From assembly GCA_913063435.1 (NCBI GenBank), contig CAJXYI010000010.1, positions 1 through 59,381 on the forward strand: a stretch of 59,381 nt of DNA, given 5' to 3'. A model generated the notes under the pieces. It did no database searches. It saw nothing but the letters and a program-made list of their open reading frames with translations, and was not told the DNA's origin. The position numbers and the translations under genes are program-made. Source of the DNA: an uncultured Actinomycetales bacterium. GTDB taxonomy: Bacteria > Actinomycetota > Actinomycetes > S36-B12. Below are positions 1 through 59,381 of this stretch, piece after piece (position 1 is the stretch's first letter; the number at the start of each line of letters is the position of its first letter).

Positions 1-1
1 G

Positions 2-484
2 CCCCTCGCTGTCGTGGTGAAGCAACTGCGGGTGTTCTTCATCTCGCTACCGATCATGGTCGCGATCCTGCTCGTCACCGGTGAGCAGATCACGGTCAAC
101 TGGCTGCTCGCGCCGATCGCTCTCGTGTTGATCCTGATGTTCTCGGTGGGGATGGCTCTCATCCTGGCGCGGATCGTGGCCGTGGTGACCGACGTCTCGG
201 ATGTGCTGCCCTACTTCCTGCGGATCTGGGGCTACGCCTCGGGTGTGATGATCCCGATCGCTGACCGTCTGGACCGTCTGGGCCTGCCGCCATGGGCGGT
301 GTTCTTGATCGAGATCAATCCTCCGACCGCGTTCCTCAACATCATGCGCGACAGCCTGATGAGTACCTATGGCGCACCTGGGGGCTCGTTCAACTGGATT
401 GTCTCGGCGATCTGGGCGTTCGTGGTGCTGCCGGTCGGCCTGTGGTTCTTCTGGCGGGGGGAGGGCAGGTATGGCCGTGGCTGA
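2..484 (+). CDS. ABC-2 type polysaccharide export permease, C-terminal part
   Basis: The 5' end lies outside the window; the frame is open from base 2 and gives 160 residues. The protein is hydrophobic, with several membrane segments (around residues 15-30, 35-60 and 70-90, and a last one near the C terminus), as in the integral membrane half of ABC-2 exporters of the Wzm/TagG type. The next gene, a Wzt/TagH-like ATPase, starts inside its last codons (471), so the two are translationally coupled and should form one exporter, probably for a cell-surface polysaccharide or teichoic-acid-like polymer. The family call is mainly from hydropathy and context. The substrate is not visible in the sequence. 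Confidence 0.75.
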   Translation, partial: PLAVVVKQLRVFFISLPIMVAILLVTGEQITVNWLLAPIALVLILMFSVGMALILARIVAVVTDVSDVLPYFLRIWGYASGVMIPIADRLDRLGLPPWAVFLIEINPPTAFLNIMRDSLMSTYGAPGGSFNWIVSAIWAFVVLPVGLWFFWRGEGRYGRG

Positions 485-1397
485 GACTCCCGCGCCAGCG
501 GACCGCGATCACGATCACCGACCTGCGCCGACGCCCAAGGACGCACCCGTCAAGGTGGTCGTGGACGATCTGCACGTTGCCTATCGATTGTGGATCACAG
601 CACCTGCACCGCCGGTGAAGGGTTGGCGGCGTTGGCGAGTGAGGCGGCCCATCCCCATCAAGCGTGAGGTACAAGCGGTCAGGGGGGTGAGTTTCCTGGC
701 CCGCCAAGGCGAGGCGATCGGAGTGATCGGCAAGAACGGAGCAGGCAAGTCCACCCTGATGCGGGCGATCGCCGGCCTGATGCCGGCGGCCCAGGGTCGT
801 GTCTATGCCGATGGGCAGCCGACGTTGCTCGGGGTCAATTCAGCCCTGGTCAAATCCCTGTCCGGCGCCCGCAATATCGAACTGGGACTGCTGGCTCTGG
901 GACTGAGCCCCGAACAGGTCGCCGAACGATTCGATGACATCGTGGAATTCTCCGGGATCGGCGATTCGGTGTACCTGCCGATGAAGTCCTATTCATCGGG
1001 TATGGGTGCCCGACTCAAATTCGCGATCGCCTCATCGGTCCCGCGCGAGATCCTCCTCATCGACGAGGCGCTTGCGACCGGAGATGGGGAGTTCCTCAAG
1101 CGCAGCGCCGAACGCATTCAGGGCCTGCGCGAGGATGCGGACACCATCTTCTTCGTCAGCCACTCGATGTCATCGGTCAAGGAGACCTGCGATCGGGTGA
1201 TCTGGATGGACGAGGGACGCATCATCGCCGACGGTGATCCCGAATCCATCATCCCGGAGTACGAGCAGCGCTTCGGGCTCAAGACACGGAAGTCCCGCAA
1301 AGCTCGTCGTCGCAAACGTCGGGAACGCAATCTTGCAGCGCGTGCGAACGACGACGAGACTGGTGACTTCGGGGCGAGCGAGCCGGGAACTGCGTAG
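471..1397 (+). CDS. ABC transporter ATP-binding protein (Wzt/TagH-like polysaccharide exporter)
   Basis: 308-residue ATPase of a polysaccharide ABC-2 exporter, the cytoplasmic partner of the upstream permease. Walker A (GKNGAGKST) lies near residue 90. The signature region (YSSGMGARL) is followed by Walker B (ILLIDEALATGD), the form typical of the polyol-phosphate/polysaccharide exporter subfamily rather than drug exporters. I chose the ATG at 471 because it follows GGAGGGCAGGT and overlaps the permease stop. The family normally starts near the DLHVAYRLW segment, so about 30 Pro/Asp-rich residues precede the domain. The C terminus is very basic (RKSRKARRRKRRER) and then acidic; it carries no Wzt-type carbohydrate-binding domain. 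The next gene overlaps its stop. Confidence 0.88.
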   Translation: MAVAETPAPADRDHDHRPAPTPKDAPVKVVVDDLHVAYRLWITAPAPPVKGWRRWRVRRPIPIKREVQAVRGVSFLARQGEAIGVIGKNGAGKSTLMRAIAGLMPAAQGRVYADGQPTLLGVNSALVKSLSGARNIELGLLALGLSPEQVAERFDDIVEFSGIGDSVYLPMKSYSSGMGARLKFAIASSVPREILLIDEALATGDGEFLKRSAERIQGLREDADTIFFVSHSMSSVKETCDRVIWMDEGRIIADGDPESIIPEYEQRFGLKTRKSRKARRRKRRERNLAARANDDETGDFGASEPGTA

Positions 1398-2509
1398 TGC
1401 GTGTCCTGGTCGCGACGGTGGTGCACGACCCTCGTGACGCGCGAGTCTATGCACGCGAGATCGCTGCCCTCATCGATGCAGGTCACGACGTCACCTACAT
1501 CGCGCCCTTCACATCCTTCGGCCTCAGAGGACTTCCGGGAGTCGATCCGGTCGATATTCCCGCGGCGAAGGGTCGCAACCGGTTGGCGGCCTTCCGCGCT
1601 GCCCGACGCGAATTGCATCGGCGCGCACCAGACCACGATGTCGTGCTCTTGCACTCACCCGAATTGATCCTGTCGGCCCGTGACCTCGCACACCCGTGCA
1701 TCGTGTGGGACGTGCACGAGGACACAGCTGCTGCAGTGACGTTGAAGGGATGGCTGCCCAGACCCGTTCGAAGGCCGGTTGCGCACGCCGTGGGCTGGGC
1801 CGAACATTGGGCTGAACGGCACTGGCACCTGATTCTCGCTGAAGACGCCTATGTCGATCGTTTCCGACGGCGTCATCCGGTAGTGCCCAACTCCACTCCG
1901 GTGCCCCTGGACGTTCCACCTTCAGGCAACGACAGGGCCGTATATGTGGGTCACGTCACGCGTGCGCGTGGTGGTGACGAGATCGTCGCCATGGGTCGGC
2001 GGCTTCGGGGCTCAGTCGAGACGCATGTGATCGGCCATGCCGATGACGACATGTCAGGCGTTCTGCGACGGGCACACGACTGCGGCGACGTGATCTGGCA
2101 CGGATATCTGGCGAACACTGAAGCCATGGCCATCGTCCAAGGCGCCACGGTGGGACTGGCTTTGCTTCACGATGAACCGAACTACCGCCACTCCCGGCCG
2201 ACGAAGATCATGGAGTACTGGGCGCAAGGGATTCCTGTTGTGTCCACCCCGCTGCCGATGGCCGTCGAGATGATCGAGAGCAGCGAAGGCGGACTCGTTG
2301 TCCCCTTCGCTGACGCGGGGGCGGCGGCAGATGCGGTGCTTCATCTGGCGCGTCAACCGAGGCTTCGCCAGGAGATGGCCGACAACGGACGACGGTGGGT
2401 GAAGGAGAACGCCGACTGGAATGTCGATGGTCCGGAGTTCGTCTCAATCCTGCGTTCGTGGGCGAGCGGATCGAAGCTCGATCAGCATGGCGCGACCGAC
2501 GCGTCGTAA
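1397..2509 (+). CDS. Glycosyltransferase, GT-B fold, GT4-like
   Basis: 370-residue glycosyltransferase that probably adds a sugar to the glycan exported by the preceding transporter. The GTG start overlaps the upstream TAG (TAGTG). The N terminus (RVLVATVVHDPRDARVYAREI) is a typical acceptor-side Rossmann start. The donor-binding half contains PTKIMEYWAQGIPVVSTPLP near residues 265-285, matching the GT4 E-x7-E region. There is no signal peptide or membrane helix, so it acts at the cytoplasmic face. Its 3' end overlaps the convergent sulfotransferase gene by 66 bp. Donor and acceptor are unknown. Confidence 0.8.
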   Translation: MRVLVATVVHDPRDARVYAREIAALIDAGHDVTYIAPFTSFGLRGLPGVDPVDIPAAKGRNRLAAFRAARRELHRRAPDHDVVLLHSPELILSARDLAHPCIVWDVHEDTAAAVTLKGWLPRPVRRPVAHAVGWAEHWAERHWHLILAEDAYVDRFRRRHPVVPNSTPVPLDVPPSGNDRAVYVGHVTRARGGDEIVAMGRRLRGSVETHVIGHADDDMSGVLRRAHDCGDVIWHGYLANTEAMAIVQGATVGLALLHDEPNYRHSRPTKIMEYWAQGIPVVSTPLPMAVEMIESSEGGLVVPFADAGAAADAVLHLARQPRLRQEMADNGRRWVKENADWNVDGPEFVSILRSWASGSKLDQHGATDAS

Positions 2510-3472
2510 CGGCACCTTTCGCTGGCCGAGCCGATAGGCACCCCAGGCGCCGGCTGCAGTCCCGGCACCGACCAGTCCGATGCCGACGAACCACTGGCGC
2601 CGCGCAACCAGTCCACCGGCCAGAATCAGGGCTCCTGCCGCGCCCGCCCAGGGCAGTGCCGCTCGCCCTGCAGCACGAGCCTCGGCGGCAAGTCGGGCGG
2701 ATCGTTCACGTCGACGTTCCTCGGCGGCTTTGGCCCTGTCGGCCTTGGTGGTCTTCGGGGTGGTCTTGCGACGACCCACCGCGGTTTCCACCTGGTATCC
2801 ATTGGCCTTGAGCCAGACGGCACCCTCCCCTTCGATCGCGACCAGTTCTTCGTCGGTCAGCGTGTCCCGCCAGGCGCCTTCGCGGCCGTCGGTGATGTGG
2901 TTGGAGGTGATCCGGAGGTTCTCGTCGACTCCGTGTCGCTTGGCTTGGATCGCGCGCTCGGCTTGAGCCTGTAAATCGACCTCGGCGGCGATGGCCGCCA
3001 AGCGGTCGTCATCGACCGACACATCGAGGTATTCGGCGAGATCGCGCACGAGCCCCGGCACGTCGTCTTTGAAATCCTCGTAGCGGCGGATCCAGGTGTC
3101 GGACTTGGCGCGCCAGAATGCATCCCCGCGGAGCTCGCGGCGAACTGTCAGCCGTGAGTTGCGTGCACCGCGATCGGGATGACCCTGCTTCAGTCGTCCT
3201 TTGCGATACAAGGATGCGACGACATCTCGTGGATCGCGGAAGGTGTAGAGGTATTTGGCGCCTTCATCAGGGAAGTCGTCGCGGTTCATGGCTGAGCGGA
3301 AATGCACCTTCGCCATCAGCAGATCATCGGGATTCGCAGCCGCGGTGGGGAACTCATCGGTCGCGAGCCCACGCGGGTTGCGCAGACCCGGTCTGCCCTC
3401 GAGCAGCATGCGCGAAATCTGCCATACCAGTGTGGAACCGGAGCGGTGCATGCCGCAGACGACGAGAAGCAC
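2444..3472 (-). CDS. Sulfotransferase-like protein with C-terminal membrane segment
   Basis: 342-residue member of the PAPS-dependent sulfotransferase superfamily. The 5'-phosphosulfate-binding loop (GMHRSGSTL) is at residues 7-15 and the 3'-phosphate motif (TFRDPRDVVASLY) is near residues 76-88. After residue 215 there is a charged linker rich in K, R and A, then two hydrophobic stretches (ALPWAGAAGALILAGG and FVGIGLVGAGTAAGAWGAY) that probably anchor it in the membrane. The GTG start gives the binding loop the usual N-terminal position. It lies 63 bp after a second sulfotransferase on the same strand, beside a glycan export operon, which suggests sulfation of an exported glycan or lipid. 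The substrate is inferred only from context. Confidence 0.75.
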   Translation of the reverse strand: MLLVVCGMHRSGSTLVWQISRMLLEGRPGLRNPRGLATDEFPTAAANPDDLLMAKVHFRSAMNRDDFPDEGAKYLYTFRDPRDVVASLYRKGRLKQGHPDRGARNSRLTVRRELRGDAFWRAKSDTWIRRYEDFKDDVPGLVRDLAEYLDVSVDDDRLAAIAAEVDLQAQAERAIQAKRHGVDENLRITSNHITDGREGAWRDTLTDEELVAIEGEGAVWLKANGYQVETAVGRRKTTPKTTKADRAKAAEERRRERSARLAAEARAAGRAALPWAGAAGALILAGGLVARRQWFVGIGLVGAGTAAGAWGAYRLGQRKVPLRRVGRAMLIELRSARPRTQD

Positions 3473-3535
3473 AGCGAGGAGTCTATGGCCTCGATCCGCA
3501 GCCTCACAGCCACCGGCCGGGAGTCATCCCGACGG

Positions 3536-4678
3536 TCACCCTCCCGAGCCGCTGGCACGTCGGTTCCGCCGGCCCCTGGCATCCCAAGGGGTCTCCTCGG
3601 TGGGCATGAGACCACCGAGGAGGGCGAGAGCGGCCCCTGCGGCATCGGCAACGGCTTCGGAATCGACGGGTTCGGTCGCGGTAGAACCAGCATCGACGAG
3701 GAGATCGCTGCGGTCACCGGTGAAGATCGCGCCTGTTTCGTCGAGTTCGACCAGGTCCTCCTCGGCCCAGGCCCGAACCCGATCGGTCCACTCTGCGGGC
3801 AACGCCACACGACGCCCACGATCTGTCCTCCCGACGAACGCTTCGCGCACGATGCGTCCGCGAATGGCTCGTCGCCGAGGTTCGGGCAGTTCCCCTAACT
3901 CCAGGGCGCGATTCAGGCCGGCGAGGACGAGCGTCTCGGGCTCGGTGATTCCGATGTTGGCGGCCACCAGATCGACATCCGGTGCCGTGGCCGGTGCGGC
4001 GGCCGTGAGGTCGGTCGCGGACACGAATCGACTCCACAACTCGTTCGTATCCGATCCTGATCGAGGGACGCCCACGACGCGAACCGACGAGGTGAAGGCC
4101 GCCCAGCGTTGGGCGAGCGATCCGATTGCGTAGGCGCGCCAGAAGGTCTGATCGGGATCGGCCTCCCAACGCGCTCGACGATCGGCGCTGGAACCTTCAC
4201 CACGACGCTGATCCAATTGCCGCACGTACGTCGAGAAGGCAGTCGATCGTCCATTGCGAATGTGCTGCTGCCAGGAACTAGGGATCACCCGGCCCAGGTC
4301 GCGCACGGTGATGATGACGTCTGTGCGCTGCACATCCAGGGATCCGACCAAGCGTTCCGCGGCTGTGGCGTCGATGACCGACAGCGCTTCCCCGGACACG
4401 ATGGCGGTGCCGTCCCAGCGTGCGATCTTGTCGACGAGCGCCTGCCAGGAGTCGCGCTGTGCTTCTGCTCGATGGCGGGGTACCCAGGGGAAGGACTCGG
4501 TGCCGAGTAGGCCGTACGCGGCTGCCTCATGGTTGTAGATTTCGCGCTTGCCGACTAGCCGAGTCGGGTACAGGACGCCCTTCTTTCGCAATGTCGACGA
4601 AAGCGCGGCGAGAACCCGCTGGAGGTACGTCGTTCCCGATTTCTGAGTGCCGATGTGCAAGACGAGGCGCTCAGCCAT
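3536..4678 (-). CDS. Sulfotransferase family protein (PAPS-binding loop present)
   Basis: 380-residue protein beginning MAERLVLHIGTQKSGTTYLQ, where IGTQKSGTTYLQ is the 5'-phosphosulfate-binding loop of the sulfotransferase superfamily. A 3'-phosphate-type motif (IITVRDLGRVIPSSW) follows near residue 115. The ATG at 4678 is preceded by GGGAGGAGTGCCGTC, a good ribosome binding site; upstream in-frame starts are unlikely. The C-terminal third is charged, with no obvious domain. It is likely co-transcribed with the sulfotransferase downstream (63-bp gap), and the two proteins are divergent in sequence. It could instead be an uncharacterised kinase-like P-loop protein, but the TQKSGTT loop favours sulfotransferase. 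Confidence 0.78.
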   Translation of the reverse strand: MAERLVLHIGTQKSGTTYLQRVLAALSSTLRKKGVLYPTRLVGKREIYNHEAAAYGLLGTESFPWVPRHRAEAQRDSWQALVDKIARWDGTAIVSGEALSVIDATAAERLVGSLDVQRTDVIITVRDLGRVIPSSWQQHIRNGRSTAFSTYVRQLDQRRGEGSSADRRARWEADPDQTFWRAYAIGSLAQRWAAFTSSVRVVGVPRSGSDTNELWSRFVSATDLTAAAPATAPDVDLVAANIGITEPETLVLAGLNRALELGELPEPRRRAIRGRIVREAFVGRTDRGRRVALPAEWTDRVRAWAEEDLVELDETGAIFTGDRSDLLVDAGSTATEPVDSEAVADAAGAALALLGGLMPTEETPWDARGRRNRRASGSGG

Positions 4679-4755
4679 GACGGCACTCCTCCCGGGATGG
4701 CTCGACGAGTTGACCACATCGTCCCATGCGGACCCGCGTGTGGAATGGTTCACCC

Positions 4756-5685
4756 GTGCGAGTGGTGGTCATCGGAGTCTTCGATGGAGTACACCGGGGA
4801 CATCAAGCCCTGGTGGACCGGGCGGTTCGCCGATCCCTGGAACCGGGTGATTCGGGAGCAAGGGAAGTGATCGCAGTGACTTTCGATCCGCATCCGGCGG
4901 CAGTTCTTCGTCCGGAACGGGCGCCGCTGATGCTGACGAATGTCGATCGTCGATCTGATCTCCTTCGTGCGGCCGGGGCCGACGAGGTAGCGGTCCTGCG
5001 GTTCGACCCGGCCTTCTCTCGACTTTCACCGACCGAGTTCGTCGATCGACTGATCGACGATGTGCTCGATGGTCGCACCGTGGATGCGATCGTCGCCGGG
5101 AGCAACTTCCGTTTCGGTAGGGGCGCGGTGGCGGATGTGTCCGCTTTGCGCGCCATCGGCGCCGAGCGTGGATTCGAGGTCGACGAGGTGGCCCTGGTGA
5201 CCGAACGGTTCCCGGATGCCCCCGATGTGGTGTGGTCGTCGACCTTCGTGCGATCGTCGATCGCAGCGGGTGATGTCGCCGGTGCAGCACGGGTGCTCGG
5301 TCGCCCGCATCGCGTTGAGGGCGTCGTGGTCCGTGGTGAGCAGCGGGGCCGTGAATTGGGGTATCCGACGGCGAACGTCGATGTCGAGCGTGGTGTGGCC
5401 GTCCCCGGGGATGGGGTCTACGCCGGCTGGCTGATCGACGAAACTCAGCGGTGGCCGGCAGCCATCTCGGTGGGCACGAATCCGCAATTCGACGGAACGG
5501 TTCGAACGGTGGAGGCCTACGCACTCGACCGGATGGATTTGGAACTCTACGGCCGCCACGTGGCCGTGGATTTCGTGGAATTCATCCGTGGGCAGCAGGT
5601 ATTCGATTCTGTGGACGGCTTGATCGAGCAGATGGCCCAGGATGTGGCAGAGGCTGCGCGACTGACCTCCGGTGAGTCTGGCTAG
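4756..5685 (+). CDS. ribF: Bifunctional riboflavin kinase/FAD synthetase
   Basis: Makes FMN from riboflavin and then FAD from FMN. The N-terminal nucleotidyltransferase domain has IGVFDGVHRGHQALV near residue 5, TFDPHPAAVLRP near residue 45, and a FVRSSIAAGDVAGA-type segment near residue 165. The C-terminal riboflavin kinase domain shows GRELGYPTANVDV and GVYAGW. The 309-residue length is standard. I prefer GTG 4756 because family members begin right at the VVVIGVFDG strand; an in-frame ATG ten codons upstream is possible. It lies before rpsO, as in many actinobacteria, where ribF follows truB. Confidence 0.95.
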   Translation: MRVVVIGVFDGVHRGHQALVDRAVRRSLEPGDSGAREVIAVTFDPHPAAVLRPERAPLMLTNVDRRSDLLRAAGADEVAVLRFDPAFSRLSPTEFVDRLIDDVLDGRTVDAIVAGSNFRFGRGAVADVSALRAIGAERGFEVDEVALVTERFPDAPDVVWSSTFVRSSIAAGDVAGAARVLGRPHRVEGVVVRGEQRGRELGYPTANVDVERGVAVPGDGVYAGWLIDETQRWPAAISVGTNPQFDGTVRTVEAYALDRMDLELYGRHVAVDFVEFIRGQQVFDSVDGLIEQMAQDVAEAARLTSGESG

Positions 5686-5726
5686 CACCTGGGCCCAGTC
5701 CTCACCGCTAACCCAGCCCCTCCTGC

Positions 5727-5844
5727 TAATCTGATCCCGACGGTCTTGAGGCGGGCGCCTTGGGATTCGCGACTAGCCCTCGAGCACAGTGCCCGAGGGG
5801 AGCATCCAGGGTGGATGCGCGCCTGATCAGATAAGGAATCACAC
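5727..5844 (+). promoter_or_regulatory. rpsO promoter and structured leader (candidate S15 autoregulatory region)
   Basis: A good -10 hexamer TAATCT is at 5727-5732, predicting a transcript start near 5740 and a leader of about 105 nt, unlike the leaderless genes elsewhere in this window. The leader can form three hairpins: GAGGC-GGGC-GCCTT (5748-5761), a long arm CCCTCGAGCAC/GTGCCCGAGGG with one mismatch (5777-5799), and a perfect GCATCCA-GGG-TGGATGC (5802-5818). The last sits 27 nt before the rpsO GTG. S15 represses its own mRNA through leader structures in several bacteria; that this leader does so is inference. Confidence 0.5.
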
Positions 5845-6114
5845 GTGCCGCTTGACACTGCCACCAAGGCCGAGATCATCGCCGAGTTCGGTTCGGGTCC
5901 CAACGACACCGGGAGCCCCGAGGTTCAGATTGCGTTGCTGAGTCGTCGGATCACCGAACTCACGGAGCATCTGAAGTCGCATAAGCATGATCATCACTCG
6001 CGTCGGGGCCTGCTGGCCCTCGTCGGCCAACGCCGGCGTTTGTTGAAGTACCTGATCGAGGTGGATATCACGCGGTATCGCGCGATCATCGAAAAGCTCG
6101 GACTGCGCCGCTAG
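5845..6114 (+). CDS. rpsO: 30S ribosomal protein S15
   Basis: 89-residue protein, the normal length for S15, which binds 16S rRNA early in assembly of the 30S platform. Family features are clear: [21 protein letters not shown] near residues 15-35, the [28 protein letters not shown] core, and a C terminus of EKLGLRR. The GTG start follows AAGGAATCACAC. The coding end (CTG CGC CGC TAG) is the first copy of a threefold direct repeat that continues into the rpsO-pnp gap. The rpsO-pnp order is conserved in many bacteria. Confidence 0.98.
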
Positions 6115-6187
6115 GTGCAGGCCGATAAGGGGGACTGCGCCGCTAGGTGCAGGCCGATAAGGGGGGACTGCGCCGCTAGGTGCAGGC
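6101..6187 (+). repeat. Three tandem copies of the rpsO 3' end, each a hairpin
   Basis: Copies begin at 6101, 6133 and 6166, each a 22-bp identical block that includes the last rpsO codons and stop. They are separated by CGATAAGGGGG-type spacers that differ by a single G. Each copy can fold as CTGCGCC-GCTA-GGTGCAG, a 7-bp stem with one G-U pair, at 6103-6120, 6135-6152 and 6168-6185. Only the first copy is coding. The array could end rpsO transcription or block exonucleases. Confidence 0.9.
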
Positions 6188-6374
6188 AGGTTAATTGAAA
6201 AGATGACGATCACACCGGTGTCGTGTGCGGATGTGGTGATGAGTCGGTCCTCGGTAGTGGCTTCCGGGCAGATGATGCCCGTGGGCCTCGATCGAAGACC
6301 GGCCGAGCACCTGCGACCGACTCCTGTGCGATCGAACGCATCATGGATGCGTATCGACGATGAAGGAGTAACCC
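6188..6374 (+). promoter_or_regulatory. pnp leader with candidate promoter, leader ORF and hairpins
   Basis: An AT-rich island (TTAATTGAAAAG, 6191-6202), out of character with its surroundings, puts a -10-like TTAATT six nt before ATG 6203. That ATG opens a 70-codon frame that overlaps the pnp start (ends 6415). Two clean hairpins follow: CGGGCA-GATGA-TGCCCG (6265-6281) and ACGCATC-ATG-GATGCGT (6336-6352), the second only 22 nt before the pnp GTG. Structured pnp leaders are autoregulatory targets in other bacteria; function here is inferred. Confidence 0.4.
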
Positions 6375-8570
6375 GTGGACGGGTCCACTATCACCGCCAC
6401 CGAGGCGGTTCTTGACAACGGGCCGTTCGGCTCGCGAACAGTTCGTTTCGAAACCGGCCGCCTCGCTCGCCAGGCGGGTGGTGCAGTGTCGGCATTCTTG
6501 GATGACGACACCATGCTGTTGAGCACGACGACGGCGTCGAAGTCACCGAAGGAGCATTTCGATTTCTTTCCGCTGACGGTCGATGTGGAGGAGCGGATGT
6601 ATGCGGCCGGGCGCATTCCCGGATCGTTCTTCCGCCGCGAAGGTAGGCCGAGCGAGGATGCGATCTTGACGTGTCGGTTGATCGACCGACCGTTGCGGCC
6701 GACGTTCGTGAAGGGTCTGCGCAACGAGGTTCAGGTCGTCATCACCGTTTTGGCGTTGAATCCCGACGACCTCTATGACGTCCTTGCCATCAACGCGGCT
6801 TCGGCATCGACGCAGTTGTCGGGTCTACCGTTCAGCGGTCCGATCGGCAGTGTCCGCGTTGCTCTGATCGATGATCGGTGGGTGGCTTTCCCTCGACATT
6901 CGGAGTTGGAGCGGGCGGTGTTCGACATGGTCGTGGCAGGTCGTGTGGTCGGCGACGATGTCGCGATCATGATGGTCGAAGCCGAAGCGACCGAGTCCAC
7001 CCTGGATCTCGTTCGCAGCGGTTCCACAGCGCCGACGGAGGATGTTGTGGCTGCGGGTCTCGAGGCAGCAAAGTCGTTCATCCGGGTGCTGTGTGAGGCA
7101 CAGGAGGAATTGGCGAAGACGGCGGCTAAGCCGGTCCAGGACTTCCCGGTCTTCCTCGATTATTCCGATGACGTGTACGACGCGGTCGCGAAGGCGGCGA
7201 CGGCACGGGTTGCCGAGGCGATGACGATCTCGAGCAAGGCCGAGCGTGAGGCTGTACTCGATGAGATCAAGGATTCCGTCATCGAGCAGCTCGCCGGCAC
7301 GTTCGAGGGTCGGGAGAAGGAGATCTCCGCGGCTCTGCGCAGTGTGACCAAGGATCAGGTGCGCCAGCGGATTCTGCGCGACAAGGTCCGAATCGATGGC
7401 CGTGGACCGACGGATATCCGGACCCTGTCCGCAGAGGTCGATGTGCTACCGCGAGTGCACGGCTCGGCCCTGTTCGAGCGTGGTGAAACCCAGATTATGG
7501 GCGTGACCACACTGAACATGCTGCGCATGGAGCAGATGCTCGACACGCTGTCACCGGAGACGCGCAAGCGGTACATGCACAACTACAACTTCCCGCCCTA
7601 CTCCACCGGTGAGACGGGTCGGGTGGGCAGTCCCAAGCGTCGCGAGATCGGTCACGGGGCGCTAGCCGAGCGAGCACTGGTCCCGGTGCTGCCGACTCGG
7701 GATGAGTTCCCCTATGCCATTCGTCAGGTGTCTGAAGCGCTGGGCTCCAACGGTTCCACGTCGATGGGTTCGGTGTGCGCGTCGACGATGTCGCTGCTGA
7801 ATGCGGGTGTGCCGCTCAAGGCCCCGGTCGCGGGAATAGCCATGGGCCTAGTCAGCGGTGAGGTGGACGGCAAGACCGAATACCTCGCGTTGACCGACAT
7901 CCTCGGGGCTGAGGACGCCTACGGTGATATGGACTTCAAGGTCGCAGGTACGAAGGATTTCGTCACCGCCCTGCAGTTGGATACCAAGTTGGACGGAATC
8001 CCCGCATCGGTGTTGGCCGGTGCGCTCAGTCAGGCTCGTGATGCGCGGATGACGATCCTCGAGGTGATGGCCGAGGCCATCGATGCACCCGATGACATGT
8101 CACCGTTCGCACCGCGGATCATCTCGATCACGATTCCCGTGGACAAGATCGGTGAGGTGATCGGGCCGAAGGGCAAGATCATCAACCAGATCCAGGAGGA
8201 CACCGGCGCCACGATCACGATCGAGGACGACGGCACCATCCACATCGGTGCGACCGAAGGCGACGCTGCTGAGGCTGCTCGAGCGAAGATCAACGCCATC
8301 GCCAACCCGACGATGCCCGAGGTGGGCGAGCGTTACCTCGGCACCGTGGTGAAGACGACGACGTTCGGCGCCTTCGTCTCGTTGGTTCCCGGTCGTGATG
8401 GTCTGCTGCATATTTCCGAGATCAAGAAACTGGCACCGGGCAAGAAGCGGATCGAGAACGTCGAGGAAGTTCTCAAGGTCGGCGACAAGGTCCAGGTGGA
8501 GATCAAGGAGATCGACCAGCGAGGCAAGTTGAGCCTGCAGCCTGTGATCGACGAAGCCGCAGCCGAATAG
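6375..8570 (+). CDS. pnp: Polyribonucleotide nucleotidyltransferase (PNPase)
   Basis: Phosphorolytic 3'-5' exoribonuclease and RNA-tailing enzyme of the RNA degradation machinery. The 731-residue protein has the full architecture: first RNase PH-like domain (about 10-150, with [40 protein letters not shown]-type sequence), an alpha-helical linker, a second RNase PH-like domain (about 340-560, with the [14 protein letters not shown] region), a KH domain ([22 protein letters not shown]), and a C-terminal S1 domain ([31 protein letters not shown]). The GTG start follows GAAGGAGTAACCC. RNase J, its likely partner in RNA decay, is encoded at 23.8 kb. Confidence 0.98.
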
Positions 8571-8581
8571 GCGCACGTTCC

Positions 8582-9904
8582 ATGTCACGGCGCACCACAA
8601 CCTCGACTCTCCTTGATGAGGGAGACGGGGCGGTGGTGCGCCGTACGACATTGACGAACGGTTTACGCATTGTCACCGAGCACGTACCGGGCGTGCGAAG
8701 TGTGGCGGTCGGGGCGTGGGTCGGGGTCGGCTCCCGGGATGAGACACGACAGCAGCTCGGAGCGGCGCATTTCCTCGAACACCTGCTGTTCAAGGGGACC
8801 AAGAGGCGGTCGGCCTGGGAGATCTCCGCGGCGATCGAATCCGTAGGCGGCGACATGAACGCCTTCACGACGAAGGAGTACACCTGCTACTACGCCCGCG
8901 TGCTCGATCGGGATATGCCGCTGGCTGTGGATGTTGTCTGCGACCTGGTGTCCGAGGGGGCGCTGAACTCAGCCGATATCGAGAGTGAACGTGGTGTCAT
9001 TCTCGAGGAGATCGCGATGTCCGAGGATGACGCATCCGATGGCGTGCATGATCTGGCGATGTCCGCGCACTTCGGGCACACCCCGCTGGGTCGGCCGATC
9101 CTCGGGACGATCGACTCCATCTCGGCGCTGTCGTCCCGTGGGATCCGCAGTTTCTATCGGGGTCGATACGTGCCCTCGAACATCGTGATCGCGGTTGCGG
9201 GGAATGTCGATCACGATGCGGTGGTGCGCCGAGTGCGCAAGTCCCTGCCGCGATTCGCCGATGCTCCCGACTCTCCACCCCAGGTTCCGGTGGGTCGCAG
9301 GGCTCGCCGCGATGGATCGGCCTCGGTGAGCGTGCGACATCGACCGATCGAGCAGGCGAATGTCGTCCTCGCTCACACGGGCCTGTCTCGTCACGATGAC
9401 CGGAGGTATTCCCTCGCGGTGCTCAACGCGGCTCTCGGAGGTGGAATGTCGTCCCGGTTATTCCAATCCATTCGCGAAGAGCGCGGTCTGGCTTACTCGG
9501 TGTACTCCTTCTCCACCCACTTCGCGGAGACCGGGATGGTGGGGGTGTATGCCGGATGCCTGCCGCGAAAGGTCGACGAGGTCATGTCGATTGCGCGGGA
9601 CACGCTGGGCCAGGTCGCCGATCTCGGTCTCACCGATGAGGAGATGGGGCGCGGCCGGGGGCAGGTCGTGGGCCAACTCGTGCTGGGTCAAGAGGACACG
9701 GGTGCGCGGATGAGTCGCATCGGGAAGTCGGAGTTGCTCTACGGGCGGGTGCCTGCCATAGATGAGGTCCTCGATCGGATCGACGCGGTGACACCCGACG
9801 ATGTCCGTGAGGTCGCGTCGGCCCTACTGAGCCAACCTCCCACGGTCGCTGTTATCGGCCCGGTCGATGCTGATCGGATCGCCGATCGTGCTGCCGCGAT
9901 GTGA
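8582..9904 (+). CDS. M16 family zinc metalloprotease (processing peptidase-like)
   Basis: 440-residue insulinase-family peptidase. The inverted zinc motif HFLEHLLFKGT lies near residues 61-71 and the downstream glutamate motif ERGVILEEIAM near residue 140. The C-terminal half carries the R/Y pair region (FQSIREERGLAYSVYSF). The length fits a single catalytic subunit of the PqqL/YmxG group that commonly follows pnp in Gram-positive bacteria. No signal peptide is seen, so it is probably cytoplasmic. It starts 11 bp after pnp without a clear ribosome binding site; TAGGCG, which includes the pnp stop, lies 8 nt before the ATG as a weak leaderless -10. The substrate is unknown. Confidence 0.9.
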   Translation: MSRRTTTSTLLDEGDGAVVRRTTLTNGLRIVTEHVPGVRSVAVGAWVGVGSRDETRQQLGAAHFLEHLLFKGTKRRSAWEISAAIESVGGDMNAFTTKEYTCYYARVLDRDMPLAVDVVCDLVSEGALNSADIESERGVILEEIAMSEDDASDGVHDLAMSAHFGHTPLGRPILGTIDSISALSSRGIRSFYRGRYVPSNIVIAVAGNVDHDAVVRRVRKSLPRFADAPDSPPQVPVGRRARRDGSASVSVRHRPIEQANVVLAHTGLSRHDDRRYSLAVLNAALGGGMSSRLFQSIREERGLAYSVYSFSTHFAETGMVGVYAGCLPRKVDEVMSIARDTLGQVADLGLTDEEMGRGRGQVVGQLVLGQEDTGARMSRIGKSELLYGRVPAIDEVLDRIDAVTPDDVREVASALLSQPPTVAVIGPVDADRIADRAAAM

Positions 9905-9948
9905 AGAGACCCCATCTCATGTCGACGACTCAGGATCAGGCCAGGCAC

Positions 9949-9954
9949 TAGGCT
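9949..9954 (+). promoter_or_regulatory. dapB -10 hexamer (leaderless)
   Basis: TAGGCT followed by exactly 7 nt and the dapB GTG, the spacing expected when transcription starts at the start codon. No ribosome binding site precedes the GTG and no clear -35 is visible. Confidence 0.65.
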
Positions 9955-9961
9955 GTCGCGC

Positions 9962-10711
9962 GTGGACGATCAACTCCCCGTAGCGGTGCTCGGTGCTGCC
10001 GGTCGGATGGGAACCACTGTCTGTCAGGCGATCGAGGAAGCAAGCGATCTCTCGCTTGTCAGCACACTTGACCTCGGTGATCCTCTGAGTAGTGTCATCG
10101 AGTCCGGTGCGAAAGTCGCCGTGGATTTCACGACTCCGGATGCGGTGATGGACAACCTGCAGTTCTGTATTTCGGCTGGAGTGCACGTCGTCGTGGGGAC
10201 GACCGGATTGACCGAGGAGAGACTCTCGACCGTCCGTGGCTGGCTGGAGCAGGCGCCGAACGTGGGTGCCTTGATCGCGCCCAACTTCAGCCTCGGTGCC
10301 GTTCTGCTCATGCGATTCGCCCGCGAAGCGGCCCGGTATTTCGAATCGGTCGAGATCATCGAACTGCACCACCCTGACAAGCTCGATGCACCCAGTGGCA
10401 CAGCTCGACACACTGCCGAAATGATCGCTCAGGTGCGGCGTGAGGCGGATCGCGCTGCGATGCCTGACGCCACGGTCGACACGCTGTCCGGCGCCCGGGG
10501 TGCCACCGTCGAAGGAGTGCCCGTCCATTCGGTTCGCCTGCGAGGGTTCGTCGCACACGAGGAGGTGCTGCTGGGCAATCCTGGTGAAGTGCTCACGCTG
10601 CGTCACGATTCGTTGGATCGAGCATCGTTCATGCCCGGGGTGCTTCTGGCGCTGCGATCGGTGGGCGACAGACCGGGTCTGACCTTGGGCTTGGAAGATC
10701 TCCTTGATTGA
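9962..10711 (+). CDS. dapB: 4-hydroxy-tetrahydrodipicolinate reductase
   Basis: Reduces the DapA product to tetrahydrodipicolinate with NAD(P)H in the diaminopimelate/lysine pathway. The N-terminal nucleotide-binding motif VLGAAGRMGTTV is at residues 8-19. The substrate-binding segment EIIELHHPDKLDAPSGTA (near residues 128-145) contains the HHxxKxDAPSGTA signature with the catalytic HH and K. GTTGLTEE and PNFSLGAVLL are also family motifs. The 249-residue length is usual. dapA (22.8 kb) and dapF (51.8 kb) are also in this window, each with a leaderless promoter. Confidence 0.97.
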   Translation: MDDQLPVAVLGAAGRMGTTVCQAIEEASDLSLVSTLDLGDPLSSVIESGAKVAVDFTTPDAVMDNLQFCISAGVHVVVGTTGLTEERLSTVRGWLEQAPNVGALIAPNFSLGAVLLMRFAREAARYFESVEIIELHHPDKLDAPSGTARHTAEMIAQVRREADRAAMPDATVDTLSGARGATVEGVPVHSVRLRGFVAHEEVLLGNPGEVLTLRHDSLDRASFMPGVLLALRSVGDRPGLTLGLEDLLD

Positions 10712-10723
10712 CCAACAGACGTC

Positions 10724-11179
10724 ATGAATCCAAGGATCTGGGTCACCGTGATGGCGTTGGCCATCGGGGGTTACATCGTCTTGGCGAGCCTGCGCGGGGG
10801 AGCGTTCCTCGGCAGTGGAGACCTGGTCACGATCGCTCTCGGAGTCGCCGTGCTCGCGATTCCGATGTTGGGTGCGTGGTTGGTGTGGCGCGAGATCATT
10901 TTCGGACGACGTCTGCAGACGCTGGGGCAGACCCTTGCCGGTGAGGGTGATCTGCCCGTCGACGACTTCCCGCGAACGCCCTCGGGGCGCGTGGAACTTG
11001 CTGCAGCACAGGAGTGGTTCGCTGTCGAACGCCAACGAGTCGAGGCCGATCCCCTGGATTGGCGGGGCTGGTATCGGCTTGGACTGGCCTATGACGCGGC
11101 ACGGGATCGGCGGCGAGCGCGCGAAGCGATGGGTGAGTCGATCCGCCTTGCGCGATTGCCCGGCGGACCTCTGGCCTAA
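10724..11179 (+). CDS. Small membrane protein with two N-terminal helices and a C-terminal helical tail
   Basis: 151 residues; I do not recognise a named family. Two transmembrane helices are visible (about residues 5-24 and 32-56). A soluble part follows, ending in WRGWYRLGLAYDAARDRRRAREAMGESIRLAR, which resembles one or two TPR-like helices. It begins 12 bp after dapB and is likely co-transcribed with it. Its stop overlaps the stop of the convergent PH-like gene by 4 bp (11176-11179). A similar small two-helix protein often follows dapB in actinobacteria, but I assign no function. Confidence 0.7.
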   Translation: MNPRIWVTVMALAIGGYIVLASLRGGAFLGSGDLVTIALGVAVLAIPMLGAWLVWREIIFGRRLQTLGQTLAGEGDLPVDDFPRTPSGRVELAAAQEWFAVERQRVEADPLDWRGWYRLGLAYDAARDRRRAREAMGESIRLARLPGGPLA

Positions 11180-11700
11180 CCGCGGGACTCGGTCACCCAG
11201 ACCCGCATGCGATCGACGCTGGCCAGCCATGTCTGCTCACGCAGTGTGGTGTCCCAGGTGAATGAGCCGATGGTCGTGTCGATCGGTCCCTCGGAAGTCT
11301 CGATGATGAGGCGCTGTCTCCGGCCCGTCTGCGTGACGTCGACTCCCGTGATGATCGGCCAGGGAGCGAAGTCGCTGCGCACGATCCGCACCACCCGAAC
11401 ACCCGAGTCATTGACGTAGGTCCCGGTGACCCATCCGCGAGCGACGAGGAAGACGATGGGAACCATCGCGAGGAGGGCGAGAACTCCGATGATCACACTC
11501 CCGGGAGTGCGCGATGCGGCAAGGGACAGCAGCGCTGTTCCCAACACCGAGGCAAGCAACAACGTCGAGATGATGAGCACGGCGAGTCGCCATGGACCTC
11601 GTGCAGGAATCCGCAACCAGGACACCTGGCCCGCACCCGGTGTTGCTGGTTTGGGTGCGAAGAGGAAGCCGAACAGGGGCTTGCGTGCCTGCGGTGTCAC
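11176..11700 (-). CDS. Membrane protein with PH-like cytoplasmic domain
   Basis: 174 residues. Two transmembrane helices lie at about 38-58 and 68-88, followed by a beta-rich domain (VTGTYVNDSGVRVVRIVRSDFAPWPIITGVDV onwards) resembling the bacterial PH domain of small actinobacterial membrane proteins. I chose GTG 11700 because it overlaps the azlD stop as GTGA, matching the 4-nt overlaps of the rest of this operon; a TTG three codons upstream is less likely. Last gene of the response-regulator-to-PH operon. Function unknown. Confidence 0.7.
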   Translation of the reverse strand: MTPQARKPLFGFLFAPKPATPGAGQVSWLRIPARGPWRLAVLIISTLLLASVLGTALLSLAASRTPGSVIIGVLALLAMVPIVFLVARGWVTGTYVNDSGVRVVRIVRSDFAPWPIITGVDVTQTGRRQRLIIETSEGPIDTTIGSFTWDTTLREQTWLASVDRMRVWVTESRG

Positions 11701-12008
11701 GGGAGCCAACCCAGATAGCGCACGAGCGCGGCAGAGGCCGCTGCTGAAAGGACGGCGACCAGCAGGGGGGCGCGCAGGGCGAGGCTGACGGTCGCTGCAC
11801 CGAGCCCGACGACGCGAGCATCGATGACCAGGGTGGAACCCGATGAGAACGTCTGCACGACGAGCAGCCCGGCCAGCAGGGATACGGGGATCAGTAGCGT
11901 GACGCGTCGCATTGTCGTTGTGGTCAAGAACCGCTCAGGGATCACGAATCCGGCGAATTTCAGCGCAAATGCGGAGATCGACCCGATGAGGACGGTGGCC
12001 CAGATCAT
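11697..12008 (-). CDS. azlD: Branched-chain amino acid exporter small subunit (AzlD)
   Basis: 103-residue hydrophobic protein starting MIWATVLIGSISAFALKFAGFVIP, with three or four membrane helices, the usual AzlD form. It partners with AzlC (next gene upstream) to export branched-chain amino acids and related compounds. The ATG at 12008 overlaps the azlC stop as ATGA, which fixes the start; longer in-frame upstream sequence is the azlC gene read in another frame. Confidence 0.88.
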   Translation of the reverse strand: MIWATVLIGSISAFALKFAGFVIPERFLTTTTMRRVTLLIPVSLLAGLLVVQTFSSGSTLVIDARVVGLGAATVSLALRAPLLVAVLSAAASAALVRYLGWLP

Positions 12009-12727
12009 GATCCGACCGCTTTCTGCCCGAACTCTTCCGTTTCCTGTGCGCCGCGGCTCAGGAGCACACCGATCGTGACCGCGATGGCACCGGCGACAAG
12101 CACCGGGGTCCCCGATGGCAGCAGAGGGGTGAGGATCAACGCCACGGCCGCGGAGAGGACCGCGACTGTCCGGGTCAGGCGTGAGACAAGACGCGGCCAC
12201 AGCAGCGCGAGGAAGGCCGCGGGGATCGCGGCATCGAGGCCGAATCGTGCGGGATTACCGAGCACATCCGCACCGAGCGCACCGACGAGGGTGCCGAGGT
12301 TCCACAGCACGAACACCGCGACTCCGGTCGACCAGAACGCCAATCGTGATGATGGTGGATCGTCCTGGTGGCCGATGGCCATGCCGGTCGACTCGTCGAT
12401 CGTCAACTGTGCGGCGGCGAGGCGCCGCCAACCGCGGGGGCGCAGCACGGTCGACATGTGCAGCGCGTAGAGAGCGTTACGACTACCCAGGAGCGTGGCG
12501 ATCGCGATGGCCGTGACAGCGCCACCTCCGGCTCCGAGCACACCGACCATGGCGAACTGCGAAGCACCGGTGAACATCAGGCTGCTGAGCGCTTGAGTCT
12601 GCAAGACGCTCAATCCTGCGGCGACGGAGATCGCACCGAAGGAGATCGCATAGGCGCCCGTGGCCGCACCGATGCCGATGGCGTCGATGATGATGCGCCG
12701 TCGACGCTCGGGTGTCAGGGCAGTCAT
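12005..12727 (-). CDS. azlC: Branched-chain amino acid exporter large subunit (AzlC)
   Basis: 240-residue membrane protein of the AzlC/LIV-E family. The N-terminal half shows the characteristic AYAISFGAISVAAGLSVLQTQALSSLMFTGASQFAMVGVLGAGG pattern, and later LGSRNALYALHMSTVL and LTIDESTGMAI, typical of the family. It is predicted to form the translocation path with AzlD. The ATG overlaps the glpD stop by 4 nt (ATGA), so it is read from the glpD mRNA. There is no Lrp-type regulator nearby, unlike many azlCD loci. Confidence 0.92.
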   Translation of the reverse strand: MTALTPERRRRIIIDAIGIGAATGAYAISFGAISVAAGLSVLQTQALSSLMFTGASQFAMVGVLGAGGGAVTAIAIATLLGSRNALYALHMSTVLRPRGWRRLAAAQLTIDESTGMAIGHQDDPPSSRLAFWSTGVAVFVLWNLGTLVGALGADVLGNPARFGLDAAIPAAFLALLWPRLVSRLTRTVAVLSAAVALILTPLLPSGTPVLVAGAIAVTIGVLLSRGAQETEEFGQKAVGS

Positions 12728-14298
12728 GGGTCGACAGAGAACTCGACGATATCCGGATCGAGTGACCGTGCCAGGCTCGTGATCACCGGCCGTGCTGACT
12801 CGGCGAGTTCGGGCTGCACGGACAATCGAGTTCGGCGCTGGAGGATGTCATCGACGGTGAGAGCGCCTTCGTGTCGGATGGCGTGCGCGATCTCCGCACC
12901 GACGATCCCGTCAGTTCCGGGAATCACATCCTGCAGACCCAGCTCGCGTGCGAGTTCCTCGATGCGCACCGCTTCGCTGCCGTAGCGTCGGAGCAGGCGC
13001 TGATCGGCAGCCTCCGTGTGCGAGTTCGCACCCACGAGCGGCAGGGTGGCGGTCCGGCAGGCAGATGCTGCGATTCCGAGTGAATCGATCGCGTCAGCGG
13101 CCATCCTCCGGTAGGTGGTGAGCTTTCCGCCGGTCACGATGGTGACACCGTCGGCGCGACGATGGATCAGATGGCGACGTGAGATGTCGGCAGTCGCAGC
13201 CGATGCGTCCTGTGAGCCTGAATCCAGCGCGGTAACGAGGGGACGGTATCCGGCATATGAGCCCACGACGTCGCGCGTGGTCAGCGAGGTGTGCAGGACC
13301 GATGAAAGGTGTTCCAGAACCCAGTCGACCTCCGACTGCGGTGGATGGGTGTCGTCCGGTGATGCGTCGTCGGCTGCGACATCGGTGAGGCCGGCGATGA
13401 TCGGACCGTCAGGTTGCGGCAGCGCGAAGACGTATCGACTCTTGCCTTCCGACACGGGGACGGTCACAGCGACACGCGGACGACCGAGCGCTTCGGGTCG
13501 CAGCAGCACGTGCGTGCCACGAGACAGCCGCATCGGCAAATCGTCGTCCCAGGCCCCCGACCAGATGCCGACGGCGACCACCACTTGACGGGCGCGCAGA
13601 TGATGGGTTCCACCTCGCAGCGTGTCGTGCACAACCACCTCGTCGCCGGATACCTCGGTCGCCCGCATCCGAGTGAGTATCCGAGCGCCATGCGCTGCCG
13701 CGGTGCGAGCCACCGCGAAGACGAGTCGAGCGTCGTCGATGAGCTGCCCGTCCCAGTAACCGACTCCGCCACGAGTTCGCTGTCGATCGATGGCCGGAAT
13801 GAGTTCGGACACGGTCTCGATCCGAAGGTTCCTCGCTCCGGGCAGAACACTGCGCGATGTGCCGGCGAGCCGGCGCAGGGCATCGGCCCCGCCGAGGCCA
13901 GCACGCACGACGGCGTCTCGAGAACGCGATTGGTGGTACGGATGGACCAGCACGTGGGGGAGAGGCCGGATCAGGTGCGGGGCGATGGCCGTCATCAGGT
14001 GGTGGCGCTCGCGCGCGCTTTCCCAGGCGACACCGAAGTCGCCATGGGCCAGATAGCGCAACCCACCGTGGATGAGTTTGCTCGACCATCGAGATGTGCC
14101 GTAAGCAAGATCCCGTGCTTCGACGAGGGTGACGCTCAGGCCACGACTCGCCGCATCCAAGGCGATGCCGGCGCCGGTGATGCCACCACCCACGACGATC
14201 ACATCGCTGACGGTGTCCACCGCCCGCGCGAGGTCGTCATCGCGACGCGCCCGATTGAGGTCAGGGCCGTTCGTGGAGCGTGAGGCCGTTCTCGTCAC
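12724..14298 (-). CDS. glpD: Glycerol-3-phosphate dehydrogenase, FAD-dependent
   Basis: Oxidises sn-glycerol 3-phosphate to dihydroxyacetone phosphate, passing electrons to quinone at the membrane. The 524-residue protein has the FAD Rossmann motif VIVVGGGITGAGIALDAASRG near residues 33-53, then TSRWSSKLIHGGLRYL, a hallmark of GlpD. The DAO domain continues to about 390, ending with TGGKLTTYRRMAADAIDSL, and a helical C-terminal domain follows. GTG start; 29 bp after the histidine kinase. It shares an operon with a two-component system and AzlCD rather than with glpK/glpF. Its product is the precursor pool for the alkyl-DHAP-synthase-like enzyme at 19.8 kb. Confidence 0.95.
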   Translation of the reverse strand: MTRTASRSTNGPDLNRARRDDDLARAVDTVSDVIVVGGGITGAGIALDAASRGLSVTLVEARDLAYGTSRWSSKLIHGGLRYLAHGDFGVAWESARERHHLMTAIAPHLIRPLPHVLVHPYHQSRSRDAVVRAGLGGADALRRLAGTSRSVLPGARNLRIETVSELIPAIDRQRTRGGVGYWDGQLIDDARLVFAVARTAAAHGARILTRMRATEVSGDEVVVHDTLRGGTHHLRARQVVVAVGIWSGAWDDDLPMRLSRGTHVLLRPEALGRPRVAVTVPVSEGKSRYVFALPQPDGPIIAGLTDVAADDASPDDTHPPQSEVDWVLEHLSSVLHTSLTTRDVVGSYAGYRPLVTALDSGSQDASAATADISRRHLIHRRADGVTIVTGGKLTTYRRMAADAIDSLGIAASACRTATLPLVGANSHTEAADQRLLRRYGSEAVRIEELARELGLQDVIPGTDGIVGAEIAHAIRHEGALTVDDILQRRTRLSVQPELAESARPVITSLARSLDPDIVEFSVDP

Positions 14299-14327
14299 AT
14301 GGGCAGGGTTTCACAGTCCACCCACTA

Positions 14328-16025
14328 TCATCCGGTGGGGATACTGGCCGTGAGTCGAGTGCCGCGGCTGTCGGCGTGTCGATCCCAGTTCCCCGATGTC
14401 GCCTGATCGATGAGCCGACTACCCAGCCCCGGATAGACATCGTCGGTCGGCGTTCCATCGTCGACGATGAGGATCTCCAGGACGTGCCCTGTCGGGCGAA
14501 CTCGGATGTCGACATGCTCAGCGAGACCGTGCCGGTGGGCATTACCGATGGCTTCACCGATCACCGTGTGCAGGGAATCGGCCACCGAGGCATCTAGCGG
14601 GGCATCGAACCGCGGATCGACTTGCCACCGCACCTGAAGCAGGTCCTGCCAGGGGCGGCAGATCTTCTCGAGGACGTCCGGTAGCGATGCGCCGGATGTC
14701 TCTTGCGAAGCCACGATGAGATCGATGTCGAGTGTTGAGCGTGCCTCCTGGAAGGCTTCCTCCAAGGCGGAGGGATCGTCGGTGGCGTCACGAATCCGTT
14801 GCGCGATCGCCAGGAGACGCGCATGCACCGGCCCGTGCAATCGGCGGGCGAGATCTCGGGTTGCGTCGGCTATGACGACGGCCCGAACTACGGCTTCGGC
14901 CTCATCCCGATCGAGTTCTGCGGAGTAGGCGTCCATCAGATGCTCCGCGCTCTCCCGCCAGGCACCGAAGCCTGCGGTGGCCACGATGATCGCTACGCTC
15001 AAGGGAACCGATAGGGCGTACTCCCACGGGGACCACGGGCGGCCGAGATAGCCCCCGGTGACGACTCCCCAGATCGGCTGCGGTAACTGAAGGAGCACGA
15101 TCGCGGCGGTGAACACCATCGCGTGCTGCGATGGATATCGGCGCATGATTGCGTTGGCACCGCCCAGGACTATCAGGATGCCCGCCACGCCGATCACCGC
15201 GCCGACCACAGCCGTATCCACTCCGTAGCCGTCGATATATCCGGGGAGGTCGACGAGGAGATACAAGAGCGCGACCATGATGGGCCGGAATGGTCGGCGG
15301 CGCCAGATCGTGATGATGACCTGCCGGAAGGAGGGACGCAGGTCGGTCTTCGGGTCGACATCCCACAGCGTGTGGCTGAGTCTTCGGATGTCGCCGACGG
15401 CGATGTCCTCGACCGCGCAGGCCAGGGATTCCGGGGGCAGCGTTCCGGAAAGCGTGTCCAGCCGTCGGGCGAGAGCGTCGATTTGGGCGCGATGCTGGCC
15501 CGCGAGAGCCGAGTGCAGCCCACGTGCGTACTGCGCCTCTTCTCGTGCGACGCTGATCGTGGTGTGTCGGCGGCGGCTGAGTTCATCGCGTCGGAGTCCG
15601 GCACTGCGGCGGGTATATCGAGAGAGTTCGAGGGTGATCATCCACCAGGGGACAACCACGCCTGCGGTGACGATGAGCCACACGGCAGGAAGCGCGAGGG
15701 TGACTCTCCAAACCGCTGCACTGGTGACCATGGCGGCGCCGAACAGCAATCCGAGAGACACCATGGCCGTCACCGTGAGCGCCAATGGAGCCGGTCGGGC
15801 AGAGTCGAGGCGGGCTCTGGTGAACCCCCACTGTGCGACGAGGACGAGGCTGTTGATGATGACCAGGGTGCTCACGGCGTAAGCCACGGTGCGCGGTAGA
15901 TTCGCGGATGGATCCGCGGCTACGATGACCAACGCGAGGAAGCCGAGCGCGTTCGTCAGAAGCGACAGCCGCCGACTGCGCCGGGTCCATCCCCGTAGCC
16001 GGTCGGAAAGCGCAACTTCGCTCAT
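14328..16025 (-). CDS. Sensor histidine kinase, multi-helix membrane type
   Basis: 565 residues. The N-terminal part has about four membrane helices (20-140), then a cytoplasmic helical region, then a second membrane block near 245-365. The dimerisation segment TRDLARRLHGPVHARLLAIAQRI (near residue 415) resembles the HisKA_3 motif with its conserved histidine. The ATPase domain follows, with an N-box-like EAIGNAHRHGL and a G-box-like DDGTPTDDVYPGLGSRLID. This fits the NarL/DesK-type kinase class and the LuxR-type regulator encoded just upstream. Start and upstream stop overlap (ATGA). The signal is unknown. Confidence 0.85.
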   Translation of the reverse strand: MSEVALSDRLRGWTRRSRRLSLLTNALGFLALVIVAADPSANLPRTVAYAVSTLVIINSLVLVAQWGFTRARLDSARPAPLALTVTAMVSLGLLFGAAMVTSAAVWRVTLALPAVWLIVTAGVVVPWWMITLELSRYTRRSAGLRRDELSRRRHTTISVAREEAQYARGLHSALAGQHRAQIDALARRLDTLSGTLPPESLACAVEDIAVGDIRRLSHTLWDVDPKTDLRPSFRQVIITIWRRRPFRPIMVALLYLLVDLPGYIDGYGVDTAVVGAVIGVAGILIVLGGANAIMRRYPSQHAMVFTAAIVLLQLPQPIWGVVTGGYLGRPWSPWEYALSVPLSVAIIVATAGFGAWRESAEHLMDAYSAELDRDEAEAVVRAVVIADATRDLARRLHGPVHARLLAIAQRIRDATDDPSALEEAFQEARSTLDIDLIVASQETSGASLPDVLEKICRPWQDLLQVRWQVDPRFDAPLDASVADSLHTVIGEAIGNAHRHGLAEHVDIRVRPTGHVLEILIVDDGTPTDDVYPGLGSRLIDQATSGNWDRHADSRGTRLTASIPTG

Positions 16026-16672
16026 CGGTTCCCTCCGCCGGGAGCCCCGCAGATCCGGGTGTAGGCCTGGGCGAGGAGAACCCGCGAGTTGATCCGGTTT
16101 CCGGAGGGGATCTTCAGCCGTCGAGCAAGTCGCTGGATGGACTTCTCAACGGCGTCGATGCCCACACCCTGTCGGTCGGCGATCTCCGCGTTCGTCCATC
16201 CTTCGGCCACCTCGCGCAGCAGGTTGACCTGCGTGCGCCGCAAGGTGGGCATGACGTTCGTGGGATCGAAGGCTGCGAGGTCGCTGGTCGAGCGGTTGTC
16301 CGCCGGGTTGGCAGCGATGTTCAGTGCCTCATCGAGGAGTTCGGGCGTGCGCACCAGTCGTTTGGTGACGTAGCTGGTGCGCGGTGGCAGCACTGGATCG
16401 TCGGTGAGGAGCCGGGGATCGGGGTAGGTGGACAGGATGAGGATGCCGACGCGAGGAGCGATGCGCCTCACGCTGATGGCGACGTCGAGTCCGGTAGGTC
16501 CGGGGCCGAGGTCGAGATCGAGAACGGCAACGTCGCAGGGTCCAGGCGAGAGAACGTTGCGCAGGCCGGCTGTCGAGGGTAGTGCGGCGACGACCTCGTG
16601 ACCGCATTCACGCATGAGGGCGGCGGTGGTGATGCGCGTGTAGTCATCGTCCTCGACGTACACGATGCGCAT
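16022..16672 (-). CDS. Response regulator, NarL/LuxR-like
   Basis: 216-residue cytoplasmic regulator. The receiver domain (1-120) has the acidic pocket VEDDD at residues 5-9 and the phospho-acceptor in VLDLDLGPGPTG near residue 55. A C-terminal helix-turn-helix near residues 150-205 contains REVAEGWTNAEIADRQGVGIDAVEKSIQRLARRL, the LuxR/NarL pattern. The ATG at 16672 follows GGAGAGGAGTCTGAAG. A TACGGT -10 lies on the minus strand at 16713-16718. First gene of the operon leading to glpD and azlCD, so it may control them. Confidence 0.9.
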   Translation of the reverse strand: MRIVYVEDDDYTRITTAALMRECGHEVVAALPSTAGLRNVLSPGPCDVAVLDLDLGPGPTGLDVAISVRRIAPRVGILILSTYPDPRLLTDDPVLPPRTSYVTKRLVRTPELLDEALNIAANPADNRSTSDLAAFDPTNVMPTLRRTQVNLLREVAEGWTNAEIADRQGVGIDAVEKSIQRLARRLKIPSGNRINSRVLLAQAYTRICGAPGGGNR

Positions 16673-16712
16673 CTTCAGACTCCTCTCCGATTTCGCGGCC
16701 ACTCGTCGCACA

Positions 16713-16718
16713 ACCGTA
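16713..16718 (-). promoter_or_regulatory. -10 hexamer of the response regulator operon
   Basis: Reads TACGGT on the minus strand, about 40 nt upstream of the regulator's ATG, identical to the clgR -10. A run of seven C in the + strand (16726-16732 area) lies just upstream. Divergent from the fibronectin-like gene. Confidence 0.4.
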
Positions 16719-16783
16719 GGGATACCCCCCCGCTTGGTCCATCCGAGAGATCATGGAAGCCGATGAATTGGTAGGACGGATGC

Positions 16784-19738
16784 ATGGTGACCGCATCCGC
16801 CCCGATCCGGGTGGCGGGAGCAGCGGTTGCCCTGGCGCTCGTGGGCAGCCTGTTGACGATCGGGGGAATGAACGACGCCAGTGCCGCAAGCGCTTGCTCC
16901 GATTCGTCGGACATGTTTCTCACCTCGCCCGTGGTCGCCGAGACGGATACGACGCTAGGTGCGCGTGCCTATCAGGTCGATGTTTCGGTTGCTTCGGTCA
17001 CTCTCGCCGGGGTGTGGAGTTTCAATCCCGGTGGGTCGTCAAACAGTGTCGGCTGGACGACGACCGGAGGGGTGCTGCTCAACGGGATCGATGGAGGTGC
17101 ATTGTCGTTCACGAGCGATGCCGACTGTCGAGGTTCTTTCGTGGTGGGTGTGACGGAGGCTGCACCTGGAGACTCTGTCGTTATCGAATACCTGCATTTC
17201 GGAACCAACGAGACCCTCACCATCGACTTCGTCGATCCGACACCGGCGTCCCCGCCGAGCCCACCACCCCCTCCCGGACCGCCGACGGGATCCTGGGCGT
17301 TCGCCACGACGCAGGAGCCTCTGGGCTGGACGTCGGGGATGACGGCCGAGATCTCCTGGCTGGCGCCGGATCCGGCACCGGCGTTCTCCATCACGCACTA
17401 TCAGGTCGAGTTGCTTGCCGGGAGGGATGTGCTCCGCCGCGTGCTCGTCGCCGGGGAGAGATCTGTGACATTGACGCTACGCACGCGAGAGCACCCTGCT
17501 GACGCGCTGACATACCGGGTGCGGGCCCTAAACGGCAGCGGCTGGGGGGCGTGGTCGACCCCGACCACCGTGATCGACGTGGTCGATCCCCCCGAGTTGA
17601 CCGCGCGGTTCCTCCAGGGTGACCGCCTCGGGCAGACGGCCCGCATCGAGGCCACCGCGGTGATCACGGGCAGTACGGGAAATGCCGAACCAGTATCGGT
17701 GGAGATTTCTGTCGTTGACGCTGCCACTGGCGAGGTGATCTCAGCGTGCGCACCCGACCGCGTCTTCGACAACCTGCGTTGGAATGGGACGTACCGACCC
17801 ACCACATGCACCCTCGATGACGATGACGGCGATCTCACGGGTCGAGAGGTGACGGTGCAGGCACGGTCGACCTACCTTTCCCGACACGACCTCGCAGTCC
17901 TCGCGCGCACTGCCCCGGCGGAACGAACGGGTCGGTTGCTGGCTGACCCGGGAAGCGTGGACCCGGTTAACCTTCGACTCGTGGGTAGCGCCGAACGCCT
18001 CGGCGTGGCGATCGCGTGGCGCCCGGCTGAGGTGGATCCGGCCGATGTCCTGGCGGGGTACCGGGCCGATGTCGTCTCCACGGACACCGGCGAGTCGATT
18101 GGCTCGTGTTCCACGCAACGACTGCCCGGTTGCGTCGTTCGTGGCATCGATGCTGCGGATGCCTACTCGGTGATCGTGACCGCGACGACGCAGGCCGGGA
18201 TGGCCTCCACCTCCGAGCCGGTCACCATCATCCCGGCGGATTTCGCTCCTGAACCCATCGAGGTCCTGGGCTGGAACTTCGACCGCGACCGCTACGCAGA
18301 AGTGATGTGGCGATTGCCGGAGGACTCCGGTCCCGCGGCCGAGGAACGCCAGGAGTTCCAGTACCGGGCGGCCGCCGGGACCCCGTGGCAATCCATCGAG
18401 AGAGCGCTGCGTCTGCCGCGGGAGGTGCTGGGTCGGTGGGTTTTCGGCGCACCCACCCGGCTCGCCTTGCAAGGTGGGATCCCGGTGCAGTGGTCCCTGC
18501 GGGTACGCACGGTCAACGCTGTCGGGAAGAGTCCCTGGACGGTCCTGACACCATATGAGCGCACCCCCGAACCGCACATCGACGTGGCCACCACCGTCGG
18601 TGGAGCCACCATCACCTGGGCGGCCTGCCCCATCGTGGACTCTTTCATCCGATACCGCTTCCGGCCCTGGGGCGAACGTGGGTGGACGATCGGTCGTACC
18701 GAGTGTGGCTCGACGACGGACCTGTCGCCGCTGGTGCCCGGTGCCTACGAGCTGCGAGCGAAGGTGATCAGCCCCATTGGCGCAAGTGCGCGAATCGATC
18801 GTGAATTCGACGTGTGGGCCCGTCCCAGTGCCCCCCGTGACGTCGATGTGTCCTATCACCACGGGGATGGCAATGGTTCCGTGCACTTGACCTGGAATAG
18901 CGAATCGACGAAACCGGGGCGGGCACCGGGGAGCGTTGATCGGATTCGACTGCTGATGTGCGATGAGGAATACACCGCGATCGACGGGATGAACGAGTGG
19001 CCCGCCGGAACCAGACACGAGGTGCACATGCCTGCACCCGACTGCCTCCAGGTCGATGACCGGATCACGCTATGGGTGCGTACGCATTCCGGCAGTGACG
19101 TATCACCTCGACGCGGGGATGGGGTGTGGGTAGAGGAATGGCGTCCACCGGCACCAGAGGAATCGTTCGTTGCCGGCGAATACGATCTGCGCACGATCGA
19201 TTCGCGTGCTCTGCTCTTCGGCCTTCCGGACGAACCGCCGGAGAGTGCGGATATCGCCGAATGGACCTACTCGATGGAATTCGCCCTACGGCCCAATCGG
19301 CGGCCCTGGAAAACCCTCGCCGAGGCCCGGGTCGTGCAGGAATCGCTGCCCTCGAGCGAAGGTGTGAACATCTCGCGCCGCGATTGGGGACCGTCGGAGT
19401 CTGGATTCTTCTTGCGCGATGATCGCACCTGGGATTACTCCTTCACCTCGCAATTGTTGCGTCCGGACGGCTGGTCGAGGGTACGCACGCGCTACCTGCC
19501 GCAGCGTCGTTGGCTGTCCGGGCGACCGGTGACCGACGTCGGATGGTTCGGCGTGGAGGTCGAACGCTCTCCGCTGCGTTCCCTCGAAGTGCGGGCATCG
19601 GCGCGTGTCATCATCGACGGTCGCACTGGTAGCGGAGAGAACATCCGCCGCGCTGGCACCTGGGCCCGGTTGACGACGACACTGCACGAATGCTCGAACA
19701 GCGAACCCTGTCAGCGCATCGGATACGGAGGCTGGTAG
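16784..19738 (+). CDS. Large secreted protein with fibronectin type III-like repeats
   Basis: 984 residues. A signal peptide is visible: basic start, hydrophobic core AGAAVALALVGSLLTIGG, and an Ala-rich cleavage region near residue 38. A small beta domain follows to about 145, then a proline linker (PASPPSPPPPPGPP), then a long series of beta-sandwich units in the fibronectin III pattern (W...Y.V....G; YRVRALNGSGWGAWS, YRADVVSTDTG, WSLRVRTVNAVGKSPW). Strongly acidic and Trp-rich, with no sorting signal or membrane anchor, so it is probably released or non-covalently wall-bound. TAGGAC lies six nt before the ATG, an imperfect leaderless -10. No catalytic domain is recognised; adhesion or glycan binding are possibilities only. 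Confidence 0.75.
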   Translation: MVTASAPIRVAGAAVALALVGSLLTIGGMNDASAASACSDSSDMFLTSPVVAETDTTLGARAYQVDVSVASVTLAGVWSFNPGGSSNSVGWTTTGGVLLNGIDGGALSFTSDADCRGSFVVGVTEAAPGDSVVIEYLHFGTNETLTIDFVDPTPASPPSPPPPPGPPTGSWAFATTQEPLGWTSGMTAEISWLAPDPAPAFSITHYQVELLAGRDVLRRVLVAGERSVTLTLRTREHPADALTYRVRALNGSGWGAWSTPTTVIDVVDPPELTARFLQGDRLGQTARIEATAVITGSTGNAEPVSVEISVVDAATGEVISACAPDRVFDNLRWNGTYRPTTCTLDDDDGDLTGREVTVQARSTYLSRHDLAVLARTAPAERTGRLLADPGSVDPVNLRLVGSAERLGVAIAWRPAEVDPADVLAGYRADVVSTDTGESIGSCSTQRLPGCVVRGIDAADAYSVIVTATTQAGMASTSEPVTIIPADFAPEPIEVLGWNFDRDRYAEVMWRLPEDSGPAAEERQEFQYRAAAGTPWQSIERALRLPREVLGRWVFGAPTRLALQGGIPVQWSLRVRTVNAVGKSPWTVLTPYERTPEPHIDVATTVGGATITWAACPIVDSFIRYRFRPWGERGWTIGRTECGSTTDLSPLVPGAYELRAKVISPIGASARIDREFDVWARPSAPRDVDVSYHHGDGNGSVHLTWNSESTKPGRAPGSVDRIRLLMCDEEYTAIDGMNEWPAGTRHEVHMPAPDCLQVDDRITLWVRTHSGSDVSPRRGDGVWVEEWRPPAPEESFVAGEYDLRTIDSRALLFGLPDEPPESADIAEWTYSMEFALRPNRRPWKTLAEARVVQESLPSSEGVNISRRDWGPSESGFFLRDDRTWDYSFTSQLLRPDGWSRVRTRYLPQRRWLSGRPVTDVGWFGVEVERSPLRSLEVRASARVIIDGRTGSGENIRRAGTWARLTTTLHECSNSEPCQRIGYGGW

Positions 19739-19766
19739 GCGCGTCCGGGACAATGCGTGCCACAGT

Positions 19767-21407
19767 GTGCGTGTGCGAGCAGCAGACGATTCGGTAGTTC
19801 CCGGTCGATGGGGTCCACCAGGTCTGACACCCGACCTGTCGAGAACGATCGGCGACTATCTCACGTCTCATGTCGGTGTGGCGAGACCGTGGCCCGCCCG
19901 CGAGCCGGACCTCGCCGCGATGGCAGCCGTTCGGATCGACAGCACAGTTATGGACCGCCTGGCGGAAATCACTGGTCGGGACAATCTGGACACTACGCAT
20001 CGGGGACGATGGAACGCAGTCGGGGGAGCGTCCTACCTGGACTACGTGCGACAGCGAGCGGGGGATTGCTCGGGTGTTCCGGATGCCGTGATCGCTCCGG
20101 CCCGTCACGATGAGGTGCAGGCGGTGATCGAGGAATGCTCACGCGTTGGCGTCCCCATCGTTCCGCAAGGTGGTGGGACCTCGGTGGTGGGCGGGCTTCG
20201 CTGTGATCGCCCCCATATTGCGATCAGCACCTCTCGCATGCATGCGGTCCTCGATATCGATGATGTTGCGGGGCTGGTGCGTGTGGAATCGGGGATCACC
20301 GGTCCCATCCTCGAGGCGATACTCGCTCCGCGCGGACTCACCCTGGGCCACCTGCCGCAGTCGTGGCAGCGCGCCAGCATCGGCGGCTACCTGGCGACAC
20401 GCTCGGCCGGACAGGCCTCCACCGGTTATGGCCGCAGTGACGACATGGTGGAGTCGTTACTCGTAGCGACTCCCGCAGGCCCCTTATCAGCGGGACATAT
20501 TCCATCCTCGGCAGCCGGTCCGGATCTGCTGCAACTCGTGATCGGTTCCGAGGGGGCATTCGGAGTCATCACCGAAGCGAGCCTGCGGGTACGACGCCTG
20601 CCAGCGGCAAGCCGATACGAGGCATGGATCTTCCCGGACTTCGATGCGGGCCGAGAAGCGTTCCGCGAACTCGCCCAGTCTCGGATCACCGCTGATGTGA
20701 TGCGCTTGTCCGACGCGCAGGAGACAGCAACATCGCTGCTGATGTCGGCCCCCGGTGGACTGATGGGCGCTGCATTGACCGCCTATCTGCGCCGTCGGGG
20801 TGTCACGTCAGGCGAAGGCGCACTCACGATCCTGGGGTGGGAGGCCGTCGATTCCGACATGGTGAAATCCCGTCGCGGGGCGGCGGTCGAGGTGCTGCGC
20901 CGCCACGGTGCGGTGCTACTGGGCAAGCGTCCCGGGGAGTCGTGGCAGCGACATCGATTCGATGGCCCGCACTTGCGCGACGCCCTGATGGATGCCGGGT
21001 ACCTCGTCGAGACGGTGGAAACGTCGACGACCTGGTCGAATCTGGCGCGTCTGCGTACCGCGATACACCACGCACTCGATCATTCCTTGACGTCGTCGGT
21101 GACGCGGCCCTATGTCATGACTCACATCTCACATGTCTACGAAACCGGTGCATCGTTGTACACGACGGTGATCGCGGTCGCCGACCAGACTGATCCGGTC
21201 GGTCAGTGGACTGCCGCGAAGGCGGCGGTGTCCGACGCGATCAGTTCCGGTGGAGGCACGATCACGCATCATCACGCGATCGGTCGGGATCACGCCAGGT
21301 GGTTACCGGACGAGATCGGAGCCCTCGGCGTCGCGACGCTGAATGCGGTGAAGTCGAGTCTCGATCCCGCAGGAATCTGCAATCCCGGTGTCCTGGGACT
21401 CACCTGA
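19767..21407 (+). CDS. FAD-binding oxidase, alkyldihydroxyacetonephosphate synthase-like
   Basis: 546 residues. The vanillyl-alcohol-oxidase-type FAD domain is clear: VIAPARHDEVQAVIEECSRVGVPIVPQGGGTSVVGG near residues 110-148 and SIGGYLATRSAGQASTGYGRSDDMVESL near 210-235. The C-terminal THHHAIGRDHARWLPDEIG (near 505) is the HHH motif characteristic of alkyl-DHAP synthases, which make the ether bond of ether lipids by a non-redox flavin reaction. Actinobacterial homologues exist without proof of ether lipid synthesis. There is no DHAP acyltransferase next to it. An oxidase on a hydroxy acid is the alternative. Confidence 0.8.
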   Translation: MRVRAADDSVVPGRWGPPGLTPDLSRTIGDYLTSHVGVARPWPAREPDLAAMAAVRIDSTVMDRLAEITGRDNLDTTHRGRWNAVGGASYLDYVRQRAGDCSGVPDAVIAPARHDEVQAVIEECSRVGVPIVPQGGGTSVVGGLRCDRPHIAISTSRMHAVLDIDDVAGLVRVESGITGPILEAILAPRGLTLGHLPQSWQRASIGGYLATRSAGQASTGYGRSDDMVESLLVATPAGPLSAGHIPSSAAGPDLLQLVIGSEGAFGVITEASLRVRRLPAASRYEAWIFPDFDAGREAFRELAQSRITADVMRLSDAQETATSLLMSAPGGLMGAALTAYLRRRGVTSGEGALTILGWEAVDSDMVKSRRGAAVEVLRRHGAVLLGKRPGESWQRHRFDGPHLRDALMDAGYLVETVETSTTWSNLARLRTAIHHALDHSLTSSVTRPYVMTHISHVYETGASLYTTVIAVADQTDPVGQWTAAKAAVSDAISSGGGTITHHHAIGRDHARWLPDEIGALGVATLNAVKSSLDPAGICNPGVLGLT

Positions 21408-21421
21408 TCAGCGACGCCCCG

Positions 21422-21449
21422 CCTGACGAATCGATCATCGGTTGTCAGG
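21422..21449. terminator. Candidate bidirectional terminator hairpin
   Basis: CCTGACGA and TTGTCAGG form an 8-bp stem (one G-U) around a 12-nt loop, between the convergent ends of the AGPS-like gene and the GNAT gene. There is no U tract, as is common in actinobacteria. Confidence 0.4.
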
Positions 21450-21464
21450 TGATCCAACCTGGCG

Positions 21465-22019
21465 CTAGAGGGCTGTTACCAGTCGTATCTCGCGCACCGT
21501 GGTTGCTTCGGCGGAGGCCTCGTCGGCCGCGATACCCACCTGCAGGTCGCGGTACGCCGAATCAGGGCCCCAACCCGCAGAGGTGAAGAACGCCCGCCTC
21601 GGCTCGTCGTCGAGAGCGATCCACGTGACGCATTCGCTGACACCGGCACCGCGCAGCATGTCGATGCAGGCATGCATCAGCCGTGATCCGTGGCCGGCAC
21701 GCTGGTGTTCCGGATCGATGAAGAGGGTGCCGATCTCACCCACGTTGAGGCCTTCCAGATCCGCATCGCTTGCCGGACCCACCGATGCCGCACCGACGAT
21801 GGCACCGGAGTCCTCGGCCACCGCGACGAACACCCGGTGGGCTTCTCCGGCCAGCAGTGCCCGTCCCCATTCGAAGGCCAGGTCGGCCGGATCCAGGTTT
21901 TCGAGCGTCTCACTCGGCAGAAGATCGGCGAAATCATGGCGCCAGGTGCGCACCTGCACGTCGGCGATGTCGTCGATGTCGCTGGTGCGAGCCAATCGTG
22001 CACTGTTGGATATCGCCAC
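21465..22019 (-). CDS. GNAT family N-acetyltransferase
   Basis: 184-residue single-domain acetyltransferase. The acetyl-CoA binding loop is in IGTLFIDPEHQRAGHGSRLMHACIDML (near residues 95-120), matching Q/RxxGxG/A of motif A; the C-terminal VTWIALDDEPRRAFFTSAGWGPDS is the usual GNAT strand-helix end. GTG start at 22019; TAGGCA on the minus strand six nt before it is a near-match to the leaderless -10 pattern. Divergent from thyX with 50 bp between the starts. The substrate is unknown. Confidence 0.85.
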   Translation of the reverse strand: MAISNSARLARTSDIDDIADVQVRTWRHDFADLLPSETLENLDPADLAFEWGRALLAGEAHRVFVAVAEDSGAIVGAASVGPASDADLEGLNVGEIGTLFIDPEHQRAGHGSRLMHACIDMLRGAGVSECVTWIALDDEPRRAFFTSAGWGPDSAYRDLQVGIAADEASAEATTVREIRLVTAL

Positions 22020-22057
22020 ACCCCCTGCCTATCACCGGTTGTGGCCAGCCACGCCAG

Positions 22058-22063
22058 TAGGGT
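22058..22063 (+). promoter_or_regulatory. thyX -10 hexamer (leaderless)
   Basis: TAGGGT, six nt before the thyX ATG at 22070. No Shine-Dalgarno sequence is present, so the start is set by this element. Confidence 0.6.
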
Positions 22064-22069
22064 CGGGCC

Positions 22070-22819
22070 ATGGCCGAGCACATGACGTCCGATCCAGGGC
22101 CGCAGCCACCCATCGAGTTCCGCTCGGATGTCACGGTGGAACTGGTGAAATCCGCAGCCAGCGACAGTGATGTCATCTGGGCTGCGCGAGTCTCGACCAA
22201 GGGAGAGGCCTCTCTCGAGGACGTCGATGGTGATGCCGAGCGATCGAAGGGACTCATCAACTACCTGATGCGCGACCGGCACGGAACTCCGTTCGAGCAC
22301 ACATCGTTGACCTATTTCGTCTCGGCCCCGATCTTCGTCTTCCGTGAATTCATGCGACACCGCATCGCTTCGTATAACGAGGAGAGCGGGCGATACCGAG
22401 AGTTGCGTCCGGTGTTCTACGTTCCCGGGCCAGAACGCAATCTCGTCCAGCAGGGCAAGCCGGGTGCCTATGAATTCGTCCCTGGAACCTCCGAGCAGCA
22501 TCAGCTCGTCGTCGAGGAGACCAAGAATGCCTGCCTCACGGCCTACTCGGCCTATCAGCGCATGCTGGATGCCGGTGTGGCGAGAGAAGTCGCCCGCGGA
22601 GTGCTTCCCGTGGCGACGTACTCATCGATGTATGTGACGATGAACGCGCGTGCCCTGATGAACTTCCTGTCTCTGCGCACGAAGCGCGATGACAGTCACT
22701 TCCCGTCCTATCCCCAGCGTGAGATCGAGATGGTCGCCGACCTGATGGAACAGCAGTGGGCGGAACTCATGCCGATCACCCACGCCACCTTCGAAGCCAA
22801 CGGACGTGTCGCTCCCTAG
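22070..22819 (+). CDS. thyX: Flavin-dependent thymidylate synthase
   Basis: Methylates dUMP to dTMP with FAD, NADPH and methylene-tetrahydrofolate. The ThyX signature RHRIASYNEESGRY is near residues 98-111, with the conserved RHRxxxxNxxSxRY pattern. AARVSTKGE and GTPFEHTSLTYFVSAPIFVFREF are also family-typical, and MNARALMNFLSLR is the C-terminal motif. 249 residues, the usual length. A 12-nt-later ATG is an alternative, but the leaderless -10 supports 22070. The stop codon TAG sits at the centre of a 14-bp palindrome. thyX-dapA is a conserved actinobacterial pair. Confidence 0.97.
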   Translation: MAEHMTSDPGPQPPIEFRSDVTVELVKSAASDSDVIWAARVSTKGEASLEDVDGDAERSKGLINYLMRDRHGTPFEHTSLTYFVSAPIFVFREFMRHRIASYNEESGRYRELRPVFYVPGPERNLVQQGKPGAYEFVPGTSEQHQLVVEETKNACLTAYSAYQRMLDAGVAREVARGVLPVATYSSMYVTMNARALMNFLSLRTKRDDSHFPSYPQREIEMVADLMEQQWAELMPITHATFEANGRVAP

Positions 22820-22828
22820 GGAGCACAC
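22806..22828. repeat. Palindrome spanning the thyX stop codon
   Basis: GCTCCCTAGGGAGC (22811-22824) is a perfect 14-bp palindrome centred on the thyX TAG. It extends with GTGT/ACAC arms around one bulged C. It ends five bp before the dapA -10 hexamer. Confidence 0.8.
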
Positions 22829-22833
22829 AGGAG

Positions 22834-22839
22834 TAGCCT
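22834..22839 (+). promoter_or_regulatory. dapA -10 hexamer (leaderless)
   Basis: TAGCCT, eight nt before the dapA ATG at 22848. This fixes the start over upstream in-frame codons that lie inside thyX. Confidence 0.6.
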
Positions 22840-22847
22840 TGGCACCT

Positions 22848-23762
22848 ATGACGACCCCGCGGCCAGCACCCTTCGGGACGATGCTGACCGCCATGATCAC
22901 CCCATTCGATGGCGATGGCGCTGTCGACATCGAGGGTGCGCAACGCCTGGCGACCTATCTCGTCGACGACCTCGGACACGATGGTCTGGTGCTCAATGGA
23001 ACGACCGGTGAGGCGCCCACGACGACCGACGCGGAGAAGCAGCACCTCATTCGGAGCGTCGTCGAAGCAGTGGGTGATCGGGCGCGGATCCTGGCCGGGG
23101 TCGGCACCTATGACACCGCCCATTCGATCCACCTCGCCGCAGAGGCGGCTGCGGCCGGAGCCCACGGGCTGCTCGTCGTCAGTCCGTACTACAACCGGCC
23201 GCCGCAGGAGGGACTGATCGCGCACTTCACGTCGATTGCAGACGCGACCGAACTGCCGGTGGTCACCTACGACATCCCCAAACGGACCGGTGTGGCACTC
23301 GAGCCGGACACCCTCTGCCGGTTGGCCGAGCACCCGCGGATCGTCGCGAACAAGGATGCCAAGGGTGACCTGGAGGCAGCCCAGCGTGTCCTCGCCCGTG
23401 CCGATCTCGCCTGGTATTCCGGTGACGACATCTTGAATCTGCCCCTGCTGTCCATCGGTGGTTGCGGTTTCATCTCCGTCGTGGGACACCTCGTCGGTGA
23501 TCGACTTGCGGCGTTGGCCCATGCCTATCTCGCCGGCGACATCGAACGGGCGACCACGATCAATCGTGGACTGCTGCCGGTCTATACCGGCTGCTTCCGA
23601 ACACAGGCTGTCATTCTCATCAAGGCAGCCTTGACGCATATCGGGCTCCCCGCTGGTTCGGTGCGCGCCCCGCTGATCGATGCGACGCCGGAACAGATTC
23701 GGCAACTGAGTCGTGATCTCACCGAGGGTGGCCTGGAGACGTTCGCGGTGGATGCTGCGTGA
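22848..23762 (+). CDS. dapA: 4-hydroxy-tetrahydrodipicolinate synthase
   Basis: Condenses pyruvate with aspartate semialdehyde, the first committed step to diaminopimelate and lysine. 304-residue (beta/alpha)8 aldolase of the DapA family. GTTGEAPTTTDAEK near residues 52-65 is the phosphate/carboxylate loop. SPYYNRPPQEGLIAHF carries the catalytic tyrosine. The Schiff-base lysine is in IVANKDAKGDLEAA near residues 165-178. The usual YNIPxRTG motif reads YDIPKRTG here. Its stop overlaps the RNase J start (GTGA). Confidence 0.97.
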   Translation: MTTPRPAPFGTMLTAMITPFDGDGAVDIEGAQRLATYLVDDLGHDGLVLNGTTGEAPTTTDAEKQHLIRSVVEAVGDRARILAGVGTYDTAHSIHLAAEAAAAGAHGLLVVSPYYNRPPQEGLIAHFTSIADATELPVVTYDIPKRTGVALEPDTLCRLAEHPRIVANKDAKGDLEAAQRVLARADLAWYSGDDILNLPLLSIGGCGFISVVGHLVGDRLAALAHAYLAGDIERATTINRGLLPVYTGCFRTQAVILIKAALTHIGLPAGSVRAPLIDATPEQIRQLSRDLTEGGLETFAVDAA

Positions 23763-25444
23763 GCCACGCCCACCACGACCTGCCGGCACCACCCGAACTC
23801 GCCCCGGGTGCCTTGCGCATCTACGCCCTCGGCGGCCTCGGCGAAATCGGTCGCAATATGACCGTCTTCGAGTGCGAGGGACAGATCCTCATCGTCGACT
23901 GCGGGGTGCTGTTCCCCGAGGACGCCCAGCCCGGTATCGACCTGATTCTTCCGGATTTCGGCCCCATCGTCGACCGACTCGACGATGTCGTCGCCGTCGT
24001 GCTGACTCATGGACACGAGGACCACATCGGCGCCCTGCCGTATCTGCTTCGACTCAAGGCCGACATCCCCATCGTGGGATCCCGCCTAACCCTGGCCTTC
24101 ATCGAGGCGAAACTCCGCGAGCATCGGATCAAGCCCTTCGCTCTCGAGGTACGTGAAGGAACACAGGAAAAACTCGGGGTATTCGACGTGGAGTTCCTTG
24201 CCGTCAACCACTCGATCCCCGACGCACTCGCCGTAGCAATCCGGACTCCCGCCGGGCTCGTCCTGCACACCGGTGACATCAAACTCGATCAACTGCCCCT
24301 CGACGGCCGGATCACTGACTTGAACGGGTTCGCCCGGCTCGGTGATGAGGGCGTCGATTTATTCCTCGTCGATTCGACGAACGCCGATGTTCCCGGTTTC
24401 GTGTCCAGTGAGCGCGAGATCATGCCGGTGCTGGATTCGGTCTTCGCGAAGGCGCCGGGCCGGGTGATCGTGGCATCCTTCGCGTCGCATGTGCACCGCA
24501 TCCAGCAGGTGATCGACACCGCTGCGATGCATGGCCGCAAGATCGCCTTCGTGGGAAGGTCGATGGTGCGCAATATGGGTGTTGCGCGAGACCTCGGCTA
24601 CCTGAGCATCCCAGAAGGGATGCTCGTCTCCCTCGACGAGCTCACCGATCTACCCGATGACCAGGTCGTTCTCATCTGCACGGGTTCCCAGGGCGAGCCG
24701 ATGGCGGTGCTGTCACGCATCTCCAATCGCGATCACGCGATTCGTGTCGGACCAGACGACACCGTCGTGCTTGCATCGTCGTTGATCCCCGGCAACGAGA
24801 ACGCGGTATTCCGGGTCATCAACGGTTTGACGCGGTGGGGTGCGAATGTCGTACACAAGGGAAACGCGAAAGTGCATGTGTCCGGGCATGCATCCGCTGG
24901 CGAATTGCTGTACCTCTACAACATCGTCAAACCACGCAATGTGCTTCCTGTCCATGGGGAGTGGCGGCACATGCGAGCCAATGCCGAGCTCGCCGAACGC
25001 ACCGGGATTCCCGGCGATCGGATCGTGTTGGCCGAGGATGGGATCGTCATCGATCTCGTGGATGGAGTGGCGAGCATCGTCGGTGCGGTCCCCGTGGGAT
25101 ACGTCTATGTGGATGGCTCCAGCGTGGGTGACATCACCGAGGCATCCTTGACCGATCGTCGCGTGCTGGGAGAGGAGGGGTTCATCTCGGTCTTCGCCGC
25201 CGTCGACATCGCCTCATCCACCGTGGTGGCCGGTCCTGAATTGGAGGCCCGGGGATTCCACGAGGACCCCGAGGTCTTCGCCCCCGTGCGCGACGACGTT
25301 CGGGCGGCCCTGGAGGCCGCCCTTGCCGATGACGTCACCGATGTCCGGGATCTGCAGCAGCGGATCCGCCGCGTCGTGGGGAAATGGGTGAGCGCGACGC
25401 ATCGGCGTCGCCCCATGATCGTGCCCGTCGTCATCGAGGTGTGA
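23759..25444 (+). CDS. rnj: Ribonuclease J
   Basis: 561-residue beta-CASP metallo-beta-lactamase RNase with 5'-3' exo- and endonuclease activity in rRNA and mRNA maturation. The zinc motif LTHGHEDHIGALPYLL is at residues 81-96, and further metal ligands are in VNHSIPDALAV and HTGDIKLDQ. The beta-CASP domain carries ASFASHVHRIQQVIDTA and GSQGEPMAVLSR. The HVSGHASAGELLYLYNIVKPRNVLPVHGEWRH stretch (near 375-405) is diagnostic of RNase J. The GTG overlaps the dapA stop by 4 nt, so it is translated from the dapA mRNA. The dapA-rnj-ftsK order is typical of actinobacteria. Confidence 0.97.
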   Translation: MSHAHHDLPAPPELAPGALRIYALGGLGEIGRNMTVFECEGQILIVDCGVLFPEDAQPGIDLILPDFGPIVDRLDDVVAVVLTHGHEDHIGALPYLLRLKADIPIVGSRLTLAFIEAKLREHRIKPFALEVREGTQEKLGVFDVEFLAVNHSIPDALAVAIRTPAGLVLHTGDIKLDQLPLDGRITDLNGFARLGDEGVDLFLVDSTNADVPGFVSSEREIMPVLDSVFAKAPGRVIVASFASHVHRIQQVIDTAAMHGRKIAFVGRSMVRNMGVARDLGYLSIPEGMLVSLDELTDLPDDQVVLICTGSQGEPMAVLSRISNRDHAIRVGPDDTVVLASSLIPGNENAVFRVINGLTRWGANVVHKGNAKVHVSGHASAGELLYLYNIVKPRNVLPVHGEWRHMRANAELAERTGIPGDRIVLAEDGIVIDLVDGVASIVGAVPVGYVYVDGSSVGDITEASLTDRRVLGEEGFISVFAAVDIASSTVVAGPELEARGFHEDPEVFAPVRDDVRAALEAALADDVTDVRDLQQRIRRVVGKWVSATHRRRPMIVPVVIEV

Positions 25445-25471
25445 CCCCGACCGCCCTGAGGGGTGTCTGCG

Positions 25472-25488
25472 ACACGCGTGGCGCGTGT
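25472..25488 (+). terminator. Candidate terminator after dapA-rnj
   Basis: ACACGCG-TGG-CGCGTGT, a perfect 7-bp GC-rich hairpin 28 nt after the RNase J stop and before the ftsK promoter. No U tract follows. Confidence 0.45.
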
Positions 25489-25517
25489 GACTGCCGGGAC
25501 TTGAGGGGCGGCGCCAG

Positions 25518-25523
25518 TACCCT
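25518..25523 (+). promoter_or_regulatory. ftsK -10 hexamer (leaderless)
   Basis: TACCCT, six nt before the ftsK ATG at 25530; no ribosome binding site is visible. Confidence 0.6.
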
Positions 25524-25529
25524 CGCGGT

Positions 25530-28142
25530 ATGGCTCGAACCTCGAGCGCGAGCACGCGCGCCCCGAAACGACCGGCGGCCAAGCGCGCCTCCTCGTCACG
25601 GTCGACCTCGTCTCGGACGACCGGGTCACGTTCGACTGCCAAGGCCCGCCCGGCACGATCGGCACGATCGGGACCGGGCCCGCTGGCTCGTGGTGTCGGT
25701 GCTGTCGGGCGCGGGCTACGCGGCATCTGGCTCGGCTTGGCAACGCTGCTCGGGTCCAGTGCACGGCGGATCGGACACGGTGCCCGCGATCTCGATGGGG
25801 TTCACCGCCGCGACGGTCTGGGGCTGCTGCTCATCGCATTGGCGATCATCGTGGCCGCCGCGGTGTGGTTCGGCGTCGATGGCTGGTTCACCGCGGGGTT
25901 GGGCATCGTCAGCGCATATTTCCTTGGCGTCCTCGACGTAGCCGTGCCCGTACTGCTGGCCTTCGTCGCCTGGCGGACACTGCGCCACCCCGAGGACACC
26001 GCCGTCAACGGTCGCATGCTCATCGGTGGCATCGCCCTGGTCTTCTCCATCGCCGGCATCTGGCATCTCGGCCACGGTGCACCCACTCCCAGCCAGGGAT
26101 TCGAGGCCCTCGCCTCGGGTGCCGGCATCATCGGGTGGCTCATATCGGCACCGATCTCCGCAGCCCTCGGCCCGATCGTCACCGGCATCCTGCTGGCGCT
26201 ACTGGGCATCTTCGGACTCCTGGTCATGACCGGAACGCCGCTGGCCTCGATTCCCCGATCACTGTCTCGAATGATGGGCATCGTCGGTGGCAAGGCAGAG
26301 CGCACCGTCGATGTCGATGGCATGCCCCTCGAAGGCGACGAGCCCTTCGTCAGCCCCTTGGCGCGGTCGAATGGGACACGAGACCGCGGCGATGAGGCTG
26401 ACGAGGTTCGCGAGGTCGACGAATACGACGACGGATACGACGACGGATACGACGAAGCATCAGATGCGAGCGGCACCGACGCACAGACACGGTCACCGTC
26501 ATCGGGGAGCGGGTCGGATGAGTGGGTGGACCATGGCGAGCATCTCGTAGATCCAGATGCGGCAACGATGGCAGGTTCTGCCAGCCACGCCCTCGACGAT
26601 ACGGCGGCACTACCTGTCGTCGTCGCTCCGGTGGACGGCCCAGTCGAGCAGCTCCCGTTGACCGCCCATACCGAATACGACCTGCCTCGACCGGAGTTGC
26701 TCAAGGCGGGACCCGCGGCGAAGGCACGCACGAAGGCCAATGACGCCGTTGTCGCATCGTTGACCCAGGTGCTCGCCGAGTTCAACATCGACGCTGCGGT
26801 GACGGGCTTCACCCGAGGTCCGACGGTGACGCGGTACGAGATCGAGCTCGGACCGAGTGTGAAGGTCGAGCGGATCACGGCGCTGGGCAAGAACATCGCG
26901 TATGCGGTAGCCAGCCCCGAGGTGCGCATCCTGAGTCCGATCCCCGGCAAGAGCGCGATCGGTGTGGAGATTCCCAACACCGACCGCGAGGTCGTCAGCC
27001 TCGGCGACGTCCTGCGGTCGCCGGTTGCGACCAACGAGCATCACCCGCTCACCGTCGGCCTGGGCAAAGACGTCGAGGGCGAATTCGTCGTCGCTAGTCT
27101 CGCGAAGATGCCCCACGTACTCGTTGCAGGGGCGACCGGTGCGGGTAAGTCAAGTTGCATCAACACCCTGATCACCTCGGTTCTCATGCGCTCGACACCC
27201 GACGAGGAACGGATGATCATCGTCGATCCCAAGAGGGTGGAACTCACCGCCTATGAGGGCATACCGCACCTGATCACGCCGATCATCACGCAACCGAAGA
27301 AGGCCGCCGACGCCCTGCAGTGGGTCGTCAAGGAGATGGACGCGCGATATGACGATCTCGCCCACTTCGGGTTCCGCCATATCGATGATTTCAATAAGGC
27401 GGTCAGCACGGGTCGACTCAAGCCGGAACCGGGTAGTGAACGGGTGCTGCGCCCCTATCCGTATCTGCTGGTGATCGTCGATGAGCTCGCCGACTTGATG
27501 ATGGTGGCGCCGCGTGATGTCGAAGATTCGGTGGTCCGAATCACCCAGTTGGCCCGCGCGGCCGGGATCCACCTGGTGCTCGCCACCCAGCGACCCAGTG
27601 TCGATGTGGTGACCGGATTGATCAAGGCGAATGTTCCGAGCCGACTGGCTTTCTCGACCTCGTCGTTATCCGACAGCCGAGTGATCCTGGATCAACCAGG
27701 AGCCGAGAAGCTCGTCGGACAGGGCGACGGACTGTTCCTGCCGATGGGTGCCGGCAAACCGGTGCGCATCCAGGGTGCTTTCGTGTCCGAGGCCGAGATC
27801 CGAGCGGTCGTTCGCCACGCGAAGGAGCAGGCGGATCCGGAGTACCGCGCCGATGTCACCGCTCCCGCAGGTGGCGCGAAGGTCATCGACGAAGAGGTCG
27901 GTGACGACCTGGACCTGATGTGCCAGGCGGCGGAATTGATCGTGTCCACTCAGTTCGGATCGACCTCGATGTTGCAGCGCAAACTGCGTGTGGGATTCGC
28001 CAAGGCGGGGCGCTTGATGGATCTGCTGGAGTCGCGAGCCGTGGTGGGGCCGAGTGAAGGATCGAAGGCGCGCGAGGTTCTGGTCAAGCCTGAGGAGCTG
28101 CCCGAGTTGATGGCTCGTCTCCGAGGCGAACCCAGCGCATAG
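25530..28142 (+). CDS. ftsK: DNA translocase FtsK
   Basis: Septal DNA pump that clears chromosomes from the division plane and activates XerCD at dif. 870 residues: a basic Ser/Lys/Arg-rich N-terminal tail (1-50), four membrane helices (about 90-240), and a short acidic linker with Asp/Tyr repeats (near 300-315, encoded by a 12-bp tandem repeat at 26424-26455). The motor follows, with Walker A GATGAGKSSCINTL near 530, Walker B LLVIVDELADLMM near 650 and ATQRPSVDVVTGLIKANVPSR. The C-terminal gamma winged helix (ELIVSTQFGSTSMLQRKLRVGFAKAGRLMDLLE) reads KOPS sites. The stop codon doubles as part of the rimO promoter. Confidence 0.97.
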   Translation: MARTSSASTRAPKRPAAKRASSSRSTSSRTTGSRSTAKARPARSARSGPGPLARGVGAVGRGLRGIWLGLATLLGSSARRIGHGARDLDGVHRRDGLGLLLIALAIIVAAAVWFGVDGWFTAGLGIVSAYFLGVLDVAVPVLLAFVAWRTLRHPEDTAVNGRMLIGGIALVFSIAGIWHLGHGAPTPSQGFEALASGAGIIGWLISAPISAALGPIVTGILLALLGIFGLLVMTGTPLASIPRSLSRMMGIVGGKAERTVDVDGMPLEGDEPFVSPLARSNGTRDRGDEADEVREVDEYDDGYDDGYDEASDASGTDAQTRSPSSGSGSDEWVDHGEHLVDPDAATMAGSASHALDDTAALPVVVAPVDGPVEQLPLTAHTEYDLPRPELLKAGPAAKARTKANDAVVASLTQVLAEFNIDAAVTGFTRGPTVTRYEIELGPSVKVERITALGKNIAYAVASPEVRILSPIPGKSAIGVEIPNTDREVVSLGDVLRSPVATNEHHPLTVGLGKDVEGEFVVASLAKMPHVLVAGATGAGKSSCINTLITSVLMRSTPDEERMIIVDPKRVELTAYEGIPHLITPIITQPKKAADALQWVVKEMDARYDDLAHFGFRHIDDFNKAVSTGRLKPEPGSERVLRPYPYLLVIVDELADLMMVAPRDVEDSVVRITQLARAAGIHLVLATQRPSVDVVTGLIKANVPSRLAFSTSSLSDSRVILDQPGAEKLVGQGDGLFLPMGAGKPVRIQGAFVSEAEIRAVVRHAKEQADPEYRADVTAPAGGAKVIDEEVGDDLDLMCQAAELIVSTQFGSTSMLQRKLRVGFAKAGRLMDLLESRAVVGPSEGSKAREVLVKPEELPELMARLRGEPSA

Positions 28143-28145
28143 GCT
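28140..28145 (+). promoter_or_regulatory. rimO -10 hexamer overlapping the ftsK stop codon
   Basis: TAGGCT, seven nt before the rimO ATG; its first three bases are the ftsK TAG. Confidence 0.65.
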
Positions 28146-28152
28146 GGACCCC

Positions 28153-29493
28153 ATGCCGCGGGTTCATCTCACCACGTTGGGCTGTGCCCGCAATGACGTC
28201 GATTCCGATGAACTCTCCGCGCGCCTCGATGCAGCCGGCTGGGATGTCAGCGGATCGGATGAATCCGCCGATGTGATCGTCGTGAACACCTGCGGATTCA
28301 TCGCCAGCGCGAAGAAGGACTCGATCGACACGATCCTTGCCGCGTCGGACACCGGTGTTCCCGTCGTGGTCGCGGGGTGTCTGGCAGAGCGCTATGGCCG
28401 CGAACTCGCCGATGAACTGCCCGAGGCTGCGGCCGTCCTCGGATTCGATGACTACACGGCCCTGCCCGACCTGTTGGATCGGGTCTTGGCCGGCGAACGC
28501 CCGCAAGCGCATGAACCGCGTGATCGCCGGACATTGATCCCGATCTCCCCGATCGACCGCGACCTCGGCCGAAGCCCGGGAACTTCCGGAATGCGCCGGT
28601 CGGTCAGCGCACCCGTCGTGCCGGTGAAGCTGGCATCCGGGTGCGACCGAAGGTGCTCGTTCTGCGCGATCCCCAGTTTCCGGGGCTCGTTCGTGTCACG
28701 TCGTCCCACCGATGTGATCGGTGAGATCGCCCAGGTGGTGGCAGACGGCGCCAAAGAAGTGTTCCTGGTGAGCGAGAACTCCACGAGTTACGGCAAGGAC
28801 CTCGGCGATATTCGACTGCTGGAGTCCCTGCTCCCGGCTATCGGTGCGGTCGAGGGGCTCGTTCGTGCTCGAGTGAGCTATCTGCAGCCTGCCGAGGTGC
28901 GACCCGGATTGATCGAGGTGATCGCCGACACCCCCGGAGTGGCGCCGTATTTCGATCTGTCCTTCCAGCATGCCAGCGCTGCGGTCCTGCGGCGCATGCG
29001 TCGATTCGGCGACGCCGAATCCTTCCTCGACCTCATCGCCCGAGCGCGTGCGATCAATCCTGCCGCCGGGTTCCGCAGCAATATCATCGTCGGATTTCCC
29101 GGTGAAACCGAAGATGATGTGCACGTGCTCATGGAATTCCTCTCGCAGGCACACCTGGATGTGGTCGGAGTATTCGGTTACTCCGATGAGGACGGAACCG
29201 AGGCGGTCGGTCTCGAGGGGCACCTACCCGAGCACGTGATCGACGAGAGAGTCGCGGCCGTCAGCGCCCTGGTCGACGAGGTGATGGAGGAGCGGGGGCG
29301 CCAGCGCATTGGTGAGAATGTCGACGTCATCGTCGAAGCCGTGGTCGACGGTGTCGCCGAGGGACGGGGTGCCCACCAGGGCCCAGAGGATGCCGCAGTC
29401 GTGATACCCGATGCCCATGCCCTCGTGGGCGATGTCAGGTCGGTGCACATCATCGATGTCGATGGGGTCGATCTCGTCGGGCGGCCGGTATGA
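28153..29493 (+). CDS. rimO: Ribosomal protein S12 methylthiotransferase
   Basis: Radical SAM enzyme that adds a methylthio group to an aspartate of ribosomal protein S12. 446 residues. The N-terminal UPF0004 domain has LTTLGCARNDVDSDE with the first cluster cysteine, then NTCGF and VVAGCLAERYG with the other two. The radical SAM triad is in ASGCDRRCSFCAIPSFRGSF near residues 158-175, the RimO/MiaB form. A C-terminal TRAM-like region follows. The LGCARND and IPSFRG motifs separate it from MiaB, which is at 46.7 kb. Its stop overlaps the pgsA start (ATGA). Confidence 0.96.
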   Translation: MPRVHLTTLGCARNDVDSDELSARLDAAGWDVSGSDESADVIVVNTCGFIASAKKDSIDTILAASDTGVPVVVAGCLAERYGRELADELPEAAAVLGFDDYTALPDLLDRVLAGERPQAHEPRDRRTLIPISPIDRDLGRSPGTSGMRRSVSAPVVPVKLASGCDRRCSFCAIPSFRGSFVSRRPTDVIGEIAQVVADGAKEVFLVSENSTSYGKDLGDIRLLESLLPAIGAVEGLVRARVSYLQPAEVRPGLIEVIADTPGVAPYFDLSFQHASAAVLRRMRRFGDAESFLDLIARARAINPAAGFRSNIIVGFPGETEDDVHVLMEFLSQAHLDVVGVFGYSDEDGTEAVGLEGHLPEHVIDERVAAVSALVDEVMEERGRQRIGENVDVIVEAVVDGVAEGRGAHQGPEDAAVVIPDAHALVGDVRSVHIIDVDGVDLVGRPV

Positions 29494-30140
29494 GCAGCAT
29501 CCGAGGCGTGCCCGATCACGTGGGTGATCCGGTTGGTCATCGCCGGGTGGTTACGGGGCCGAATGCGGTGACTGCATTCCGGCTCCTCCTCGTTCCTGTC
29601 CTGGCCTGGTTGCTGTTCGCCAGTGGAACGCTCGACGAGTCGTCGCGCTGGTGGGCAACCGGAGTGTTCGTCCTCGCAGCCGTGACCGATTTCATCGACG
29701 GTGCCTGGGCACGGCACCAGGGCAGTGTGACGACCCTGGGCAAGATTGCCGATCCGATCGCGGACAAGGCCATCACGGCGGTGGCGTTGGTCGGACTGTC
29801 GTGGTGGGGGCTGCTGCCCTGGTGGGTCACGGTGGTCATCCTGGCCCGCGAGGTCATCGTGACCGCGGCCAGGTTCGTCGTCATCCGCCAGGGCGTCATT
29901 GCAGCGTCGCGGGGAGGCAAGGCCAAGACGATCGCCCAGATCATCGCGATCGCGCTATTCCTCGCACCGGTGAGCGATGCTTGGGCACCGGTTCAGTGGA
30001 GCGTGATGGTCGTCGCGCTCGTGTTGACGGTGATCACAGGTGTGGACTATCTGGTGCGGGCAGCTCGCCTGCGAAATCAGCGGGCACACGGCCTGGATCG
30101 TGACAGGCCCTCGAGCCTGTCACGGGAGGACAGGCGATGA
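29490..30140 (+). CDS. pgsA: CDP-diacylglycerol-glycerol-3-phosphate 3-phosphatidyltransferase
   Basis: Membrane enzyme making phosphatidylglycerol phosphate from CDP-diacylglycerol and glycerol 3-phosphate. 216 residues with about five membrane helices. The CDP-alcohol phosphotransferase motif is complete: DFIDGAWARHQGSVTTLGKIADPIAD (D-x2-D-G-x2-A-R-x8-G-x3-D-x3-D) near residues 69-94. It starts with ATG overlapping the rimO stop. The order rimO-pgsA-cinA-clgR is conserved in actinobacteria. Glycerol 3-phosphate use links it to glpD at 13 kb. Confidence 0.93.
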   Translation: MSSIRGVPDHVGDPVGHRRVVTGPNAVTAFRLLLVPVLAWLLFASGTLDESSRWWATGVFVLAAVTDFIDGAWARHQGSVTTLGKIADPIADKAITAVALVGLSWWGLLPWWVTVVILAREVIVTAARFVVIRQGVIAASRGGKAKTIAQIIAIALFLAPVSDAWAPVQWSVMVVALVLTVITGVDYLVRAARLRNQRAHGLDRDRPSSLSREDRR

Positions 30141-30697
30141 CCCAGCATCATGACCACGCTGCGGATCCGGTGGTGGCAGCGATGATCGCCGGCCCTCATG
30201 AACCTGGTGTGCGCGGCTTGGCCGAGCAGGTCGTCGACGGTCTACTCGAGTTGGAGTGGACCGTGTGCGTCGCAGAATCGCTGACCGGGGGTGGCGTATG
30301 TGCGGCTCTCACCTCCATCCCGGGAGCGTCAGGATGCGTCAGGGGAGGCGTCGTGTCCTATTCCACGGATATCAAACACTCCGTGCTCGACGTCGACGCC
30401 GAGTTGCTGCGACGGCGGGGTGCGGTCGATGCCCAGGTGGCCGAGGAGATGGCTCGCGGAGCGGCAGCACTGCTGGGTGCGGACTGTGCGATCGCCACCA
30501 CGGGTTCAGCCGGCCCGGATCCAGCGCCGGGGGGAACCGAGACCGAATCCGTCGAACCGGGAGTGGTTTTCATCGCCGTGCACACGCCCTCGGCGACCTG
30601 GGTGGAGCAGCTGTCCCTGCGCGGGGATCGTGGGCAGATTCGTCTCGAGACCGTCCAGGCTGCCCTGCAGGCCCTCATTCGGACGCTGCGGACCTGA
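30137..30697 (+). CDS. pncC: CinA C-terminal domain protein (NMN amidohydrolase, PncC-like)
   Basis: 186-residue stand-alone CinA C-terminal domain, which in characterised members deamidates nicotinamide mononucleotide for NAD recycling. Family sequence: VCVAESLTGGGVCAALTSIPGASGCVRGGVVSYSTDIKHSVLDV near residues 43-87, and IATTGSAGPDPAPGG near 118-132. It lacks the N-terminal MoeA-like domain of full CinA. The ATG overlaps the pgsA stop (ATGA) after GGGAGGACAGGCG. Often annotated as competence/damage-inducible protein A; no competence genes are nearby. Confidence 0.92.
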   Translation: MTQHHDHAADPVVAAMIAGPHEPGVRGLAEQVVDGLLELEWTVCVAESLTGGGVCAALTSIPGASGCVRGGVVSYSTDIKHSVLDVDAELLRRRGAVDAQVAEEMARGAAALLGADCAIATTGSAGPDPAPGGTETESVEPGVVFIAVHTPSATWVEQLSLRGDRGQIRLETVQAALQALIRTLRT

Positions 30698-30781
30698 CCG
30701 GGCGGGGATCGACACGGATGGAGTCGGGCACGATCGTCGAACGTCGTGAGCGGGTAGGCAGCAAGACCGCCTGTGTCGGGG

Positions 30782-30787
30782 TACGGT
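30782..30787 (+). promoter_or_regulatory. clgR -10 hexamer (leaderless)
   Basis: TACGGT with six nt to GTG 30794 and nine nt to ATG 30797. The standard spacing favours the GTG. Confidence 0.5.
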
Positions 30788-30793
30788 TGGAGG

Positions 30794-31060
30794 GTGATGT
30801 TGTTTCGCCAGGCCCTCGGTACGCATCTGCGGGCTCGTCGCCAGGATCTCGGCCGAACCCTGCGCGAGGTGTCCGCCGACGCGCAGGTGTCCCTGGGATA
30901 CCTGTCTGAGATCGAACGGGGACAGAAGGAGGCGTCGTCGGAACTGCTCGGCGCCGTCTGCACGGCGTTGGAAACCTCGCTATCGCAGGTGTTGTTCGCT
31001 GTTGCCGATGACATCTCGGTGAGCGAGCGGGCCCACGTCGAGGTCGTTCGGGCCGCCTGA
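30794..31060 (+). CDS. clgR: Helix-turn-helix transcriptional regulator, ClgR-like
   Basis: 88-residue XRE-type regulator: [60 protein letters not shown] is the ClgR form with a Cro-like helix-turn-helix. In actinobacteria ClgR activates clp protease and stress genes. Its position after pgsA and cinA matches mycobacterial and streptomycete clgR. The protein ends in Arg-Ala-Ala; a C-terminal Ala-Ala is what makes ClgR a ClpP substrate in Streptomyces. GTG 30794 or ATG 30797 are the only sensible starts given the TACGGT -10. Confidence 0.88.
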
Positions 31061-31077
31061 TCCATCACGCGGGGGTG

Positions 31078-31938
31078 TCACGGCCGATAACGGCTTCGAC
31101 CCTGCGTTCGCAGTCGCCGCCGCTCTTCGGGGGATAGGCCCGCGGGGGCCGGACCCGATTGACACCGCGGACACCAGTAGGCCAAGCGCTGCTGCGGTGG
31201 ACGTCCCTGCCAGGCCATCTCGATCGTCGTACCGCATCGTCGGCAGCCGCGTCCGGTCCGCTCATAGACCCAGTGCCAGGCGTCCCGGGCGGTTTCCCCG
31301 GTCGTCGTTTGAATGTAGTGATGGCGGTTGGCGCGCATCAATCCCGAAGCCGTCCGCAACACCTCTGCCAGATCCGGGACCCGATCGACGGGAACCCACG
31401 GCGTGATGTTGTGCAGGAACAGAGTTTCGGTGACGTAGATCAACCCGAGACCGGCCACGACACGTTGATCGAGCAGCACGTCGCCTATCGGTCGGGACGT
31501 GTCACCGGATAGGCATCTTCGGGCAGCGCCCACATAGTCGACGTCGTCTCGCATGAGATCGGGGCCCAGCGTCGAGATGAGTCGTTCCCGTTCAGCACCG
31601 GTGAACAAGTCGATCACCGGGAGTCGATATCCCACTGCGGTCACGGTGTCGGTGGACATCATCGCTCGGATCTGCCAACCCGGTCCACCACGCCAGCGCT
31701 GTCCCGGTGAGTACAGATGCCAACTCCCATCCATCCGAAAGTGGGTGTGCACGATCGCATGCTGATCGAAGTGGAAGAACAGGTGCTTTCCATAGGACTC
31801 GACGTTGCTCACCGTGCGTCCACTCAGGTCGAGGGTTGCCAGGTGGGGCACCCGGAAATCGCTGCGAACCAATGATTGACCAGCGAGCGCCTGATCCAAT
31901 GTGCGCCCGGCCAACCAGACGGTGTCACCCTCGGGCAT
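31078..31938 (-). CDS. nei: Endonuclease VIII-like DNA glycosylase (Nei/Fpg family)
   Basis: 286-residue bifunctional glycosylase/AP lyase for oxidised bases. After Met come the catalytic Pro-Glu (MPEGDTVWLAGRTLDQAL); GDT rather than LPE points to the Nei branch. H2TH region: GDVLLDQRVVAGLGLIYVTETLFLHNITPW near residues 145-175. C-terminal zinc finger: CRRCGTTIEMAWQGRPPQQRLAYWCPRCQ with four cysteines. The start is fixed by the catalytic N-terminal proline and overlaps the end of lhr by 14 bp, so it is translated from the lhr mRNA. The lhr-nei pairing is known in mycobacteria and relatives. Confidence 0.94.
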   Translation of the reverse strand: MPEGDTVWLAGRTLDQALAGQSLVRSDFRVPHLATLDLSGRTVSNVESYGKHLFFHFDQHAIVHTHFRMDGSWHLYSPGQRWRGGPGWQIRAMMSTDTVTAVGYRLPVIDLFTGAERERLISTLGPDLMRDDVDYVGAARRCLSGDTSRPIGDVLLDQRVVAGLGLIYVTETLFLHNITPWVPVDRVPDLAEVLRTASGLMRANRHHYIQTTTGETARDAWHWVYERTGRGCRRCGTTIEMAWQGRPPQQRLAYWCPRCQSGPAPAGLSPEERRRLRTQGRSRYRP

Positions 31939-34900
31939 GGGTCGGTGATGGCGATTGCGATCGAGGCGGTGTGCGCAGGGTGAGTGCTTTGGGGGACATC
32001 GAGAATCCGCGGTCTTGGAACGCAGCGACGATTCCGTGATCGTGGGGCAGTTCGCGAACCGATCGGCCATTGATGCGCTGCACAGCGATGCGGGTATCCA
32101 ACCGCGGTGCTGCGTCGACCAGGCTGTCGATCGCGAAGGAGAGCCGTTCGGCCGGGGCGGGCCAGGTGAGCAGGGAAGCGAGGCCACGATCCAGCCAGAT
32201 CACCGGCTGCGCATCGACGAGCACGACCACCGCACCGGCACCCCGGGTGGGTCTGCCCTCATCCGTTCGAACAGGCCACGGAACACTTGCGCCATAGGGA
32301 TTGGCGGGATCGGCTGCTGCGAGGACCAGGCCGACCCCCGGTGGTCCCTCGGCGGCTCGTCGGAGTCGATCGGTCACGCCCGGCATTGCGAACTGGGCGC
32401 CGCCCAGTCCCTCGACGGCATAGGTGCGCTGGATACTGCCGGCGTCCTCCAAGCTCGTCAGGATCCGGTACGTGGCCGCGAACCCTCCCGGGGGTGACTC
32501 TGCGGACACGATGCTTCGCGCCAGGATCCCGTATCGGTCCAGCATCGCTTCGGTCACCGCGAGGGCGCGCACCGTGGGATCGGTTGTCGCGTCGGGGAGA
32601 AGGGCCCACCGTCCCGCCATCTGGGGTGGACCTGTTCGCGAGGGTCCCCGTGGTGCACGGGTTCGTCGCGGCAGCCGTGATGATCGACGCGGTGCGATGG
32701 ATGGGGCAGTCGTCGTCGACCCGCCGGGGCGACGGTTGGGGTGACGCAGACGCGCGCGCACCGGGTGCAGCGAATCATTGGTCACGCGACCGGACCACAC
32801 CAGTTCCCACAGGGCGCGCACGAGGTCGTCATCGGTCATCGGAATGTGGGCGGCGATGTGTTGATACAGATCGCGGAAGAACACCGCACCGGCGCTACTC
32901 AATGTCTGCACAACCCGTTCCTCGATCGAATCGGGGGCTACGGGTTCGGGAATCGGGAGAAGAGCGGGTGCGATGTCGACAGGTGCCAGTCCGATCCAGG
33001 CGTCTCCGGGGACTGATGCGATACCCCACCACACGACCTCGCCGGTAGAGATGAGCTGATCGAGATGGGCGGGGGAGTAATCAGCGATCCGGGCGGGCAG
33101 CACGAGGGAATCAAGGTGTCGCGCCGGCAGGGCGTATCCGGCGAGTTGCTCGACGGCACCGTGAACGCCGTCCATGGCACGGGCGGGTCGTATCAGGCCC
33201 TGCCAGTCCGACAGGTAGCGGGCATAACTGTGTTCGTCGACAGGCTCAGCCTGCTGTCTCAGGGCGGCGATGCTGGCCCGTCGTGCCCGCCGCAGAACCT
33301 CGGTGTCGCACCACTCGTCATCTCGCTGACCGGGAGTGAACCCACCGCGGGCGAGGTGACCTCGCGCGGCCACGTCGGTCAGGGTCCGTTCGACGACCCG
33401 CACGCCGAGACCGAAGGCGACGGCGGCGTCCTCGGTGGTGAACGGTCCGTGGGTGCGTGCGTAACGGGTCAGAATGTCGCTCAGAGGGTCCTCGACGGTC
33501 TCACAGAAGACCTCGGGGATGCCGAGGGGGAGCGCGCAGCCGAGTCCGTCGCGCAGCAGTCCGGCATCCTCGATCGCCGCCCAGTGCGTCGCCCCGGCGA
33601 TGCGAACCTCGATGGCTCGACGCTGCTCCACGAGGGTCGAGGCGAAGGCGGGATCGATCCCTCGGTCGATCATCTGCTCGGTCGACAGCGGTCCCAGAAT
33701 CCGCAGCAGATCGGCGAGGTCCTCGTGATCACGCACAGCGTGACTGCGGCGAGACACCCGATGGACAGTCTCGGTCAATGCATCCGGATCGAGCAGATCG
33801 CGCAGTTCGGTTTGGCCCAGTAGCTCGGCCAGCATTCCGGTATCGACGGTCAAGGCGGCAGCCCGTCGTTCCGCGAGTGGCGTATCACCGTCATACAGGT
33901 ATTGGGCGACATAGTCGAACAGAAGAGACTGCGCGAAGGGCGAGGGGGAGCTGGTCTCGACATCCACGATCGTGACCGCGTGCGATTTCATGTCGGCAAG
34001 AAGCGCCCGAAGTCCCGCGAGATCGAACACATCGCGCAGACATTCGCGCATGGTTTCCAGCACGATCGGGAAATCCGGATAGCGACTGGCCACGGAGAGC
34101 AGATGTGCGGAACGTTGGCGCTGCTGCCATAGGGGGGAGCGTTTGCCGGGATTGCGCCGGGGCAGCAGCAGAGCCCGCGCGGCGCATTCGCGGAAACGCC
34201 CGGCGAATAGCGCTGAACCGCCGAGCTCCGCGGTCACCAGCGCCTCTATCTCGTCCGGGTCGAAGGCGATGAGGTCTGCGACGGCCCGCGGCGTGATGTC
34301 ATCGACCGTGTCCGGCAGGCGCAGCACGATGCCATCATCGGAATACATCACCTGGGTTTCGACGTCGTGTTCACCGCGCAGTCGGGCACCCAGTGCCAGA
34401 GCCCACGGGGCGTGCACCTGCGCTCCGAATGGAGTGTGGACGACCACCCGCCAATCACCGAGTTCGTCGCGGAAACGTTCGACCACCACGGTGCGGTCAT
34501 CGGGCAGGGCACCGGTCGCGTGCCGCTGCTCGGTGATGTAGGAGAGCAGGTTGTCGGCGGCGTATTCATCCAATCCGACATCGAGCAGTCGGGATCTATC
34601 GGTCGCAGGGTCCACCGAACCGATGAAACGGCCGACCGCGGCCCCCAACTCCATCGGGCGTCCGGGCCGATCCCCGCGCCAGAAGGGCATGCGGGCGAGT
34701 TCACCGGGAGCCGGAGACACCCAGACGCGGTCGGCGGTGATGTCCTCGATGCGCCAACTGCTCGCACCGAGTGCGAACAGATCTCCGACTCTCGACTCGT
34801 ACACCATCTCCTCATCGAGTTCGCCGACTCGCATGCTCGTGCCGATGAGAAAGACACCGAACAGGCCGCGGTCGGGGATGGTTCCCCCACTGGTCACCGC

Positions 34901-36466
34901 GAGCCGCTGTGCTCCAGGGCGGGTAGTCAGCACATCGGTCTGGCGGTCCCAGACCAGTCGCGGGCGCAGTTCCGCGAACTCCTCGCCCGGATACCGACCG
35001 GCGAGCATGTCCAACACGGCCCGCCACACGGACTCGCTGAGATTGCGATAGGGGGCGCATCGGCGGATGAGCGCATAGAGCGACTCCACCTGCCAGTCAT
35101 CCATCGCGACGATGGCGATCACCTGCTGCGCGAGGACATCCAGCGGGTTCTCGGGCATGTGCAACGCCTCGATCGCACCTTCGCGCATCCGCTGCACGGT
35201 CACCGTCGCTTGCACCAGATCGCCGCGGTACTTGGGGAAGACGATCCCGTGGCTCACCGCACCGACCTGGTGGCCGGCACGACCCACCCGCTGCAGTCCA
35301 CTGGCCACGCTGGGTGGTGATTCGACCTGGACGACGAGGTCGATGGCTCCCATGTCGATGCCGAGTTCCATGCTGGAGGTCGCGACGACAGCGGGCAGGC
35401 GGCCACTCTTGAGGTCCTCTTCGATCATTTCCCGCTGCTCGCGACTCACCGAACCGTGGTGGGCGCGAGCGATGATCTCGCTGGATTCGTTCCGTTCCAT
35501 CCACCGGTCGTTGAGCGAGGCGGTCAAGCGTTCGGCCAGTCGTCGCGAGTTGACGAAGATCAGCGTGGAGCGATGCGCAGCGATCTCGTCCACGAGTCTG
35601 GACTCGACATGTGGCCAGATACTGCCGCCCGTTGATCCCGCGGCAGCCGATCCATCGAAGATCGGTTCGTCACCGCCGGGTTCGGTCATGTCCGCCACGG
35701 GAACGACGAGTCGCAGATCCCAGGTCTTGGCAGTCTGCGGCGCCACGATGCGGACATCGCCGCCCGGGCGCAGATAGTCAGCGATCGTCTCGACCGGTCG
35801 AGCTGTGGCGGAGAGTCCGATGCGTTGAATCGTGCGGTCAGGCTCATCGGATCGTCGAGATCGTGCGGTGGTCTCCTCGAGACGTTCGAGGCTGACGGCC
35901 AGATGCGCTCCACGTTTGGTTCCCGCGAGCGCGTGGATTTCATCGATGATGACCGTGCGCACGCCTGCGAGGGACTCACGGGCGGCGGAGGTGAGGATCA
36001 AGAACAGCGATTCGGGAGTCGTGATGAGGATGTCCGGCGGATGCGCGGCCAGCCTTCTCCGGGTGGCCGCATCGGTGTCGCCCGTGCGCACGCCGACGGT
36101 GATGTCGGGAATTTCGACTCCGAGCCGATCACCGGCCTGCCTGATGCCGACCAGCGGTGACCGCAGATTGCGTTCGATATCGGCCGCGAGCGCTTTCAGA
36201 GGCGACACATAGAGAATCCGACAGCGTTCACCGGGCGATGGTGGTGGCACGGCGATGCATCGATCGATGGCGGTGAGGAACGCAGCCAGGGTCTTGCCGG
36301 AGCCGGTCGGTGCGACCACGAGGGTGTCGTGCCCGCTCCCGATCTGTTGCCAGGCCTGATCCTGGACCTGGGTCGCAGCGGCGAAGGCATCGGCGAACCA
36401 CGAGCGGGTCGCCTGCGACCAGCCCGCGGGCGGAGTGGCGGAAGTCCCCGTCGACGGATCGGTCAC
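31925..36466 (-). CDS. lhr: Large ATP-dependent helicase Lhr
   Basis: 1513-residue superfamily 2 DNA translocase. Walker A VVAPTGSGKTLAAFLTAIDR near residue 50, DEIH box TVIIDEIHALAGTKRGAHLA, motif III IGLSATARP, motif VI QRVGRAGHQ. A long C-terminal region (residues 900-1500), shared by actinobacterial Lhr, follows and includes winged-helix and beta-barrel parts. Mycobacterial Lhr unwinds RNA:DNA hybrids and is induced by mitomycin C. I prefer GTG 36466 because GGGAGAGG lies nine nt before it; ATG 36475 has no spacing. First gene of lhr-nei. Confidence 0.94.
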   Translation of the reverse strand: MTDPSTGTSATPPAGWSQATRSWFADAFAAATQVQDQAWQQIGSGHDTLVVAPTGSGKTLAAFLTAIDRCIAVPPPSPGERCRILYVSPLKALAADIERNLRSPLVGIRQAGDRLGVEIPDITVGVRTGDTDAATRRRLAAHPPDILITTPESLFLILTSAARESLAGVRTVIIDEIHALAGTKRGAHLAVSLERLEETTARSRRSDEPDRTIQRIGLSATARPVETIADYLRPGGDVRIVAPQTAKTWDLRLVVPVADMTEPGGDEPIFDGSAAAGSTGGSIWPHVESRLVDEIAAHRSTLIFVNSRRLAERLTASLNDRWMERNESSEIIARAHHGSVSREQREMIEEDLKSGRLPAVVATSSMELGIDMGAIDLVVQVESPPSVASGLQRVGRAGHQVGAVSHGIVFPKYRGDLVQATVTVQRMREGAIEALHMPENPLDVLAQQVIAIVAMDDWQVESLYALIRRCAPYRNLSESVWRAVLDMLAGRYPGEEFAELRPRLVWDRQTDVLTTRPGAQRLAVTSGGTIPDRGLFGVFLIGTSMRVGELDEEMVYESRVGDLFALGASSWRIEDITADRVWVSPAPGELARMPFWRGDRPGRPMELGAAVGRFIGSVDPATDRSRLLDVGLDEYAADNLLSYITEQRHATGALPDDRTVVVERFRDELGDWRVVVHTPFGAQVHAPWALALGARLRGEHDVETQVMYSDDGIVLRLPDTVDDITPRAVADLIAFDPDEIEALVTAELGGSALFAGRFRECAARALLLPRRNPGKRSPLWQQRQRSAHLLSVASRYPDFPIVLETMRECLRDVFDLAGLRALLADMKSHAVTIVDVETSSPSPFAQSLLFDYVAQYLYDGDTPLAERRAAALTVDTGMLAELLGQTELRDLLDPDALTETVHRVSRRSHAVRDHEDLADLLRILGPLSTEQMIDRGIDPAFASTLVEQRRAIEVRIAGATHWAAIEDAGLLRDGLGCALPLGIPEVFCETVEDPLSDILTRYARTHGPFTTEDAAVAFGLGVRVVERTLTDVAARGHLARGGFTPGQRDDEWCDTEVLRRARRASIAALRQQAEPVDEHSYARYLSDWQGLIRPARAMDGVHGAVEQLAGYALPARHLDSLVLPARIADYSPAHLDQLISTGEVVWWGIASVPGDAWIGLAPVDIAPALLPIPEPVAPDSIEERVVQTLSSAGAVFFRDLYQHIAAHIPMTDDDLVRALWELVWSGRVTNDSLHPVRARLRHPNRRPGGSTTTAPSIAPRRSSRLPRRTRAPRGPSRTGPPQMAGRWALLPDATTDPTVRALAVTEAMLDRYGILARSIVSAESPPGGFAATYRILTSLEDAGSIQRTYAVEGLGGAQFAMPGVTDRLRRAAEGPPGVGLVLAAADPANPYGASVPWPVRTDEGRPTRGAGAVVVLVDAQPVIWLDRGLASLLTWPAPAERLSFAIDSLVDAAPRLDTRIAVQRINGRSVRELPHDHGIVAAFQDRGFSMSPKALTLRTPPRSQSPSPTHARG

Positions 36467-36573
36467 GGGCCACATCCTCTCCCGAGGGCACCCGGAGCGA
36501 AACCGCTGGACTCCGCCGGTCTACCTGCGCGGTGAGTGATGGTGGGGTTGACGATGTGCTTGACTGGCCGCCG

Positions 36574-36777
36574 ATGCCCACGATGAGACTCACGGATTTC
36601 TGGGAACGCATGACCGCGGTCTTCGGGCCTGACTACGCCGCCTCGTGGGCGAATGACTACGTGCTGGGCCCCCTGGGATCACGGACGGTGATGCAGGCGA
36701 TCGAAGCCGGGATCGATACCAGCGTGATCTGGCGTGCGGTGTGCGAGGTGGCCGATGTCCCCGGGTGGCTGCGATAA
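36574..36777 (+). CDS. DUF3046 family protein
   Basis: 67 residues starting MPTMRLTDFWERM; the conserved pattern MRLTxFWERM..FG..YA.SWA.D.VL..LG.RTV.QA...G.....VWRAVCE...VP of DUF3046 is complete. This small actinobacterial protein is nearly always encoded just before recA, and its function is unknown. ATG 36583 (MRLTDF) is an alternative start. Its stop TAA (36775-36777) is also the first half of the -10 hexamer of the next gene. Confidence 0.9.
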   Translation: MPTMRLTDFWERMTAVFGPDYAASWANDYVLGPLGSRTVMQAIEAGIDTSVIWRAVCEVADVPGWLR

Positions 36778-36780
36778 CGT
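36775..36780 (+). promoter_or_regulatory. -10 hexamer of the MFS gene, overlapping the DUF3046 stop
   Basis: TAACGT followed by seven nt and GTG 36788. Its first three bases are the TAA of DUF3046. Confidence 0.55.
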
Positions 36781-36787
36781 CGCGCCC

Positions 36788-38065
36788 GTGACCGCCTCAC
36801 TGGAGTTCACCACCGCGAGCCTCGAGCGCTATCAGCGCCGCTCGGTGTCGGTGCTGTCGGCCGGGCAGGTTCTGGGCAGCCTGGCCGTCGCAGGTGCGGT
36901 GGCGGCAGGCGCGCTGATCGCCGAGGGGGTGTCCGGGAGCGAGGGGGCGGCAGGACTGGCCCAGACATTCGGTGTTCTCGGTGCGGCGATCATGGCTCTG
37001 CCGCTCGCCCGACTCGCCCTCAGCAAGGGGCGGCGGGTGTCCCTGGCTTTCGGCTACGGCATTGGGGCGATCGGCTCGCTCATCGTGATCTCCGGTGCCG
37101 TGTGGCGCCTGCTGCCCGTGGTGTTCGCCGGCACGCTGCTCGTCGGAGTTGCGACCGCATCGGGGTTGCAGGCCCGTTATGCGGCAACCGACCTGGCGAC
37201 CGAGGAGACACGCGGGCGTTCGCTGTCGATCGTCGTCTGGGCCGGCACGATCGGTGCGGTGGCCGGGCCGAATCTGCTCGAGGTCTCCGGCCACCTCGGT
37301 GTCGCCCTCGGCCTGCCGCAACTGGCCGGACCGTATGTCGTCGGGTTCCTGGCGCTGGCGGCTGCAGCACTCGTGATCGGGATTTTCATGCGCCCGGACC
37401 CGTATCTGCTCGCGCGATCGGCTCGGGCCTCGAAGGACCCGGTGGCAGCGGCGGAGATCGCTCATCCTCGCCTGCGCGACGGGATCGCACACATCCGCCA
37501 CAACCCCACGGCGATCCTGGGTATCACCACCATCGCGATCGGACACGTCGTGATGGTGGCCGTGATGGTGATGACGCCGATCCACATGGCGCACGTCGAT
37601 GTGACCCTGCAGTTGATCGGACTCGTGATCAGCGTCCATGTCGCCGGGATGTACGCGCTCTCGCCGCTCGTCGGCTGGGCGGTCGACCGGATCGGTCGTA
37701 TCCCGGTGATCTGGGCGGGGATCGCGATCCTGGTGGTCTCCTGCGTCCTGGCCGCGATATCGGCAGGGGATGACATCCTCAGCCTCGGTATCGGTCTGTT
37801 CCTTCTCGGCCTCGGTTGGTCGTGCACCCTGATCGCCGGTTCGACGCTGCTCGTCGATGGCATCGCCGCACAGGAGCGACCGAGCGTGCAGGGGCTGTCG
37901 GATCTGGTGATGAACGCAGCGGGTGCGCTCGGAGGAGCGCTCGCAGGGCTCATCGTGTGGCTGAGTTCGTATGCGGTCCTCAGCCTGGTGTCGATCGTGC
38001 CGGTCGTCGCCTTGGCGTTGCTGATCCCGGCGTGTCGCCGCGGATCGAACACGCGTTCGCTCTAG
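36788..38065 (+). CDS. Major facilitator superfamily transporter
   Basis: 425 residues with about 12 membrane helices and a central charged loop (ASKDPVAAAEIAHPRLRDGIAHIRHNP). MFS-type sequence includes LARLALSKGRRVSLAFGYGIGAIG between helices 2 and 3 and LVGWAVDRIGRIPVIWAGI in the second half. GTG 36788 is set by the leaderless -10; longer upstream frames are DUF3046 read in another frame. The substrate is unknown. The last codons and stop contain the LexA box and -10 of the recA promoter, so this gene's 3' end is under double selection. Confidence 0.88.
   Translation: MTASLEFTTASLERYQRRSVSVLSAGQVLGSLAVAGAVAAGALIAEGVSGSEGAAGLAQTFGVLGAAIMALPLARLALSKGRRVSLAFGYGIGAIGSLIVISGAVWRLLPVVFAGTLLVGVATASGLQARYAATDLATEETRGRSLSIVVWAGTIGAVAGPNLLEVSGHLGVALGLPQLAGPYVVGFLALAAAALVIGIFMRPDPYLLARSARASKDPVAAAEIAHPRLRDGIAHIRHNPTAILGITTIAIGHVVMVAVMVMTPIHMAHVDVTLQLIGLVISVHVAGMYALSPLVGWAVDRIGRIPVIWAGIAILVVSCVLAAISAGDDILSLGIGLFLLGLGWSCTLIAGSTLLVDGIAAQERPSVQGLSDLVMNAAGALGGALAGLIVWLSSYAVLSLVSIVPVVALALLIPACRRGSNTRSL
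38045..38060 (+). promoter_or_regulatory. LexA (SOS) box of recA
   Basis: TCGAACACGCGTTCGC matches the actinobacterial SOS consensus TCGAAC-N4-GTTCGA at all but the last base. It lies inside the 3' end of the MFS coding region, two bp before the -10 hexamer, an ideal place for repression. Confidence 0.85.
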
Positions 38066-38068
38066 CCT
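38063..38068 (+). promoter_or_regulatory. recA-region -10 hexamer, overlapping the MFS stop codon
   Basis: TAGCCT; its TAG is the MFS stop. Seven nt later is GTG 38076, which opens a 35-codon frame upstream of recA. The LexA box ends two bp before it. Confidence 0.65.
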
Positions 38069-38075
38069 GGGGATC

Positions 38076-38183
38076 GTGAACGAGGAATTCCCCAGGGCAG
38101 TTCGTCGAGTCCAGGCGATGTCGGACCCTTCGCCTAACGTCGGCGCCCATCGAGCAAACCGCCTCGTCCGCCCCCGCACCTGA
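38076..38183 (+). CDS. Putative leaderless leader ORF upstream of recA (35 codons)
   Basis: GTG at the predicted +1 of the LexA-controlled promoter opens a 35-residue frame ending TGA at 38181-38183, 33 bp before the recA ATG. The peptide is basic (seven Arg) and ends LVRPRT. I know no family for it. It fits the leaderless rule (7-nt spacing) seen for real genes nearby, but it could be chance in high-GC sequence, and only ribosome profiling or conservation would show translation. Confidence 0.4.
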   Translation: MNEEFPRAVRRVQAMSDPSPNVGAHRANRLVRPRT

Positions 38184-38216
38184 CCGCATCAGGACCGCAC
38201 AGTGAAGGAGCCCACC

Positions 38217-39314
38217 ATGGCCTCGTCGAAGAACTCCACCCCGTCATCGAACGGCACCGACCGCGAGAAGGCCCTCGATGCCGCCCTCGCCCACATCGAG
38301 CGTCAGTTCGGCAAGGGCTCGGTCATGCGACTGGGCGAGGAAGGCCGACCTCCGGTCGACGTCATCCCCACCGGATCCATCGCCTTGGACGTCGCCCTGG
38401 GAATCGGGGGACTGCCCCGTGGTCGCATCGTGGAGGTCTACGGTCCCGAGAGCTCGGGCAAGACGACCGTCGCGCTGCATGCCATCGCGAATGTCCAGGC
38501 AGCCGGTGGCATCGCCGCGATGATCGACGCCGAGCATGCCCTCGATCCCACGTACGCCGCACGCCTCGGCGTCGATCTGGACAGCCTGTATGTGTCCCAG
38601 CCCGATACGGGGGAGCAGGCTCTGGAGATCGCCGACACCCTGGTGCGATCGGGTGCGATCGACCTGATCGTCATCGACTCCGTGGCGGCCCTGGTGCCGC
38701 GGGCGGAGATCGAGGGTGAGATGGGCGATAGCCACGTCGGCCTGCAGGCTCGGTTGATGAGCCAGGCGCTGCGCAAGATGGCCGGTGCATTGAGCCAGAC
38801 CGGCACGACGGCGATCTTCATCAACCAGCTGCGCGAGAAGATCGGTGTCATGTTCGGGTCACCGGAGACGACGACGGGTGGCAAGGCGTTGAAGTTCTAT
38901 GCCTCGGTGCGCCTGGACGTTCGCCGCATCGAGACTCTCAAAGGCGGCACCGAGGCGGTCGGTAACCGCACCCGGATCAAGGTCGTGAAGAACAAGATGG
39001 CACCGCCGTTCAAGCAGGCCGAGTTCGACATCCTCTACGGCGAGGGAATCTCGCGGGAAGGCAGCCTGATCGACCTGGGTGTCGATGCGGGGATCGTGAA
39101 GAAGTCCGGAGCCTGGTACACCTACGAGGGCGATCAGCTCGGTCAAGGCAAGGAGAACGCGCGAGCCTTCCTGCGCGACAATCCGGATCTGGCCGGTGAG
39201 ATCGAGAAGCGCATCCGCGAGCACATGGGTATCGATGCCAGCCTCGAGTCGGAGGCAGGCCGCGACGATGCCGTGGATCTCGATGCGCCGATCGACGTCG
39301 TCCCACTGGATTAG
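38217..39314 (+). CDS. recA: Recombinase RecA
   Basis: 365-residue ATP-dependent recombinase and LexA co-protease. Walker [11 protein letters not shown] near residue 80, Walker [11 protein letters not shown] near 150, the L2 region [28 protein letters not shown] near 200-230, an acidic C terminus. The ATG follows GAAGGAGCCCACC; GTG 38202 would put that ribosome binding site inside the gene, so it is rejected. Predicted LexA control through the box at 38045. recX follows after six bp. No intein is present. Confidence 0.98.
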
Positions 39315-39320
39315 CACCCG

Positions 39321-39914
39321 ATGGTCCGCCGCGATCAGCCGACGCCGGGATCCCTTGCGGATCTCGGTCCCGAAGCCGATCCTGAACAGGTGGCGCGCAC
39401 CATCGCCCTGCGACGATTGGAAGCCGCTCCTCGCACGCGTGCCGAACTCGCACGGACCCTCGCTGAGCGGGGCATAGCCGCAGACGTCAGTGACCGGGTT
39501 CTCGATCGGTTCACCGAGGTCGGGTTGATCGACGATGCGGCTTTCGCCCACCAGTGGGTGGAATCGCGCCATCGGGGTAGGGCCCTCGCGCGTTCGGTCC
39601 TGCGTCGAGAACTGCACCAGCGTGGAGTCGAGCCGGAGGTGATCGATGAGGCTGTCGAGTCCCTTGATGACGACGATGAGTGGGTCCGTGCTCGGGAGTT
39701 CGCCCGTCGCAAGATCCGCATCAAAGCAGGAGAGGACTCCCGCAAAGCCGTGCAGCGTCTCGCGGGGCAGTTGGCCCGCAAGGGGTATCCGGCAGGTGTG
39801 TCCTTCGCTGTGGCCCGTGAGGCGCTAGCCGATGCGTTGCAGGAGGGGCAGGATGATCCGATCGATGAGTTGGGCGCAGGTGTCGTCATCGGGGACGTCC
39901 CCGTAGATGAGTAG
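39321..39914 (+). CDS. recX: Regulatory protein RecX
   Basis: 197-residue helical repeat protein that limits RecA filament growth. Typical features: ALRRLEAAPRTRAELARTLAERGI near residues 30-53, VLDRFTEVGLIDDAAFAHQWVESR, and GRALARSVLRRELHQRGVEPEVIDEAV, the three-helix repeats of RecX. Cotranscribed with recA (6-bp gap). Its last 90 bp overlap the convergent TetR gene. The C terminus after residue 175 (acidic) may be an extension allowed by this overlap. Confidence 0.93.
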   Translation: MVRRDQPTPGSLADLGPEADPEQVARTIALRRLEAAPRTRAELARTLAERGIAADVSDRVLDRFTEVGLIDDAAFAHQWVESRHRGRALARSVLRRELHQRGVEPEVIDEAVESLDDDDEWVRAREFARRKIRIKAGEDSRKAVQRLAGQLARKGYPAGVSFAVAREALADALQEGQDDPIDELGAGVVIGDVPVDE

Positions 39915-40427
39915 CCGGTGCATCACGATGGCGTCGGGTATCTCGAAGATGAACGGGTCGATGGGCTGGTGGGGAATCTCGCCGCGGGCCATCGCGCGCT
40001 GCAGCACAGCGACTAATTCCGCCTCCATGGGTTCGGCCATCCGGATGCGGAATTCGCGCACGAGGGCCGGATCGTGTGCTGATTCACTGATCAGCTCCCG
40101 CACGACGGTGCTCATCGACCCGCGCAGGATCGCGGTGAAGGCGGTCATGGATCCCAGGAGATCTTCGCGCAGCGTCCCGGTGTCCGGATAGGACTCCGGG
40201 ACCGCGTGCGCCATCGTGGTCACGAAGACATCGAGGCCTAGTTCGCGCACATTGGCCCACCGGCGATACAGCGCAGCTTTTCCGGTACCGGCGCGTCGGG
40301 CGATGCTGTCCATGGATGCCCCACGCAAGCCCCGCTCGGCGATCTCGGCCAGCGTCGCCTCGTGAACCGCGGACACGAGCTCCTCGCCGGTGCGTCGCTG
40401 CCGACACGGCACCGCGGACGTGGTCAT
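39825..40427 (-). CDS. TetR family transcriptional regulator
   Basis: 200 residues. N-terminal helix-turn-helix: TLAEIAERGLRGASMDSIARRAGTGKAALYRRWANVRELGLDVF near residues 25-68, the TetR pattern. The C-terminal ligand domain ends DRIILPLLQRIG. Divergent from the MMPL transporter; two inverted repeats in the 105-bp gap are its likely operators. TAATCT on the minus strand (40434-40439) is six nt before the ATG, so its mRNA is predicted leaderless. Most likely represses the MMPL gene in response to a transported or toxic lipophilic compound. Confidence 0.92.
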   Translation of the reverse strand: MTTSAVPCRQRRTGEELVSAVHEATLAEIAERGLRGASMDSIARRAGTGKAALYRRWANVRELGLDVFVTTMAHAVPESYPDTGTLREDLLGSMTAFTAILRGSMSTVVRELISESAHDPALVREFRIRMAEPMEAELVAVLQRAMARGEIPHQPIDPFIFEIPDAIVMHRLLIYGDVPDDDTCAQLIDRIILPLLQRIG

Positions 40428-40433
40428 GACCGA

Positions 40434-40439
40434 AGATTA
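40434..40439 (-). promoter_or_regulatory. tetR-type gene -10 hexamer (leaderless)
   Basis: Reads TAATCT on the minus strand, six nt before the regulator's ATG (40427). Operator 1 begins eight bp upstream of it. Confidence 0.6.
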
Positions 40440-40446
40440 CGGCATC

Positions 40447-40464
40447 GTGAACGTCTATGTTCAC
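40447..40464. promoter_or_regulatory. TetR operator 1
   Basis: GTGAACGTCTATGTTCAC: perfect 6-bp arms GTGAAC/GTTCAC around six bases. It lies between the two divergent promoters and 32 bp from operator 2 (start to start). Confidence 0.75.
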
Positions 40465-40478
40465 TGGACCGTCGGTTT

Positions 40479-40496
40479 GTGAACGGTTATGTTCCT
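40479..40496. promoter_or_regulatory. TetR operator 2
   Basis: GTGAACGGTTATGTTCCT, the same GTGAAC-N6-GTTC layout with one arm shortened. It contains TATGTT (40489-40494), a likely -10 for the MMPL gene (TGGACC at 40465-40470 as -35, 18-bp spacer), so binding would block RNA polymerase. Confidence 0.7.
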
Positions 40497-40532
40497 TGTT
40501 AAGGTGCCTGCACGATCTTCGAGAGGAGCACC

Positions 40533-42896
40533 ATGCCCGGCTTGTCCGCGTGGGCGGTTCGTCGTCCCGTCGCCGCACTCATCGCCTGGTTCGCGGCGTT
40601 ACTCGTCCTCATCGGCCTGGGCGTGGGACTCGGGGGCACCTATAACGACGCCTTCGAATTGCCCGACACCGAATCCAAGGTGGCGACCGACCTGTTGACG
40701 GCCAGTGGCACCGACACGAGCAATATCGACGGCGGTGCAACGGTCGTGTGGTCCCCGGCCAGCGGGCCTGCCTTGAGCGAGGAGACCGCAGCGGAGGTTC
40801 TCCCGGTGCTCCAGGAGATCGCAACATTGGATTCGGTCACCTGCGTGAGCAATCCGTTCGATCCGAATGGGGCCGGGCTGGGCCGTGATTGCGCAGCCGG
40901 TGGACTCGATCTCGGCTCCGCCGCGCAAGCGCTCACTCCGGAAGAACTGCAGATCCTGGCGGCGACCTTCGCTCCGGTCAGCCCGGACGGCACGGTTGCC
41001 TACGCGAACATCACCTTGGCCACCGACGCCTCCGGCGCACCCATCGTTTCGGCCGCCGATGCCGCGAGCATCTTCGAGGATGTCGACGGGGCTCGCAGTG
41101 CCTCGTTGGCGATCGGTGTGCAGGGCCAGGTACTGGAATTCGCCGGACAGCAGCCGCCCTCGAGCGAACTCATCGGCATCATCGTGGCGATCATCATCCT
41201 GCTGATCGCATTCGGGTCGATCGTCGCCGCGGGTCTGCCGATCATCACCGCGATGGTGGGCTTGGTCGGCGGCCTCACCTTCATCACGTTCGCGGCGAAC
41301 TTCCTGGACGTAGCGACCTTCGCCCCCACTCTCGCAGCGATGATCGGCCTCGGTGTCGGTATCGACTACGCGCTGTTCGTCATCAACCGTTATCGGCAGG
41401 CCCTGCTGGTGGGTCATGAGCCGAAGCAGGCGGCAATCGAGGCGATGGAAACCGCCGGGCGCGCGGTCGTGTTCGCCGGTTCCGCCGTCATCATCGGTCT
41501 GCTGGGACTGCTGGTGCTCGGGATCGGATTCTTCACCGGCCTCGCCATCGGTGCGTCCGTGACGGTGATCATGGTGATGCTCTCCGCCGTGTGGTTCCTG
41601 CCCGCGGTCTTGAGTCTGCTGGGCACGAAGACTCTGGCGCTGCGACTGCCGTGGGGTAAGAAGGCCGGATCTGGCAAGGCGGAAGGTCGGGGCTGGGCTC
41701 ATTATGGGCGCGGTCTGCAGAAGATGCCGTGGCTGACCAGTGCGCTGGCGTTGGGCTTCGTCGTCATCCTGGCGATCCCGGCCTTCAGCCTGCGTCAGGG
41801 TTTCGCCGACGATTCGGGGAAGCCGGAAGGTTCCAATGCGCGCATCGCCTACGACCTGCGCGCCGAAGGATTCGGACCCGGATCGAACGGCCCCTTCCTC
41901 GTGGTGGCCGATCTCGAAGGTGTCACCGATCCGCAGGCCTACGCCACGATCGTTGCTGGACTAGCTGCTGCGCCAGGTGTTGCGGGAACGTCACCCTCGG
42001 TGGATGCGCTTCCGGTTCTGGGCAAACTCGCCGAACTGCAAGCCGAAGCTGGTGATGCTCCCGAGCAGCAACTCATCCAAGCGATCGCGGTCTACCCCGC
42101 GAGTGCTCCGCAGGATGCCGAGACGACCGACTTGCTCAATGAGTTGCGTGATGAGGTCAACCCGGCACTCGAGGCGGCGACAGGGGCGACCTTGTACGTC
42201 GGCGGCGCGCAGGCGATCACCCAGGACTTCACCCAGGTGCTCACCGACGCCTTGCCGATCTTCTTGATCGTGGTCGTCGGTTTGGGATTCATCGCCCTGG
42301 TGATCTTGTTCCACTCGATCCTGGTTCCCCTGACCGGTGCGTTGACATCGCTGCTGAGTCTCGGTGCAGCGATGGGAGTCTCGGTGGCGGTCTTCCAGTG
42401 GGGTTGGTTCGCCGAACTGCTCGGAGTCTCGGGCACCGGACCGATCTTCCCATTCGTACCGATCATGGTCTTCGCGATCCTGTTCGGACTCTCGATGGAC
42501 TACCAGGTCTTCCTGGTGTCACGCATGCAGGAGGAATGGCAGCGCACGACGGACAACCTCGTGAGTATCCGACGAGGCCTCGCCGGGTCCGGTCGAGTAG
42601 TGGTCATCGCGGCGTTGATCCTGTCGAGTGTCTTCATGGCATTCATCCCCAGCACCGATTCGATCATCAAGCTGTTCGGTGTGGCACTCGCCTCTGCGGT
42701 ACTGATCGATGCCTTCGTCGTTCGTCTGATCCTGGTGCCCAGCCTGATGAGCATGTTCGGCAAGGCCAACTGGTGGCTGCCGGGCTGGTTGGAGCGCATT
42801 CTGCCGACGGTCAAGGTCGAGCCGGGCGAGGATGAGATCGCTGACGACGTCGAAGGCGGTGGCAGCGAAACCGATCGTCAGCCCGTGGGTGTCTGA
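40533..42896 (+). CDS. MMPL family RND-type transporter
   Basis: 787 residues with 12 predicted membrane helices in the RND layout: helix 1 (10-32), a large extracytoplasmic domain, helices 2-6 (about 210-375), a second extracytoplasmic domain, helices 7-12 (about 575-755). Proton-relay Asp-Tyr pairs characteristic of MmpL are present: GVGIDYALFVINRYRQ near 272 and GLSMDYQVFLVSRMQEEW near 650. GAGAGGAGCACC precedes the ATG. Regulated by the divergent TetR protein. Likely exports a lipid or hydrophobic compound; substrate unknown. Confidence 0.93.
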   Translation: MPGLSAWAVRRPVAALIAWFAALLVLIGLGVGLGGTYNDAFELPDTESKVATDLLTASGTDTSNIDGGATVVWSPASGPALSEETAAEVLPVLQEIATLDSVTCVSNPFDPNGAGLGRDCAAGGLDLGSAAQALTPEELQILAATFAPVSPDGTVAYANITLATDASGAPIVSAADAASIFEDVDGARSASLAIGVQGQVLEFAGQQPPSSELIGIIVAIIILLIAFGSIVAAGLPIITAMVGLVGGLTFITFAANFLDVATFAPTLAAMIGLGVGIDYALFVINRYRQALLVGHEPKQAAIEAMETAGRAVVFAGSAVIIGLLGLLVLGIGFFTGLAIGASVTVIMVMLSAVWFLPAVLSLLGTKTLALRLPWGKKAGSGKAEGRGWAHYGRGLQKMPWLTSALALGFVVILAIPAFSLRQGFADDSGKPEGSNARIAYDLRAEGFGPGSNGPFLVVADLEGVTDPQAYATIVAGLAAAPGVAGTSPSVDALPVLGKLAELQAEAGDAPEQQLIQAIAVYPASAPQDAETTDLLNELRDEVNPALEAATGATLYVGGAQAITQDFTQVLTDALPIFLIVVVGLGFIALVILFHSILVPLTGALTSLLSLGAAMGVSVAVFQWGWFAELLGVSGTGPIFPFVPIMVFAILFGLSMDYQVFLVSRMQEEWQRTTDNLVSIRRGLAGSGRVVVIAALILSSVFMAFIPSTDSIIKLFGVALASAVLIDAFVVRLILVPSLMSMFGKANWWLPGWLERILPTVKVEPGEDEIADDVEGGGSETDRQPVGV

Positions 42897-43013
42897 CACG
42901 CGCCTCGTGACCTGACATCACGGTGGCACGACGACTCGCGATGATTCGACGGTTGTCGTTCATCCGGGGTTCAACGAAACGGTATCGATTCGCAAGGTGA
43001 CAACGATGTCCTG

Positions 43014-43034
43014 CAGGGGTCCATTCAACCCCTG
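43014..43034 (+). promoter_or_regulatory. Hairpin abutting the nucleotidase ribosome binding site
   Basis: CAGGGGT-CCATTCA-ACCCCTG, perfect 7-bp stem, immediately followed by the GGAGG that serves the GTG at 43043. Could limit ribosome access. Confidence 0.45.
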
Positions 43035-43042
43035 GAGGATTC

Positions 43043-46000
43043 GTGCGTCGTTCCGTCATCGCCGGAGCAGCATCCCTGGGCCTCGTAGCCGCCTTCCTGG
43101 CCTACGTGCCCAGTGCCGGTGCCCAACCTGAGCCAGCACCCGCATCACCACCGACATCCGTATCGACATCCGTACCGACATCCGTACCCATCGCGCCCAC
43201 CGTGGTGGCCGAACCCGGTACCACCTTCGGGTTCGTCGGTCGGGCCAGCGTCACCCTCCAAGAGGGGGAGGAGTCCGACGCCGAGGTTGCCGCTGTCAGC
43301 GGCTCGAGCATGTACGTCATCGACCGTGTCGTGCGGGGTGGCGAAACCCGACCGGGTGTGCGCATCTTCGACATCTCGGATCCCGCTAGCCCTGAGCGGG
43401 GTCGTCGGATCGATCTTGCTCGATTCGGCGGGGACATCAACTCGGTGGCGGCCTACGGTGATTACGTTGCGGCAGCCCTCGAGGCGGAGACCAAGACCGA
43501 TCGCGGCACCGTCGTGCTCATGGAACGTCGCGGAGCGCGCCTCGCGGTCATCGCGACCGAGAAGGCCGGTGCACTGCCGGACATGCTCACCTTCGACTCC
43601 GCGGGCAAGCGACTGTGGGTTGCCAATGAGGGTGAGCCCAGCGATTACGGTGCCGGAGCGATCGATCCGGAAGGTTCGATCACGATTATCAACGTAGCTC
43701 GCATGGTCGCCGAGCGACCCGGCGCGGCGAAGCAGCTGACGTTCCGTGCGTTCAATGATCAAAAGGCCGCGCTGCAGCGGGATGGGGTGCGCATCTTCGG
43801 CCCAGGCGCGACCGTCGCCCAGGATCTCGAGCCCGAATACATCACCATCGACCCCGCCAAGCGCCACATCGGATGGGTCAGCCTGCAGGAGAACAACGCG
43901 CTGGCTGCCATCAACCTCAAGAGGGGGCGCATCACCAGGATCATCCCGCTGGGCCTGAAGGACCATTCGGTTGCGGGCAACGGCCTCGATACCTCGGATC
44001 GGGACGGCAAGATCAACATCCGCACCTGGCCGGTCAAGGGCATGTACCAGCCCGATGCGATCGCATCCTTCCAGGTCGGGGGTCGCACCTACATCGCCAC
44101 CGCCAATGAAGGTGATGCCCGTGAATACGACGGGTTCGCAGAGGAGGTTCGCGTCAAGGATGACGAGTTCGTCCTCAACCCGACGGTGTTCGGTAACGCC
44201 GCCGAGCTCAAGCAGGATGAGAACCTGGGCCGCCTGACGGTGACGACGCAGGGAGCGAAGAAGACCGGCGACACCTTCGACGAGATCCTGTCCTTCGGGG
44301 CTCGATCGATGTCGATCTGGACGCCCGACGGCACCCAGGTCTATGACTCCGGTGACGCCATCGAAGCCGTGACCGCAGCCCGGTTGCCGCGATGGTTCAA
44401 CTCCACCAACGATGAATCGGAATTCGACAACCGCAGCGACAACAAGGGCCCTGAACCCGAAGGTGTCGCGGTCGGCGCGGTCGGCAACCGCACATATGCG
44501 TTCGTCGCTTTGGAGCGCATCGGCGGGCTGGCGATCTTCGATGTGACGAATCCCGCAAGGGCGGAGTTGACGCAGCTGCTCAATACCCGCGATTTCCTCG
44601 CCGCTCCGGCCGGTCCGGATTCGGGTGCGGAGGCTGTGTCCTTCGTGCCCGCGAAGCAGTCGCCCAATGGTCAGCCGATGGTCGTGGTGAGCAATGAGGT
44701 GTCGGCCACGGTGACGCTGTGGCAGCCGGTCGATCCCAACGGTGCGGCCAGTTTGACTCTGCTGCACAACAACGACGGTGAATCGGCGCTGTTCGGCAAG
44801 GACAACACCGTGGGTGATACCGACCTCCCGGTGGGCACCATCTCGGCGTTCTCGACGGTGACCCAGCAGCAGATCAGCCAGGCGCGGGGTCTGGGCAACT
44901 CGGTGATGAACGTCTACGCCGGTGATGCCTTCCTCGCCTCGGCCGAACTCGCCTGCAGCCTCCCGCCGAATCCCGCGGACACACCGATCTACGACGCCAT
45001 CGCGCAGCGTCTGATTCCCTACGACGCTCACATCCTGGGTAATCACGAGTTCGACTTCGGCCCCGGGTTCCTCGAGAGGTTCGCGACGACCTTCACGAAC
45101 GGCACGTCGCCCAATCAGCCGTTCATCAGCGGCAATCTCGACTTCGGCTCGGATCCGTCATGGTCGTCCTACATCGACAGAACGGGCATCGTGACGACGG
45201 GTTCGGTATCCGGCGGCAAGATCATCGGTCGATCCGCGATCGTCGACGACATCGTCACCGGTGCCCGGTTCGGCATCGTCAGCGCCATCTCACCGACCCT
45301 GAATACGATCTCCTCACCCGCCCCGGTGACGATCACCTCGGCTGACATCGCCGAGACGGCCGTGTTGCTCCAGCAGCAGGTGGATCTCATGTCGGCATTG
45401 GGGATCACCAAGATCGTCTTCGTGGGTCACCTGCAGGGACTCGCCGCTGACCGCGAACTCGTGAGCCTGCTCGAGAACGTCGACATCGCCGTCGCCGGCG
45501 GTGGTGACGATCTCCTGGCGAACTCCGTGGATCAGTTGCTCCCCGGTGACGGTGAGCCAGCCGGTCCGTATCCGACGTACCAGACGGATGCGGTCGGAGT
45601 GCAAGTCCCGATCGTGACCGCTGCGGGAAACTACAAGTATCTCGGGCGGGTCGATGTCCGATTCGATTCCCGTGGTGAACTGACCCGGGTGGATCAGGCC
45701 CGGTCCTATCCCCGCATGGTGTTGCCGGACAGTTCCGCGGCCACGGCACTGGGGCTGACCCAGGCGGTCGAAGGCGATGAACTGATCGAGCAGTCGATCG
45801 CTCCGGTCACCGATTGCCTCGCGGCCAATGACAACCCGATCGCGGCATCGCAGGTGTCGCTGAACATCTCGCGTCAGGCGAACGCCGATCTCGGGTTCAC
45901 CACCGGGGTCCGGACGGGGGAGACCAACGGTGGCGACTTCGTCACCGACGGATACCTGGCCTCCTATGACACCCAAGCGGTGCGTGCCGGTCTCGAACCT

Positions 46001-46663
46001 CGCTCGGCGGACAACCTCGTCGCCGCCGTTCAGAACGGCGGCGGTATCCGCCAGAATGCCGGTGACGTGCTGCCCGTGGGAGGTGCGCCGGGCAGCATCA
46101 CCCGGAACAACACCTTGAACACACTGGCATTCCTTACCAACGTCCTCTCGGTGGTGAGCGATCTGGACGCGGCGTCGATGAAGCAGGTCTTCGAGCGTTC
46201 CTTCGCGTCACGGGAAGGAACAGACTGCTCGAGCGGATCGGCGGGCGGACAGTTCCTGCAGGTATCCCATCTGCGGGTAATCGCCGACTGCTCCCGGACC
46301 GGCCAGGTCATCAGCGAGGATGGCCAGGTCACGACCCCGGGTGACCGCATCACGTACCTCGCCTGGGATCCGGGCACACCGGGCGATCTCACCGACGACA
46401 TCGCATTCGTCGAAGACGGTGCGGTCGTTCTCGGCGCGCCGACGATCTCGCTGGTGACGAACTCCTTCACCGCCGACGGTGGGGATAACTACCCCTGGTT
46501 CGAGGCGGCGGACAAGGTCCTCCTGGGCCTGTCCTACGAACAGAGCCTGGTGGAGTACTTCACCTCGTTCGCCGAGATCGACGGCCTGCCGACGGTTCCT
46601 GCGAGTGACACCCGCTACGCCTCGCCGACGGGCGAGGGGCGCATCACCGCCGGCGCACGCTGA
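43043..46663 (+). CDS. Secreted choice-of-anchor I domain / 5'-nucleotidase fusion protein
   Basis: 1206 residues with a signal peptide ([27 protein letters not shown]) and a Pro/Ser/Thr/Val linker coded by a 12-bp tandem repeat (43151-43186). Residues 60-560 resemble the choice-of-anchor I beta-propeller domain ([53 protein letters not shown]). Residues 570-1200 are a metallophosphatase plus 5'-nucleotidase C-terminal domain: [47 protein letters not shown] and [10 protein letters not shown]-like motifs. The first metal motif reads NNDGES rather than DxH. An extracellular nucleotide phosphatase is likely. No anchor is visible at the C terminus. Confidence 0.85.
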
Positions 46664-46674
46664 CGGTCGACCCT

Positions 46675-46712
46675 CGTAGGCTGGGACCCATGACTTCGGG
46701 TCCCAGCCTACG
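46675..46712. repeat. 15-bp perfect inverted repeat with the miaB start codon in its loop
   Basis: Left arm CGTAGGCTGGGACCC (46675-46689), loop ATGACTTC (46690-46697), right arm the exact complement (46698-46712). It begins 12 bp after the nucleotidase stop. The miaB -10 TAGGCT is in the left arm and the ATG is the first three loop bases. It may terminate the nucleotidase transcript. Confidence 0.95.
46677..46682 (+). promoter_or_regulatory. miaB -10 hexamer (leaderless)
   Basis: TAGGCT, seven nt before ATG 46690, identical in sequence and spacing to the dapB, rimO and dapF elements. Supports ATG 46690 over GTG 46720. Confidence 0.6.
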
Positions 46713-48186
46713 TGCGTCTGTGACCGATACGGCACGTCCGCGCACCTACGAGGTGCGTACCTACGGTTGCCAGATGAACGTCCATGATTCCGAGCGCATC
46801 TCAGGGGTCCTGGATGCTGCCGGCTACCTCCGAGCCGCTGCTGACGAGCAGGCCGATGTCGTGGTGTTCAACACCTGCGCGGTGCGAGAGAACGCCGACA
46901 ACCGGCTCTATGGCAACCTCGGGCATCTGGCTCCGATCAAGGCCGATCGCCCCGGGATGCAGATCGCGGTCGGTGGATGCCTGGCACAGAAGGACAAGGA
47001 CGTGGTGACCCAGCGTGCCCCCTGGGTCGATGTCGTGTTCGGCACCCACAATCTCGGTTCGCTGCCGGCCCTCCTGGACCGTGCGCGGGCTCTCGAGGAG
47101 GCGCAGGTCGAGATCCTCGACTCGCTCGAGGTGTTCCCCTCCACCCTGCCCACGCGACGTGAGTCCGCGTTCGCAGCCTGGGTGTCGATCAGTGTCGGGT
47201 GCAATAACACCTGCACGTTCTGCATCGTGCCCTCGCTGCGCGGCAAGGAGAAGGATCGTCGGCCCGGCGAGATCCTGGCCGAGATCGAAGCTCTGGTCGA
47301 CGAGGGCGTGATCGAGGTCACCCTGCTCGGGCAGAACGTCAATGCCTACGGAGTGGAGTTCGGCGACCGTGGTGCCTTCGCCGATCTGCTGCGAGCCTGC
47401 GGGCGCATCGACGGTTTGGAGCGGGTGCGTTTCACCAGTCCCCACCCGCGTGACTTCACCGATGACGTCATCGAGGCGATGGCGACGACCGACAACGTGA
47501 TGCCGCAGTTACACATGCCCCTGCAGTCGGGATCCGACCGGATCCTTGCGGCGATGCGTCGGTCCTATCGCGCCGACCGCTACCTCGGCATCATCGACCG
47601 AGTGCGTGCAGCGATGCCGGAGGCAGCGATCACCACCGACATCATCGTCGGTTTCCCCGGCGAGACCGAGGAGGATTTCCAGGGCACGCTCGATGTCGTG
47701 CGTGCCGCGCGATTCGCCGGTGCGTTCACCTTCCAGTACTCACCTCGTCCGGGAACGCCAGCGGCGGATATGCCCGATCAGGTACCACCGGATGTCGTGG
47801 GCGAGCGTTACCGTCGCCTGGTGGATGTGGTGAACGAGATCGCGTGGGAGGCCAATCGGGAATTCCTCGGTCGTAGCGTCGAGGTGCTCGTCAGCGAGGG
47901 TGAGGGGCGCAAGGATGGGCGGACCGAGCGGATAACCGGTCGTTCCGCAGACAATCGGCTGGTGCATGTGGGTCTTCCCACTGAATCTTCGGCTGACCTC
48001 GTGATCCGTCCCGGTGACATGGTCACCGCGCGGGTGACCTATGCGGCACCGCACCACCTCGTCGCCGACGAGGTGATCGGCGTTCGCCCCACTCCCGCCG
48101 GTGACGCCTGGCAGGCGCGCCAGGGTGCGCCGTCTGCTCCAGCGAGCCCGGGCGTCCTCCTGGGATTGCCCTCGGTGCGGTCATGA
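46690..48186 (+). CDS. miaB: tRNA-2-methylthio-N6-isopentenyladenosine synthase
   Basis: Radical SAM methylthiotransferase modifying A37 of tRNAs after MiaA. 498 residues. UPF0004 domain: [45 protein letters not shown] with the three cluster cysteines. Radical SAM triad in [23 protein letters not shown] near residues 172-195. C-terminal TRAM domain near 385-460. About 17 residues precede the conserved [10 protein letters not shown] start. miaA follows one gene later, giving the whole i6A37 to ms2i6A37 pathway in one operon. Confidence 0.97.
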
Positions 48187-48196
48187 GGATGTGGGC

Positions 48197-48943
48197 ATGA
48201 TCGAGCGCATCGCTACCGTTCCCGGCACGCCGTTGCTCATCCCCGGCATCGCATCCGCGGCGGCCGAAGAACTAGGCGACGTGCGTCGGGCGGCCCTCGG
48301 CCGGGTCGCCTGGGCGGCGGGGGACAGCGGTCGAATCACCGTCTTGGCACAGGACCCATCGGCAGGGGCGATGACGCGCGCACATCTGCCCGACCGCGTG
48401 AGCCTGGCCCCGTTGGGCCTCGATTCCGATGTGGCCGCGGCCGGTGGTCGTAGCCCGGTGGCGCATGGGGACGTCCGCGCGGCCACGGACGGCGATGACG
48501 CTGAAGCACTGCCCGTTTCGGTCCTCGTCGCGGCGTATCTTGCCTCGGCCGCCGGCGTGGTCATCGACGAACTGTGGTCTATGCCTTCCGATCCCACCCG
48601 CGTCGGTGTTCCACCTGACATCACCGCGGGTGCGGGAATCGTCCTGATCGCAGATGGCTCATCGACGCGAACCCCGAAGGCGCCGGGTTCCTTCGTCGAG
48701 GGTGCCGTGGAATTCGACGACGCCCTCGTGGCCTCGGTGGCATCGATCGACCGGGAGTTTCTCACCGATAGCCGGCGGGCACTCGATGCGGACCGTTTCG
48801 GGGTCCAGGGTCTTGGGGTATGGGCTGCAGCAGCGCATCTAACCGGTGACCTTGCCGGAGAGTGGGTGGGTGAAGTGGACCTGTCCACCGATCCCTACGG
48901 CGTGTGCTACCTGGTCGCAGGCTGGACGGCAACGCGCTCGTGA
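48197..48943 (+). CDS. LigB-like (class III extradiol dioxygenase subunit B-like) protein
   Basis: 248 residues, starting MIERIATVPGTPLLIPGI. A homologue of this alanine-rich protein lies between miaB and miaA in many actinobacteria and is usually annotated as having a class III extradiol dioxygenase B-like fold. Visible conserved parts are the P-x-PLLIPGIA N terminus, VLVAAYLASAAG, ADGSSTRTPKAPGSF and GVCYLVAGW. I cannot see the metal-binding His/Glu set of true dioxygenases, so activity is doubtful. ATG 48197 is just after miaB; miaA starts five bp downstream. Confidence 0.7.
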   Translation: MIERIATVPGTPLLIPGIASAAAEELGDVRRAALGRVAWAAGDSGRITVLAQDPSAGAMTRAHLPDRVSLAPLGLDSDVAAAGGRSPVAHGDVRAATDGDDAEALPVSVLVAAYLASAAGVVIDELWSMPSDPTRVGVPPDITAGAGIVLIADGSSTRTPKAPGSFVEGAVEFDDALVASVASIDREFLTDSRRALDADRFGVQGLGVWAAAAHLTGDLAGEWVGEVDLSTDPYGVCYLVAGWTATRS

Positions 48944-48947
48944 CATC

Positions 48948-49880
48948 GTGAACGATCCTGACGACGTGATCGAATCCGACACGGCGACCGACCCCGCCCG
49001 CATCATCACCGTGGTTGGACCCACGGCCGTCGGCAAGTCCTCTCTCGCACTCGAACTCGCAACCCGAATCGACGCCGACATCGTCAATGCCGACTCGATG
49101 CAGGGCTATGTCGGAATGGATATCGGCACGGCGAAACCGACGATCCAAGAACGAACGCGGGTGCGACATCACTGTGTGGATGCCTGGTCACCCACGGATG
49201 AGATCAGCGTCGTGGAATTCCGGGATGCGGCGCGTGCGGCGATCACCGATATCCGAGCGCAGGGCCGCACACCGATCGTCGTCGGCGGCTCGTGGCTGTA
49301 TGTGCAGGCCATCGTCGACGAGCTGGATTTCCCACCGACCGATCCGAAGATCCGAGCTCGGTGGGAGCGCGAGCTGGTGCTGGTGGGACCTCGAGCACTG
49401 CATGAGCGTCTGCGGGCGTCGGACCCGCAGGCAGCAGCGGATATCGACCCGGGCAATGCTCGTCGGATCGTGCGAGCCCTGGAGGTCATCGAACTCACCG
49501 GTTCCTTCACCGCGCGGCTGCCTCAGCCCACACCCTGGCATCCCACGACTTGGCTGGGAATCGATGCTTCTCGGGAAAGGCTCGATCTGCTCATTGCGGA
49601 TCGGATCGACACGATGTGGAGCGCGGGGTTCGTCGATGAGGTCCGGCGGGTGCGCGCATCAGGACTCGGCCGCACCGCGGCCAAGGCACTGGGGTACGAA
49701 CAGATCGGTCGTTGCCTAGATGGAGAGATCGACGAGACGACCGCGCGCGCAGAGACGATCCGCGCGACGGTGAAGTTCGCACGGCGCCAGCAGCGCAGAT
49801 TCCGACAGGACCCGCGTATCCACTGGCTCGACGAGACGGCACCGTTCGAGGATGCGCTCTCCCAACTGGCTCGACTCTGA
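48948..49880 (+). CDS. miaA: tRNA dimethylallyltransferase
   Basis: Adds the isopentenyl group to A37 of tRNAs reading U-initial codons. 310 residues. P-loop VVGPTAVGKSSLALELA near residues 18-34, then INADSMQ-type VNADSMQGYVGMDIGTAKPT, VGGSWLYVQAIVDELDFPP, and the C-terminal KFARRQQRRFRQDPRIHWLD, all family marks. GTG 48948 is the first start after the upstream stop; an internal GTG eight codons later is possible. Convergent with the deacetylase gene with one base between stops. Confidence 0.96.
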   Translation: MNDPDDVIESDTATDPARIITVVGPTAVGKSSLALELATRIDADIVNADSMQGYVGMDIGTAKPTIQERTRVRHHCVDAWSPTDEISVVEFRDAARAAITDIRAQGRTPIVVGGSWLYVQAIVDELDFPPTDPKIRARWERELVLVGPRALHERLRASDPQAAADIDPGNARRIVRALEVIELTGSFTARLPQPTPWHPTTWLGIDASRERLDLLIADRIDTMWSAGFVDEVRRVRASGLGRTAAKALGYEQIGRCLDGEIDETTARAETIRATVKFARRQQRRFRQDPRIHWLDETAPFEDALSQLARL

Positions 49881-49881
49881 G

Positions 49882-50628
49882 TCATCGAACGGCCACGTAG
49901 TACTCCGTACCCAGCAGTGCGCTGAACACCGGGCCGGGCAGGTTCGATAGCACGGCGAGCGTCCGCGTGGCACCGTCCGCAGATGCCTGGCTGGCATGGG
50001 CGCGCATGCTGTCCCGCTTGGCCGCGAGGAACTCACGCACGTCAACACGATGGGTGATCTGTGAACGCGGCGTGAAGGCGCGCGCGAATTCCGCGGGGTC
50101 GAAATCCGCCGGTGTGATGTGCAGCCGAGCGGCCTGTCGCACCGCCTTGGCGATCGGCTCCCGTGGGAGGGTGGCCTCGAAGAGCCGAACCTGTGAACCG
50201 AGGCGGTGTGCGGCTTCGCGCGTCGCCCGATGCACCTGCACATGATCGGGGTGGCCGTAGCCGCCCGCGGCGTCGTATCCGACGAGCACATCAGCCCGTT
50301 CTGCCCTCGTGATGTCGACGATTCGCGCGGCGATGGCATCGACCGGCTGGTGCGCGAACCCGCCGGTAATAGCGCCGGTCAACCCTGAATCGGAATAGGC
50401 GAGGGTATGCAGCGACTCGACACCGAGGATGTCGGCGGACCTGCGTAATTCGACACTGCGGTGCGCGACGAGGTCTTCGGTGAAGTGAGAGCCGGCCAGC
50501 CCCGCGGCACCGTCCGTCGCGGTGATGAGGACCACGCGATGGCCCTCGGCCGCGGCCCGGGCCATCGTCCCGGCGGTGAACAGAGCTTCGTCATCGGGGT
50601 GGGCGTGCACGAAGGCCAGGGTCGGCAT
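49882..50628 (-). CDS. PIG-L family (LmbE-like) N-acetylglucosaminyl deacetylase
   Basis: 248-residue zinc deacetylase. The metal motif AHPDDE is at residues 8-13 of MPTLAFVHAHPDDEALFTAG and the third ligand in GHPDHVQVHRAT near residue 130. The family includes MshB and Mca of mycothiol metabolism, and teicoplanin/GlcNAc-PI deacetylases; the sequence alone does not decide. The ATG at 50628 follows GAGGATGTGACT. Divergent from a GT4 glycosyltransferase; mycothiol synthesis also needs a GT4 (MshA), so a link is possible but unproven. Confidence 0.85.
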   Translation of the reverse strand: MPTLAFVHAHPDDEALFTAGTMARAAAEGHRVVLITATDGAAGLAGSHFTEDLVAHRSVELRRSADILGVESLHTLAYSDSGLTGAITGGFAHQPVDAIAARIVDITRAERADVLVGYDAAGGYGHPDHVQVHRATREAAHRLGSQVRLFEATLPREPIAKAVRQAARLHITPADFDPAEFARAFTPRSQITHRVDVREFLAAKRDSMRAHASQASADGATRTLAVLSNLPGPVFSALLGTEYYVAVR

Positions 50629-50677
50629 AGTCACATCCTCGCCCATAGCCATCGCAGCGACGAAGCGGGCGATCGCG

Positions 50678-50683
50678 TAGCGT
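50678..50683 (+). promoter_or_regulatory. -10 hexamer of glycosyltransferase gene (leaderless)
   Basis: TAGCGT, eight nt before GTG 50692. Upstream in-frame codons belong to the divergent deacetylase gene region. Confidence 0.5.
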
Positions 50684-50691
50684 CACCTGCT

Positions 50692-51798
50692 GTGCGGATC
50701 GCCCATGTCTCCGATTGCTATGCACCGCGCACGGGTGGGATCGAGACGCAAGTGCGGTCTCTCGCCCATGCCCAGGCTGACGCCGGTCATGAGGTGCATG
50801 TGATCACCGCGACTCCCGGCCACGGTGAGGTGCGCTCGGGTACGGACAGCGATGGGCCGGTCATCGTTCATCGGGTGGCCGCGAACCTGCCCGCGGAATT
50901 GCCCGTCCATCCGCGAACCGGTCACCACGTTCGAGCGATCTGTACCGACATCGAACCGGGGGTCGTCCACGTGCATACGGGAGTAATCTCCCCGTTCGCA
51001 TGGGGCGGGTTGCGTGTAGCGGCGAAGCTCGACATTCCCCGGGTGGTCACCGTGCACAGCATGTGGGGGGTTCTCTCACGCACGGGCTTCGCTGCGACCC
51101 GGTGGGGTCTGCCCTGGCGGGGCAGTGTGGTCTCGGCGGTCAGCTACACGGCGGCTGCACCTATCGAGCGTTCGCTCTCACAGCCCGTGGCTGTCCTGCC
51201 CAATGGCATCGACCCGAGACTGTGGCCGACAACTGATCGACAGCCGCAGTCGGGTCGCCTGTCCATCGTCAGCGTTCTGCGCCTGGCGCCGCGCAAACGC
51301 GCCGCAGCGTTGGTCGACATCATCGCCGAGGCTGCCCGACGCCTGAGCCCGGACGTCACCGTGCACGCCACGCTCATCGGTGATGGTCCCGAGCGCGCGC
51401 ACCTGCAGCGACATATCAATTCGCGTGGCCTGAACGAGACGATCGCTTTGCTCGGTCGGCTAGCTCCTGCCCAGATCAAAGACCATTTCGCCGTCAGTGA
51501 TGTGTTCGTGCAGGCTTCCGTGCACGAGTCCTTCGGAATAGCCGCCCTCGAGGCGCGCACGAGCGGGATACCGGTCGTGGCGCGAGCCCAGACGGGAGCG
51601 GGTGAGTTCATTCGGAGCGGGGTCAACGGGGCACTGGCGGATTCTGATGACGGGCTCATCGAGTCACTGGTGCGCCTTGCCCGCGAGCAGGAGCTGCTGC
51701 GAGCGATGCGGACCTACAACATCGACAACCCCCCGGAGCAGACCTGGCCTGAGGTCTTGAGCATCGCTGATGCGTTGTATTCCCGCGCGGGCGCTTAG
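50692..51798 (+). CDS. Glycosyltransferase family 4 protein
   Basis: 368 residues, GT-B fold. The N terminus VRIAHVSDCYAPRTGGIETQVRSLAHAQADAGHEVHVIT is the typical GT4 acceptor loop. The donor half has VSVLRLAPRKRAAALVDII, LIGDGPERAHLQRHI, FVQASVHESFGIAALEARTSGIPVVA (E-x7-E motif) and ends near LSIADALYSR. No membrane helix. Resembles phosphatidylinositol mannosyltransferase and MshA-like enzymes; the acceptor cannot be told. Its stop TAG is the first half of the dapF -10 hexamer. Confidence 0.88.
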   Translation: MRIAHVSDCYAPRTGGIETQVRSLAHAQADAGHEVHVITATPGHGEVRSGTDSDGPVIVHRVAANLPAELPVHPRTGHHVRAICTDIEPGVVHVHTGVISPFAWGGLRVAAKLDIPRVVTVHSMWGVLSRTGFAATRWGLPWRGSVVSAVSYTAAAPIERSLSQPVAVLPNGIDPRLWPTTDRQPQSGRLSIVSVLRLAPRKRAAALVDIIAEAARRLSPDVTVHATLIGDGPERAHLQRHINSRGLNETIALLGRLAPAQIKDHFAVSDVFVQASVHESFGIAALEARTSGIPVVARAQTGAGEFIRSGVNGALADSDDGLIESLVRLAREQELLRAMRTYNIDNPPEQTWPEVLSIADALYSRAGA

Positions 51799-51801
51799 GC
51801 T
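51796..51801 (+). promoter_or_regulatory. dapF -10 hexamer overlapping the glycosyltransferase stop
   Basis: TAGGCT, seven nt before GTG 51809. TAG is the stop of the preceding gene. This decides the dapF start in a frame open further upstream. Confidence 0.65.
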
Positions 51802-51808
51802 GGGGAGT

Positions 51809-52630
51809 GTGAATCCCATCGCCTTCGCCAAAGGGCACGGCACCGGAAACGATTTCGTCGTGCTTCCCGACCTCGATGGTGTCGTTGATCTGAGCGCGGC
51901 CACCGTGCGGGCCCTCTGTGATCGGCGTACCGGCATCGGAGCCGATGGCGTGTTGCGGATCGTGCGTGAGGGTTCGACGTTCTTCATGGACTATCGAAAC
52001 GCCGATGGCAGTTTTGCGCAGATGTGCGGGAACGGCATCCGTGTATTCGCGCGTTATCTGGTCGACCACGACCTCGCTGCCCCCGGACTTATGACGATCG
52101 ATACCCGTGGTGGGGCATTCGAGGTCCTCTGTCCAGTCGAGGGTGACATCGAGGTGGCGATGGGTGTGCCCACCGTCCCGAACGCCCGGGCGATGCCCGT
52201 GGTGACGATCGGTGAGCGATCATGGTCGGCCGCACCGGTGCTCATCCCGAACCCGCACGCCGTGGTGATCGTGGATGATCTCGATGATGCCGGCGATCTG
52301 CGCGATGCCCCTGAGGTCACCCCGGCCGCGGTGTTTCCCGACGGTGTCAATGTCGAATTCGTTCGACCGCTCGCCGATGATCACATCACCATGCGGGTAT
52401 TCGAGCGCGGCGTGGGGGAGACCCGATCCTGCGGAACCGGTGCCTGCGCCGCGGCGTTCGCTACCCGCCGTCAGCACGGCCCGCCGATGCCGGGAACGAT
52501 GCGCGTCGACGTCCCCGGTGGCACGGTGCATGTGCGTGAGACCGATGATGGGCGCCTCGTGCTGATCGGACCGGCCGTCATCGTCGCGCAGGGGCACCTC
52601 AACCAGGAGTGGTGGGAGGCGCACGCGTGA
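51809..52630 (+). CDS. dapF: Diaminopimelate epimerase
   Basis: Converts LL- to meso-diaminopimelate for peptidoglycan and lysine. 273 residues. Start motif IAFAKGHGTGNDFVV, catalytic cysteine 1 in FAQMCGNGIRVFARYL near residue 70, cysteine 2 in RSCGTGACAAAFA near residue 208, and GVNVEFV before it. Both catalytic cysteines are present. GTG 51809 agrees with the family N terminus and the promoter. Its stop overlaps the hflX GTG by 4 nt. Confidence 0.97.
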   Translation: MNPIAFAKGHGTGNDFVVLPDLDGVVDLSAATVRALCDRRTGIGADGVLRIVREGSTFFMDYRNADGSFAQMCGNGIRVFARYLVDHDLAAPGLMTIDTRGGAFEVLCPVEGDIEVAMGVPTVPNARAMPVVTIGERSWSAAPVLIPNPHAVVIVDDLDDAGDLRDAPEVTPAAVFPDGVNVEFVRPLADDHITMRVFERGVGETRSCGTGACAAAFATRRQHGPPMPGTMRVDVPGGTVHVRETDDGRLVLIGPAVIVAQGHLNQEWWEAHA

Positions 52631-54060
52631 GCGAGGGCCCCGGCTTCGACTCCCCCCGCGCTGAATTCACTCGCGCCGATCCCGCCCGCAACGATGTGGG
52701 GGAATTCGATCTCGCTGATCGCCAAGCGTTACGTCGGGTCGCCGGATTGTCGACCGAACTCACCGACATCACCGAGGTCGAATACCGCCAGGTCCGCTTG
52801 GAGCAGGTTGTTCTTGTGGGAGTCTGGACATCGGGGACGGTCGAACAGGCCGAACGCAGTTTGACGGAACTGGCGCGATTGGCCGAAACCGCCGGTGCTG
52901 TCGTCCTCGACGGGGTCATCCAACGGCGCGAACGGCCTGATCCGGCGACCTACATCGGATCAGGCAAGGCCAGGGAACTGCGCGAGATCGTCGTAGCCAG
53001 TGGCGCCGACACGGTGATCTGCGACGGCGAACTCTCACCCGGCCAGTTGCGACATCTGGAAGATGTCGTCAAGGTCAAGGTCGTCGACCGCACCTGGCTG
53101 ATCCTGGACATCTTCGCCCAACATGCCCGAAGCCGTGCGGGAAAGGCGCAGGTGGCGCTGGCCCAGATGGAATATCTGCTGCCACGGCTACGTGGTTGGG
53201 GCGAATCCCTGAGCCGGCAGGCCGGCGGGCGCGCCGGAGGAGCCGCCGGTGGAGTGGGCACCCGAGGCCCGGGTGAAACGAAGATCGAAACCGACCGGCG
53301 ACGTATTCGGTCGCAGATGACACGGTTGCGCCGCGATCTGGCCGATTTCGATCGGATCGGTCGCACCCAGCGACGCGCACGACGGCGATCGCATACGCCG
53401 GCGGTCGCACTGGCCGGCTACACCAATGCGGGTAAATCCAGCCTGCTCAATCGCATCACCGGCGCCGGCGTGCTCGTCGAGGATGCACTGTTCGCTACAC
53501 TGGACCCGACTGTTCGGCGAGCGAAGATGCCATCGGGGCGCGAGATCACGTTGGCCGACACGGTCGGATTCGTCCGGCATCTGCCACATAATCTCGTCGA
53601 GGCTTTCCGGACGACTTTGGCCGAGGTCTGCGAAGCCGATGTCATCGTGCACGTGGTCGACGCATCCGATGCCGCGCCGCACGAACAGATCTCAGCGGTG
53701 CGTGAAGTCTTGGCGCAGATCGGTGCGCGTGAAGTCCGCGAACTCGTGGTGTTCAACAAGTCCGATGCGGTTGATCGGCTGACCTTGGCCGGTCTGTTGC
53801 AACGCGAGCCTGGTTCCGTGGCCGTGTCTGCGGCGACCGGAGAAGGCATCGACGCGCTGCTCGACGCCATCGATCAGACGCTGCCGCATCCGTCCGAGGA
53901 AATCGACATGCTGATTCCCTATGCTCGTGGCGACCTCATCGCCCGGGTGCACCGCGACGGGGAGTTGCTCGGCGAGGAGCACAGCGAGCAGGGAACGCGA
54001 TTGAAGGCTCGCGTCGAGCCGGGCCTGGCAGCGGAACTCGCCGCGGTCGCACTTCGATGA
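52627..54060 (+). CDS. hflX: Ribosome-associated GTPase HflX
   Basis: 477 residues. N-terminal HflX domain with GVIQRRERPDPATYIGSGKARELRE near 100-125 and DRTWLILDIFAQHARSRAGKAQVALAQMEYLLPRLRG near 160-200, then a glycine-rich GGRAGGAAGGVGTRGPGETKIETDRRRI segment. G domain: G1 LAGYTNAGKSSLLNRITG near 268, G3 DTVGFVRHLP, G4 FNKSD. HflX splits stalled ribosomes after stress. GTG start overlaps the dapF stop; its own stop overlaps the next ATG (ATGA). Confidence 0.96.
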   Translation: MSEGPGFDSPRAEFTRADPARNDVGEFDLADRQALRRVAGLSTELTDITEVEYRQVRLEQVVLVGVWTSGTVEQAERSLTELARLAETAGAVVLDGVIQRRERPDPATYIGSGKARELREIVVASGADTVICDGELSPGQLRHLEDVVKVKVVDRTWLILDIFAQHARSRAGKAQVALAQMEYLLPRLRGWGESLSRQAGGRAGGAAGGVGTRGPGETKIETDRRRIRSQMTRLRRDLADFDRIGRTQRRARRRSHTPAVALAGYTNAGKSSLLNRITGAGVLVEDALFATLDPTVRRAKMPSGREITLADTVGFVRHLPHNLVEAFRTTLAEVCEADVIVHVVDASDAAPHEQISAVREVLAQIGAREVRELVVFNKSDAVDRLTLAGLLQREPGSVAVSAATGEGIDALLDAIDQTLPHPSEEIDMLIPYARGDLIARVHRDGELLGEEHSEQGTRLKARVEPGLAAELAAVALR

Positions 54061-56150
54061 CAATGCCGGCCGATGAGGCGCAGGAACCCGGCGTCGATAC
54101 AACCGAGGGCATACAGCGGGCCGCCGAGGCTGTGGGAGGCACCCCCCGACCCGGACAGGAGGAGATGGCGGCCGAGGTGACGCGTGCGCTGTCTGAGCGC
54201 GAACACCTGCTCGTGCAGGCCGGGACCGGCACCGGCAAGTCGCTGGCGTATCTCGTGCCGGCCTTCGCCCACGCACTGCAGGGTCGTCCGGTGATCGTCG
54301 CCACGGCGACCCTCGCGCTTCAGCGTCAACTCATCGATCGCGATATCCCGGCGATCATCGCCGGACTGCAGCCATTGACGCCACGGCCCCTGACAGCGGC
54401 TGTGCTCAAAGGCCGTCATCACTATGTGTGCCGATTACGGCTAGCGGGCGCTGATAGTGATCCAGCAGATAGGCGCCGAGCAGGTCATGCCGACCCCCGA
54501 ACCGCCGACGGGCAGGGGGCGAGCACCGGCGGGGAATCCCTCGAGGGTGAGTGGCTCGATGTGCCGCTGTGGACCGATAGCGATCCCGGTGGTGGTCGGC
54601 TCACGGCACAGGCGGCAACGGTGCGGGCATGGGCCGATACGACCGACACCGGGGATCGCGATGACCTGCCTGAGCCGGTGGATTCGCGAGTGTGGCGTGC
54701 CGTGTCGGTGACAGCCACGGAGTGCGTGGGCGCAAGCAAGTGCGCCTTCGGAGAGGACTGTTTCGCCGAACGGGCACGCCATGCGGCTCGCGAGGCAGAT
54801 GTGATCGTCACCAATCACGCGATGCTGGCCCTCGAGGTCGTCGAGGGTATTCCGGTTCTGCCCGAATACGACGGCATCATCATCGACGAGGGCCATGAAT
54901 GGATCGACCGCGCCACTCAGGCGGCCACCATGAGCCTGGCCAGCGCAGACATCGACGCGGTGACCACCGCGCTCCGCCGCACCGCCCCGAAAGCAGCTGA
55001 CGATCTCGCTGCTGCGAGCCGGGCCTGGGACACCGGTGCGCAGACGTTGCACGCCGCATCGGGTGATGTCGTGCGACTGGCCGGATCTTTAGCTGATCGA
55101 CCCGTTGCCATGACCGAGGCGATCACTCTGCTGCGGGCAGCCGCACAGGCGGGCCTACGGGAACTGCCCGCCCCGGAAGCCGATGCCACGCCGGGGGAGA
55201 TCGCAGGGCGCCAACGGGTGCGCGCCAGTCTGGACGAGATCATCGCTGCGACGGATCGTTACCTCACCGATTCCGAAGCCCATGTGCTGTGGCTTTCGGG
55301 AAGGCCTGCCACCTTGCGCATCGCACCGTTGTCGATTGCCGATGTCATGGGTCAACGGGTGGCGTCGACGGGCCTGATCGTCACGAGTGCGACCCTGGGC
55401 GCCGATGCGTTTCCGGGGTCAGGGGAACAGCCTTTCGCGGGGCTGGCCAGGTCCCTGGGCATCGACGATGGACCCTGGCTCGGCCTCGATGTGGGCTCGC
55501 CTTTCGACTATCCCCGGCAGGGCATCTTGTATGTCGCGGCTCACCTGAGCGAGCCGGGCCGTGACGGCCTCGATGAATCGGTGCTGGATGAGATGGCCGA
55601 GTTGATCGAGGCAGCCGGTGGCCGCACGCTGGCCCTGTTCTCCTCCTGGCGCGGGGTCGACCGTGCCGCCGAGTACCTGCCGGTGCGGCTGGGGCCCGAC
55701 ATCCCGGTGCTGGTGCAGCAGCGGGGGGATCCGGTGGGGCCGCTCGTGGAGGACTTTCGCAACTCACCTGAGTCGGTGCTCGTGGGAACGGTGAGCCTGT
55801 GGCAGGGAGTGGATGTGCCTGGTGATGCCTGCCGTCTGGTGGTGATCGACCGTATCCCCTTCACCCGTCCCGACGACCCAGTGTTCGCCGCTCGCGCTGA
55901 ACGGGTGGAACAGGGCGGTGGCAGTGGGTTCGCCGAGGTCGCCCTTCCGCGTGCAGCGATGCTCCTCGCCCAGGGCGTCGGTCGGCTCATCCGAGGACCG
56001 GAGGATCGCGGTGTGGTGGCGGTGTGCGATCCGCGGATGGTGACCAAGGGATATGGCCGGCGTCTACGGGATGCGCTCCCGCCACTGTGGTTCACCACCG
56101 ATGGACAGACCGCGCGGGACGCGCTGCGTCGCCTCGACGGCCGATCCTGA
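54057..56150 (+). CDS. DinG-family ATP-dependent helicase
   Basis: 697-residue Rad3/DinG-like superfamily 2 helicase. Walker A QAGTGTGKSLAYLVPAFA near residue 57, DEGH box GIIIDEGHEWID near 280. Four cysteines for a 4Fe-4S cluster are plausible: HHYVC near 124 and ECVGASKCAFGEDC near 223. C-terminal motifs VLVGTVSLWQGVDVPGD and LAQGVGRLIRGPEDRG (motifs V and VI). The ATG overlaps the hflX stop. No LexA box precedes it, so it is probably constitutive with dapF-hflX. Likely removes R-loops or unwinds structured DNA. Confidence 0.93.
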   Translation: MTMPADEAQEPGVDTTEGIQRAAEAVGGTPRPGQEEMAAEVTRALSEREHLLVQAGTGTGKSLAYLVPAFAHALQGRPVIVATATLALQRQLIDRDIPAIIAGLQPLTPRPLTAAVLKGRHHYVCRLRLAGADSDPADRRRAGHADPRTADGQGASTGGESLEGEWLDVPLWTDSDPGGGRLTAQAATVRAWADTTDTGDRDDLPEPVDSRVWRAVSVTATECVGASKCAFGEDCFAERARHAAREADVIVTNHAMLALEVVEGIPVLPEYDGIIIDEGHEWIDRATQAATMSLASADIDAVTTALRRTAPKAADDLAAASRAWDTGAQTLHAASGDVVRLAGSLADRPVAMTEAITLLRAAAQAGLRELPAPEADATPGEIAGRQRVRASLDEIIAATDRYLTDSEAHVLWLSGRPATLRIAPLSIADVMGQRVASTGLIVTSATLGADAFPGSGEQPFAGLARSLGIDDGPWLGLDVGSPFDYPRQGILYVAAHLSEPGRDGLDESVLDEMAELIEAAGGRTLALFSSWRGVDRAAEYLPVRLGPDIPVLVQQRGDPVGPLVEDFRNSPESVLVGTVSLWQGVDVPGDACRLVVIDRIPFTRPDDPVFAARAERVEQGGGSGFAEVALPRAAMLLAQGVGRLIRGPEDRGVVAVCDPRMVTKGYGRRLRDALPPLWFTTDGQTARDALRRLDGRS

Positions 56151-56170
56151 AAGGCGGCCCTGGCAACGGA

Positions 56171-57013
56171 CTACAGGCGTCGCAGCACGGTGACGACCCG
56201 TCCGAGGATGTGCGCCTCGTCGCCGTCGATCGGTGCGTAGGCCGGATTGCGTGGCAGCAACCACACATGCCCATCGCGTCGACTGAGCACCTTCACCGTG
56301 GCTTCCCCATCGATCATGGCGGCGACGATCTCACCATCGTCGGCTGTCGGCTGCTGCCGGACGACGACCCAGTCGCCATCGCAGATCGCAGCATCGACCA
56401 TCGAATCACCGACGACGCGGAGCAGGAACAGCTCGCCCTCGCCGACGATCTCGCGGGGTAGCGGGAACACCGATTCGATCGCTTCCTCGGCCAGCAGCGG
56501 CGCGCCGGCTGCGATAGCGCCCAGGACCGGCACGAACGTCGCGCTGGGGCGCAGATCGACCCCCGACTCGGTGGATGCGGGTGTGGGTGAACTCGACACG
56601 ACCAGCGCACGCGGACGATGCTCGTCGCGGCGCAGGAGGCCTTTGGATTCCAAGGCGCGCAGTTGGTGGGCGACGCTGGACGGCGAGGTCAGACCCACCT
56701 CTTCGCCGATCTCCCGAACGCTCGGCGGATAGCCACGCTCGGCGATGGAACGGCGAATCACCGCGAGAACCGCCTGCTGGCGTGTGGTGATGCCGGGCAC
56801 GGCCGTGTCGTCGAGGAGCTCGTCAGGGACCGGTGTCGCTGCGGCGCGTCCGGTGCCGCGCGAACCAGGTGCGGTCGCGGCCTTCGCGGTCGTCGACCGT
56901 TTCGCGGCCGGCTTCTTCGGCGCCGATTTCCTGGCGGTCGACTTCTTCGGGGTGGACGTGGCCGACCTCGAGGATGCCGTGGTCGGTTTCGTCGAGCGGG
57001 GGCGAGATGCCAT
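56171..57013 (-). CDS. lexA: SOS repressor LexA
   Basis: 280 residues, longer than usual. Residues 1-75 form a Lys/Ala/Ser/Thr-rich tail ([18 protein letters not shown]). The winged helix follows ([53 protein letters not shown]). The cleavage Ala-Gly is in [13 protein letters not shown] near residue 182, the catalytic Ser in [10 protein letters not shown] near 217 and the Lys in EATVKVLSR near 254, so self-cleavage should work. AGGAGGAACCC precedes the ATG at 57013, 10 codons inside the longest frame. Probably autoregulated by the LexA box at 57226. Confidence 0.97.
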
Positions 57014-57079
57014 GGGTTCCTCCTGAGGCTGTGAGGGGTGCATAACCGAGCGATTCCTGGTCAGGCAGTCATCGGACGC

Positions 57080-57193
57080 TCACGTCCGTCGAGTCCGAGC
57101 AGATCCGAGACCGCCGACGCTGCGATCGATGTGCACGTGCCGGTCACCGAGCGAAACGGCGATGTCAGACCCCCGGGCGAGACTGCTGATCAT
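57080..57193 (-). CDS. Putative leaderless leader ORF upstream of lexA (37 codons)
   Basis: On the minus strand TAGCGT (57201-57206) lies seven nt before ATG 57193, and TTGGGA lies 17 bp further upstream as a -35. The ATG opens a 37-residue frame ending 66 bp before lexA. The peptide ends SARTRRT. If the promoter call is right, lexA's only clear promoter produces an mRNA that begins with this ORF. No known family; translation unproven. Confidence 0.4.
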   Translation of the reverse strand: MISSLARGSDIAVSLGDRHVHIDRSVGGLGSARTRRT

Positions 57194-57200
57194 GACGGCA

Positions 57201-57229
57201 ACGCTAGCGGGTTCACAGCCAATTCCCAA
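57201..57229 (-). promoter_or_regulatory. lexA promoter
   Basis: -35 TTGGGA (57229-57224) and -10 TAGCGT (57206-57201) on the minus strand with a 17-bp spacer. LexA box A overlaps the -35, the expected place for autorepression. Predicted lexA leader about 180 nt. Confidence 0.6.
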
Positions 57230-57241
57230 ACACCTGTTCGA
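57226..57241. promoter_or_regulatory. LexA box A (lexA/LysM intergenic)
   Basis: CCAAACACCTGTTCGA, 14 of 16 matches to TCGAAC-N4-GTTCGA, overlapping the lexA -35. Confidence 0.75.
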
Positions 57242-57277
57242 AAAATACTGGACGTGTCGCGATAGTCGTGATAGACA

Positions 57278-57293
57278 TAGGACAGATGTTCGA
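57278..57293. promoter_or_regulatory. LexA box B
   Basis: TAGGACAGATGTTCGA, two mismatches to the SOS consensus. It covers the predicted +1 of the LysM gene and directly abuts box C. Confidence 0.6.
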
Positions 57294-57378
57294 TCGAACA
57301 CCTATACGAGTGGCGCACCTTCGTGCTGCGACGGGAGTTCGAGCCGGATACGACGAGAGGTCGAGGAGGACCCGATGA
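57286..57378 (+). CDS. Putative leader ORF coupled to the LysM gene (30 codons)
   Basis: ATG 57286 is eight nt after TAGACA (57272-57277), which has TGGACG 17 bp upstream. The 30-residue frame ends in TGA that overlaps the LysM ATG as ATGA (57375-57378), and its codons 26-28 carry the AGGAGG used by the LysM gene. It is Arg-rich and ends RSRRTR. The exact coupling is suggestive; translation is unproven. Confidence 0.45.
   Translation: MFDRTPIRVAHLRAATGVRAGYDERSRRTR
57294..57309. promoter_or_regulatory. LexA box C
   Basis: TCGAACACCTATACGA, two mismatches to the SOS consensus. B and C join at a perfect 14-bp palindrome TGTTCGATCGAACA (57287-57300). Confidence 0.6.
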
Positions 57379-57755
57379 GCACCATGACAGCAGCTGCCGA
57401 CCTCCGCGCAACCGCGCGTCCGCTGCGGTGCGGGCACGGGGGGTCTCGCGGAATCAGCAGGCGACGCAATGGAACACGCGTGACGCAGCGCGGACGCTTC
57501 GTCGTCGTCCTGGCGCTCTTCGCCATCATGGTCCTGTTCGTGGTCGCCGGGGCATTCCGGGCGACCGCGGCCCCTGCGGATCCGCCCACCGGCTGGACTT
57601 CGAGCGTGGTGCAGCCGGGGCAGACGCTGTGGGGACTCGCCCAATCGCGGACGGCCGGAGGCGACCCACGGGAGCTGATCGCGCAGATCAAGAGCGTCAA
57701 CGGCCTCGTCGATTCCCAGCTCGTGAGCGGACAGCGACTCCTGCTGCCCAGCTGA
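57375..57755 (+). CDS. SOS-induced cell division inhibitor, LysM membrane protein (ChiZ/DivS type)
   Basis: 126 residues: a basic cytoplasmic part (1-45), one membrane helix (FVVVLALFAIMVLFVVAGAF, about 48-67), then an external LysM domain (VVQPGQTLWGLAQSRTAGGDPRELIAQIKSVNGLVDSQLVSGQRLLLPS). Divergent from lexA with LexA boxes between, exactly the setting of Mycobacterium Rv2719c (ChiZ) and Corynebacterium DivS, which delay division during DNA damage. ATG follows GAGGAGGACCCG. Functional equivalence is inferred from context and topology, not from a conserved catalytic motif. Confidence 0.85.
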   Translation: MSTMTAAADLRATARPLRCGHGGSRGISRRRNGTRVTQRGRFVVVLALFAIMVLFVVAGAFRATAAPADPPTGWTSSVVQPGQTLWGLAQSRTAGGDPRELIAQIKSVNGLVDSQLVSGQRLLLPS

Positions 57756-57820
57756 CCGGCCCCTCCCATATCCGGCGGACACGCCGTGCGCGTGTCGGTT
57801 GCACACCAGGCGCTCGACCG

Positions 57821-57841
57821 CTAGATTTCTATATCTAGTAG
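57821..57841. promoter_or_regulatory. nrdR promoter with NrdR-box-like inverted repeat
   Basis: An AT-rich patch holds CTAGA-TTTCTATA-TCTAG (57821-57838) and, within it, CTATATCTAGT, the core of known NrdR boxes. TAGATT (57822-57827) is a possible -10. Autoregulation by NrdR would fit; only one good box is visible. Confidence 0.4.
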
Positions 57842-57856
57842 TCACACGGTTGTTAT

Positions 57857-57931
57857 TCATCCACAGGTAGTGGTGGTTACCCACAGGGTCATCAACAGGG
57901 GGTCCCCATCTCTTCCACATGACCATCCACG
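57857..57931 (+). promoter_or_regulatory. Cluster of DnaA-box-like 9-mers upstream of nrdR
   Basis: Same-strand 9-mers TCATCCACA (57857), TTACCCACA (57877), TCATCAACA (57889), TCTTCCACA (57911) and CCATCCACG (57923). The best differ from TTATCCACA/TTGTCCACA by one or two bases. They lie in the nrdR leader, 56-130 bp before the ATG. Confidence 0.45.
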
Positions 57932-57986
57932 GTCGCGGCTTCCAAGCCACCATCGGCCACCGCCATCGGCAGGGAAGGAGATCACC

Positions 57987-58553
57987 ATGAAGTGTCCGTT
58001 CTGCCGTGGCACCTCCTCCCGGGTGCTCGACTCCCGCACGGCCGATGAGGGTGCCGCGATCCGGCGTCGTCGTTACTGCCCCGAGTGCGATCGGCGCTTC
58101 ACCACCACCGAGACCGCTGTGCTGAATGTCGTCAAGCGCTCCGGAGCCCATGAGCCGTTCAGCCGCGCCAAGGTGGTCTCCGGCGTGCGCAAGGCGTGCC
58201 AGGGCCGGCCGGTCACCGAGGACGATCTCGCCCTGCTCGCCCAGCGTGTCGAGGATGCGTTGCGGGCCACCGGTGCTGCCGAGATACCCGCCGGTGAGGT
58301 CGGGTTGGCCATCCTCGGCCCACTGCGTGATCTGGACGAGGTGGCCTATCTGCGATTCGCGTCGGTCTATCGCAACTTCGAATCCCTGACCGACTTCGAG
58401 GCCGAGATCACCGCCTTGCGGGCCGATCACATCGGCGAGGCACAGCCGCTCGAATCGCCGTCGCCTGGATCACTGGTGATCGAGGATCCGGCGCGCGACG
58501 ATCCGGGTGTCACCGAATGCTCACAGCCGGAACTGACGTCTTCATCCACCTAG
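57987..58553 (+). CDS. nrdR: Transcriptional repressor NrdR
   Basis: Zinc-finger/ATP-cone repressor of ribonucleotide reductase genes. The N-terminal zinc ribbon has CPFC at residues 3-6 and CPEC near 31-34; [17 protein letters not shown] is a family hallmark. The ATP-cone follows ([29 protein letters not shown]). The core ends near [21 protein letters not shown]. 188 residues, about 35 more than usual; the C-terminal Pro/Ser/Asp-rich tail is an extension. ATG follows GGAAGGAGATCACC. Just upstream of its expected target nrdJ. Confidence 0.96.
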
Positions 58554-58566
58554 CCGAACCACGCCA

Positions 58567-58608
58567 CAACGACACAGCGATACAACGACACAGCGATACA
58601 ACGACACA
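58567..58608 (+). repeat. 16-bp direct repeat upstream of nrdJ (2.6 copies)
   Basis: CAACGACACAGCGATA occurs twice exactly (58567-58582, 58583-58598) and then a third time for ten bases. It lies between nrdR and nrdJ, 75-116 bp before the nrdJ ATG. It could be an iterated protein site or simple repeat slippage. The junctions read GATACAAC, faintly -10-like. Confidence 0.85.
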
Positions 58609-58682
58609 TTCGAACTTCCGCTGCTCAGTGAACGTCCAGCGGACAACGTGCACAACATCTGAGGATAAGAGGAGAAACCCGC

Positions 58683-59381
58683 ATGACCGAGACAACCAAC
58701 GCCTCCGCCGCCACCGGTGGATCGGCCACCGGCCGTGGCATCACGGTCGACCGACTGTTCACCACGCCCGGTGTCCATCCCTATGACGATGTCACCTGGG
58801 AGCGGCGCGATGTCGTGCAATCGAACTGGAAGACCGGCGAGGTCGTCTTCGAGCAGCGCGGGGTGGAGTTCCCCGACTTCTGGAGCGTCAATGCGTCCAC
58901 CATCGTCACGACGAAGTACTTCCGTGGCGCTGTCGGCACGGAGCAGCGCGAGACCAGCCTGCGCCAGCTCATCGACCGGGTGGTCTTGACCTATGTGAAG
59001 GCCGGCCGGGAATACGGCTACTTCGCCACTCCCGAAGACGCCGATATCTTCGAACACGAACTGACCTGGATGCTGCTGCACCAGGTCTTCAGCTTCAACT
59101 CACCAGTGTGGTTCAACGTCGGCACGACCTCTCCTCAGCAGGTCAGCGCCTGCTTCATCCTCAGCGTCGACGACACCATGGACTCCATCCTCAACTGGTA
59201 CCGCGAAGAAGGAAAGATCTTCAAGGGTGGCTCGGGCGCCGGTTTGAACCTGTCCCGGATCCGGTCCTCAAAGGAGCTGCTGTCCTCGGGCGGCACCGCG
59301 TCCGGCCCGGTGTCGTTCATGCGTGGCGCCGATGCGTCAGCGGGAACGATCAAGTCCGGTGGCGCCACCCGGCGGGCGGCG
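58683..59381 (+). CDS. nrdJ: Vitamin B12-dependent (class II) ribonucleotide reductase, N-terminal part
   Basis: Cut by the window end after 233 codons. Reduces ribonucleotides using adenosylcobalamin. Sequence matching the actinobacterial NrdJ N terminus: GVHPYDDVTWERRDVV, FPDFWSVNASTIVTTKYFRG, WMLLHQVFSFNSPVWFNVG, then VSACFILSVDDTMDSILNWYREEGKIFKGGSGAGLNLSRIRSS, where the cysteine in SACFILS is one of the redox-active pair. ATG follows GAGGAGAAACCCGC. Directly after nrdR, its likely repressor. Confidence 0.95.
   Translation, partial: MTETTNASAATGGSATGRGITVDRLFTTPGVHPYDDVTWERRDVVQSNWKTGEVVFEQRGVEFPDFWSVNASTIVTTKYFRGAVGTEQRETSLRQLIDRVVLTYVKAGREYGYFATPEDADIFEHELTWMLLHQVFSFNSPVWFNVGTTSPQQVSACFILSVDDTMDSILNWYREEGKIFKGGSGAGLNLSRIRSSKELLSSGGTASGPVSFMRGADASAGTIKSGGATRRAA

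Follow-up and report, generated by a model that had tools for sequence, protein, structure and literature searches.

In compact bacterial genomes, promoters may overlap the 3′ end of the upstream gene; a search of the open-licence literature for regulatory sites in coding DNA retrieved nothing. The recA gene of Mycobacterium smegmatis has two promoters, of which P2 is LexA-dependent and P1 is PafBC-dependent (PMC5656591). In mycobacteria, P1 carries the LexA-independent motif tTGTCRgtg-8nt-TannnT, the activity of which requires PafBC (PMC5656591). LexA sites also occur within coding sequence: Streptomyces venezuelae has 176 intragenic LexA sites near start sites, and the genes containing them, dnaE2 excepted, are not differentially regulated after DNA damage (PMC9380542).

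We analysed a stretch of 59,381 nucleotides (the window) from an uncultured actinobacterium whose nearest named relatives are metagenome-assembled genomes of Candidatus Nanopelagicales. In the other families of this order, the DUF3046 gene mostly adjoins recA on its upstream side; here an MFS transporter gene intervenes (Table 1). The original prediction placed an SOS promoter of recA inside the 3′ end and stop codon of that MFS gene. We gathered recA loci from the family, the order and the class, the close relatives in this comparison all being metagenome-assembled genomes. Our analysis indicates with high confidence that the site is a LexA-controlled recA promoter that is old and conserved in actinobacteria, and that the MFS gene came to end within it. 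In this family of aquatic actinobacteria, the predicted recA switch would also encode the final twelve residues of a transporter and supply its stop codon.

Table 1. Genes and predicted regulatory features of the recA and lexA regions (window coordinates).
Feature	Position	Strand	Basis or remark
DUF3046 gene	36574-36777	+	
MFS transporter gene	36788-38065	+	Pfam MFS_1, 1e-25; start codon inferred
Terminal 12 MFS codons (PACRRGSNTRSL) and stop, spelled by promoter DNA	38027-38065	+	absent in MFS relatives away from recA
CGGCGTGTCG, class-wide conserved element	38028-38037	+	7 nt 5′ of box; genome scans
LexA box (SOS operator, predicted), TCGAACACGCGTTCGC	38045-38060	+	sequence, conservation, strict-site scan
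-10 hexamer TAGCCT (TANNNT type) of LexA-controlled recA promoter	38063-38068	+	conservation in relatives
Second recA promoter (putative), PafBC / RecA-NDp type, TGTCGG-N10-TAACGT	38119-38140	+	leader comparison
recA	38217-39314	+	TIGR02012, 1.9e-172
recX	39321-39914	+	follows recA
lexA	56171-57010	-	TIGR00498, 2.1e-70; within same window
Three LexA-box-like sites beside lexA	57226-57241, 57278-57293, 57294-57309		

The LexA box and the end of the MFS gene

Read in the MFS frame, positions 38045-38065 are TCG AAC ACG CGT TCG CTC TAG, or S-N-T-R-S-L-stop. The box encodes S-N-T-R-S, and its last base begins the final Leu codon; two bases after it, the stop codon TAG (38063-38065) forms the first three bases of the -10 hexamer. 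TCGAACACGCGTTCGC agrees with TCGAAC-N4-GTTCGA at 11 of its 12 specified letters, the last A being replaced by C (the 15/16 originally reported counts the four N), and it matches CGAACRNRYGTTYG perfectly (14/14). By sequence it is a LexA box of the actinobacterial or Gram-positive type, to which LexA is predicted to bind. We also tried the E. coli-type LexA box, which gave no relevant match.

In the 2.52 Mb genome, CGAACRNRYGTTYG is found at two places. One is the recA site, where the motif can be read on either strand; the other, at 57227, is in the stretch that separates lexA from a LysM-type gene at the window's end. Two of the box-like sites in that intergenic region, 57278-57293 and 57294-57309, abut. 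Allowing one mismatch, we found the composite GGCGTGTCG-N7-TCGNAC-N4-GTTCG-N3-TANNNT in 72 of 85 family genomes, in each of them a single time; the reversed pattern has zero matches in family genomes. The presence of the putative recA LexA promoter in the coding end of the MFS gene is confirmed and is far from chance. The in-frame reading bears out the predicted coding of the last MFS residues by the box, and the stop codon opens the -10 hexamer as had been described.

A strict sigma-70 scan found no promoter at this site because there is no recognisable sigma-A -35 (38040-38045 is GCGGAT). The -35 position is weak in most relatives and was hence not counted as a requirement for a P2-type promoter; the defining feature of that type, a LexA box adjoining a TANNNT -10 hexamer, 5′ of recA and kept in relatives, is present here. 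Support for TAGCCT as the -10 comes from conservation, not from a consensus score, and in relatives with a non-coding box TANNNT lies 1-3 nt past the box.

Conservation and probable loss of the overlap

The same overlap is present at 41 distinct loci from 8 genera (g1-g7 and g11), all within one family of Ca. Nanopelagicales, and the register is identical in every one, with the box ending five bases ahead of the last base of the stop codon. We aligned the MFS C termini, a check proposed with the original prediction. The consensus tail is [P/S/T/A]-A-C-R-x-x-S-[N/Y]-[T/A/K/M]-R-S-x-stop. Codons are fixed at the promoter letters, where GCG, TGT, TCG (twice), CGT and TAG are each invariant (41/41) and the Asn position of the box is AAC in 39 loci and TAC in two. 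Elsewhere in the same genes, TCG makes up 31% of Ser codons, TGT 29% of Cys, CGT 14% of Arg and GCG 33% of Ala. Spacer codons are free to vary even in amino acid, those at the box centre including ACC, GCA, ACG, ATG, AAG and ACT. Given the amino acids and average usage, a single locus would carry these six codons with a probability of about 0.0008; since the loci are related by descent, their fixation does not amount to 41 independent trials. The LexA operator and -10 lie within MFS coding DNA and the overlap is conserved; this is therefore a real dual-use stretch.

Several loci add detail. Two beyond the 41 (L062 and L094) have the same MFS end on contigs without recA. In genus g7 (L058 and L097), the box is TCGTAC-N4-GTTCGG, with one change in a usually invariant half-site and Tyr replacing Asn in the tail. 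Long ORFs terminate at the same TAG in L040 and L207; that of L040, whose frame overlaps DUF3046, is probably spurious. The fourth position of the box centre is C in 41 of 41 overlapping loci versus 15 of 48 others on the tree. This is suggestive of a coding constraint on the box centre, which, with one independent pair on well-supported branches, we do not claim.

Among family rows on the recA tree, 26 of 67 are without the overlap. Parsimony on the best tree gives 7 state changes within the family and 8 overall, of which well-supported branches alone force only 2. Nearly all of the family lineages without the overlap keep the promoter with its spacing unchanged. In one locus (L064), genes have been inserted between the MFS stop and an intact box. 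The MFS protein there ends in PAWRRHSVNAD (codons CCG GCA TGG CGT CGT CAC TCC GTC...), apparently the old tail, still recognisable, with its promoter letters drifting (TCG to TCC, TGT to TGG). The MFS gene of genus g12 stops about 60 bases 5′ of the box, and its protein ends in a sequence like PSSRRTSART. Most likely, the overlap was gained once near the base of the family and then lost several times. Several independent gains are unlikely because the register is identical in 8 genera; the direction of change is read from this identity and from the relics, not from a rooted test.

An upstream element and a second promoter motif

CGGCGTGTCG codes most of P-A-C-R in the MFS tail, and its centre would be near -42, assuming a transcription start near 38075. 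We scanned order and class genomes for GGCGTGTC placed 5-14 bases before a TCGAAC-N4-GTTCG box. The combination is present in 115 of 166 order genomes and 137 of 297 class genomes, with 0 matches for reversed controls. Nearly all of 30 loci examined (28) are 5′ of recA, and TANNNT follows just past the box in nearly all. An element of the CGGCGTGTCG type is found in the class-wide loci L204-L233, and the genome of the window contains one copy of the element with TANNNT spaced as here. One class genome (G425) has two recA genes, with the composite LexA promoter before both (L243 and L244).

Across the class Actinomycetes, CGGCGTGTCG, the LexA box and TANNNT are found 5′ of recA, mostly outside any identified gene, and outside the family the MFS gene is missing from the recA promoter position. 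With the promoter class-wide and the MFS gene there in one family only, the promoter is old and the overlap a family feature. The promoter being usually outside identified genes, the end of the MFS gene would have fitted itself to a pre-existing promoter; the proposal that the promoter was built inside the MFS gene was not borne out. We found no description of a recA-linked CGGCGTGTCG element in the open-licence literature. It is a tentative idea, given somewhat less than an even chance, that an undescribed factor recognises CGGCGTGTCG (or that sigma-A contacts it in a way so far unrecognised), acting with LexA at recA across Actinomycetes, and that in this family the whole composite promoter has served as the 3′ end of the transporter gene, regulatory DNA fixing protein sequence over the history of the family.

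The recA leader contains a second candidate promoter. TGTCRG-N10-TANNNT is found in 90 of 109 recA leaders (shuffled mean 0.05 leaders) and in 0 leaders at any other spacing from 6 to 14. Relative to the mycobacterial P1 motif, the window has ATGTCGGAC-CCTTCGCC-TAACGT, matching in the TGTCR core, the spacing and TannnT, and partly in the lower-case letters. The genome also has a pair of WYL-domain ORFs that overlap, which is the pafB-pafC arrangement, and PafBC may act at this motif. Contrary to what had been proposed, the control of recA would accordingly not be tied to the LexA site at the MFS end alone. The motif falls within 38080-38210, the range in which a recA start from another promoter was to refute the original prediction; it would add a promoter without removing the first.

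Other sequences recur in the leaders. Many have a DnaA-box-like motif, TCCACAG / TTATCCACA, a short way past the -10: TCCACAG is present in 54 of 109 (shuffled mean 2.1) and TTATCCACA in 13 of 109 (shuffled mean 0). Examples of one or the other are L035, L049, L205 and L214, and the window has TTCCCCAGG near 38088-38096. A hairpin in the recA leader was rejected, the fold being no better than shuffles (z = 0.58).

Probable origin of the overlap and comparison with known systems

The reading of the site as an old LexA-controlled promoter draws on the box, its register, the codon fixation, the breadth of the arrangement and the second motif, all of them taken from sequence. Under this reading, LexA on its box would extend over the weak -35 position and almost to the -10, excluding RNA polymerase; DNA damage would lead to LexA cleavage and to transcription from about 38075. 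The PafBC-type promoter would provide a LexA-independent start near 38147 and a separate damage input to recA. Because the MFS frame always runs into the promoter in the same register, the promoter would dictate the last 12 MFS residues, with the -10 supplying the stop codon. Selection would act mainly on the DNA as a promoter, the MFS protein tail tolerating a sequence set by the promoter, and the overlap would be lost through gene insertion or movement of the MFS gene. Ribosomes and RNA polymerase completing the MFS gene would traverse the operator. A scan of 37900-38300 found no terminator-like site between MFS and recA, so some read-through is possible.

That traffic raises the alternative that the overlap is useful in itself: transporter and recA expression would be coupled, either because MFS transcription crosses the operator or because LexA obstructs the transcript's end, and the coupling would be kept. 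The identical register in 8 genera and the potential read-through into recA are what such coupling would leave, but simple descent also accounts for the register, the overlap has probably been lost repeatedly in the family with the promoter intact, and recA can do without it, to judge from the second promoter and from several decoupled relatives. We consider coupling unlikely.

The tail PACRxxSNTRSx could also be kept for protein function, the LexA-like sequence being incidental. Six of its positions are nearly invariant and it is basic, with a mean net charge of 2.6 versus 1.6 in other MFS relatives. Yet this DNA is also conserved at loci where it is no part of the MFS coding sequence, the fixed wobble bases coincide with the letters required by LexA or the promoter while the others are free, and MFS relatives not adjoining recA lack the tail, making a protein-level explanation extremely improbable. 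We likewise give almost no weight to the idea that a GC-rich gene end resembles a LexA box by chance and that recA is driven solely from 38119-38140: the leader does hold that second motif, but a 2.5 Mb genome with two strict sites, one of them beside lexA, and a composite motif found once per genome against an empty control argue otherwise.

The old promoter with a later-fitted gene end therefore remains our preferred reading. The original prediction is supported as to the dual-use overlap but not as to its direction or the sole control of recA. Its claim of no room to change one function without the other was too strong, given that spacer codons vary and that the overlap was probably lost several times with the promoter kept. 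The locus offers a clear example from nature of a protein sequence dictated by regulatory DNA, with wobble bases fixed where LexA or RNA polymerase would read and amino acids free in between. The cost of dual use is testable because relatives exist in which the two functions are separated. The comparison has also brought to light an element of the recA promoter that is conserved across Actinomycetes.

With a LexA promoter and a PafBC-type motif both ahead of recA, the locus looks like the two-promoter arrangement of mycobacteria (PMC5656591, PMC8151990), and we consider the site equivalent to mycobacterial recA P2. The P1-like motif is weaker here, with ATGTCGGAC for TTGTCRGTG, and, unlike in mycobacteria, the neighbouring MFS gene has the P2-like operator, the -10 and the upstream element within its coding sequence. 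As with the intragenic sites of S. venezuelae, LexA sites lie within coding sequence, but here the site is recA's own conserved operator and sits in the upstream gene in a register that is kept from genus to genus. As in the overlaps of compact genomes, the promoter of the downstream gene lies in upstream coding sequence; in contrast to them, the stop codon and the -10 share bases, and in most of a family part of the protein sequence is set by the operator.
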